A DNA stretch of 64,000 bases from Amphibalanus amphitrite (lineage: Eukaryota > Arthropoda > Thecostraca > Balanomorpha > Balanidae). Position numbers and translations under genes: made by a program. Location of the stretch: NCBI RefSeq assembly GCF_019059575.1, contig NW_024882210.1, forward strand, positions 1 to 64,000. The letters run 5' to 3'. How positions within the stretch are numbered: position 1 is the stretch's first letter; the number at the start of each line of letters is the position of its first letter. Of the stretch, positions 1 to 64,000 are shown in pieces. The notes beneath the pieces were generated by a model. The model was not told where the DNA came from. It searched no databases and saw only the letters and a list, made by a program, of their open reading frames with translations.

Positions 1-3000
1 TGCGAAAACCGTTATTTTCGACGGGTACCAAATAAAAACTTTATTTACCGTCCGATCGGGCTGAAACTTACACAAAACATGTGCGCCACACAAGGATGCG
101 TCACAATCAACAAAATCGCCGATCGAGGTCAAAGGTCAAGGTCATATTTGCGAAAAACCGTTATTTTTCGACGGGGTACCAAATAAAAACTTTATTTACC
201 GTCCGATCGGGCTGAAACTTACACAAAACATGTGCCGCCACACAAGGATGCGTCACAATCAACAAAATCGCCGATCGAGGTCAAAGGTCAAGGTCATATT
301 TGCGAAAAACCGTTATTTTTCGACGGGGTACCAAATAAAAACTTTATTTACCGTCCGATCGGGCTGAAACTTACACAAAACATGTGCCGCCACACAAGGA
401 TGCGTCACAATCAACAAAATCGCCGATCGAGGTCAAAGGTCAAGGTCATATTTGCGAAAAACCGTTATTTTTCGACGGGGTACCAAATAAAAACTTTATT
501 TACCGTCCGATCGGGCTGAAACTTACACAAAACATGTGCCGCCCACAAGGATGCGTCACAATCAACAAAATCGCCGATCGAGGTCAAAGGTCAAGGTCAT
601 ATTTGCGAAAAACCGTTATTTTTCGACGGGGTACCAAATAAAAACTTTATTTACCGTCCGATCGGGCTGAAACTTACAAAAACATGTGCCGCCACACAAG
701 GATGCGTCACAATCAACAAAATCGCCGATCGAGGTCAAAGGTCAAGGTCATATTTGCGAAAAACCGTTATTTTTCGACGGGGTACCAAATAAAAACTTTA
801 TTTACCGTCCGATCGGGCTGAAACTTACACAAAACATGTGCCGCCACACAAGGATGCGTCACAATCAACAAAATCGCCGATCGAGGTCAAAGGTCAAGGT
901 CATATTTGCGAAAAACCGTTATTTTTCGACGGGGTACCAAATAAAAACTTTATTTACCGTCCGATCGGGCTGAAACTTACACAAAACATGTGCCGCCACA
1001 CAAGGATGCGTCACAATCAACAAAATCGCCGATCGAGGTCAAAGGTCAAGGTCATATTTGCGAAAAACCGTTATTTTTCGACGGGGTACCAAATAAAACT
1101 TTATTTACCGTCCGATCGGGCTGAAACTTACACAAAACATGTGCCGCCACACAAGGATGCGTCACAATCAACAAAATCGCCGATCGAGGTCAAAGGTCAA
1201 GGTCATATTTGCGAAAAACCGTTATTTTTCGACGGGGTACCAAATAAAAACTTTATTTACCGTCCGATCGGGCTGAAACTTACACAAAACATGTGCCGCC
1301 ACACAAGGATGCGTCACAATCAACAAAATCGCCGATCGAGGTCAAAGGTCAAGGTCATATTTGCGAAAAACCGTTATTTTTCGACGGGGTACCAAATAAA
1401 AACTTTATTTACCGTCCGATCGGGCTGAAACTTACACAAAACATGTGCCGCCACACAAGGATGCGTCACAATCAACAAAATCGCCGATCGAGGTCAAAGG
1501 TCAAGGTCATATTTGCGAAAAAACCGTTATTTTTCGACGGGGTACCAAATAAAAACTTTATTTACCGTCCGATCGGGCTGAAACTTACACAAAACATGTG
1601 CCGCCACACAAGGATGCGTCACAATCAACAAAATCGCCGATCGAGGTCAAAGGTCAAGGTCATATTTGCGAAAAACCGTTATTTTCGACGGGGTACCAAA
1701 TAAAAACTTTATTTACCGTCCGATCGGGCTGAAACTTACACAAAACATGTGCCGCCACACAAGGATGCGTCACAATCAACAAAATCGCCGATCGAGGTCA
1801 AAGGTCAAGGTCATATTTGCGAAAAACCGTTATTTTTCGACGGGGTACCAAATAAAAACTTTATTTACCGTCCGATCGGGCTGAAACTTACACAAAACAT
1901 GTGCCGCCACACAAGGATGCGTCACAATCAACAAAATCGCCGATCGAGGTCAAAGGTCAAGGTCATATTTGCGAAAAACCGTTATTTTTCGACGGGGTAC
2001 CAAATAAAAACTTTATTTACCGTCCGATCGGGCTGAAACTTACACAAAACATGTGCCGCCACACAAGGATGCGTCACAATCAACAAAATCGCCGATCGAG
2101 GTCAAAGGTCAAGGTCATATTTGCGAAAAACCGTTATTTTTCGACGGGGTACCAAATAAAACTTTATTTTACCGTCCGATCGGGCTGAAACTTACACAAA
2201 ACATGTGCCGCCACACAAGGATGCGTCACAATCAACAAAATCGCCGATCGAGGTCAAAGGTCAAGGTCATATTTGCGAAAAACCGTTATTTTTCGACGGG
2301 GTACCAAATAAAAACTTTATTTACCGTCCGATCGGGCTGAAACTTACACAAAACATGTGCCGCCACACAAGGATGCGTCACAATCAACAAAATCGCCGAT
2401 CGAGGTCAAAGGTCAAGGTCATATTTGCGAAAAACCGTTATTTTTCGACGGGGTACCAAATAAAAACTTTATTTACCGTCCGATCGGGCTGAAACTTACA
2501 CAAAACATGTGCCGCCACACAAGGATGCGTCACAATCAACAAAATCGCCGATCGAGGTCAAAGGTCAAGGTCATATTTGCGAAAAACCGTTATTTTTCGA
2601 CGGGGTACCAAATAAAAACTTTATTTACCGTCCGATCGGGCTGAAACTTACACAAAACATGTGCCGCCACACAAGGATGCGTCACAATCAACAAAATCGC
2701 CGATCGAGGTCAAAGGTCAAGGTCATATTTGCGAAAAACCGTTATTTTTCGACGGGGTACCAAATAAAAACTTTATTTACCGTCCGATCGGGCTGAAACT
2801 TACACAAAACATGTGCCGCCACACAAGGATGCGTCACAATCAACAAAATCGCCGATCGAGGTCAAAGGTCAAGGTCATATTTGCGAAAAACCGTTATTTT
2901 TCGACGGGGTACCAAATAAAAACTTTATTTACCGTCCGATCGGGCTGAAACTTACACAAAACATGTGCCGCCACACAAGGATGCGTCACAATCAACAAAA

Positions 3001-6000
3001 TCGCCGATCGAGGTCAAAGGTCAAGGTCATATTTGCGAAAAACCGTTATTTTTCGACGGGGTACCAAATAAAACTTTATTTACCGTCCGATCGGGCTGCA
3101 AACTTACACAAAACATGTGCCGCCACACAAGGATGCGTCACAATCAACAAAATCGCCGATCGAGGTCAAAGGTCAAGGTCATATTTGCGAAAAACCGTTA
3201 TTTTTCGACGGGGTACCAAATAAAAACTTTATTTACCGTCCGATCGGGCTGCAAACTTACACAAAACATGTGCCGCCACACAAGGATGCGTCACAATCAA
3301 CAAAATCGCCGATCGAGGTCAAAGGTCAAGGTCATATTTGCGAAAAACCGTTATTTTTCGACGGGGTACCAAATAAAAACTTTATTTACCGTCCGATCGG
3401 GCTGAAACTTACACAAAACATGTGCCGCCACACAAGGATGCGTCACAATCAACAAAATCGCCGATCGAGGTCAAAGGTCAAGGTCATATTTGCGAAAAAC
3501 CGTTATTTTTCGACGGGGTACCAAATAAAAACTTTATTTACCGTCCGATCGGGCTGAAACTTACACAAAACATGTGCCGCCACACAAGGATGCGTCACAA
3601 TCAACAAAATCGCCGATCGAGGTCAAAGGTCAAGGTCATATTTGCGAAAAACCGTTATTTTTCGACGGGGTACCAAATAAAAACTTTATTTACCGTCCGA
3701 TCGGGCTGAAACTTACACAAAACATGTGCCGCCACACAAGGATGCGTCACAATCAACAAAATCGCCGATCGAGGTCAAAGGTCAAGGTCATATTTGCGAA
3801 AAACCGTTATTTTTCGACGGGGTACCAAATAAAACTTTATTTACCGTCCGATCGGGCTGAAACTTACACAAAACATGTGCCGCCACACAAGGATGCGTCA
3901 CAATCAACAAAATCGCCGATCGAGGTCAAAGGTCAAGGTCATATTTGCGAAAAACCGTTATTTTTCGACGGGGTACCAAATAAAAACTTTATTTACCGTC
4001 CGATCGGGCTGAAACTTACACAAAACATGTGCCGCCACACAAGGATGCGTCACAATCAACAAAATCGCCGATCGAGGTCAAAGGTCAAGGTCATATTTGC
4101 GAAAAACCGTTATTTTTCGACGGGGTACCAAATAAAAACTTTATTTACCGTCCGATCGGGCTGAAACTTACACAAAACATGTGCCGCCACACAAGGATGC
4201 GTCAGCAATCAACAAAATCGCCGATCGAGGTCAAAGGTCAAGGTCATATTTGCGAAAAACCGTTATTTTTCGACGGGGTACCAAATAAAAACTTTATTTA
4301 CCGTCCGATCGGGCTGAAACTTACACAAAACATGTGCCGCCACACAAGGATGCGTCACAATCGACAAAATCGCCGATCGAGGTCAAAGGTCAAGGTCATA
4401 TTTGCGAAAAACCGTTATTTTTCGACGGGGTACCAAATAAAAACTTTATTTACCGTCCGATCGGGCTGAAACTTCACAAAACATGTGCCGCCTCACAAGG
4501 ATGCGTCACAATCAACAAAATCGCCGATCTAGGTCAAAGGTCAAGGTCATATTTTCGAAAAACCGTTATTTTTCGACGGGGTACCAAATAAAAACTTTAT
4601 TTACCGTCCGATCGGGCTGAAACTTACACAAAACATGTGCCGCCTCACAAGGATGCGTCACAATCAACAAAATCGCCGATCGAGGTCAAAGGTCAAGGTC
4701 ATATTTGCGAAAAACCGTTATTTTTCGACGGGGTACCAAATAAAAACTTTATTTACCGTCCGATCAGGCTGAAACTTACACAAAACATGTGCCGCCACAC
4801 AAGGATGCGTCACAATTAACAAAATCGCCGATCGAGGTCAAAGGTCAAGGTCATATTTGCGAAAAACCGTTATTTTTCGACGGGGTACCAAATAAAAACT
4901 TTATTTACCTTCCGATCGGGCTGAAACTTACACAAAACATGTGCCGCCACACAAGGATGCGTCACAATCAACAAAATCGCCGATCGAGGTCAAAGGTCAA
5001 GGTCATATTTGCGAAAAACCGTTATTTTTCGACGGGGTACCAAAAATAACGGTTTTTCGCAAATATGACCTTGACCTTTGACCTCGATCGGCGATTTTGT
5101 TGATTGTGACGCATCCTTGTGAGGCGGTACATGTTTTGTGTAAGTTTCACCCCGATCGGACGGTAAATAAAGTTTTTATTTGGTACCCCGTCGAAAAATA
5201 ACGGTTTTTCGCAAATATGACCTTGACCTTTGACCTCGATCGGCGATTTTGTTGATTGTGACGCATCCTTGTGTGGCGGCACATGTTTTGTGTAAGTTTC
5301 AGCCCGATCGGACGGTAAATAAAGTTTTTATTTGGTACCCCGTCGAAAAATAACGGTTTTTCGCAAATATGACCTTGACCTTTGACCTCGATCGGCGATT
5401 TTGTTGATTGTGACGCATCGTTGTGTGGCGGCACATGTTTTGTGTAAGTTTGAGCCCGATCGGACGGTAAATAAAGTTTTTATTTGGTACCCCGTCGAAA
5501 AATAACGGTTTTTCGCAAATATGACCTTGACCTTTGACCTCGATCGGCGATTTTGTTGATTGTGACGCATCCTTGTGAGGCGGCACATGTTTTGTGTAAG
5601 TTTCAGCCCGATCGGACGGTAAATAAAGTTTTTATTTGGTACCCCGTCGAAAAATAACGGTTTTTCGCAAATATTACCTTGACCTTTGACCTCGATCGGC
5701 GATTTTTTTTATTGTGACGCATCCTTGTGTGGCGGCACATGTTTTGTGTAAGTTTCAGCCCGATCGGACGGTAAATAAAGGTTTTATTTGGTACCCCGTC
5801 GAAAAATAACGGTTTTTCGCAAATATGACCTTGACCTTTGACCTCGATCGGCGATTTTGTTGATTGTGACGCATCCTTGTGTGGCGGCACATGTTTTGTG
5901 TAAGTTTCAGCCCGATCGGACGGTAAATAAAGTTTTTATTTGGTACCCCGTCGAAAAATAACGGTTTTTCGCAAATATGACCTTGACCTTTGACCTCGAT

Positions 6001-8062
6001 CGGCAATTTTGTTGATTGTGACGCATCCTTGTGTGGCGGCACATGTTTTGTGTAAGTTTCAGCCCGATCAGACGGTAAATAAAGTTTTTATTTGGTACCC
6101 CGTCGAAAAATAACGGTTTTTCGCAAATATGACCTTGACCTTTGACCTTGATCGGCGATTTTGTTGATTGTGACGCATCCTTGTGTGGCGGCACATGTTT
6201 TGTGTAAGTTTCAGCCCGATCGGACGGTAAATAAAGTTTTTATTTGGTACCCCGTCGAAAAATAACGGTTTTTCGCAAATATGACCTTGACCTTTGACCT
6301 CGATCGGCGATTTTGTTGATTGTGACGCATCCTTGTGTGGCGGCACATGTTTTGTGTAAGTTTGAGCCCGATCAGACGGTAAATAAAGTTTTTATTTGGT
6401 ACCCCGTCGAAAAATAACGGTTTTTCGCAAATATGACCTTGACCTTTGACCTTGATCGGCGATTTTGTTGATTGTGACGCATCCTTGTGTGGCGGCACAT
6501 GTTTTGTGTAAGTTTGAGCCCGATCGGACGGTAAATAAAGTTTTTATTTGGTACCCCGTCGAAAAATAACGGTTTTTCGCAAATATGACCTTGACCTTTG
6601 ACCTCGATCGGCGATTTTGTTGATTGTGACGCATCCTTGTGTGGCTGCACATGTTTTGTGTAAGTTTCAGCTTGATCGGACGGTAAATAAAGCTTTTATT
6701 TGGTACCCCGTCGAAAAATACCGGTTTTTCGCAAATATGACCTTGACCTTTGACCTCGATCGGCGATTTTGTTGATTGTGACGCATCCTTGTGTGGCGGC
6801 ACATGTTTTGTGTAAGTTTCAGCCCGATCGGACGGTAAATAAAGTTTTTATTTGGTACCCTGTCGAAAAATAACGGTTTTTCGCAAATATGACCTTGACC
6901 TTTGACCTCGATCGGCGATTTTGTTGATAGTGACGCATCCTTGTGTGGCGGCACATGTTTTGTGTAAGTTTGAGCCCGATCGGACGGTAAATAAAGTTTT
7001 TATTTGGTACCCCGTCGAAAAATTACGGTTTTTTCGCAAATATGACCTTGACCTTTGACCTCGATCGGCGATTTTGTTTATTGTGACGCATCCTTGTGTG
7101 GCGGCACATGTTTTGTGTAAGTTTGAGCCCGATCGGACGGTAAATAAAGTTTTTATTTGGTACCCCGTCGAAAAATAACGGTTTTTTCGCAAATATGACC
7201 TTGACCTTTGACCTCGATCGGCGATTTTGTTGATTGTGACGCATCCTTGTGAGGCGGCACATGTTTTGTGTAAGTTTCAGCCCGATCGGACGGTAAATAA
7301 AGTTTTTATTTGGTACCCCGTCGAAAAATAACGGTTTTTCGCAAATATGACCTTGACCTTTGACCTCGATCGGCGATTTTGTTGATTGTGACGCATCCTT
7401 GTGTGGCGGCACATGTTTTGTGTAAGTTTCAGCCCGATCGGACGGTAAATAAAGTTTTTATTTGGTACCCCGTCGAAAAATAACGGTTTTTCGCAAATAT
7501 GACCTTGACCTTTGACCTCGATCGGCAATTTTGTTGATTGTGACGCATCCTTGTGTGGCGGCACATGTTTTGTGTAAGTTTCAGCCCGATCGGACGGTAA
7601 ATAAAGTTTTTATTTGGTACCCCGTCGAAAAATAACGGTTTTTCGCAAATATGACCTTGACCTTTGACCTCGATCGGCGATTTTGTTGATTGTGACGCAT
7701 CCTTGTGTGGCGGCACATGTTTTGTGTAAGTTTCAGCCCGATCGGACGGTAAATAAAGTTTTTATTTGGTACCCCGTCGAAAAATAACGGTTTTTCGCAA
7801 ATATGACCTTGACGTTTGACCTCGATCGGCGATTTTGTTGATTGTGACGCATCCTTGTGTGGCGGCACATGTTTTGTGTAAGTTTCAGCCCGATCGGACG
7901 GTAAAAAAAGTTCTTATTTGGTACCCCGTCGAAAAATAACGGTTTTTCGCAAATATGACCTTGACCTTTGACCTCGATCGGTGATTTTGTTGATTGTGAC
8001 GCATCCTTGTGTGGCGGCACATGTTTTGTGTAAGTTTCAGCCCGATCGGACGGTAAATAAAG
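1..8062. repeat. 152-bp satellite array with internal inversion
   Basis: A tandem array with a 152-bp period fills this stretch; it starts before the window and stops near 8062, where the unit breaks off into unrelated sequence. Units 1-5040 run in one direction (about 33 copies, nearly identical, mostly single-base indels). Units 5041-8062 are reverse-complemented (about 20 copies, with more substitutions). Every unit carries AGGTCAAAGGTCAAGGTCA (first complete copy at 126-144), two CGATCG sites and one GGTACC. Reading frames run open through one or two units, but 152 is not a multiple of 3, the frames shift at each unit, and both strands look alike, so this is not coding. The length is near one nucleosome, as in many centromeric or heterochromatic satellites; that role is inferred. 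Confidence 0.97.
5020..5062. repeat. Satellite inversion junction (palindrome centre)
   Basis: Here the satellite changes direction. The arms gcgaaaaaccgttattt and aaataacggtttttcgc face each other across a 16-base spacer containing GGTACC. Compared with normal units, the join lies in a short run of A shared by both sides, which suggests end joining at A-rich microhomology. Units on either side are not mirror images base for base, which argues against a read folded back on itself. Confidence 0.85.
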
Positions 8063-11000
8063 AAGTACCTTATTGTTGTTTATAGCCAGAGTGGTTTTTG
8101 CCCCTAGAGGTCAAAATATTTGACCTAGGAAAAAATGAGTGATATTTTTGGAATCAGCGTGTCAAGATCTCTCGGTTGGCGTAGTTTGGCGATGTTTTGA
8201 ACTCGACGCTGAAAACGAATACGAATACGACGCTAACTTGATGGACATCTCGCAGACGGCCGTCGCGACACTGGACGGTAACAGACTCCCAGACTGCACC
8301 GAGATGGACTTCCAGACTGGATCTGAACTCCACCCAGACTGTCATTGATGCCTCCTATCCTGAGTCCCAGACTGACGTTCTGCACGCTGGTCAGTGGTCA
8401 CACCAGACGCCCTACGACCATTCGCCACTAAACCGCTGCCGGCTGATGACCGGCAGTATTGTCGGCGTGACCTACGGGGGCGGGCTGCTACCGGTTGGGC
8501 GCGGTCAGGCCAAACCTAACTCCCCTCGTCACGGCGAGGCCAGCCGGACCGGGCGGGCGGCGCCTCCGCCCACCACCGCCGGCGCTGCGGCCGTGAGCTG
8601 CCTCCCAATTGACCGGCGGAGTCACTCGACCGACCGCCGCTCGTCCAGGGGCGGCCCGGGCCAACGGGCGGCTCCCCGCGGCGCCGCTGCTCGTCTCACC
8701 GGGAGAGGCGCCGCGGAGGTCGGCCGCTGAACCGTCCGGAGAGCGCCGCACCGTGACTCATCACGGCGCTGTTCGCCGGTGACGCCACGCTAACTTGTTA
8801 GCCGGGAATGCAGGCCGCTCAGCGATGCTGGTGAGTGATTTGGCCGCATTTCCTTCCTCGGCGGAGCCAATTGGTCGGCACGCTACCGCGCTCAGTTGAT
8901 GGAAGCGAACCCGGAAAATCGGCCCGTGCACGCGTCGCTTCCCGGCTGCTGAGCCACAAACAAAGACGAGCAATTACGCTCCGCGACTAAAAGACGCTTC
9001 CAGCTGCGGAAAACAGGTTCCCGGTAGCAAAAGGCATCACTCGACATTTCCCAGATGCACTCATGACGAAGGAAGGCTGGTCGGTTGCCAGAATGGGCCC
9101 CAAACGAGCCGGCTGAGTGTCGTGCCGGTGTGACCCGGCCGAGTAGGCGGCGCTATGATTGGAAATGGGCACACCCGACAGGAAGGAAGTCGCTGAGACT
9201 GGAGCTCCCGCTGCCGACAGCTGGCTCGGTCTGACCGGGCCCCAGCCGGAACTGTGGGACTGGCAGCGAGTGCTGTCATAATGGACTGAGCGAGAAGACA
9301 CATTGCGGATGCCGTACGGCACGGATTTCCCACAAGATAAGGTATGACTGGATATCGATCTCAGTAATAAGGCGCAGCGCAGCAGACGCCGTCTGTAATA
9401 TTGTGCGGCATCTCCGGCTCAGTGCGTCCCCGACAGCGCGGGGGACGATGGAGGTTGGGAGGGGAGGAGAGAGGCCCTCGGCGGGGGATGAGCCAGGTCG
9501 CAGACCGGCCGCCGCCGCTGCCGCCGCGACCATTCAGCCGTGCAGCATCGCGTGGCCGATTTCGAAACCAGGGCCTCTGGGTGTTGGCCAACTTATGCGG
9601 ACGGCTGGCGCCAGCCATCACGCGGCGGCGACACGTCTCCGCCGGAAGAGCGCGAGTGGCCGCCGCCCGCGACGCTTTCCCGGGCCGCCCGCCGCCGCCC
9701 GCGCCGCCGCGGTGACGGGCGGCACGCCGAAAACGCGGCGACACAGCACTAACGACGCGCCCGCCGGATTCCTGTTAAAAACCGATTCGTCACCGGCGAG
9801 TGACGGTCGTGATTGGGCCGTCGGCCGACCGACCGGCCGCGCTGGCACCGCTCGGTCTCTCCGGCCATCATTAAGCGGCTCATAAAATGAACGGTAACGA
9901 CTGGCCAGCGTCCAACTGCTAATGGTTTTTGTGTTAGTTTAATGAGAGTGCGGTATCACGGCGCGGCGCTGGTTAATGACTCACCGACCGGTGGCGCCGG
10001 CCGGCCGGAGCCGACCATATCGGGCCGACCGCACCGCGCGCCCGCTCGGTCGGCCGGCCCATCGCGCGCTCAGAGCTGCCGATAATGGCGCGACTCGAGC
10101 GGTCGACATCCTCGGGCCTCGGCGGCTCGACCCGGCGCGGCGGAAACGGGCCATATCGAGTGCAGCGTCCGGTCAGCCCCGTCCACCGCGCGCACCGGCC
10201 CGATCGCCGGCCGGCCGCCATGCTAATAGAATTAATCACTTAATTGATGAGCCGATAACGATCCTCGCGTCAATCCTGACACGAATTATGGCATGCGGGC
10301 GACGTGGCGCGACGGGAGCGCGTCAGGCTCGCCGCGGGGAGCACTCCCGGGGCGCGTCGCCGGCGTCGCACGTGCAGAGCACACGGAGCGTCCCCTCCGG
10401 CCTCCACCGGCGGGCAGCGCGCGCGTCGGCGGACGCCACTAATTGCGGTGCCGCCTCGTCGCCAACGTCGTTGTTCGGCGCGGCGGGGGTCGGCTGAGCC
10501 GGAGGAGAGTTCTGGATGGCACGTTCTGGCGCGCCGGTCGATTTCAAAGGACCGCCGGGGCGCTGCACAACTCATCGTCTGCAAGCGGTACAAGACTGCG
10601 CGGCGCAGCTGGTCTGCCAGGCGCGCTGCCAGTCGACTCCTCAGAGGTGGTCCCCGAGCGGCCGCTCGGCCCGTGCGACGGACCACTAGTGATGATCGTG
10701 CTGCCCGGTCGATGGACTGTCGCGAATCTGGTCGCCACACAACAACGGACACGGGAGAAGATTGAAACGGCGATCAGCCTGCGAGCGGCAGATCGCATAA
10801 ATGAAGAGAAGCGGCGTGGGTGGAATAAATGTGTATGAAAATCGGCGGCTTAGAGCCCTATTACGCTCTGGTCACAAGAGACGAAATTGCCTGATGGTCT
10901 AGTTCGGCAAACTGTACTGGCAAACCCCTCCCCAAACTGGCAAACCCCTCCCCACGGGCGACTTCAGTTCTCATCCCGCGCGGCCTTGCTGCCAAACAAA

Positions 11001-12810
11001 GAACCGCGGCAGGCCTATCAACATCACAGCTCGGTTTGTCACGCATCGCCTCGGAGAGCGGTCTCAAAACGACCGGCGTGGTGTCTTATTCGCCGCTTCC
11101 ACCCCTCCTCCAATCGCCCGGGGTGCAGCCCATCACACCGCCCACGCGGCGGCACCGACACCACATGTGGACCGACAACCGATACACAGAGTCACCCACC
11201 CTGTTTGCAATCATTCAACCGTTGGCAGCCATCTGAGATACCCTTTCCCATTCAAACGATACGAAGCAGTCAAACAAAGCACCAGGCCAACCGTTTAACT
11301 CGATGCTCACACAGTCAACAAGCTTCACCGATTAGGTGCAGATCACCCGCTGATAGGAGCCGGCCGATAGTTGGCACCCCGTTAGCGGTCCCGCCACCGC
11401 GGCTCACCTGTGATCTGCGCTCCGGTGTGACTCTCCCCTCGCCACCTGTCGCTCCGTCCGTCCGCTGGCTCTTCGCTCCGGCTCCGCGCGCCGACCGCCG
11501 CCGACGACACTCTATTAGCGAATGACGACTCGTTTATCACATCTCAATTACGGCGTCGGTCGGCGGCGCGGTTCACGTACGTGTGCCCCCAGAGCGGCCG
11601 GGCCGTTAATTGGCAGCGGGCGGCGGCGCGCTGCTCTCGGTTATTAATGGCGGCAATTAGCGCTGATGCGGCGATAGGCGGCGCGCGGCGCGGCCGACAG
11701 TCGACAGGGGGCGCGTCGCGAGCCGACTGATGGGCCCGAGCGCCGGCTAGCGAGCGAGCAGACCGACTGCGCGCGCCCGCGCGCCGGCCGCCCAGCCGCT
11801 ACCCGTAAACAAAGCCGGTTGTCAATGACGGGGCGGAGCGGCCGAGTGCAGCGCCCGGCGAGAGTCGAGCGCAGCCGACCGGCCTCTCCGCACAGCTGGC
11901 ACGGCCGAGCGGTGATTTTTTACCACCGTCCACTTTCATCAGTGTCATTAGGATTATTGTAAGCTGATCGTTTATGTGCCTGGGAAAATTCCTCAGAATG
12001 ATGGCATTCTTACATGCAGCCTAGTTGGCATCATAAAACTACTGATGTCTCACCGCAAGGCTTGTAGATGTCGAACAGGACGACTTGGAAGTGGGACGGG
12101 TGGTAGAGAGACTGATCCCAAGCTGCCTTTATTCATACTTATGATCAAGTTAGTGATTTTCGATTTCCATCGCCTTTGGCGCCTTCGATTTTATATTGAC
12201 GTTAGAACGGCAAGCGACGGTGCGTTTTAGGACTGTGAATGGACGGACGGCTAGTGCTCACGGGCACTAGACGTATAGGAACAATGCAGTATATGTCATT
12301 CAGTCAGCGGACGAATGGATTTGGACGGTGCAGTATTTTCGGACAATGGACGGAGGGACGGTGTATGCAGTGTGTATGTTGTTGTTGACAGTGTGGCGTC
12401 ATGCGGACAGTCCGTGCGACAGGCCTCCGTGTCTGCTGGACAGGGGGCGTAAATGGGCTTACAGGCGACCGGTCGGATCAGGAGCGATGTCCGATTAGAC
12501 GGGGCCGCCGGGACTGAGGCCGGCTCGGGTCAGTCCACAAGCACGCCAACAAAGACAACAGGTTCTCTCTCCTCTCGGCTGATCTGGCTCTGCTGGAAGA
12601 AGCGGAACAGCAACAAAAACGCTGATGGATTTATCGGCATGCAAGCAGCCGCCTTGTGATTATATAATGGGACGTGTGCTATCACTGTTCACGGAAATAT
12701 GCGACAGGTTTATCAAGGGAGAAATCGTGACCACCGACATGAAAACCATGACCGTCTAATAAACGTTCAATGAACTCGCCCAAAAGCTGTTATTTCAGTG
12801 GAATGCCGCC
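8063..12810. other. CpG-rich region without a supported gene
   Basis: About 4.7 kb of mostly single-copy-looking DNA. From about 8450 to 11900 it is very rich in CG dinucleotides, with interspersed TTAAT and TAAT motifs (for example near 9920, 10230 and 11640). Several reading frames of 60-210 codons exist on both strands, but they are low in complexity, overlap one another and resemble no family I recognise. It could be the CpG-rich promoter or 5' flank of a gene outside the window, or a gene whose exons I could not pick out. Confidence 0.5.
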
Positions 12811-13184
12811 ATCCAGAACAGGGCATATTTTAAGGATTTTTTACTGCGTCCCAAAGGTGGCATAGGGCACATGCTTCGATCGGAAAGGGCACATACTTTA
12901 TCCACCTGCATCTCTGCATCTGCTTACTACTTATATCGACAAGTTACTGCAACCGTTTTGGAGCGGCTCACGGCCGATAACACACCGGGCGTGCGCTAGC
13001 CGCCGGTGCTAAGCGCTAACCACTGAGTGCGCGTGGCCGACTGCCGCCCCGATGGCGCTGGCCCCCGACACCGGCGCGGCGCTGCTGACCCATGGAGGAG
13101 GGAGGGGGCTGATAATTAGTTGAGCCGGAATTGGGATAGAAGCCGGTATGGGATTGGGATAGAAGCTCAGCGAGACTAAGGAAT

Positions 13185-13545
13185 TGTGTGGTGCCTTCGG
13201 TACGCCCCTCAAAATCACCCGTGTAGGGCCCTCAGGGCCGCCGGTTATGAAGCCTTTGGAGGCACTGGTGTGGGCCCTCACAGATACCGGTGTGATGCTC
13301 TCAGAGGCATTGGTGCGGGCCCCCAGAGGTGCCGCTGTGGGCCCTCAGAGGCACCGGTGAGGGTCCTCACAGTTGCCGTTGTGGGCCCTCAGAGACACTG
13401 CAGTGTGGGGATGTCACAGTCCGGTGTGGGACCCTTAGAGCTGCTGGCTCGAACCCTTTACAGGCCGACAGGGGTTCTCAGAGACCGACAAGGGGCTCTC
13501 AAGAGGTCTGCGGTGCCTTCGGGAGCCCTGTGGAGTCCTTAGAGA
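13185..13545. repeat. Degenerate GGGCCCTCAGAGGC minisatellite
   Basis: Imperfect units of roughly 25-30 bp built round GGGCCCTCAGAG followed by GCACCGGTG-like sequence. The same family recurs in both orientations at about 14215-15560, 15935-16025, 16540-16665, 18470-18725 and 26635-27290. The apparent open frames through it are a by-product of the repeat. Confidence 0.75.
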
Positions 13546-13553
13546 CCAGCAAG

Positions 13554-15910
13554 CAGGGGTGTCGATTTTTCAAAATGGTTGGGGGTGCTCAACCCCTGCA
13601 CCGGGTGAAAGATTGCAGCTTTGCCATGGGGCACAACCGTACAAGGCAGGGCTGGTTATCCCCATATAGGTACTGATAATGCCGGGATTTCCACTAACAT
13701 TTCCCAAGGGCAGAACGTTCTTCTTGAAAATCATTCTGCTCGTCCGAGTACTTGGCTACCTTATTACATAAACATCTTTCCGAAAAAGTCGTATATTTGC
13801 CGGCAGCATGGCAGCAGCCCCGACACCTCTGTAATAAGGTGACAGAAACCAATGACGGCGATTAGCACCGGTGCAGCAGCCGCTGCGGTCCGCAGGGGCG
13901 GACATTGCGCGGAGGCAACGGTGGCTACGAGGCTCTGGCGGTAATCAGACGATCCCAATAATGATCGCTGAAAAATGACATGTGATCGCATTTGGATATT
14001 TACGGGTTTACGATTTTCCTCAGTGGCGTAGCCAGGTGGGCCGTGAGGCACGTGCCCCCCCCCCCCCCATCAGGTTCGGGCCCAGGGTCCCCTCGGGTTA
14101 TTCGGGCTTGAGGGGCCCTGAGGCGCCATTGGCCGCTAAGAGTCAATGTTGGCCATATTTGGACAAAGAAGGATCCACGGGGCTCGTAAAAACCCCTCAT
14201 GGGCCCACAAGTACCAACACTAAGATCTCCATAAGGGCCCCAAGCCAGTCTCTGAGGGCCCCTTGGCGGCCTCTGAGGGCCCCTTACCGGCTTCGGAGGG
14301 CCACATGTCGGACTCTGGGGGTCTTAACCGGCTTATTCCCAGCCAGCTAATTTGGTCTTGGCCGTAGCTGGTTTTATTCTGGCTAGCTCCGGCATTTGCT
14401 CCGGCTAAAGTACGGGCAAGGTCTGGGGCTCTACTGGAGCTGACACACGATACCGGAGCTCGCCCGCATCACAGCCGGACTTATGCCGCATCAGCCGCGC
14501 CGTACCTCCACCGTACTTCAGCCACAGTAAGCCAGAGCAGCTATGGGGTGCAGCTGGACCTGGTCGTGGGGAGCCGGACTTGAGCCATGGCAGGGAACCT
14601 GACTTGAGCCAGACTTGGCGGTCCGGAACCATACCAACCCGGGAGCGCTACAGCAAATACTGGCTAGCCGGAATAGAGTCGTATCGACCCAAACCCCGGA
14701 TTTGACGGCGTTCCGTTTATACCGGCCCAAGTCTGGCATGTCGCAGTTGCCGGGGCAAAACGGACTTGCGCCGAACCAAATTGCTGGCTGGGTAAGGGCG
14801 CCAGCTCTAGGAGCTCCGCACCCGCCTGTAATGGCCCCACACGCATTTCTCTGAGGGCCCCTATAACGGCGACTGTGAGGGCCCTCACCGACGCCCCTGA
14901 GCGCCACACCGGCGTCTCTGAGGCCCTACACCAATGCCTTTAAAACCCCTACATGGGCGGTTCTGAGGGCCCTCGTCAGGTACCAGCGACCCTGACGGTC
15001 CCACACAGGTGGCTCGGAGGGCCCCAGCGGCGTCTGAGAGCACCATGCCGGTCTCTGAGAACCCCACAAGGCTCCTGAAGGCACCGGTGACCTCTTGATA
15101 TCTTCTTGTCGGCCTATGAAGGGTCCGTTCCGTAACAGCAGTTCTGAGGGCCACACGCGCGCCTGTGATGGCCCTAAACCAGTGTCTCTGAGAGCCCCCA
15201 CAACGGCGCCTGTGAGGGCCATCACCGGCAACTGTGAAGCCCCTACAACCGGCGCCTCGGAGGGCCATACATTGCCATATCTGAGGGCCCCGCACTAGTG
15301 CCTCTTAAGGCCCTATATCGGCGGCTCTGAGGGCCCAACACCGTCGCTTCTGGGGCCCTCAGAAGTGCACATGACGGCCACCCACCGGTGACATTTGAAG
15401 GCCCCACACCGGCGACTCTGAGGGCCCCATCGGCGTCCGAGTCCGTGCCGGTCTCTAAAGACGACCCCACAGGGTTTCTGAAGGTACCACCGGCCTCTGA
15501 TGGCCTTTGCCGGCCTCTGAGGGCCCGTCGCCGGTCTCTGGAGCCCCTTGCCGGCTTGTAAAGGGTACGCGTTATCAGCTCTAAGGATCAGACACTCGTG
15601 TACGACGGACCCACACCAGTGTCTTTGCAACTGAACGTCTTTTCTTTCGCCCTTCTTCTTAAGACTAACTTTTCTTTTCTTTACATCTTATTTCATGCAT
15701 TGTAAATTGCGTAATTGTTTTATTTTTAGTAGTGAAAGACTGCGGAACGAATTATTTTCCTCAAGCAGAGTTAGTGGGAGTTATTGAGGGACAAAATGAT
15801 TGGGGTTGCTAACTGGAACATTTGGGGGTGCCCGGAAAACCATTGGGGGTGCTCATTTGAGCATTGGGGGTGCTGCAGCACCCCCAAAAGTATACAAATC
15901 GACACCCATG
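13554..15910. mobile_element. hAT-like element with internal minisatellite
   Basis: The left end CAGGGGTGTCGATTT (13554) and the complement of the right end, CATGGGTGTCGATTT (ending at 15910), form terminal inverted repeats. Both are flanked by the 8-bp duplication CCAGCAAG (13546-13553 and 15911-15918). Each end is followed inside by TGGGGGTGCT-type repeats. The middle (about 14215-15560) is the CTCTGAGGGCCCC minisatellite, and a further hAT-type terminus (CAGTGGCGTAGCCAGG) lies at 14021. No transposase is visible. It sits inside the larger element 12819-20038. Confidence 0.78.
14215..15560. repeat. CTCTGAGGGCCCC minisatellite, inverted orientation
   Basis: Many degenerate copies of a unit of about 25-40 bp containing TCTGAGGGCCC and CACCGGCG. 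This is the reverse-complement orientation of the repeat at 13185-13545. The copies are too diverged to give a clean period. A less repetitive stretch at about 14340-14820 interrupts the run. Confidence 0.7.
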
Positions 15911-16042
15911 CCAGCAAGGTACACTCAGACGCTAGTGGGGCCCTCAGAGTCGTCGGTGTGGGGCCCTCAAAAGTCACCGGTGAGTGGCCGTCCGATGCGG
16001 CTCCGGCGTTGAGCCCCCAGAGCCGCCGATATATGGTCTTAA

Positions 16043-16509
16043 AGGGACACTCCCACCTTAACATTAGTTTTGAGTTGAGATAGCCAAATTGGTGGCCATG
16101 GCCTGCAAATACCGGTTTGGGCACTCACAACATCGACAAATGCTTTAATTCGGAGATATGGAATTTCAAACTTGCAGTTTTCGGATTCTAAGGGGCTAGT
16201 GCATTGGTATGCCCCCTTAGAATTTGTGACGTCAGCGGAGATCTAACGATTTTTAAATCTTTTACTAAAACGTTTGGTAGCACGCGGTGGTATATGCTGC
16301 TTTGCGCGCAACAAATGCCGCACTTTCAAATAAAGTCGCTAGGAACAGCGGAGATCCCAAAAAGTAAACAAAAGTAAAAGTCTAATATCTTGAAAACCGG
16401 TGAATATTTTTCGATGAAATTTGGTAGATATTCGTTTTCGCTCTTTCTGAGCCGAGCGACATCACTTTCGTGCCAATTCATTAACTTTTTTGAAGGTGGG
16501 AGGGTCCCT
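16043..16509. mobile_element. TTAA-flanked MITE (AGGGACACTCCCACC termini)
   Basis: A 467-bp element bounded by inverted repeats, AGGGACACTCCCACCTT at the left and the complement of AGGGACCCTCCCACCTT at the right. TTAA lies on both sides (16039-16042 and 16510-16513). A second copy with the same termini is at 38725-40494. TTAA target duplication points to the piggyBac or Kolobok superfamilies. No coding sequence is seen. Confidence 0.75.
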
Positions 16510-16655
16510 TTAAGAAGCACTGGTTTCGGGACCTCATTTAGGGGTGCCGGTTGCACTCAGAGGTGGCAGTGTTGGGCCCTCAGCTAGGCACCGGTGTGGG
16601 GCATTCACAGCCGCCGGTGAGGGCCCTCGCAGGCGCCGTTGTGGGGGCCTTCAAC

Positions 16656-18437
16656 CAGGGGCGGATCCAGGAAAACTCCAAGGGGAGGGTCATGAATCGA
16701 AGTGGTGCCCCTACCTATACCCAAAATTAAAAACTCAACGGATTTCGTCCACTTCATTTTGGTGGTGCCCCCATTTTCAGTTTTTTATTTTTATTTTTTT
16801 ATTTTTAGTCATTATCTTACCTCTTAGCCACAACCACATTTACCAATTGTAAGCAATTGTATATATGAATGTGCTATGCGTGTGTATGTTGTGGACGCTG
16901 AGTAAATGAGTACTTACCAGGAACGTTATCAGGTAAGCAAATCGTTGTCAGTCCGACGAACTTGACCCTGGCGTCTAAAGGGTCTGTCCTTGACACTTCA
17001 GGCTTGTCAGGGGCACCAAAGTCCTTCCAGGGACACCACAAACCTGTCAGGGGCACCTACGGCCTTGTAGGGGCGCCACAGGCCCGCCAGGGGCACCACA
17101 GGCCTGCCAGGAAGCAGGGGCACCACAGGTCTAGCAAGTATACACGACAGGCCTGTCAGGGGCACAACGGGCCTGTTGGGCCCATGAGCACCCCTAGGGG
17201 CAGGGGCACCACAGTCCTTCCAGGGGCACCGCAGGCCTGTGAGGGGCACCAGCGGCCTAGCAGGGGCACTAGTCAACACAGGCCTGCCAGGGGCACCACA
17301 GACCTGCCAGGGGCACCAGAGGCCTGCCAGGAGCACCACCGACCTCGCAGGGGTAACTTGGGCCTGTCAGGGCCCAGGGGCACCACGGGCCTGTCGAGAG
17401 GCACTTCAGGCTTTTCAGGGGCACCATAGTCCTCTCAGGGCGCAGGGGTAGCAGGGGCACCAGAGGCCTGCCAGGGGCACTACAGGCCTAGCAAGGGCAC
17501 CACTGGTCTATCAGGGGCACCACGAGCCTGTCATAGCCAGGCATCTCAGGCTTGTCAAGGCCCAGCGGCACCACAGGTCTGTGAGGGGCACCAGCGACCT
17601 AGCAGGGGCACCAGTCAACACAGGTCTGCCAGGGGCGCCACAGACCTGCCAGGGGCACCAGAGGCCTGCCAGGGGCACCACCGGCCTCGCAGGGGCACCT
17701 TGGGCCTGTCAGGGGCACGACGGGCCTGCCGAGGGGCACTTCAGACTTTTCAGGGGCACCAGTCCTCTCCGGGCGCAGGGGCACCAGAGGTCTGCCAGGG
17801 GCACCAGCGGCCTAGCAAGGGCACCAGAGGCCTGCCAGGGGCACCAGCGGCCTAGCAAGGGCACCAGAGGCCTGCCAGGGGCACCACAGGCCTAACAAGG
17901 GCACCATGGGCCTGTCAGGGGCACCTCAGGCTTGTCAGGGCCCAGGGACACCACAGTCCTTCCAAGGGCACCGCAAGCCTGTCAGGGGCACCACAGGCCT
18001 AGCAAGGGCACCTCTGGCCTGTCAGGGGCACCTCAGGCTTGTCAGGGCCCAGGGGCACCACAGTCCTTCCAGGGGCATTACAAGCCTGTCAGGGGCACCA
18101 GAGGCCTAGCAATGGCACCACAGGCCTGCCATGGACACCACAGGCCTGCCAGGGGCACCACCGGTCTTGCAGGGGCGCCTCAGGCCTGTCAGGGGCACCA
18201 CGTGCCAGCCGGGGACACTTCAGGCTTGTCAGGGGCGTTACAGTCCTGTCAGAGCCCAGGGGCACCAGGCCCGTGGTGTCCCTGCTAGGCCTGTGGTGCC
18301 CCTGGCGGTCCTGTGGTGCCCCTGTCAGGACTGTGATACCCCTGATAGGCCGGTGGTGCCCCTGGAAGGTCTTTGGGCCCCCGGGCCTCAAGGGGGGGGC
18401 CATGACCCATGTGACCCCCCCCTTGGATCCGCCCCTG
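16656..18437. mobile_element. hAT-like element containing the 21-bp minisatellite
   Basis: The termini CAGGGGCGGATCCAGG (16656) and TTGGATCCGCCCCTG (ending at 18437) are inverted repeats. They are flanked by identical 8-bp CCTTCAAC (16648-16655 and 18438-18445). The subterminal GGGTCATG and CATGACCC stretches also match. Nearly all of the interior from 17000 is a 21-bp minisatellite. It sits within the larger element 12819-20038. Confidence 0.8.
17000..18385. repeat. 21-bp minisatellite, flips orientation near 18265
   Basis: About 60 variable copies of GGGGCACCACAGGCCTGCCAG. Up to about 18262 they run in this orientation; after GGCCCGTGG at about 18268 they continue as the reverse complement (GGCCTGTGGTGCCCCTGG). 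Because the unit is 21 bp, a multiple of three, frames of more than 100 codons stay open on both strands. These are not genes. Confidence 0.9.
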
Positions 18438-18469
18438 CCTTCAACCACTGGTTTAGGGGGTCATCGCAG

Positions 18470-18725
18470 GCGTGTGTGGAACCCTTAGAGCTGCTGGTCC
18501 CTGATAGGCCGGTAAGGGCCCTCAGAGGCCGGCAAGTAGCCCTCAGAGGTCGCCAATAGGCCCTAAGAAGCCGGCAAGGGGCACTCAAAGGCCGACAAGG
18601 GACATTAAAAAGCCGGTGTGGGGCTCTTATGGAAAGAAGTGTGGCTCTTCGGAGCACATAAGGTGTTCTTCCGAGCCCTGTGGGGCCCTTCTGAGTCGAA
18701 AGATGCCAGCGTGGACCCTCAGCCG
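18470..18725. repeat. GGGCCCTCAGAGGC minisatellite remnant
   Basis: Diverged copies of the CCTCAGAGGCCGGCAAG unit, same family as 13185-13545. It follows directly after the right target duplication of the element ending at 18437, so the hAT-like insertion split an older minisatellite tract. The stretch 18740-18800 is similar in inverted orientation to 14048-14130. Confidence 0.6.
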
Positions 18726-20046
18726 CCAATTGGCGTCGCAAGGCCCCTCTGGCCCGAGAGGCCCCCTGATCCGATGGGGCACGTGCCCCCTGCTTCCCCT
18801 CCCCCGGGTGCAGATAGAGAATGCAATCGGCGGTACGGAACATAACAATTGCAATCGTTCCTCCTCCCGTCGCGAGGTCGCCCATCCGACCCATATCCCA
18901 TGATTGTCAACCCTGGGGCTCGGGTCGGCAATGTACCGGCAAGGAAATCAGCTTTAGGTGAGTAAAAAGTTATTAAGAGTCATTAGTTGTCGTTACGTTC
19001 GTCGTTCAGTAATAGGAACTATACGGTGCCAAATGTACCCGACGTACAGCTTGGAGCTGGGCGCCGCCCGGTCTCCACCAGTGACGTCACGCTAATGCTT
19101 AGCGACCGGTCCATTGGAAATCGCGGGATGATTCTAGTTACCTCTCTTATACGGCCTTGGTTTGGTTTCAATGGCCGGGAATCCCCGGAAGGGCGGGCGC
19201 CGATTCCGCCCGGGTCAGCCTAACATCCAGGCTCGCACGTCCGCCTCGGCTCCGACAGGTCCAGCACGGCGACTACGCGAATGTGAATCATGAATGGGTG
19301 GTGGGCGGTGGATGGTGCCACAGGGGAGGGGGAGCGGAGGGGATTAAAGGTGACACTTATGTTGCTCGTGATAACTCGCCTCGCCTCCCTGGGTTCCGCC
19401 CAGGTCCAGGGATGGATAACCTTCTCCAGCTTTAGCTAAAGTCTTACATTTGATTTTTTTTTATCAATATCAGTATTATTGGATCTGAGGGCAGGGCAAG
19501 GCACAGGACTAGATATGCACAATTTTCCCGAAATCCGGACCCAGCCCCGAACCGGCAGCAGCACCGAAGGGGCCCTTAAGACGGGAAGACAACAAGGTAT
19601 CGGGTTTGAGGGCACTGGGCAGGGCAGAGAGGGTCACAGGGCCTGAATGCAGAGCAGGGCGCAAGGCCTGAAGGAAGGGCAGGGCAAGGTACAAGACCTT
19701 TGGACAGGGCACTGGGCAGGTCACATATCCTAGGGGTATAGTAGGGCATGGGACATAACAAGGTGTACGACCCTAGGATAGGGCAGGGCACAAGGACTGG
19801 AGAGCGCATGTATGTGCTTAGGTGCATAGTAAATCAGGGCACAAAGCAATCAGAAAGGCAACATCTATTGCATATTAAAAGACCGAGGCATGCTAATTAT
19901 TATTGCTTGCACTTTTCCGCTGAAATCGTGACATTTCAGTGTGGGACGCAGTGGTCCAAATTTCGCGAGTGCTACGTCCCAAAGGCAGGGGGCTGCGTCC
20001 CAAAATGGGACGCAGTCAGTATGTTAAAATATGCCCTGATCCAGAA

Positions 20047-20440
20047 CACCATTGTGCAATGCAGCTGTACTGGACATGTTCTACGAACAGGAGTGACAAG
20101 TCATTCACATGAAACGCATACGGTTTGGTTCGGTATGCAGGTACACGCGATGCCGTTTTTTGTAGTTTGACGTCTTCCTATCAGCGTCTTGGTCGGGTCA
20201 ACACCGCCATTGCCCCATATATCAATGGAAGCAATTGAATTTGGTCTCTTGTCTCAAAGCCCGACCAGTGTGAGCCGCCAATTATTTCGAACCTGACCGC
20301 TCGCACACGTGTTCATTGTTTAAGGTCAGCTGGTAACACCTCGGGTGAGACCGGTCACGTGACTATATTTGACAGCGGCGAGAATCCGCGATGCCTTGAA
20401 AATGTAAAAACAGGTGTTTATCACCAAAGCCGTTGCGCTT
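20047..20440. other. Intergenic, nothing recognised
   Basis: A moderately AT-rich stretch between the right target duplication of the hAT composite and the 63-bp repeat. No reading frame, RNA or repeat signature was recognised. Confidence 0.5.
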
Positions 20441-20450
20441 CACTGGCAAC

Positions 20451-20770
20451 AGATGGCGCTCATATTTGGCGCCTGAAGGTATGCTGCACCGCATAGCCGC
20501 ATATTCCATCAAGAGATACCTAGCACGACCATCGAGCACCTGAATGTATGCTGCGCTGCACCACACAGCTGCACTGCACGTATATCCCCTGTCAAGAGAT
20601 GGCGCTAGCATTCAGCGCCTGAAGGTATGCTGCACCGCAAATCTGCATATTCTCTCAAGAGGTGACGCTACTATCCAGCGCCTGAAGGTATGCTGCACCG
20701 CATATCTGCATATTCTGTCAAGAGATGGCGCTACCGTTCAGCGCCTGCAGGTATGCTGCACCGCATTACT
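20451..20770. repeat. 63-bp tandem repeat carrying CTCF-like motifs
   Basis: About five units, each starting AGATGGCGCT or a variant (20451, about 20514 degenerate, 20597, 20660, 20723) and containing CAGCGCCTGAAGGTATGCTG. Spacing is 63 bp except for one unit lengthened to 83 bp. AGATGGCGC and AGGTGGCGC are known cores of animal CTCF sites; binding here is inferred only. Confidence 0.8.
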
Positions 20771-21957
20771 TTATCCGTAACTCCAGAGCATATTTTCGTC
20801 TGGACAGCGAGTTGCGGCGGAGAGTCCGGAAACAGCGGCGATTTCAGGACAGCAAGAATCGACCGCCATTGGAATGATGGCGGTCTGCACCGTGCAAATG
20901 CAGATGAATACCCGGTCCAATGTAGGCCTAACTCCAATGCCGGTTCAATGCTTCTAAGTTTCTTACAGGACCCGGTCACCTGTCCTGTCAGAGGCTCTTG
21001 AGAGCATTTACTGTGAAAACGACCAAGAGTGTGCACCATTCAGACGTCATTAACATCTGCTAATTGACCAAAACTAAGATGTCTTATCCACCCGCACTGG
21101 GAGTTGGGACGAATACTCGTATGTAGGTATCCTACATTGAGCACATACCTGTTATTTTTTCGCAATATCCTAACGAGCGGAGATAATTACCTACTGCTCG
21201 AATTCTTGGGCCGTAACCGAAATTCCGAGAGTCGTCAGTCGCATTCACAAAGCCCATGTGTTGAAAACCACCAAACTTGTTTGGAGCATACTATTTCTTC
21301 AAACTTGTCTCTCGCCTATTCTGTAAACGCATTCCTTTGTAAACGTCACGGTACCGTTTTCGAAGCATCATCATCGAGCACAAGTTAAGCCACCTCAGCT
21401 CAATAACGATGACGGTCACACAATAATGATTACACCCCTGACGAGTATGATATTGCTCCAATTCCTGAATTTAAAATGAAAACGCCGGTGGCATTGCTTA
21501 GCATACGTAGGTTATGCGTAGGAGGCTGGTACGTTTTTAAATACAGTAGTGCCCATCCAGTTGAGTATAGTCTATAATTCAAGTAGACGGCATGCCAATA
21601 CATTCTTTAAAAAAAAAAAAAACGAAACTCCAGAACTAGCGTAAGCATTTCAGTGGACAACAAAATACGCGATCTTAATTCACTTCTATCGAGTAATGAC
21701 TCCACGAGCCTGGTAAAAAGATCAGCTAACTAAAAGATTATCACGCCTTAGCATCAAACCTGATAACTGGCAGGACTACCGTTCGCATTGTGCACTATTA
21801 CACAATCCATTTATTTTGACTGGACATGCATGATAAGAATACAAAGCTCTGCACGACGCAATAAATCGATCAAAGACATCGGCCATACACAGTCAAATAC
21901 AAACAAGGACAGCGGCACGAGGAGCACGGAGCAGCCGCCGACCGGCAGTTTAGGGCC
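20771..21957. other. Intergenic AT-rich stretch
   Basis: No supported gene. Short frames below 105 codons are present without recognisable similarity. On the minus strand an AATAAA (plus TTTATT near 21809) could serve as a distant polyadenylation signal for the minus-strand LST8 gene, which would give a 3' UTR of about 1.2 kb including the 20-bp minisatellite. That link is a guess. Confidence 0.35.
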
Positions 21958-22034
21958 ATGACCCCCCCCCCCCCCATCTACGGCAGGGCACCGTTCCCCT
22001 ACGGCACGGCAATGCCCTCCTCCGACAGGGCACT

Positions 22035-22735
22035 CCCTCCCAGGGCAGGACACCGTCCCCTACGGCAGGGCACCGTCCCCTACGGCAGGACACCGTCCCC
22101 TACGGCAGGGCACCGTCCCCTACGGCAGGGCACCGTCCCCTACGGCAGGACACCGTCCCCTACGGCAGGGCACCGTCCCCTACGGCAGGGCACCGTCCCC
22201 TACGGAAGGACACCGTCCCCTACGGCAGGGCACCGTCCCCTACGGCAGGGCACCGTCCCCTACGGAAGGACACCGTCCCCTACGGAAGGAGGACACCGTC
22301 CCCTACGGCAGGGCACCGTCCCCTACGGCAGGGCATCGTCCCCTACGACAGGGCACCGTCCCCTACGGCAGGGCACCGTCCCCTACGGCAGGGCACCGTC
22401 CCCTACGGCAGGGCACCGTCCCCTACGGCAGGGCACCGTCCCCTGCGGCAGGGCACCGTCCCCTGCGGCAGGGCACCGTCCCCTACGGCAGGGCACCGTC
22501 CCCTACGGCAGGGCACCGTCCCCTACGGCAGGGCACCGTCCCCTACGGCAGGGCACCGTCCCCTACGGCAGGGCACCGTCCCCTACGGCAGGGCACCGTC
22601 CCCTGCGGCAGGGCACCGTCCCCTACGGCAGGGCATCGTCCCCTACGGCAGGGCAGCGTCCCCTACGGCAGGGCATCGTCCCCTACGGCAGGGCACCGTC
22701 CCCTACGGCAGGGCACCGTCCCTTTCGGCAAGACA
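22035..22735. repeat. 20-bp minisatellite (GGCAGGGCACCGTCCCCTAC)
   Basis: About 35 nearly identical 20-bp copies. The early part alternates GGCAGGACACC and GGCAGGGCACC types; the later part is dominated by GGCAGGGCACC. It is preceded by a run of 15 C at about 21960. Three 20-bp units make 60 bp, so a long frame stays open, with a repeated 20-residue protein pattern that is an artefact. Confidence 0.95.
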
Positions 22736-23038
22736 CGGCCCCAGACAGTGGTTATCGACCCCAAACGGATGGGTAACATTTCCCAAAGTAAGGACACTAG
22801 CCCCACCTGACGGAGGCGTTCCCAGCGACATAGCATCATCCCTCTGGCCCTCCTACCCGACAAGGGCACCAGCCAGGCGTACAGAATACCGACCCCAGCG
22901 ACCGCGCGTCATCTCCCACCCACATAACACGACTCCCCTTCCCGGCAAGTGTACACCGTCCCGGTCTGCAGGGTGCCGACCCCAGGTAACAACGTACCAT
23001 CCCTGATCCCGTCCACTGCCGTATATTGCACGCGTCCC

Positions 23039-24010
23039 TCAGTCATGGTCGGAGAAGGCCAGACAGGTGAGCGCCTTGGTGTGCCCCTTGTAGGTGCGCA
23101 CCACACTGCCCGTCTCCAGGTTCCACAGGCGCGCCTGCTCGTCGGACGAGGCGGTGAACAGGTACTTTGAGTCCGACGAGAACGCGCAGTCCCACACCCA
23201 GCGCTGCGTCTCGTCCTTGTTGCGCCACTCGAGCGTCTTTACCAGCGAGTAGTCTTTGGTGGACCATATTTTGGCCGTGTGGTCGGCCGAGGTAGTGCAC
23301 AGCAGCTGGCCGTCCGCCGAAAAGCGGCACTTGAGTCCGTATCGGGTGTGCGCCTCCAGCCGGCGTTTGGGCGTGATCTGCACGGGCGCCTGGTCGGTGG
23401 CGCCGTCCGACAGGCTCCAGATGTAGCAGCTGCCGCGCGAGTTGATGGCGGCCATCTGACGGCCGCTGCTGTCGATGTCGATGTGCTGGAACGCCGCGTC
23501 CGGCTCGGGGATGAGCTTGTCGTGCTGGTCGGAGCGCAGGTCCCACTGGTGGATGGTGCCCGCCTGGTCGCCGATAAACAGCTCCACCTGGTTCGGGTGG
23601 AGCACGATGCACGTCATCGGCTGGTCCACCTGAAACACGCGCTGGCAGTGCAGCCCACCGGTCTTCACGTCCCAGATTTTGGCCGAGCGGTCCTCGCTAG
23701 CAGTGAACATGCACCGGCCGTCGCGCAGGAAACCCACGCCCACCACGTTCTTACTGACGCCCTCAAAGTTGATGATGGGGCTCATGTCTGTGGAGTTGAC
23801 ATCGTACATGCGCACGTGCTGGTAGCCGGCGGCGGCCAGCAGCGTACGGTCCGGCTGGAACGTGAGCGCGTTCACCTGCGAGTCCTGGTGCTGGCAGGTG
23901 CGCTTACACACGCCCGTGTGCGGCTCCCAGAACTTGATGGTGTGGTCGTAGCCGGCGGTGGCCAGCAGAATGGCGTCCGACGAGGACACCCCGTCCGAGC
24001 AGACGCTCAT
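23039..24010 (-). CDS. MLST8: LST8 homologue, TOR complex WD40 subunit
   Basis: A 323-residue, seven-bladed WD40 protein, the length expected for LST8 (human about 326). LST8 binds the kinase domain of TOR and is a core subunit of TORC1 and TORC2, acting in the cytosol and at lysosomal membranes in growth control. Family-specific stretches are ILLATAGYDHT (14-24), QHQDSQVNAL (40-49), AAAGYQHVRMYD (59-70), LHPNQVELFIGDQ (137-149), LIPEPD (166-171), AHTRYGLKCRFS (220-231), TSADHTAKIW (240-249) and TASSDEQARLW (286-296). The ATG at 24008-24010 is chosen because it sits in GCCGCCACCATG, an ideal Kozak context, and is the first in-frame ATG after the stop at 24068-24070. The reading frame has no intron; a retrocopy or a naturally single-exon gene are both possible. 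There is no frameshift or premature stop. Confidence 0.95.
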   Translation of the reverse strand: MSVCSDGVSSSDAILLATAGYDHTIKFWEPHTGVCKRTCQHQDSQVNALTFQPDRTLLAAAGYQHVRMYDVNSTDMSPIINFEGVSKNVVGVGFLRDGRCMFTASEDRSAKIWDVKTGGLHCQRVFQVDQPMTCIVLHPNQVELFIGDQAGTIHQWDLRSDQHDKLIPEPDAAFQHIDIDSSGRQMAAINSRGSCYIWSLSDGATDQAPVQITPKRRLEAHTRYGLKCRFSADGQLLCTTSADHTAKIWSTKDYSLVKTLEWRNKDETQRWVWDCAFSSDSKYLFTASSDEQARLWNLETGSVVRTYKGHTKALTCLAFSDHD

Positions 24011-24070
24011 GGTGGCGGCGCGCGGGCAGCCTGAGACAGACGGGGACACCGGCGGGCTGTCATAACACTA
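24001..24070 (-). promoter_or_regulatory. Kozak context and 5' leader of LST8
   Basis: The start codon is preceded by GCCGCCACC, matching the animal optimum at every position. The same frame reaches back only to a TAG at 24068-24070 with no other ATG, which fixes the start. No TATA box is obvious in the next 300 bases. Confidence 0.75.
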
Positions 24071-24487
24071 GGAAGGGATGGCATCTCCTCAGAATGGATC
24101 CTCACTGTAGGCCTAAATGATGATCAAACATTATTGATGGCGTCAATTTGTGCAAGAACACTGCCCAATGACCATTTAAATTACTACATTTTTCCTACAG
24201 TAAAAAGTTAAACTGTGGTAAGCATGAAATATCACATTAAACATCATTTTCAGTATCAAATTGAAGTATGTCTAGCATGCCAACTAATGTCATCCTAATC
24301 CAAATGACATAGGTTAGGTATGTAGGTTGCCATATGAATTCGAAATTTGAACAACAAACTGTTGAGAGTTGACAGTATGCCAATTCCCATCATTCAGAGG
24401 ATACAAAGCAATACTTTATCATATCAAATTGTGTGCCCATGGTCAAGGGACAAGGGTATCTTAGGGGAACAGAGTATCTTAGGGAAA
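24071..24487. other. LST8 5' flank
   Basis: AT-rich single-copy-looking DNA between the LST8 start and the polypurine tract. No exon, repeat or RNA is recognised. It probably holds the promoter because of its position. Confidence 0.4.
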
Positions 24488-26634
<2,147 letters not shown>

Positions 26635-27290
26635 CGGCCCTCAGAGGCCAGCATCACAGACTGCCTAGTGCCTTTGCTGGGGCTCGGACCTGCGATGGGC
26701 CCTAGTCTCTAGACTCATAGGGGCCGTCGTGAGGACCCTTGAAGACTCATGTGGAGCCGTGAGAGGCCAGCGTGGCCCCTGGAGCCTCCGTGGGGTCCCT
26801 CAGCGCTCGTCGTGAGGCCCTCGATGCTGAAGGAGCCGTAGAGGTCACCGTCAAAGGGGCCCTCAGAAGCCAACGTAGCCCCTGCAGCTACGTGGGGTCC
26901 TCAGAGGTTGTTGTGAGGGGCGAGGGCTCTCATAGGCCGTCGACTGAGACCCTCAGAGATTAGCACGGGCCCTGGAGCCTGCGTTGGGTCCTAGAGGGGC
27001 GTCGCGTGAGGGCCCTCAGCTCAGGGGCCAGAGACCAGCGTGGCTGGCCTCTGAAACCGCGTAGGAGCCCTCAGCTTTCGTCGTGAGGGCCCTCAGAGAC
27101 CGTTAATGGGTCCTTAGAGGCCAGCGCGGTCCTTGGAGTCTCCGTGGGAACCTCCATGGGAGTTTGCTGTGAGGGCCCTCATAGGCTGTTGTGGGGCCCT
27201 TCGGGGACATTATGGGACACCAAACGCGGCTTGGAGTGCTGAAAGCCGGTGTGGTAGGTACCCATAGACCGGCGTGGGCGCTCCTGGGTC
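26635..27290. repeat. GGCCCTCAGAGGCCAGC minisatellite
   Basis: Diverged units of about 30-45 bp built round GGCCCTCAGAGGCC, AGCGTGGCCCCTGGAGCC and CGTCGTGAGG. This is the same family as at 13185, 14215 and 18470, here outside the hAT composite. A hAT-type right terminus (CCGCCGCCCCTG) lies at about 27451-27463, so this tract may also belong to an element whose left end I could not find. Confidence 0.65.
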
Positions 27291-27299
27291 CTGGCCGTA

Positions 27300-28610
27300 A
27301 TCGACTTTCCCGATTATTCCAAATCGGCTTTCGTTTCCCGATCGCTAGCTTTCAGGAGAAAACGTAAGGGTTCGACGGGACTCTGCATGGAATCTCTCTC
27401 CCCTCCCAGTTAATGGATGGGGTGCAGCTGCACCCTCTGGACCCCTTCTTCCGCCGCCCCTGCAGTGGTTCTCTTGAGTAGAAGGATGGGTGCAACGTGG
27501 CGGCCAAACCTAAAATATTGTCGTCCCTGGGCTCTGGCATTTGGCGGTCCTGTGCCCTTACATCCTCGCCAACCACTACTGGCTGACATGGTTTCGATTC
27601 CAGTGTCCGTCAACCACTTACTCAGATCCGTCTACGCTATATCTATCCTCAAGACCAGTCCATTCGCATCAAGGGACCATGTTCTCACTTCTCACTATCC
27701 TGGATCCGGGATGGGATGGCGGTCAGGCCGGTCACTCGGAGTTCCCAAGGCACCGTAAGATAGTTCCCTCGTAAATATATCTAGTCACCGGTGGACGGTC
27801 AGCCGAAAAAGTCAATCGTTCGGTTCAATTATATGCTTATCATGTGAACAGATGATGGGTTAGATAAAGCTTTCAGCAACGATTTTCAACAATGTGTATT
27901 GACTAGCCTCATTTGACTGCCGGTAGCGGCAGCCAAAAACTCTACAATGGAGCTTCATCCAGGCGCTCGACCAACACCACAGCATCCCACGTGAGCGCAC
28001 GTCGAGTCGAGACGAACAGTTGACGGTTCACTCATGGCTCATCCCGAACCCCGCCCACTACTCGTGGGCAGTAACGTTGTGGGAGCAAACGCACTGAATA
28101 GCGAGTCGGGACACTGGGCAGTGAGCACCCCGCCAGGAAATATCCAGATAATGAATTATCCGAGTATTCACCGGCCCTACGGCTCACGACATGAACGGTA
28201 CGGACCCGTACCCCCAGCGACTAGCACCGTCCCGCAGCAATAGAACCGGTAAACGGCTGCGGCTGTTGATCTGCCGAGCTATTGCGGAGCTGGAGGCTGG
28301 AGCGCCCGGGGCAACATGCCTACCTAGCCCGGGGCGCGGTCGGGCAGAGGAGCTCAGCTGAGCCGCCGCGAACAGTCAACTGTTTACCGGGCCGATAACG
28401 AGGGGCACGCGTGCTTGAACCGGGCGGCGCCGCGCTCTCGGGCGGCGGCGCGGCGGAACAATTCGTCGGTGGCCGAGCGGCTCGGTTGGCAGATGAATGG
28501 GCAGCCTGCTCTGAGTCGTACCGATTGCGAACGGCACTGATCGAGCGCTAATCGTCCGAGGAGCGAGCGTGCCCGACGGGTGGAGAGACACCCGTTATAT
28601 GGGTTACATT
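27300..28610. other. Intergenic, GC-rich from about 28220
   Basis: No supported exon. The part at 28220-28580 is CpG-rich and resembles the 8.4-11.9 kb region in composition. Short frames on both strands show no recognisable domain. Confidence 0.4.
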
Positions 28611-28769
28611 ACATACCAGCACCACAGGCAGGTAAAACACTGCCTGTGATTGCTAGACGGACAGGGACACACTTTTACTCATAATTCTAATAATTCTGAT
28701 TCATGACTCATGACCTGACCCAACAAGGTCACTTAACCATCCCCATATTGACCTTACAGCGTCTAACGT

Positions 28770-28980
28770 ACATGTTGGGAGGGTTCGGATGACCCATCCC
28801 CCGGACGTTCGGCCCCTGATCGAGCTAGAGCTTCGGGTAAAAAACGTATTGCTTGTGACGAGAGGAAGGGAAGGGGGAGGGGTGCGAATAGACCACCTAT
28901 GTTTGTTACAAATGTCTTGCGAAAAAAGCGGCGGATCACAACGAAACTTTCAGTACCCTCGAATCGTCATTTTACCAGCA
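28770..28980. mobile_element. Internally deleted copy of the CCCTCGCC TTAA element
   Basis: The left part (CCCCTGATCGAGCTAGAGCT, GTGACGAGAGGAAG) matches 31074-31135, and the right part (AAGCGGCGGATC, ACTTTCAGTACCCTCG) matches the other end of the family (34612-34645). About 650 bp of interior is missing. The termini are eroded, so no target duplication is visible. Confidence 0.55.
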
Positions 28981-30690
28981 CCTTCCCTGAACATTCCCTG
29001 ACCCATGTGACCTTTTAGTTTTTATCGAGAACAGGCCAGGATAGTCGGGGCCCGATGAGAGATCAGCGTACCACGGACGACAACTAACCTCCGAGTCCCA
29101 GGCCCCCGGGCCCAGACCCGGCTCAGTGAGCTGTGGGAACTAGCCACCAGCGCACTCACCACACAGGACACGGGTGTTTCACGGTTCTGGTTTACCCACC
29201 CTGCACGGATCCGTCCGTCCGCCTCTCACCGAGCAATCGGTAACTCTTTTTTTGAATGGACGTAAATCAAAGCAGAGAATAACACATCAGGTCTTGCGAA
29301 TGTGTTTGACAAATATTGTAGACGCGCACGGCGCAACATAATATATTTAGCAGTATTTTTATTCGGAAAGAGTATTAACGATGAATTGTTTACTGATTAA
29401 ACTTACATAAGGCTAAACGTCCTGTCCCCGCCCCCCGTCTCCCATGATCGGCAAACGGCGAGACGGCACGCCGCGAGGGAGAAAAACCAGCCAGCCTGGC
29501 AAAGGGGAAAACACGGGAATAAACCAAACAGGCGACGACGGGATGAATCAAAAACAGCCGTTCAATGGGAATGCAACATAACTAAGCCAACCGGCTGTTT
29601 TACACTTTACAGCTAACCTGACCTACGGGTCTAAGACCAACCATTCGTGTTTTGGGAGCATGCATTGACCTATAGACCGACCAACCAACCCTTATCCGAA
29701 ATGTGTCGTCTTTTTGGCATTCATATGAAAAACAAGTCAGCCGTAAGATATTAGATAGGAAAGAGCACAGTACAAAACCTTACGTCGCCTCGATCGCTAA
29801 CGGCAAGCACACATTGACACGATGACGATCGGACCGATCGGACAGCAGTTCGCACCTACTACCGCGCCACCTGGGTAAAACAAGCGACCTTAGGTGGTGC
29901 AGCGTAGGTGGCAGCATCCGCGGGAGCCCGCAGGTCAGACGGTTTTAGCGCGAGGACGAGGAGTAGTCGGGGCAAACATCAACCGACCTTGAACAGTGTA
30001 CAGTGTGTCTAAAAAGAATGTACCGTCGCCACTACGTGGCGCTGGTGTCGCGAGCCGGTAGTTGGCTGAATCCGCACCAGACCACACATTCCCAAGCGCT
30101 AGGTGACAGCTGCGCAGCGGCCGGTAGTAGCGTAAGCCCGAACCTTCGTGACACGACCCCGCGGGGGGGTGAGGGAGGGGAGCGGGCGGGGCAGCGCGTG
30201 TAGGGAGGGGTGCTCCAGCAAGCTGGCAGTTGTCGCGGCCAAAGGTCAAGGGGGTCACGCACCAAGCGAACGGACGCTGGTGTGGGTTCGTGGGGATCAT
30301 GAACTTGTGTGTGGTAGGTGCGTCTTGCGATTCACGGGTGATACGCCAGGTCTAAGCCAAAGGATTCAGGGGAGAGCTGAAGAAAAACACCTGGTCAACT
30401 ACGGCGAATAATAGTACTGCTGAAAAATGGAAAGTATGGGTCAATGCAAGCCTTCATGACTATAAACAACTTTCTGAGGACGCAAAGGCCAGCATTGAAT
30501 AACGATATCCGGATCGAAATTAGCAATGATTTATAATTAAATGCCGAACTAATAGCGCTGCAAAACCCTCCTAGTAAATTGTCAAGTCGGATTATACCCA
30601 CTTGAATTAAACTATCCTAAATAAAATTGTTAATTAACTTTCTAACACTGACGTTCTTTATCATACGATAAGTATGGGGTTTGGTCCGGA
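28981..30690. other. Intergenic; one strong CTCF-like site
   Basis: No supported gene. CCACTACGTGGCGCTGG at 30029-30045 is close to the animal CTCF consensus. The surrounding stretch (29930-30300) is GC-rich, with frames of up to 120 codons on the minus strand that I do not recognise. Confidence 0.4.
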
Positions 30691-32218
30691 AATGATATAC
30701 AACTATCTCAAATTCTCAAGCACACGGAATCGTGATTTCATGCGCTCGTTGCAAGGTCTGATGCTTCAATTTTGCTTTGTTGATCTTGCGTGACGTCATT
30801 TATCACGTAACTAAGGCTATCAGTTTTTCGTCGTCAATAACTCCCGATCAACTAAAGCTACCGTGTCGATAAAGCCACTAATGGACATGAAAAGACCTGC
30901 CGAATCGATTGATATGCAATATGACCTTCTTTGACCAGCTTCGTGACCTGACGGGCTGTGACCTGACCTTGACTCGAGGTTAACACCTTAACTCTCGCCC
31001 GTATTGGTGTTTTTCCAGCCGCAAACGTATAAGGGGGGGGGGGGGGGGTCCGTTGGACCCCCCTTGCCGTTTCGCCCCTGATCGAGCTAGAGCTTCGCGG
31101 AAAAAACGAGCGTGTTGGCCGTGACGAGAGGAAGTCGATGATACCCAATTTTAAGGTCCTAGGTCATCGGTTGACTTTCCAGGTCAGGTCAATGACCCAA
31201 AAGTCGGGAAAATCGGGACCTGTTAGAGAGTCGTAAAGCGTGGCTGCTATGGGGTTTTCGGGGTGCTGATCACGAATATCATGTTAGTTTTGATCACAGA
31301 TGATGTCTTCATGCATTTAGGCCAGATCGGGTCAGGTCAGGTCAGGTCAACCAGTAAGGGTATTCGTAGTAGGTGGCAACCGCCTCTGACAGCTTCGCAA
31401 CATGTTACGAGGGCACCAAAACTACTTCGTAAATGTTCATATGGCTGCTAAATTCGAATTCAGCTCCTAAAACTGGCCTAGAAACATGTAAAACTCGAAA
31501 AAGTGAACCAAGGTCATCAAAGGTCAATGACCTGACCTGACTTTCCGGTGACCTTGACACCCACCCTAATGCATGGAAGCAACATCATATCCCATGTTTG
31601 AACGCTTAAAACCACGAAAAGACTGCAAACGCGCCGCTAATGCAAGCCGACATACGCCGAATCGCGATTCCGGCCAAACATGGTCTCGAAAAGTAGGTCA
31701 AAGGTCAAAGGTCATTAAGGTCAGGGTCATGACAATTCCAGGGTGGGTGTAAAATTGATTAACGCGAGGGTACTGAAAGTTTCGTCGCGATCGGCCGCTT
31801 TTTACGCGAGTTATTCGCGAAAAACCGAGGGAGGGGGGTCCGTTCGACCCCCCCCCCCCTCTATACGGGCGAGGGTTAAGTTGATCTCACCCGAAGAAAA
31901 AGTATACCATTCGACATGCCTGAGCTAGACAAACACGATGCTGCTAAAATCGTGGATCTGCGATCATTTTTAGCGAAGTTATTTACCAAAAACCGAACCT
32001 GTGCCTTGGGCCACTTTACCTGACCTCCGAAGTCATCGGCTGACTCTGGTCCTTAAATCGGAGACCAATCGCTGCATTTCGTAACGACGCTCACGATCGT
32101 TTCTTTCGTGAGGCTCTAGCTCAATTAGGGGCGAATCGGCGAAGGGGGTTGTTTCCTCACTTCCAACCCCCAACGTCCCCTCGGTATTCAGAAAACCTGA
32201 AGGTCCGGTGAGGGTTAA
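30690..32218. repeat. Dispersed repeat interrupted by a TTAA element
   Basis: The flanks of the insertion 30992-31875 match the stretch 50940-51530 base by base over several hundred bases. Shared landmarks are CACACGGAATCGTGAT, GACCAGCTTCGTGAC, AAAGTATACCATTCGAC and GAAGTTATTTACCAAAAACC. The right edge here ends CCGGTGAGGG-TTAA (32205-32218), which looks like another TTAA-type terminus; the left edge is not clear. It contains runs of AGGTCA. Confidence 0.7.
30992..31875. mobile_element. piggyBac-like MITE, 884 bp, TTAA duplication
   Basis: The termini are CTCTCGCCCGTAT at the left and the complement of CCCTCGCCCGTAT at the right. Both are flanked by TTAA (30988-30991 and 31876-31879). The empty target survives in the related repeat at 51244-51247 (CACC-TTAA-GTTGA), so exactly one TTAA was duplicated. 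Subterminal hairpins of G and C runs around TCCGTTSGA occur at both ends. Inside are AGGTCA tandem runs at about 31320-31350, 31500-31560 and 31690-31730. There is no transposase; it is non-autonomous. TTAA with CCC...GGG ends is typical of piggyBac, but Kolobok cannot be excluded. Confidence 0.82.
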
Positions 32219-33735
32219 AACGTTTTTCCTGAACGAGGAAGAAATGTAAAAGTCAAAGCTCTATAGACGTCCTGTAAAAGTGGCCATAATAATAAATTCG
32301 TTAGAAATAAGATGCTTTTTAAACCACTTCCTCATATAAAATCGGGTGCTGGGACCAATCTTATAAACGCTTTAGAATGGACAGGGCGTCACTGGCTGAA
32401 GTTTGGGTGAAAACGGCTATTACCTAAATGCAAAATGGTTTTCATGCATTTCAGTCAATTGTATATTGTCGGTCCCAGTGGCCGAGCTAAAAAAAAAATC
32501 GGTAGTGTTTTGCATCTTTTACGCCCTAAGAAACTACACCATCTATCAAAGTGGGCGGGCTTATTTGAATGGGAGGGCGCAATATGCACGAATCGTGTGC
32601 TTTCGTTTATTTTGGACTGTATTTTACCACATCCACTGCTGGTATCACTATTAAGCCGTGAATACGACAGCATTCCATTTATAAGATTGGGCCAATGGAG
32701 TCGCGCCCCGCGAGCTCGGTTTTCCGCTGGGCCGCTACAGGCCAGGAAGTCGGGCTTCGCCTGAGGGCAGGACAAAGGTCAGCGAGGGAGCGCGGGGTCA
32801 GCCAGGTATCGCCAAGTGCCGAGCGGATGCCGCTCCCTCCCCTCTCTTCCCCTCTTCTCCCCTCCCCACCTCGGTATAGATGGGGAGGGACCGAACTGCC
32901 AATGACATGCGAGCGGTCAAGGCCGCTCGCGCGGCAGCGACCCTGGCGGCCGGGTGCCGCAACTGGGATTCAGCCAAGTTACCGATTCGCCTCCTGTGGG
33001 AGAGCCAAACCAGGGGACATACTTTTTAGATATACTGTACATACCTCCCAGGTCTGGCGGTCGAGAGTGGAAATGATACTGAACAGTGTAACACGCAGAC
33101 AGTACCTACCATCTCAGCAGTACAAACAATGTCGAAAAATGAAGACAAGGAATACTGAATAAGGCCCTGGGTCGGGAAATGATCGTAGGCCACGTAACAT
33201 AACATAATGTCACGCTAATAATATCCATGGTAAAAGGGCAACAAAGCTCATCTGGTAAGTGGTTTATCACTACACCGAATTGTTTCAGGTCAGTCCAATG
33301 CAATGGCGCACAGAGTATAGAATAGATCGTGTGCGTCAATGCTAAGCATTTTTGTACCGTGTTCAGGTCGATTCGGTAAGAAGCCAAGTGCCGAGCTCCG
33401 TACCGTGTGCAAGCCAGTTCGACCCGCAGTCTGTACCGTGTGCAAGTCGATCGGTACCTTCTCTATACCGTGTGCACTGCACAGTCCGCAGGTCAGCTTG
33501 GTGAGCGTATGAACTCCGCTGTGTCCGGCACCCAGTACGCCCTCGGTGCCCCATCACCGGATCGATGGTCCCCCGTCTCCCAGCAGCGCCCTGTGTGTCC
33601 ATCGGTGTCCTGGCGACCGGGCCGCCAGCGCGGCCAACACGGCCACAGCCGCGACGCTCTGCGCGGCTAGGGTTAGTCGCCGCACCTGGAGACGGGTCAG
33701 TCGCCGCAGCCAGAGACGGGACAGTCGTCGCAGCC
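32219..33735. other. 5' flank and leader of the small membrane-protein gene
   Basis: No separate gene is recognised. At 33355-33490 a short motif, TACCGTGTGCAAG, recurs four times in degenerate form. The part at 33530-33735 is GC-rich and directly precedes the start codon at 33736, so it probably includes the promoter and 5' UTR. Confidence 0.4.
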
Positions 33736-43266
<9,531 letters not shown>

Positions 43267-43583
43267 ACGAACGGCTGTCCTATCTCTTCTTATAATTTTG
43301 CGATCAGTCATTTTTGTTGTGTCTGGCGTCGAACGAAGATGGAGTAAAGGTAGATGATGTGAACACTGCCTGTGTTCACAATGCCCCAATTCGCTCTGCG
43401 CCGCCGGTCACCCGTGACACAGGCTCGCAACTATCGGCCACGAACACGACTATCTTACGGAAATAATGACAAATAACACGAGAATGCATTACTAGATAGA
43501 ATCATTGTTCAAGTGACCGTCTTGGGCATTATTTTTGGTGGGTGTTCATGTTTATCCCTCAAGAGATTTGAAGCTCAATATGA

Positions 43584-43615
43584 AATAAAAAAGATAAAAT
43601 ACAATGTTGTTTATT
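43584..43615. terminator. Back-to-back polyadenylation signals of convergent genes
   Basis: AATAAA on the plus strand at 43584-43589 serves the gene ending at 43266. TTTATT at 43610-43615 is AATAAA on the minus strand, about 260 bases after the stop of the candidate last geminin exon. With cleavage 10-30 bases past each signal, the two transcripts should end within, or overlap by, a few tens of bases. Confidence 0.6.
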
Positions 43616-43875
43616 GAAATATGGACACTTATGTGACAACCTAGGTACAAGTGAAATGCATTTTTTCCTTTTGTACTATCAGCACTAGTAAGTCAAGGCA
43701 TAAGACGGACGGCCCGCAGAAAAAATGAGCACGATCCACACTACTCTCCTTCACGACAGTGTAGACCAGGCACAACCGATACACGAAGCTGCGACACACC
43801 TTCACTTCCTGGGCTGGTTGACGTGATGAGATAACGCAGAGATGAGGTGAACGAGGAACCCCTCAGCGGTCCCGT

Positions 43876-43908
43876 TCACTGCGCCTGCTCCTGTTCGTCT
43901 GACCACTC
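43876..43908 (-). CDS. Candidate last exon of geminin
   Basis: On the minus strand CCTTTCTTTCAG|GAGTGG is a strong acceptor followed by ten codons (EWSDEQEQAQ) and TGA. The phase (0) fits a direct join to the coiled-coil exon ending at 51585. An acidic C-terminal tail suits geminin, whose family members end in acidic sequence. An AATAAA follows at 43615-43610. The assignment rests on phase, strand and position only; another exon in the 7.7-kb intron may be missing. Confidence 0.4.
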   Translation of the reverse strand, partial: EWSDEQEQAQ

Positions 43909-45979
43909 CTGAAAGAAAGGCGGACATCAGTACAAACGACAACAGCGGCTCACAGCTCAGTATCAGCTGGTCATACACTATCCAAAGTCAGACACATCAA
44001 TGGTCGCTTTCGAATCATCGTAGGAAATTTATTTTGTGCACGATATACTGTCAATCAATTTCCATCAATAATCACCTTCCGAACCCGAACTTCCGAACCC
44101 GCGATGGTCGTAGAAAGACGGGGTAAACGGCAATCAAAAGCTCTCAACAAGGCGGATCTTAAGAGCCCAAATTCTTTTGCTTAAGTAGGTCAGAGGTCAG
44201 GTCAAAGTCAGGTCAAGGGTACAAAATGCAAGTTTCTACAGTATCGGCCTTGCACCGTAGTTGCCGAAGAATGGACTGAGACTGATTGCCCAAAACGTGT
44301 TTTAGACTACCAAGACAATATTCGTTGCATACAATGTCATTCAAAGGTCAAGGTCAAGGTCAAGTTCAGGTCAGGTCAGGTCACCAAAAACAAAATATAG
44401 AAAAGGGCATGTGCGACACATGCTTTATGGGTCATTTTACTCATAGAATTCAATGGGCACACTCAATAAGTGATATGGACCACCTCTGGATGAATTTCAG
44501 GTCAAAGTCAGGTCAAGGTCAGGTCAAGTGAGGTCAAATTTTAAAGTTGGTTGTTAAGGCCTAAAAAGGTGTCTATCTGATGCAGTTTTTCACGGCGAAT
44601 CGAATGGTGCTATTTTTGTTTCCGTAAGAGGTCTAGAACTTCCAAAAAAATTATTTTTTTTTTTCCAAAATTCTGCGTGTCGTGATGTCATAAAATTTTG
44701 AATAACTCCCACATTTTTGAACCGATTCTTCTAAAAATTGGTATGTACAGGCACGTAGCTAGGATTTGGCCAAGGGAGGGGCGGAGGAATCCCGGGGGCC
44801 TCCTTTCTACAGAGGGCCTCCTCCCTAAAGGGGCCTCCTTTCTACAGAGGGTCTCATGCCTACATATGTAATTACATATACAACATAATGCAGACTTTTG
44901 TTCAGCTTTCATATGGCCAGCGCACTGGTATGTTTCTTTATTCTTACCGCTGTCGCGGTAAGAAACATACGCATATCACAAGTCTCCCAGTGGCATGGTA
45001 ACTGGCAAAAAAAAAAAAAAAACTCGGGCGCCGGCGGCCGGACCGCAGCAGGAGGGGGGGGGGGGGGAGGATCTGCGAGGAATGGATGGATACTGGATGA
45101 CGGTCAGAGTACCTAACACTTGGTGTATTATCATATATCGTTCAAGCGCTTAACCGTATTCCGGGCGGGCTCTGAAAGACTGAATCGGGCGGGGGCCTTT
45201 TTGGCCCCCGTCAGAACTCGAAAAGCACGAATCGTAGCGACAAACGGCAACGGCGTTTGATAGTTCGTTGAACGACTTACAACTTTTGTAAACAACTTTT
45301 TTGGGTCAGGTCAATATTGAGGTCGCCAGAGGTCATAACAAATAACATGGTTTATAACGACCTACATAGATAGTTCAACTTCAAAATCTGACCTAGGAAG
45401 GTCACGCTGGGTACCAATCGGCGCGTCATGACCAGGCGAATGGTTTGGTACACTAACAACTATCTAGCCCCATCATGTCGTGATTTATTGGCTAAAAACT
45501 GTTGATGACCTCACCTCACCTCAGATGATCCTCCCCGGTGCCCCTGTCAGTAAATGCCACCTGGGTGCTTACAGATCAGATAATCTGACCTGACGTACCT
45601 AATTCAGAAGGAATTGGGTGGTTTTGATTCGTTTTCTCGAAGCAGGACACAGTTCATTATATTTTCCAATAGGCTTGTCACGATTCTGACCTGACTGACG
45701 TCTGCAAGATTAAAACTATACGGTTATCAATTTTTTATGTGTGAATGATGCCACGTTTACTTGCTGTAAGTAAAACATGGTTTCGTTAGTAAATTTTCCT
45801 ATGGTCCAGGTGGTTTGCTTCATTTACGCCGTAGATGAAACAAACAATCGATGGATAGGTATATATTAATTTCCCGGTCAAATAAATTATTATGAGTTGT
45901 GCGAAGCATGGCTATGGGAATATCACCACGGTCTGATAAATGGTTTGGGTAATTGCATCCATCGTAAAAATACCAACAC

Positions 45980-46540
45980 AGCCACAGAGGGCTTCCTCTC
46001 TACAGATTGCCTCTTATCTACAGAGGGCCTCCTCTCTGCTGAGGGTGTCTTTCTCTCCAGAGGGCCTCCTTTACAGAGGGCATCCTCTCTACAGAGGGCC
46101 TCCTCTCTAGTCTCTACAGGGACCTCCTCTCTACAGAGGGCTTCCTATCTATGTAGGGCCTCCTCTCTTCAGAGTCTCGTCTCTACACAGGACCTCCTCT
46201 ATACCGAGGACCTCATCTCTGCAAAGGGCCTCCTCTCTTCAGAGGGCCTTCACTCTACTGAGGGCCTCCTACCTACAGAGGACCTCCTTTCACTGAGGGA
46301 GTCCTCCTCTACAGAGGGCCTCCTCTCTTCAGACGATCTCCTCTCTACAGAGGGCCTCCTCTCTACAGAGTACAGAGGGCCTCCTTTTTACAGAGTGCCT
46401 CTATTTTACAGAGGGCCTCTTTTTTACAGAGGGCCTCCTTTTTGCAGAGGGCCTCCTCTCTACAGGGGGTCTCCTCTCTAAGGGGGCCTCCTCTCTACAC
46501 AGGGCCTCCTACCCACAGAGGGCCTCCTCTCTACTGAGGA
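45980..46540. repeat. 18-bp minisatellite (CAGAGGGCCTCCTCTCTA)
   Basis: About 30 imperfect copies; shorter traces of the same unit lie at 44795-44860 near the left end of the same element. A 190-codon frame with a Ser-Thr-Glu-Gly-Leu-Leu pattern results from the 18-bp period and is not a gene. Confidence 0.9.
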
Positions 46541-46703
46541 GTCAGAGGGGCCTTAGCGGTCAGACACAGACACTAGTGGTTATTCACAGGAGATGAGAAG
46601 GGCCCTAGCTGTCACTTGTCAGGCTGGTCAGAGGGCCCTGATTGTTCTGACCTCATTTTTTAGATTCCCGGGTGAATTTCGTTCACCTCCGACGTGATTT
46701 TGG

Positions 46704-46787
46704 CCAACGTGGGCCCACGTTGGATTCAGGCCGAAAGAATTCAGGCCAACGTGGGCCTTCGGCCCACGTTGGCCTGAATCCTTTCGG
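46704..46787. repeat. Perfect palindromes near the hAT right end
   Basis: CCAACGTGGGCCCACGTTGG (46704-46723) is a 20-bp perfect palindrome. Next to it, arms 46731-46757 and 46761-46787 pair over 27 bp with one mismatch around a TTC loop and contain the same CCAACGTGGGCC motif. Confidence 0.85.
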
Positions 46788-47311
46788 GGGGCCTCCTGAA
46801 AACCCCAAGGGAGGGGCGGGCGCCCCCTCCGCCCCCCCTTGGCTACGTCCCTGGGTATGTAGGTGCACATAAACCAGTTCTCTGACATATATTCCGTTTT
46901 TTTCGATACACTACTAAAAATTTTGGATTTTATAATTATTTTCAAAAAAGTTTTTTGAAAAATATTGGGCCAAAATCCAAAATTTTCAAAAACCGAGACA
47001 GCCATTTGATAGACAAAGTAGAATCACGTATAACCTTTTTTGTTTCGTCTTGATTCCTTTAAAAATGAAGATGTTAGCGGCGCTTGAAATTTTGCCGTTT
47101 TTGAGGCGAAAATGGCGAACATGACGTCACTAAAACGTCAATTTCTCAAAGTTTTCCGACGGATTTCGCTCAAATTTTCAGGGAAAGTGTCAAATTGACG
47201 TATGATAAGGCAGTGAAAGTTTGACGTCGCTGGCGTAACGCGTTTAGAAGTTATTGGCGAAAAACGGGAGGGGGCAGATTCTGCCCCCTCCCCCAAGCGG
47301 GGCGCAGGTTA

Positions 47312-50300
47312 ACCCTCGCCCGCCGAGGGGGAGGGGGGCCGGGGGTGACGACTGCCGCCCCCTTCCCCCATAGGGTCTTTTTCGCAATAGCTCCGAACAC
47401 GCTGGCGATAAAGAGAGATGAAACTTGGCATACGGGGCATTCCACGATAGATCGACGAAAGCCGTACACCCTCATATTTTATTTTTTGCTTAAAATTGGT
47501 CTAATGGCTTGTTATGGGCGGGGAAGCCAGCTGTGCCAAGGATTTTTTTTCTCCGAACAACTGTTTCCGAGATATAGCCTCAGGCAATTCCTGGAGGTCA
47601 CGCTGCAACCCTATGTTTGGCGGCTTTTAACTCAGAAACTATTGGTTTTCTATGGTAAAAACTTTATATGGTTCAACTTGCAATCAACCAGCAAACGTTT
47701 TGGCTATCCCGGATTTTCGATTTTTGAAAATTTTGATCACGTGACATCTTGATCTTTTTTTCGAAGAGTGACATTTATATTTTCCCAGCTGAAAGTCGCA
47801 ATTTTGTCTGATGACGATTAAAGCCTTATCAATTGTCATTCATATGCGACAATAAAAAAGTGGCTTTCGGCCTGCATCAGGTCTGCATCGGCCTGAGATC
47901 AGGTCATTTTTTGACCTGTCCTTTATAAGTCAATGGCAGAAATATCGGCTACCACCGAAACGCATCTGACCGGTTCAAATACTTTTGAATCATGTTGAGT
48001 TAGGCTATTATTGATGGAACTGGTGCAGCTTTGTATCAGTGACCCGCTGAAAGGTCATCCTCGGTCACGCGTTGAACACACAATAATTTTCCGTTTTTGG
48101 CTGTACCTTTTGATCTAATAAAGAAAGGGACGTAGAATAAGCACCAATCCGTTTGCTTTCACCTAGCGCCAGTTCGTTTTGAATCTCGATACCGATGACC
48201 TGAGGTCAGGTCAATTTCTTGACCACCCTATTATAAGTCAATTGGGGAAAAATCAGCTCCCTTATTTTTACACTAAAAAGCGTCAGAATTGCCTAATATA
48301 CCATGAGTGACTCCAAATGCGACTAACTTTGACTACCTTGAGACCTTTTTTGCTCTTGGTCAACTGTGACGTTGGTCTTGGGTCATGTGACGTTATTAAA
48401 GGTCACCAAATGTTTTTTTGCTAATAACTCCTTACAGGTTTGAGATACAGCCGCGCGGATAGGCTCATTGTGTTCAGCTCGTCATGGCCCATCGAATGAT
48501 ATATATGATGACCTTAAGGTCACGTGACCTAAGGTCAACTTTTGACCTTGACCCTTCGAGGTCAACATACACATGTTTCGATGCGGATCGACGAGAGGAT
48601 CACGATGGTGCTATTAGTTTGTTCCTAGCTGGGATACTTCGAAAGTTATTCGAGAAAAACTTCATATACATGTAGTGCCGCCATTTAGACTTTCTTTTTA
48701 CCCCTGTGACGTCATCTTTGACCTGACCTGAAAATGACCTGAGTAAAAATTGTAGACCTTATCCATGTGTACCCTGTGCCGTATACCGCTTGTCGCTATC
48801 TTGCTTTGTTCTCGAGATCTCGCTGTCGGTCCCGCTCGTAATAATGGGAAGGTCATAAAAATGACCTGACCTGAGGTCAACGCAGGCCGAAAGCCACTTT
48901 TTTATTATCGCATATGAATGACAATTGATAAGGCTTTAATCGTCATCAGACAAAATTGCGACTTTCAGTTAGGAAAATATCAAGGTCACTCTTCGAAAAA
49001 AGGTCAAGATGTCACGTGATCAAAATTTTCAAAAATCGAAAATCCGAGATAGCCAAAACGTTTTTTGGTTGATTGCGAGTTGAACCATATCAAGTTTTTA
49101 CCATAGAAAACCAATAGTTTCTGAGTTATAAGCCGTCAAACATAGGGTTGCAGCAGTGTCCTGATTTTCGTGAATTTGGGTGGAAACCCACACCCGAACA
49201 GATTCTCTTTGCGACGTCCCGGAAAGCCAAACGACGTCCCTGACAGATAAAAGTCGACAGGTATATCGAACACTAAAAGCAAACTAACAAAAAGAAATAT
49301 CACCTCTGTGGCCTAAAAACACAGCTATGCAAAATGATAATAAATATATCCCAAGGCCTCACAAACCCACTCTTATACTCAACTCCCGTTTCCTACACCG
49401 CTGGCAAGGCCATAGACCGCTGGCCAACCGCCCAACAGTAAACAACGCGGTTTTATTTTCGTTTTCTGTGCGTCAGATATGTATAGTTTTTTCCTTTATC
49501 ATGTGAAGGTAATAGCTGTCATATGAAGGAGAAAAGACGTTGGAATAGAGGGATCTGAGGACGTCGTTTTCCACTTTTCAGTTTTAGTAACTGTGCAGTG
49601 TATAGATAAAAATGAATCATGCGAATATATTACTTCGACATTTATCTATAAGCACACAACATACCTTTTGTATCAAATCACTGTAACATATTTAATTATT
49701 TTTTCCCCTCAGAAGGTCACAGTAACGGGGTAGCGCTGCCCCTTGAACCTACCCTTCAAAAGTAGTTAATTTTGCATATGTTGATAGTAGTTGGGGAAAA
49801 AGTTTGTGTTTGTTTATTTGAATTAAAATAAAGTTACCGAATTTCAACAGTTTTAATTAAAGTATGTCGTCCTTGGCTTAAAAATACACGTTATGTTGGG
49901 GACGTCGATTGACCTTGTCATTCCCATTAAATCGACGTCGGTACAAAACTGAAAAGTGCACAATGATTTCACATTTTTTCCAGCCAAGAAAAATTCAGCG
50001 TCTACCTTGGAGTTTTCTTAATTGAATTTCATAACAGGAAGCTATGGAAATTAATATTCCTAACTGTTTTCCACCTCTTTGTTTGGACGTCTGCTTTTTT
50101 ACGTCACTCCTCTTGCTCGATATAATATCCCTCTTATGACGTCAATATTTAGTGATAGCCGCTGGCTCTTGGGCTGATTTTTGTTGAAGCATATTTGTTA
50201 TTGACTTGTGTACGATCATGGACAAGAACTAGACATCTTCAAAGTGTTGTTTTGGTGTTTGTGGTGAATGATTGAAATTTATATTGTACTAGGGGTAAAC

Positions 50301-50690
50301 TGGCATTCCTTTGTGTTTATATATGATCCTTTGAGGTGCCTGCAGATGCTATTAGTCAAAATTGCTAGTGAAAATCGCTAATTTTAAGAGATTTAAGGGA
50401 TCTTCAGTGGCTGAGGCTCCGCACCGATATCGACGTCCTTTTGAAATACTGACGTCCTTGCGGCTTCAATCACACTCTCCTAAAAATAAATTTCAGGACA
50501 CTGGGTTGCAGCGTGACCTCCAGGAACTGCCCGAGGCTATATCTCGGATACCGTTGTTCGAAGAAAAAAATCCTTGCCACAGCTGGGTTCCCCGCCCATC
50601 ACAACCCATTAGACCAATTTTAAGCAAAAAATAAAATATGCGGGTGTAAATTTTAAGTTTTTTTGGTCGATCTATCGTGGAATGCCCCAT
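47312..50690. mobile_element. Long palindromic TTAA-type element, right end lost
   Basis: It begins CCCTCGCCCGCCGAGG right after the shared TTAA (47308-47311), so it inserted at the edge of the preceding element. Its halves are inverted repeats: 47440-47620 pairs with 50503-50690, and 47620-47890 pairs with 48880-49150. The middle (47900-48880) holds many AGGTCA motifs. Element 49155-50502 interrupts the right arm. Beyond 50690 the match stops, so the right terminus is missing. Confidence 0.65.
49155..50502. mobile_element. 1.35-kb insertion with 10-bp target duplication
   Basis: The termini AGTGTCCTGA and TCAGGACACT are inverted. GGGTTGCAGC is present directly outside both ends (49145-49154 and 50503-50512). 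The partner arm of the palindrome at about 47603-47612 holds the same sequence once, proving an insertion. A 9-10 bp duplication suggests a Mutator-like (MULE) element; no transposase is recognised. Confidence 0.7.
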
Positions 50691-50699
50691 TATACCTGA

Positions 50700-51530
50700 C
50701 CTTTGATTCAAGCTAAATCTTTTGACACCAACCGCATTTTCGGGTCAGTCACTGACCTATGGCGTCATAGACGAACCTCTGCACGGTCTTCAGATGTCGC
50801 AACTTCGTAACGCCCTCAGTGCCAGATGAGCAGAGGTCTCACAGCTTGTCTATCTCGTTTTTTTTTTCTTTCTAAAGGTCACATGAGGTCAGGTCGATCA
50901 CGTGACTTCACCATTATAAGTCAATGGGGAAAAATTATTCTGGCGTCGGGAACGATATCAAATTATCCCGCCCACACGGAATCGTGATATCATGCACTCC
51001 TTGCAAGTTAAGATGCTTTACTTTTGCATTGTTGATCTTGCATGGCGTCATTTATGACGTCACAAGGGTCATAAGTTATTCGTCAATAACCCCTGATCAA
51101 ATTGAGCTAGCGAGTCGGGAAAGACACCAATGGACTCTGGAGACTGGAAGGCCAGCCGAATCGAATGATATGCAACACCACCTCCTTCGACCAGCTTCGT
51201 GACTTTGAGGCTTCTGACCTGACCATGACCCGAGGTCAACACCTTAAGTTGACTTCACCCAAACAAAAAGTATACCATTCGACGCGCCTGTGCGAGACGA
51301 ACACGATGATGCCAAAATCGCGGCTCTGCGGCCGTTTTTTTGCGAAGTTATTTACCAAAAACCAAACCCGTACCTTGGGCCACTTGACCTGACCTCAGAG
51401 GTCACCGGTTGACCTGAGATCTTAAAATCAGGTATCAGTCGGTGCGTCTCGTAACGGCGCACAGGGTCGTTTCTTCCGCGATGCACTAGCTCCACCAGGG
51501 GACGCTCTAGCTCCACCATGCTTAAACTCA
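50700..51530. repeat. Dispersed repeat with intact TTAA target
   Basis: Second copy of the repeat at 30690-32218, uninterrupted at CACC-TTAA-GTTGAC (51241-51252). It serves as the unoccupied reference for the 30992-31875 insertion. It contains AGGTCA motifs and two near-copies of CTAGCTCCACCA at its right edge. Confidence 0.65.
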
Positions 51531-51584
51531 CGCTTCCAAAATCAGATTATAACTTTGTGACACGGGCGGTTTCGCGCCACTCAC

Positions 51585-51763
51585 CTGAACAGCGGCCACG
51601 ACTCCCTCGGCCTGTTCGAGCGCCTCGCGCATGAGCCGGATCTCCTCTCGGGCGGTGTCCAGCTGCTCGTGCAGCTGCTGGTTCTCCTGGAGGGCCTCCT
51701 CCAGCGCCTGCTGCCGGCTCTCGGCCAGCTGCCGCCAGTACTCCCCACTGGGCTCCTCGGCAG
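51585..51763 (-). CDS. GMNN: Geminin coiled-coil exon
   Basis: 59 codons between GCCGTGCAG|CT and GTTCAG|GTGAGT. It contains EYWRQLAESRQQALEEAL, QENQQLHEQL and EEIRLMREALEQAE, a heptad-patterned coiled coil matching YWKELAE, ALYEALKENEKLH and EIARLKKEN of vertebrate geminin. This helix dimerises and contacts CDT1. It stops at AAVQ, the point where the vertebrate protein continues with the rest of the zipper, so the end must come from another exon. Confidence 0.85.
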
Positions 51764-54700
51764 CTGCACGGCACACCCGCACACCACTTCACTTATACGG
51801 ACACACACCGCTTTACTCGTACAAACCTACACTCACGCCACCAAATGAAAACCGTGAGAAACTAGCTACACGCCAGATGGATCGCAACTAGTGTCGCCAC
51901 GCCAAAGCCGTAATCACCACGCCATATGTGGAAGGCTTTTGATGTCAATACATACATACATACATACATACATACATACATACATACATACATACATGCA
52001 TACATACATACAACTAAGCACGATAGCATATGTGACACTTAACCCGCGCCCCGTAGGGGGGGGGGGGCCGAAACGGCCCCTCCCTGTCCTTTTCGGTCGA
52101 TATCTCCTAAACGGCTGGAGATATCGCCACCAAACTTTCAGGACCCCTCCGGGCATCAATTTTACACATTGTGATCAAAAATTTTTCCAGAGGCTATGAT
52201 AGGTTGGCCACAAATGACGTCAGAGTGACGTCATGTTCTGTCATTTTCGACCGAAAAAAGACCTTCGCGAGAAGACCTGTCAGGACTACAGCTTTGAAGA
52301 TACAGAAAAATGATCAAGACATAAAAGGTGTAGAATTGACAGGGCTACAAAACTGCTATCTCGAATTTTTGAATTTTTTTAGTTTTGACCCCCAAAAACC
52401 AAAAAAGCATTTTTTTGGATATATTCGCCAAAAAATCCAAAAAGTTTTTTGAGTTTCGAAAAAACTGGAATATATGTGATAGTGCCTACCGTCTTCTATC
52501 TACATACCAAATTTCAGATCGATACCACGTTTTTTGGCCAAGTTATAGCGAAAAAACTGTTCAAAAATGATGACGTCAAATTTTCAAACTCAATTTTTGG
52601 CAATTCTAGAACTCGTAGAGCAAAACGAAGACCACCATTAGACTCCCCGTGACGAGCTGCATCGAATCGATACCCATTTTATGCAAAAATATCAACTTTG
52701 AAATTTGACCTAATTTGACCTGACCTTGACCTGACCTTCACAAAAACGTGACCTAGGCTGGCCCCAAAGGCTGCCTAACCCACATAATCGCATTTGTCAT
52801 GTAAAATGGACCATAAAACATGTATCACACGACACATTCATATTGTGACCCCCGGTGACCTGACCTCGCTGTGACCTGACCTGGTATCAGTGACCTCAGA
52901 TAGCAAGGTATGTGTTTGACGAACAATGTACCATCGATGGTTTTCAATAAATTACCAATTTACTCGCTTTCACAGCACATTTCTTGAATTGCCTGTGAAC
53001 GGTGAAAATCTGACCTTTGACCTGACCTGTGACGTCATCGGTTTGACCTAGGTCAATGAAATTTGGTCACAAGGTAGTTCCCGGGTGGGGCTATCGAACG
53101 CCGTTTGAATTTTGAAAATCGGCCGGTAACTTTCCGAGATCTTAGGGGGGGGGGGCCGAAACGGCCCCCCCCTACGGGTGGTAGGGTCCGCCGGTAGCCC
53201 TACGGGGCGCGGGTTAAGCGTAGGTACTATCAGCTTATTAGAAAAGCGAACGGTAGGTTGCGTCTGATTTTGCACAGAATATCTCTATTAGCATAATAAT
53301 GGTCTAGGTCATAAAGAGACCAGAATAGTATCAACTTCAACTAATTCATCCCCAAGTCGTTCATATCGATATAAACGCTGCGCTGTTACAACCAGCGACA
53401 AAAAGAGCCAAACAGATGTGAAAATAACTCCCAACCAACGTTAAGCCCTCAACGTCGTAGCTACGGTAGCTACTATCAGGCCGGAGCGAGCACAGTGGCC
53501 ACGCAGCCATGACACAGTGACCCAGTCCAGGTGGGCTTCTCACCGGCGCACATATCGGCCACCAGCCGGTCGACGGCCGACTCCTGGCCTCGCGGCGGCT
53601 CATCGGGATCGGTCTGAGTGCTCACGGTGCAGCGGGTGACCGGCCGGGCGGCAGGAGCGGCGCGCTCCTCAGCGGCCGTCTCCTCAAACACCCGGAGCCT
53701 GGTGACAGCAACGTACATCAGTTATCAGAGAATGCATGGCGCTCTAGCTAGGAAATGGTGGTAGGACAGTCTCCCAGGGTTCTGAAAGAAAGGTCTGCGG
53801 CCGGAATTCTGACTTGTCACTGATCATCAATACCTAACTGGCCCAGGGTATGTACTATAGTGCGACCTGGACAAAATGCAGCTGAATGCCTTCAAAAATC
53901 CACTCGTAAGCGGACTGCAGAAGACTTGGAGTTTTATCAGTGTCAAGATCTCAGATGCTGGACAATCTGGTGTGCGGGATGCTTTAACATATTAATCATG
54001 AAGTGTGTCAGGATAGGAGGAAAATGAGTTGCAGACACACGAGGGACCGATCATCACATGTTTAACTACAAAGCGGTGGTAGAAGAAATCAATTTCGAGA
54101 CACACCGTGGAGTATCAGACTCCCGAGAGCAAAAGCAGATTCGTGTTGCGCTCCGGTGTTCGACAGGTGTGATCAAAGTAAAGGTGTAACAATAATTTCA
54201 CATGACTGAGATGGTGTGTCGCTGGTGGGATCATCCATGGTCAGTTGAGGTCGGTGGGCAAAACAGATCATGCTCAGCTATGTGGCCATGGTAAACTTTG
54301 ACTTCAAAGTTCCCGCGAGCTCGGAATTTGACGATCAGTAAACAGATTAAGACACATTGAACAAGCTGTGTATGTATATGGTGGGCTCTGAATTCCTCAA
54401 TCTATCGACTAAAAAGAACTGAAAATAGCAGCTAGCACCCAACTATCCCTATCACAGTAGATGAAAGCAACATTTATTGTTGACCTGACCTGAGACTGAG
54501 AGGGTTTGACAGGTTTGACATTTGACAGGTAAAATGGGGTATCTTTCACTTGCAACATGACAAAGGATCTGTGAGTTCTATTGCTCAGTCATTGCATTAT
54601 TTGTAACGAAATGAAATACTACATAGGCTGACCCATAGTCCTGGGGAGTGCCCTTCTCCCCTGGACTGTCAACAATGATGAAATCATGAGGTGCCACCAA

Positions 54701-55667
54701 TGCTCCTTCCAAAATTTATACAACTAAGCATTGTTAAAGGCTCAGACAGATAACATTCAATGCTTATGTTTATGCCAAATGTTACATATATTAGATAGCA
54801 TGCCAAACAAACACAAACACATCTTACAGTTCACAAACAAATGCCAATACACATATGCATTTTAGAGGACAAAACTGGTATATATGTAGATGAAATCTGA
54901 CTCTGAATGGAGGGTTAGTAGGTTGTAGGTTGTAGATTTTGGGTTAGTAGCTTGTAGAATTAGATCTGTAGGTTGTAGGTTGGTAGGTCCAAGGTTGAAA
55001 GTTAGTTGGTAGGGTCAGGTCAGGTTAGATATGCTTTTTATCTTCACTGTACTTCATCTTCACGCTTACCAGCAAAAACTTGATCAGCATTACCTAAAAT
55101 ACAATGACCCGACACATCTAGAGAACAAACTGGTTAGGAACATGATTGTTTGCTACTTGTACTTACCCATGGTGTTTTCTGGGTTTCAGCAAAAGTGTGC
55201 TACTGGCATCATTTTGTGCCTGAAATGTAATGAGGATTTTACATGTCAACATCAGCAATAAAACACAAAAAAACATATTCTCTGTGCTGAACACATGACC
55301 AGCATTATTAAGTAGGTAAACAAATTCATCACATTTGTCCATACACTAGACAATGCTGAGTTCATTTGGCAAATTTAAAAAATAACAGTAGCTCAGTAAA
55401 ATAAGCAAGTATATGTACACTTAACAGTTTTCAGCTACCCATAATTCTCATCTTAAGACTCGACTGACTATAGGTACAAAATAAAATAAGTGATTATTTC
55501 TAATATAACCACTTACCAGTTTGTTGGTTTTGTTAGACAAAGGAGTTCTCCTAGAACTCTTAGTCATCTTCCCTTCCTTACTACTAGCTGGCAAAGCATT
55601 CTCATTTTGGACTTGCAGCTCCTTCATTGTATATTTTTTAACTCTCCCTCTGGACTTGAATCTGATT
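51585..55667 (-). CDS. GMNN: Geminin, DNA replication licensing inhibitor (four exons)
   Basis: Geminin binds CDT1 in the nucleus and blocks MCM loading until mitosis. Four minus-strand exons join with matching phases: 55667-55517 (enters in phase 2, leaves in phase 0), 55219-55167 (0 to 2), 53698-53544 (2 to 1), 51763-51585 (1 to 0). Donors are GTAAGT, GTAAGT, GTGAGA and GTGAGT. The first exon carries SSRRTPLSNKTNKL, with a destruction-box pattern RxxLxxxxN (RTPLSNKTN), as expected for APC/C-controlled geminin. The third has QESAVDRL, aligning with the segment before the coiled coil in vertebrate geminin. The fourth is the diagnostic coiled coil starting EYWRQLAE. Multicilin and GEMC1 share this coiled coil; the D-box favours geminin. 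The true start may be the Met in exon 1 (residue 14 of that exon) or lie in an upstream exon I could not find. Confidence 0.78.
51949..52013. repeat. (TACA)n microsatellite
   Basis: About 16 repeats of ACAT with one variant (ATGC), in the intron of the geminin gene beside a TTAA element. Confidence 0.97.
52043..53213. mobile_element. TTAA element, inverted sister copy
   Basis: 1171 bp with the same CCCGCGCCCCGTAGGG termini, flanked by TTAA (52039-52042 and 53214-53217). It is the reverse complement of 36165-37338 and nearly identical to it, so both moved recently relative to the other families here. AGGTCA clusters appear as TGACCT runs at about 52705-52745, 52855-52895 and 53008-53055. It lies in a geminin intron. 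Confidence 0.85.
53544..53698 (-). CDS. GMNN: Geminin exon upstream of the coiled coil
   Basis: 155 bases between CTGTCACCAG|G and GCCG|GTGAGA. It encodes LRVFEETAAEE, TVSTQTDPDEPPRGQES and VDRLVADMCA. Only one frame is open in phase with both neighbours. Composition is GC-rich like the coiled-coil exon and unlike the AT-rich introns. Confidence 0.72.
53699..55166. other. Geminin intron, low-complexity GTAGGTTG stretch
   Basis: AT-rich intron with no recognisable element. At 54910-55020 GTAGGTTGTAGGTT motifs repeat irregularly; a similar AACCTA-rich stretch occurs at 61235-61295. Confidence 0.5.
55167..55219 (-). CDS. GMNN: Geminin small exon
   Basis: 53 bases between CATTTCAG|GCAC and CATGG|GTAAGT. 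It encodes AQNDASSTLLLKPRKHH plus two bases of a Gly codon. It is needed to restore the frame between the exons on either side (phase 0 to 2), which is the main evidence; basic KPRKHH could be part of the nuclear-localisation region. Confidence 0.65.
55517..55667 (-). CDS. GMNN: Geminin N-terminal exon with destruction box
   Basis: 151 bases between GTGCATTTCAG|A and AAACTG|GTAAGT. It encodes basic KSRGRVKKYTMKEL and then KMTKSSRRTPLSNKTNKL. RTPLSNKTN fits RxxLxxxxN. The other two forward frames are closed by stops, so this phase is the only open one. Confidence 0.68.
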
Positions 55668-55930
55668 CTGAAATGCACAACTTTGTAATGATATTAAAGA
55701 ATCAAATATCTATGCCTATGCCTGGAAAACTTGGCTTTAAGTGGTGGGCTACCTACCCTCTTCTCAAGCTTCAAGTGGTGTCCCCTGGTCCTTGTAAGTA
55801 GGTAGGGTTGGGTCAGGTTAGATTATGTTTTGTTCTTATCTTCACACTTATGTAACATATTTGGATATAGAAGGTCAAAACATGCAAAAATATGCAAAAT
55901 TTATGCTTAAAAGGTTAATCAGACTTATTG

Positions 55931-55931
<1 letters not shown>

Positions 55932-56017
<86 letters not shown>

Positions 56018-56211
56018 ATATATATATAAATATATATATATATATTATATATATATATATATATATTATTATATATATATAATATATATATAAATATAAT
56101 ATATATATATTATTATATATATAATATAATAATATATAATAATATAAATATATATAAATATATAATATAAATATATATAATAATACATATATATATATAA
56201 TATATATATAT

Positions 56212-56288
<77 letters not shown>
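55932..56288. repeat. (TA)n microsatellite, left
   Basis: TA dinucleotides with TTAT and AATA interruptions. It directly abuts the left terminus of the 56289-59367 element. Confidence 0.97.
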
Positions 56289-56292
<4 letters not shown>

Positions 56293-57736
56293 TCGGTGAC
56301 ACACCAGGGAAATAAGCTAAAATTAGAGTGCTCTATTTATTGCTCCCGCTACTTCACCGTCTCCCATAGGGTCCTGTGTTGAGCTGGTGTCGAGGCTCTA
56401 AAAATGACGCCGATTTTTGCACCCTTCTCACGAAAATCGCTCGGACCGCCTGGAAACCAATTGTTCCGCTCTAAAAATTTCATGATCGACGGGAAAATGA
56501 ATGAGGAAAAGATTGGTCCTGAAATAATTCTGAACTCCCTGTAGAACATATCGAAATATGGCTGCAAACTAGGAGCATGTCAAAATCGACAAAACAATAC
56601 AAATAAACTTACCGGGATTTTTTTATTTTCCATGCATCTGTGTATGAAATCAGTCGGTTTTTCGGAAAGAGCATCTTCTGTTTAATAAATAATTCCACAA
56701 TTGCAATCGAGAAAAAAAAAACATTTCCACTGTGACAGCAGTTTTGGCATTGTGCCAGTAGTGTGGCGTTCGCGGTGCTGCGTGGTCGTCGGGACGGAGT
56801 CGTGAGTATTTTCGGTGTTTTAAATGGTTGATGGCCATTTGAACCAGCTTCATATTATTTCCTACAAATTTTTGCATCAAATTATTGCTTTGAAAGACCA
56901 TTGAAACCCCTTATCTCTTCATGAAACACGATCATATTCATCGCCGACGAAAATGGCGCGGGACTCCATGTGCATTCCGATCGAAATAAATCGTAAATTA
57001 AATAATATTCGATGATAAGTATCATATTCTAGTGACACATTTTCATAAAATAAGGCATAAACTTTGCAAGGAAGTCAACATTGGATAATTGGATTCTTAT
57101 TTTGCTCACATATCCTTGTAGTAGTCAAATGGCTCAATTGTTAGATAGATGTAAGTATATGTTTTGGCTTGATGTTTGCTGTGAAACCACCCAGCCACTT
57201 GCTGGTTGAGTGGTTTTCTGATAATTACCTGATAATCATTTCTCCTTTTCCTTAAAAGAAACTAAAATTCCTTTCAAAGTAATCCATTTTAAGGAATGGC
57301 GGCTTGCTCATTGGCATTTCATGTTCTTGTTTTGTTATTGCTGGCAGTATTTTCATACAAAAATGCAATATGAATTTTTTGCAATAATAAAACCTAAGAC
57401 AAACTTAGTTAATGCGTCAATCAAACACCCAACAGAAAGATTGTGAGTCCTTGTAACGTGAAGTATAATATTCTATGAATGTGTTATATAGAATATGCCT
57501 AATATTAAATTAATTATTATTTGATACTGATCGCTGAGCAGGTGAATTATGCCTCAATATAATTTCATTTTCTGGTTTTGAAATAGCCGGCAGTATTTTA
57601 CTTCAACAAATGTAATATACATGGAATACATGTTGTTATGTTACCTATGTTAAAAGTTTAATAACAGCCAACAGAAGGAGCTGTTTCAGCAGATAATGTT
57701 TGTACCTTATGCATTACCTTTCTTTTCTGCAGGACC

Positions 57737-57886
57737 ATGCTTCCGCTGGGTGGTCGACATTTGCCTCCTGAAGAAGTTGAGCAACATGAAGACCACCAGA
57801 TGAGGTGTCTGCAGTTCATGTGGAACTCTGCAGACTACAAGTGTTATGCCAACCACAACCAAAGTGCTGTGATCATGGAGGCATGA
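57737..57886 (+). CDS. Possible small ORF on a spliced transcript
   Basis: After TTTCTTTTCTGCAG (acceptor ending at 57732) comes GACCATG and a 49-codon frame starting MLPLGGRHLPPEEVEQ, with CLQFMWNSADYKCYANH later. A likely upstream exon ends GGAGTC|GTGAGT at 56801 and has no ATG, so it would be 5' UTR. AATAAA lies at 58346-58351. I do not recognise the protein; the transcript may instead be non-coding or use another frame. It lies inside the TA-flanked element, so it could be element-borne. Confidence 0.3.
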   Translation: MLPLGGRHLPPEEVEQHEDHQMRCLQFMWNSADYKCYANHNQSAVIMEA

Positions 57887-58345
57887 ACCTCATGACAACA
57901 CTTCAGATTTGCAGTTGAACCAAAGTGTGATTCAAACCACCTGTGGCATCTCACTCAGTGTGTGAACAGTGTGATTATTGTGCAGTGTTCAGCTGCAACT
58001 AAGACATTTATTAGTGACTTGTTTTGCAATTAGCCACCAAAAGCATTTTTGGGCTGGCTGCTGTAATTTGTTGTGCACTGCGCAATAGTGGTAGTGTTTT
58101 GTCACTTGTCAAGTTGTCAGTTGTGCATGTTGCATGTTTCTCTTCCCTCGGCCCTCATTATCAGTTAAGTGGTGAATTGGCATCACTCAGTCTCCCCAGA
58201 TCTGCATTGACTGTCTGTCAACCACCTAACTTGAGATGGTATTTGCTAATAGTGTCAGAAAAGAAGTGATTGTAGACATTTTTAGGAATATGAGCTCCGT
58301 TTCATGCGTGTTCCAGTGGTCATTTTGTCACATGTCCCATAGTGT

Positions 58346-58351
58346 AATAAA
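58346..58351 (+). terminator. Possible polyadenylation signal
   Basis: AATAAA about 460 bases after the stop of the 57737-57886 frame, in otherwise featureless sequence. Confidence 0.3.
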
Positions 58352-59363
58352 TGGAAACTGTTGTTCCCTTTTGAAGGTACTCGCGGATGCAGAAAGCGTT
58401 GGGCCTAATTATTAAACGCACCCTCCTATCAGCGACGCACGAAATCGACAAATATCATCCTTTTTAGAACAGGAGGAAACGGAAACTTGTGAACATAGCT
58501 GTACCTACAACAGTGCATAAGGAATTGAAATTCTGGGAGTTTTTGAAATTCGGAGAAACTCAAGTTGTCGACAGGTATGCCCCCGCCCCCCTTGCACGTC
58601 AAAGACCGCCTAAAAAACAAACGCCTACAAATGAAGGCAGTATTCGTATGTTCGTTGTAATTGCAGCACCCTGGCAACATGTATTGCGGTCCGATGGCGA
58701 ATTACACTCGTGCTCAAAAACTATGCCGGTAACTGCCAATGGGTATATAGGGCCTTGTGCCAATGCACTTAGGAGTTAGGTCATAGGTGAGGAGAGGAAG
58801 GGTTATGTCATATGTCAACATCATAGAAATGGCTTTATCTGAGCTGTGCCTATTGTACATAATTCAACCAATCTATGCATTTCGTTTCTTGCAATCTACT
58901 CATGCTTTCACTCCAGCTTCAGAGTAATCATCCCATATTGTACGTCTTAAGATATTGATTTCTATGGCGGTTTGCAATTACTAGCCACGTCTCACCTCAG
59001 TTTGGTGGCCCCGCATCGGCCCACTCGGCCGCTCTAAAATTGACTTACGGAGGAGGATGGTGGCTTTTATTTTAGCTTCTCCGCCGACTGCGGGGAGCGC
59101 CGTCGCCGAGGTAGGAGCAATAATTAGCTTATGTTTGGGACTAATTTCCACGCTTAATTAACATTTTAATGTTATGTTAATTAATTCATGTTAATCTTTG
59201 ACGCATTCTCTTTCTATTGATACCATCCACCGGTCTGAGAATTACTGCCTTGCTGCGTAAGGGCCGATAAAAGATCACGCTTTTAGGGGTATCTCTTCAA
59301 CATGGGGCAGGAGCAATAAATAGAGCGCTCTAATTTTAGCTTATTTCCCTGGTATGTCACCAA

Positions 59364-59367
<4 letters not shown>

Positions 59368-59431
<64 letters not shown>
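59368..59431. repeat. (TA)n microsatellite, right
   Basis: An uninterrupted TA run touching the right terminus of the element ending at 59367; the counterpart of the left (TA)n. Confidence 0.97.
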
Positions 59432-59433
<2 letters not shown>

Positions 59434-61634
59434 TACCTACTATCTACCCAGCCAGCAAAGCATAAGAATTAAAATACAATGAGTTGCAGGCATTGGACTT
59501 TTCAGGGGTACGCCCCCCAGCATCAGATCTCTGAAATCAAGATAGCCTTTCTGGACCCGCCCAAGGCCGTGGATTAGGGATCTTGGATTCAAACAGTTAG
59601 TGACTGGGCCATGGGCGGCTCCAGCAAGTGTCTATACCTGCAGGCAGACGCCTGCAGGATTCTGTTGCACGCGCAACAGAATCAAATCCTGAGTATCAAT
59701 TTGCTATACATGCATAAACATATGTCAATCTCAATCTGACAAGTGTCGAGTGACGACCCACAGAATATTGAACAAATCAAAAAGTGACAATCTTTCCACT
59801 AACAAAAAAAACTTAGGTATTGCCGGTATTGCCTAACACAGCATTTATATATCCTAGTCAAGGCCATATCAGTTCATTAGCACGATTAGAACCAAGGCCC
59901 TAAAACATATATATAGAAACCAATCGAACACACCGGAACAACTCTGTTGTTGTTGTTGAAGAGTAAAGGGCGCGCAGCAGCTTGGCCGAAACCCACTGTG
60001 GCCGAAACAACTCTCCTTCTTCTTCGTGGATTAGGGCGCGTAGCTGTCAGGCTCAAGCAAGGCCATATAACCGATATAACCGGCTCAAGCGTCCAACCCG
60101 AAACAACTCAACAACTCAAAACTCTCGCAGCACCGCGCTCAAAAACGTTAGCTTGATTTGGCAGCACCTATGTTTGATATGGTAGCAACTTTTCCCTAAA
60201 ATAGAAATGGCACTTTTACATTGGCAGTATGAGTTACTGCACACTCAGCAGAAAAGCTGGAAATAATTTTTCCTTTCCATTAATTAAATAGAAAAATAAA
60301 ATAGAAAACTTATAAAAATGACAATAAATATCTAGTCTTTGGTTCAACTCTTGTGGAGTTGTTCTTTTACGATGTCATGAAACGCTGATTGGCTGTTTTC
60401 TGCTACGTATGCAACTGCTGCAACTGCCCACTCCGAATCAAACAGGTGAGCGAAATAATTGAAAGAAGTGCGCTGAAATTGAGTCATTTTCAGCTAGCTT
60501 TGGGGCAACATAAACAATACATTAGGAGCTTGGCACCCCGTTGGTCAGTTTATAATTAAGTGCGAATTCAAATTTGGCATCCGGAAAATCGAATAATTTT
60601 CCGGGATCAACGGTGTTAAAAAAACGGTGTCTTAGGCTGACAGTGCCCATGCTGATGCGTACAGCCACCCAAAACTGAAACTCATCCATTCAGACAAAAA
60701 TCTGGCGAAGTGCCAAACAAATTACAAATCAATATCAATATACCAATATCAATAGGTATATATTGGTCATACAATACCAATATCAATTAAACCATTGTCC
60801 CCTGACAGACCCTGGACCCATCACAGGTTGAGTTGGCGATCACAATGAGAGGCAATTTAGATCGACAAAAAGCATGACGAATATGGAGATGTTTATTTTG
60901 CCCATGCGCCTACCGTCAAGAAACGTTTGTTGTAAACATAGGCGGCAGAATGGGGAGGGCACCGGGGCACCGTGCCCCCTTTGATTTTGGCATTTTAACA
61001 TTCATTAGCCCTATGGGCATTGCATGGAAAGAATGGGACCAAAAGTCGGCAGTGCCCCCCTCCCCTTAATTGAAGGTGTTCCGTCGCTACTGGTTGCAAA
61101 GGATGCCACATACTTCTTTTTTATGAATTTAGCCCAAACCTATTGAAGGGAAGGATTGACGGTACTCTTAAAAGTTAAAGCAGGCATCATTGTTTTTTGC
61201 CACCAAGGAGAGGCGCTATACCCAGAGATGCTTTCTAACCAAACCAAACTTAACCAAACCTTAGCTGCAACCTACAACCTAAAACCTAAGCTACAGCACC
61301 TCTCCTGACCCTGCCCTCTACCCTCTGATCACACAATTCCTGTTCTATGGCAGAATTTGGAGTCTGTAGCACATGGGCCCTAAGTATGTGCAGGTGAGGC
61401 ACATACTTAGGGCCCATAGGGGTGTGCTCACACCAGCCGTGCAGCCTGCAGGCGAGATTATTCACCAGGTGATAGCCGCGCACAGCCGGTTCCCTCACTG
61501 ACTTTGCCTGGCTACGGCCTGCCACCAACCGCAACCTTCTTGTGTTACATGATGCATCTGATGTAATAGTTTGGTTTGCAGGATGAATTTTGGATTTGTA
61601 TTTTGAAGAATTTTTAAGCATTAAATAGGGAGAC
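59432..61634. other. ORP9 5' flank, two hairpins
   Basis: No gene is supported. Inverted repeats occur at 59658-59683 (GATTCTGTTGC arms, 4-base loop) and 61373-61417. Low-complexity AACCAAACC and AACCTA motifs lie at 61235-61295. The ORP9 promoter and 5' UTR should be at the right end. Confidence 0.45.
61373..61417. repeat. Perfect 19-bp inverted repeat
   Basis: The arms ATGGGCCCTAAGTATGTGC (61373-61391) and its exact complement (61399-61417) surround the 7-base spacer AGGTGAG. It lies about 220 bp upstream of the ORP9 start codon. It could be a DNA hairpin, a palindromic protein site or a transposon trace. Confidence 0.85.
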
Positions 61635-61733
61635 ATGGAGGGAGCACTAAGCAAGTGGACCAATGTGATGAAGGGCTGGCAAATCCGCTGGTTTGTTCTT
61701 GATGAACAAGCGGGGCTTTTTTCCTACTATACG
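61635..61733 (+). CDS. OSBPL9: ORP9 exon 1 (start of PH domain)
   Basis: 33 codons ending GLFSYYT, followed by donor GTAAGG. It carries the first beta strands of the PH domain and the phosphoinositide-binding KGWQIRW loop. Confidence 0.9.
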
Positions 61734-62955
61734 GTAAGGCATTATTACATCTGGGTATGTTGCTGCTGATTTCCTTATTACGTATATTCAATATTGTTAG
61801 TTGAAAATGCAAATTCATTGTCTTTATGATGTTAAGTGTATATTCATTTTGACAAATGCTATTCAAATAACCCAAAAATGTGGGCATACAGGTTATCACT
61901 CCTAACTCTTGTATCTTGCCTGCACTTATAACTGGAGGGGGGGGGGAAGGGTTAGGGGCGCGCCGATTACGAGGTCATTTTGGCACTTATAACTGTATCA
62001 TAAAGACATTCTCCAGTGTCTTTTTTGTGAGCGTATCGTATATATTGAGCTTGTAACTCAACACCTTTTCCTCGCTGCCCTCCGCAGTCCAAGGAGAAGA
62101 TGATGCGCAACGCGCGCCGCGGCTGCGTCCGGCTCAAGGGCGCCGTCATCGGCATCGACGACGAGGACGACACGCTCTTCACCATCACCGTCGACGGCAA
62201 GACGTTCCACCTGCAGGCCCGAGACGGCGACGAGCGGGACGGCTGGATCCGCGCGCTCGAGAACGCCATCTCCCTGCTGACGCACAACAACCACCGCATC
62301 AAGGTGTGTGTGTGTGCCCCGGCGTCTGGAAGAGGTGCTCAGAGTTCCAAATTTAGATATCTACGATTAAGTTTCTTCATTCTTGCCTGCACTAGGGTGG
62401 GGATCGGGCAATACAATTTGTCCCAAGTTTTTTATACGAATCCTGAAGACGCGGAAAGAGATAGGGTCTAAATTTGCCATGGCACTGTGTTCATTTTTTT
62501 TCTTTAACATGGCCTGGAATTTTGTTTGCACTGCCTGGTCACTGGGCTAGTTCATCATGCATGAGGTCATGGTCGGCCCCAAATCGACGAACGTTGTGAT
62601 ATAGCTGTTCAGCTCCCATCTTTGTGCTTTGCCGGCTGCACTGTTTTCCCTATTTAACTCCCATTTATGTACCCTGCCGGCCGCGCTGGGCCCCGCAGTT
62701 CCCGTCCAACTCCTATATACCCTGCTAGGCGCTGGGACCCCCGGTTTCCCGTCTAACTCGTCTATGTCCCTCCGACAGCGCTGGGACCCGCGGCTGCCGC
62801 AGCCGACGATGGCCGACTTCGACCGTCAGCTGGTAGAGAGTGACGCCTACCTCCAGCTGCTGATTCAGCAGGCTCAGGCGCTCGAGCGCCGACAGGCAGC
62901 CTGCACCTCCAGCCAGGAGCGCAACCGGCTGACCACTATCATCGACAATGTTAAT
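61635..62955 (+). CDS. OSBPL9: ORP9-type oxysterol-binding-related protein (5' three exons)
   Basis: Exons 61635-61733, 62088-62303 and 62779-62955 (33, 72 and 59 codons, all phase 0). Donors are GTAAGG, GTGTGT and GTGAGT; acceptors CTCCGCAG and CTCCGACAG. The protein begins [20 protein letters not shown] and continues with [35 protein letters not shown] and [10 protein letters not shown]: a complete N-terminal PH domain (residues about 1-100) nearly identical to vertebrate ORP9. Exon 3 gives [21 protein letters not shown], the helical segment after the PH domain. ORP9 moves sterol and PI4P between ER and Golgi; the PH domain reads PI4P. The ATG is fixed by an in-frame TAG three codons upstream. 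The FFAT motif and lipid-transfer domain must lie in exons beyond the window. Confidence 0.92.
62088..62303 (+). CDS. OSBPL9: ORP9 exon 2 (rest of PH domain)
   Basis: 72 codons from [11 protein letters not shown] to NNHRIK. It ends with the PH C-terminal helix containing the conserved Trp ([10 protein letters not shown]). Much more GC-rich than the flanking introns. Confidence 0.92.
62779..62955 (+). CDS. OSBPL9: ORP9 exon 3 (post-PH helices)
   Basis: 59 codons, [15 protein letters not shown] to TTIIDNVN, before GTGAGT. It matches the vertebrate ORP9 segment DFDKKLTEADAYLQILIEQ in position and pattern. Confidence 0.85.
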
Positions 62956-63435
62956 GTGAGTGTCAGAACGCTGTCTGTGGTCTCAGCTTAGGCGTACGGC
63001 AGTCTTAATGGAAATTTGTAGGTACCAGCGGAGCATCTAGGCCTGATACAGGATGTGTCAAAGTAGATTGACTCAAAACGTACGACCCTTTGGTGGATAA
63101 CAGCTGTGTATTAGGGTGTGTCATCGAGGGGGTGATTCTCGCAGAATCAAACGCCGTAAGGTTTTTCCTTGGCACATTGATCAATAATGAATTTTCATCC
63201 ATATCCGAGTCCACCAAAATTAAAATTCGTGCGGCGCCAGCCGTTCAAAATTTTGGCGCCCGGCGTTGCAGTCTCCAATGCTGAGCGTCACCCAGCACTG
63301 CGAGTAACACCAAGTATTGTAGGAGGTAATAATGCAAAATAACTACCGCTGAAAATGATGCTTTTGAGCGCTTCTAAGGCTGATTGTTGCAAAAAAGCAT
63401 GTCCTTAGAGTGTCCAATTACTGTTTTTATTGTGC
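62956..63435. other. ORP9 intron 3, left part
   Basis: No exon or repeat recognised up to the retrotransposon fragment; the next ORP9 exon must be further right or outside the window. Confidence 0.45.
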
Positions 63436-63996
63436 TCAATGAATTAAATCGAGCATGGCTTCTGAAACTAAAGAAGAAGCTGCCCGATTTTGAGAAGCGG
63501 GCGGGGTGGAGGCGGAGACGGCAAGTGCCTCAGATTCGTCTTCTGAAAACACCGACTCCGTGGCATCCTCTGGGCGGTGCTTCTTCTTCTTCTTCTTCTT
63601 CTTCAGCATGTCATCTCGTGTGACCTGGCCCTTCTCCACCAGGAAGTCCCGGATGAGTCCAGCCTCGGTGGAAAGGATCTCCCTCAGCGTCGGCAAAGGG
63701 CCCCACGGGCGGGTCCGTGGCCCCTGGTAGGCGGGGTAGTCGACCAACAGGTGTTTGGCCGAGTCCGGTTCGTCGCAACGGACTTTCTCGTCAGACTCGG
63801 CCGGACCGAGTCGGAATCGGGTGTCTCCGGTGAGTGGGGAGCAGCTCACGCGGAGCTGTGCCACTGTGATCGACGCTCGGCGGTCCAGTTCTCTCTCCGT
63901 GGCCCAGAGCGCCACATCGTCCGCATTCGCAGATGTGTACCTCCAGTTCCCGAGCCGCAGTTATAGCCGGTCATACGAGCCTGCAGGGTTAGCATC
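63436..63996 (-). pseudogene. Non-LTR retrotransposon ORF2 C-terminal fragment
   Basis: A minus-strand frame contains NADDVALWATERELDRRAS, then VAQLRVSCSPLTGDTRFRLG, then CDEPDSAKHLLVDYPAYQGPR. The last two resemble the region after the RNase H domain of LINE ORF2 proteins, where a C..C...HLL..CP motif ends the protein; here one of the expected cysteines is replaced (DYP for CP). A (AAG)n run gives a poly-Lys stretch before an acidic Ser-rich tail. The 5' part is cut by the window edge. It lies antisense in an ORP9 intron. NADDVALWA could alternatively be read as an RT YADD-type box followed by a deletion. Confidence 0.55.
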
Positions 63997-64000
63997 CGAT

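Follow-up and report, generated by a model that had tools for sequence, protein, structure and literature searches.

Foldback transposons are familiar from the Drosophila FB elements. The closest described system is Tetris, a non-autonomous foldback element of Drosophila virilis in which an outer unique domain is joined to terminal inverted repeats (TIRs) made of ~220-bp tandem repeats. Tetris is flanked by target duplications of 8-10 bp and its repeats also occur as satellite-like arrays (PMC4079207). Target duplications of 8-11 bp are given for the Mutator-like superfamily (PMC6446971). Transposons have also been linked to nuclear receptors: Alu-borne DR2 elements spread receptor half-sites (PMC1785376), and NR5A2 uses a TCAAGG motif at mouse SINE B1 and binds nucleosomes (PMC11102866). 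Among the matches listed from the open-licence PMC literature, no paper dealt with AGGTCA satellites or crustacean foldback elements.

A foldback transposon with satellite-like arms

The window, by which we mean the whole 64-kb stretch of barnacle DNA analysed, begins with a tandem array of 152-bp period at positions 1-8062. All 53 units carry the 19-bp motif AGGTCAAAGGTCAAGGTCA, 51 of them exactly and two with one mismatch (5674 and 7804), where a dinucleotide shuffle predicts 0.02 occurrences in the entire window. AGGTCA is the nuclear-receptor half-site, arranged in response elements as DR1 or DR0 pairs and extended as TCAAGGTCA. The first-pass annotation had described a DR1 pair with an abutting half-site and TCAAGGTCA in each unit, with roughly 160 half-sites overall; the arrangement was found as described and matches the response element pattern, and 157 copies of AGGTCA were counted. 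It had also held that the motif is kept in diverged units, but no unit is diverged: 51 unit intervals (32 forward, 19 reverse) contain 45 substitutions in total. Two of these fall inside the motif against 5.6 expected by simple length arithmetic, both figures referring to the 51 intervals that cover the 53 motifs. Rfam and tRNA scans of the 64-kb window returned nothing.

The polarity of the units flips at 5041..5042, a fold-back junction that differs in each of the 8 copies examined and that the first-pass annotation had missed. The 33 forward and 20 reversed motifs are explained by a genome search, which identifies the array as a transposon's pair of long, inverted arms. Positions 1..5041 (+ strand) are the inner part of the left arm; the contig starts inside this arm, so that its outer end and terminus are cut off. 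The right arm occupies 5042..8062 (- strand) and ends at unit position CTTTATTTACCG. It is followed by the terminal domain at 8063..8248 (- strand), which reads ATGTCCATCAAGTTAGCG... from 8248 leftwards and contains an inverted half-site pair, AGGTCA/TGACCT, at 8104..8128. By position, the right copy of a 9-bp target-site duplication is expected at 8249..8257 (+ strand); the left copy is absent from the assembly.

The 8-kb array consists of the two long TIRs of a foldback DNA transposon that is non-autonomous and makes 9-bp target duplications. Each arm has a short unique terminus followed by 152-bp units that point towards the centre and vary in number. The ~186-bp terminus (ATGTCCATCAAG...) is present at at least 21 near-identical loci, from a genome search that scored 40 of its 252 first-look candidates. 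Both ends are present at 17 of the 21, always convergent (+ left, - right); three loci have one end only, and C816 has a truncated left end. The remaining near-complete termini among the matches listed are 95-98% identical to 8063..8248. Arrays are visible at 15 of the 21 loci and converge between the inverted termini. Nine flanks that we compared are unrelated past the terminus, which places the same element at unrelated sites, and comparison by eye found shared flanks of 9 bp or longer at 11 of 12 insertion sites of this family (family A), with 7 bp shared at the twelfth, C116. Two of the copies, C574 and C920, may be alleles.

These observations do not support the description of the array as a satellite, whose boundaries would not be set by transposon ends. 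Eight of nine array ends meet the terminus at one common unit position, CTTTATTTACCG, at many unrelated sites with target duplications, and the ninth (C816) is a deletion copy. The duplication length falls within the range for MULE/Rehavkus elements and makes the foldback element a candidate member of the Mutator-like group; no transposase was found in the copies read. A non-unit stretch of ~1.9 kb in copy C931, read except for one 253-bp piece, has an inverted repeat of its own at its two ends and so looks like a nested insertion.

The sister family and conservation of the motif

A sister family, family B, matches the family A terminus at 31 of its first 32 bp and has convergent 152-bp units with five half-sites each. 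All 19 motif bases are identical between the two families, whereas the spacer is 53% identical, and both retain the terminal AGGTCA inverted pair. Target duplications in family B are exact at two of four sites, contain an indel at one and are missing at one. No open frame of at least 150 codons was found in sister copies C27, C408 and C262 (C663 was read, outside the frame scan), and the 24.6 kb between the termini of C262 include no gap above 200 bp between half-sites. The termini surveyed were the best 100 of 167, and an autonomous partner may lie outside these.

The first-pass annotation had argued from conservation of the motif and had named equal variation of motif and remaining unit as the refuting outcome. 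Within the young family A this outcome is seen and the argument fails: across 229 units, differences affect 24 of 4351 bases in the motif (0.55%) and 213 of 30457 in the spacer (0.70%), with 20 and 112 unique changes respectively (p = 0.36). The 229 units are those that an anchor found at the retrieved loci, fewer than are actually present. The argument stands between the families and in old copies, where 142 of 158 motif bases are conserved against 1088 of 1374 spacer bases (p = 0.001; overlapping alignments skipped, C140 contributing spacer bases alone). Counting against it, the motif window ranks only 16 of 152 in the old copies, where other blocks are equally conserved.

AGGTCA clusters in the rest of the genome

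In 40 kb sampled elsewhere, as 20 stretches at round-number rather than random positions, AGGTCA ranks first of 2080 hexamers (132 observed, 18.0 expected, 7.3-fold). A further count gave 289 for AGGTCA against 30-96 for its one-base neighbours (13 of 18 counted). It ranks fifth of 2080 in the window's own flank, behind AT and GA microsatellite words. Clusters outside the foldback family lie ~160 bp apart, with 19 of 32 spacings within 130-185 bp against 10.6% in the null. The NR5-type TCA extension is present at only 17 of 248 half-sites outside the family, which counts against a receptor reading; these counts and those of adjacent pairs omit locus L086. The clusters lack a consistent receptor grammar and mix DR, IR and ER spacings. 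Overlapping AGGTCAGGTCA is the commonest adjacent pair (36 of 130), which likewise speaks against that reading because two receptors cannot share one.

High-copy TTAA-flanked elements also hold AGGTCA clusters. One, distinct from the foldback element and with TIR TTAACCCGCGCCCCGTAGGG, lies at 36161..37342 (+ strand) and contains three clusters ~150 bp apart; a second, inverted copy at 52039..53217 (- strand) is 97% identical. Three further clusters ~155 bp apart occupy 44187..44536 (+ strand), the last part of which matches a portion of the TTAA element at ~75% identity. Another, 143-bp tandem array likewise carries AGGTCA clusters. A spacer theme recurs near the clusters of several families, the TTAA element included, with 11 matches against 0.3 in shuffles, the theme having been picked by eye from two of these families and matched without indels. 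The clusters may therefore descend from one module instead of being independent gains. A telomere-like origin from AGGTT repeats was rejected, as the telomere-like pentamer pair AGGTTAGGTT has 0 occurrences. Outside the genome, the one match to the 19-mer was in a viral contig (L001) whose sequence around the match appears unrelated by eye; a 24-mer search of other genome contigs and a search of phage sequence gave no match.

Candidate proteins at the clusters and known systems

Most likely, judging from sequence, mobile elements keep the AGGTCA clusters as putative protein sites, and the protein is perhaps a host nuclear receptor. The unit cluster and the terminal inverted pair would be cis-acting sites selected during family divergence, while unequal exchange or gap repair would alter array length and the centre of each copy would be remade. 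The protein would be a host AGGTCA-binding factor, most plausibly, though here we are less sure, a nuclear receptor of the germline or early embryo. The FTZ-F1/NR5 type would fit the TCAAGGTCA of each unit. Such a factor might open the element or aid its transcription and mobility, with multiple sites giving higher local occupancy, and the satellite-like array would be a side effect of how the transposon is built rather than a host-made structure. Taken as a whole, this account of a foldback transposon, selected AGGTCA cis-sites and a host factor is in our judgement somewhat probable.

The genome has 77 zf-C4 profile matches, and four of the DNA-binding domains are closest to NR5A2, ROR, RXR and EcR, corresponding to FTZ-F1-, HR3-, RXR- and EcR-like genes. 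The mitochondrial gene order follows the pancrustacean pattern, with code 5; COX1 and two tRNAs apart, the genes were assigned by eye. Recruitment or titration of a nuclear receptor by the array, raised in the first-pass annotation, is possible and gains interest from the excess of AGGTCA elsewhere. Its suggested tie to moulting is possible in principle because the arthropod host has EcR-like and FTZ-F1-like genes.

The clusters might instead bind the element's own, unseen transposase, with multiplication of sites giving specificity and avidity. Galileo offers a precedent in its THAP sites: one lies ~70 bp inside the terminus, and the tandem repeats of the TIR hold others (PMC3688188). Sites in both terminus and TIR units, common to the two sister families, agree with this, and MULE transposases are abundant (at least 111 PF10551 matches, 150 of 204 candidates scored). 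At C791 (L098) a 29-bp, 93% inverted repeat containing AGGTCA surrounds the MULE gene, which favours a transposase link. Against it, the four MULE loci read (5.5 kb each), C791 among them, lack the foldback terminus, matching 17-19 of its 32 bases at best, and the TTAA-flanked elements, expected to use a different transposase, hold the same clusters. We consider this reading rather unlikely.

That no protein is involved, and GGTCA-rich, microsatellite-like sequence spread by slippage and hitch-hiking in amplifying repeats, we think unlikely too. The 5-, 6- and 7-bp steps do resemble slippage, recent amplification alone could explain the uniform units, and the family A substitution rates agree. 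Slippage does not produce the 40 of 130 adjacent pairs in opposite orientation, and the motif identity between families, the phasing of clusters and the lack of AGGTTAGGTT also speak against it. A satellite that the host maintains for titrating or recruiting an orphan receptor, or for tying satellite RNA to moulting, would suit the half-site density and the receptor genes but is very improbable given dispersed array ends that are transposon termini with target duplications and young copies without extra motif conservation.

Returning to host-factor docking, a broader and doubtful extension is that several transposon types and the 143-bp array use nucleosome-spaced clusters to dock a host pioneer nuclear receptor, as NR5A2 does at mouse SINE B1, which could make the half-site the genome's commonest word relative to expectation. 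If the sites are those of a host receptor, mobile elements have filled an arthropod genome with sites for a developmental transcription factor at nucleosome-like spacing. It would provide a system for testing transposon exploitation of pioneer factors, and bear on the repetitiveness of foldback TIRs and on the origin of satellites within transposons. Transposase sites would instead give a sequence handle on foldback mobilisation. On either reading, "satellite" arrays with fold-back centres deserve a check for transposon ends.

The barnacle element resembles Tetris in being non-autonomous, in its unique terminus and tandem-repeat TIR, in its target duplications and in its satellite-like array. 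It differs in its 152-bp units, kilobase arms and AGGTCA clusters in every unit, and no middle domain like that of Tetris was seen in the copies read. With Galileo and Drosophila FB it shares long TIRs that are repetitive inside and carry protein-binding sites in their repeats (PMC3688188), putative ones in the barnacle. In Galileo these sites are bound by the element's own THAP domain, whereas no transposase was found for the barnacle element, whose AGGTCA motif doubles as a host receptor site. Mutator and Rehavkus elements share the 9-bp target duplications, and Rehavkus carries a minisatellite (PMC6446971), but the barnacle copies read yielded no transposase. As with Alu DR2 and SINE B1, nuclear-receptor half-sites have been spread by transposons; in the barnacle the putative sites belong to several element types, form clusters ~160 bp apart and make AGGTCA the top sampled hexamer.

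The terminal array and its foldback structure

The array at the start of the window (1-8062) has a period of 152 bp and carries the 19-base AGGTCA half-site motif in all 53 units, 51 of them exactly (window shuffles give 0.02), which confirms the motif seen in the first-pass annotation. Motif orientation flips at 5041/5042, where 33 forward units give way to 20 reversed ones. The units are nearly identical: the 32 forward intervals contain 12 substitutions, and the 19 reversed intervals 33. Motif retention in the window is therefore a sign of recent amplification only, and the claim that it persists in diverged units falls away. The forward arm (1-5041) holds roughly equal numbers of single-base indels and substitutions (11 and 12), and variation in the reversed arm (5042-8062) consists almost wholly of substitutions (33, with 2 single-base indels). 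This difference may reflect either assembly polishing or different ages.

The window opens contig C713 of an 807.6-Mb assembly, which contains 975 exact copies of the motif and one of the reversed pattern used as a control. Among the matches listed, the arrays, on 13 contigs, all have forward units on the left and reversed units on the right, and three single motifs lie elsewhere. Array ends were compared at nine places on six contigs. Eight adjoin a terminus at the identical unit position, and the ninth, on contig C816, retains only the first 18 terminus bases. The terminus extends up to ~187 bp and is 94.9-100% identical among the copies that have it, and the flanks beyond it are unrelated. 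A search with the window terminus (8063-8250), scoring the best 40 of 252 candidates, gave 41 matches representing 21 near-identical loci and two diverged ones (C194 and C692). Within that scored set, both ends are present in 17 of the 21 near-identical loci, convergent and 5-13 kb apart. Some loci may be alleles, as unit spacing is common to C574 and C920.

When flank pairs were compared by eye, 11 of 12 showed a target duplication of at least 9 bp at the ends of ATGTCC...GGACAT; the pair on C116 has 7 bp in common and no more. Also by eye, the C699 copy is inserted in a different repeat, itself also found near 31.78 kb of the window. Convergent termini, target duplications and unrelated flanks together define a foldback transposon, so the array, previously described as a satellite, is almost certainly a foldback TIR. 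Arms can be unequal (1.4 and 10.4 kb in C433). The fold-back junction is distinct in all eight copies examined, which means that the centre of the element is not inherited as a core. The copies read show no coding core. One copy contains a non-unit stretch of ~1.9 kb (G000:C931:47425-49293, read as L024 and L019) that starts with GGGTAAGGTGCCTAATTAGCGACC, ends with its reverse complement, and is probably a nested transposon or insertion.

Motif conservation within and between families

A pattern of the first 32 terminus bases found 76 + 91 termini, with one base either C or A among the 100 listed. Four copies of the A type, which marks a sister family, were read (C27, C408, C663 and C262; stretches L069-L074). 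All four are convergent with 152-bp units, and a typical unit has AGGTCAAGGTCATAGGTCAAGGTCAAGGTCA, giving five half-sites per unit. The C663 and C27 copies are rearranged in part; that on C262 is ~24.6 kb long, and the part of it that was read contains 765 half-sites. The 9-bp duplications are exact in two of the four copies, carry an indel in one and are absent from one. Sister and window termini agree at 31 of their first 32 positions and also have the block CCTAGGTCAAA...TTTGACCT in common.

The proposal that the motif is better kept than the spacer holds between families and fails within one. In a global alignment of the window and sister units, all 19 motif bases are identical, against 53% of 131 spacer bases, and the motif window, alone with its immediate neighbours, is best kept. 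The two spacers are truly homologous (local score 29, against 25 for the best of 500 shuffles). Across 229 units of the window's family, base changes number 24/4351 in the motif and 213/30457 in the spacer (p = 0.46 by site), and unique changes 20 and 112 (p = 0.36). Recently landed copies drift freely, so this comparison is no test of whether the motif works in transposition. Among older, diverged copies, for which five loci were used and one of these lacks motif bases, identity is 142/158 in the motif against 1088/1374 in the spacer (Fisher p = 0.001, the sites not being independent), and the motif window ranks only 16 of 152 for conservation. A fair reading of these alignments is that the motif is kept while families evolve and is unprotected in individual copies; it likely functions as a cis site.

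AGGTCA clusters in the wider genome

A finding of greater interest is how far AGGTCA exceeds expectation in the sampled stretches of the genome. Outside the array, the window holds 159 AGGTCA sites against 26 expected, and AGGTCA ranks 5 of 2080 hexamers in the flank (8251-64000), after AT and GA microsatellite words. In twenty 2-kb stretches picked arbitrarily from other contigs (L075-L094, 40 kb), it ranks first of 2080, with 132 sites against 18.0 expected (7.3-fold). The distribution is patchy: 11 of the 20 stretches hold just one or two sites, and L086 contributes 40 of the 132. This stretch (G000:C240:150001-152000) is a tandem array in which each unit of ~143 bp has three AGGTCA; by eye, the unit does not resemble that of the window. 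Flank and sample together hold 289 AGGTCA sites against 30-96 for each one-base neighbour (13 of 18 counted).

With L086 left out, 249 half-sites form 50 clusters. Among neighbouring clusters at most 600 bp apart, 19 of 32 lie 130-185 bp apart (null mean 10.6%), counts that include non-independent repeat copies in the window. Pair distances peak at 140-180 bp and again at 300-360 bp, and clusters ~160 bp apart occur in several repeat families. One is a TTAA-flanked 1.18-kb element with ends TTAACCCGCGCCCC and three AGGTCA clusters, present twice in the window (36161-37342 and 52039-53217) and in high copy elsewhere (4229 candidate places at first look; the 40 scored are 96-100% identical). Since this element and the foldback family both carry clusters, the clusters span elements that differ in target duplication. 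A 32-base theme picked by eye near clusters, the TTAA element included, has 11 matches against 0.3 in shuffles, some of the 11 being those from which it was derived. Its recurrence suggests that part of the cluster pattern may be a single old module, which argues against independent gain.

Two further features were read. The window carries a single 342-codon ORF with WD40 repeats on the minus strand (23039-24067), mLST8-like by eye and free of introns over this interval. A 15.7-kb contig has COX1, read with code 5, and by eye the order cox1-trnL-cox2-atp-cox3-nad3, nad5-nad4-nad4L reversed, nad6-cytb, nad1 reversed, which we take to be the pancrustacean mitochondrial pattern.

Candidate binding proteins

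The assembly has 77 zf-C4 matches, of which twenty were translated. These presumably include HR3, FTZ-F1 (two), HR39 (two), HR38, HR4 and HR78, together with what we take to be SVP, RXR/USP, E75, E78 and EcR. Four compared with solved structures best match ROR-gamma, NR5A2, RXR-alpha and the ecdysone receptor. Receptor exons often have a partner of equal score on a second contig. Such pairing suggests an assembly that contains part of each haplotype, with inflated copy counts as a result. The sequence TCAAGGTCA in the unit fits what we assume to be an NR5-type site. For NR5A2, PMC11102866 gives a TCAAGG motif. Outside the window's family, just 17 of 248 AGGTCA sites have the TCA extension and the commonest half-site pair is the overlapping AGGTCAGGTCA; there is thus no single receptor grammar.

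That a host nuclear receptor binds the AGGTCA sites is plausible but unproven. MULE transposase genes are abundant (111 PF10551 matches), with long open frames (L097-L100), and are possibly active. One such gene, on C791 (L098), lies between 29-bp inverted repeats with AGGTCA inside, and this locus slightly strengthens the alternative that the clusters are transposase sites, at a small cost to the preferred explanation. Because element types with unlike target duplications share the sites, we prefer a host factor with modest confidence. The whole explanation, a foldback TIR with kept cis sites and a host AGGTCA-binding factor, is somewhat favoured; the transposase alternative, for which Galileo is a precedent, appears rather unlikely.
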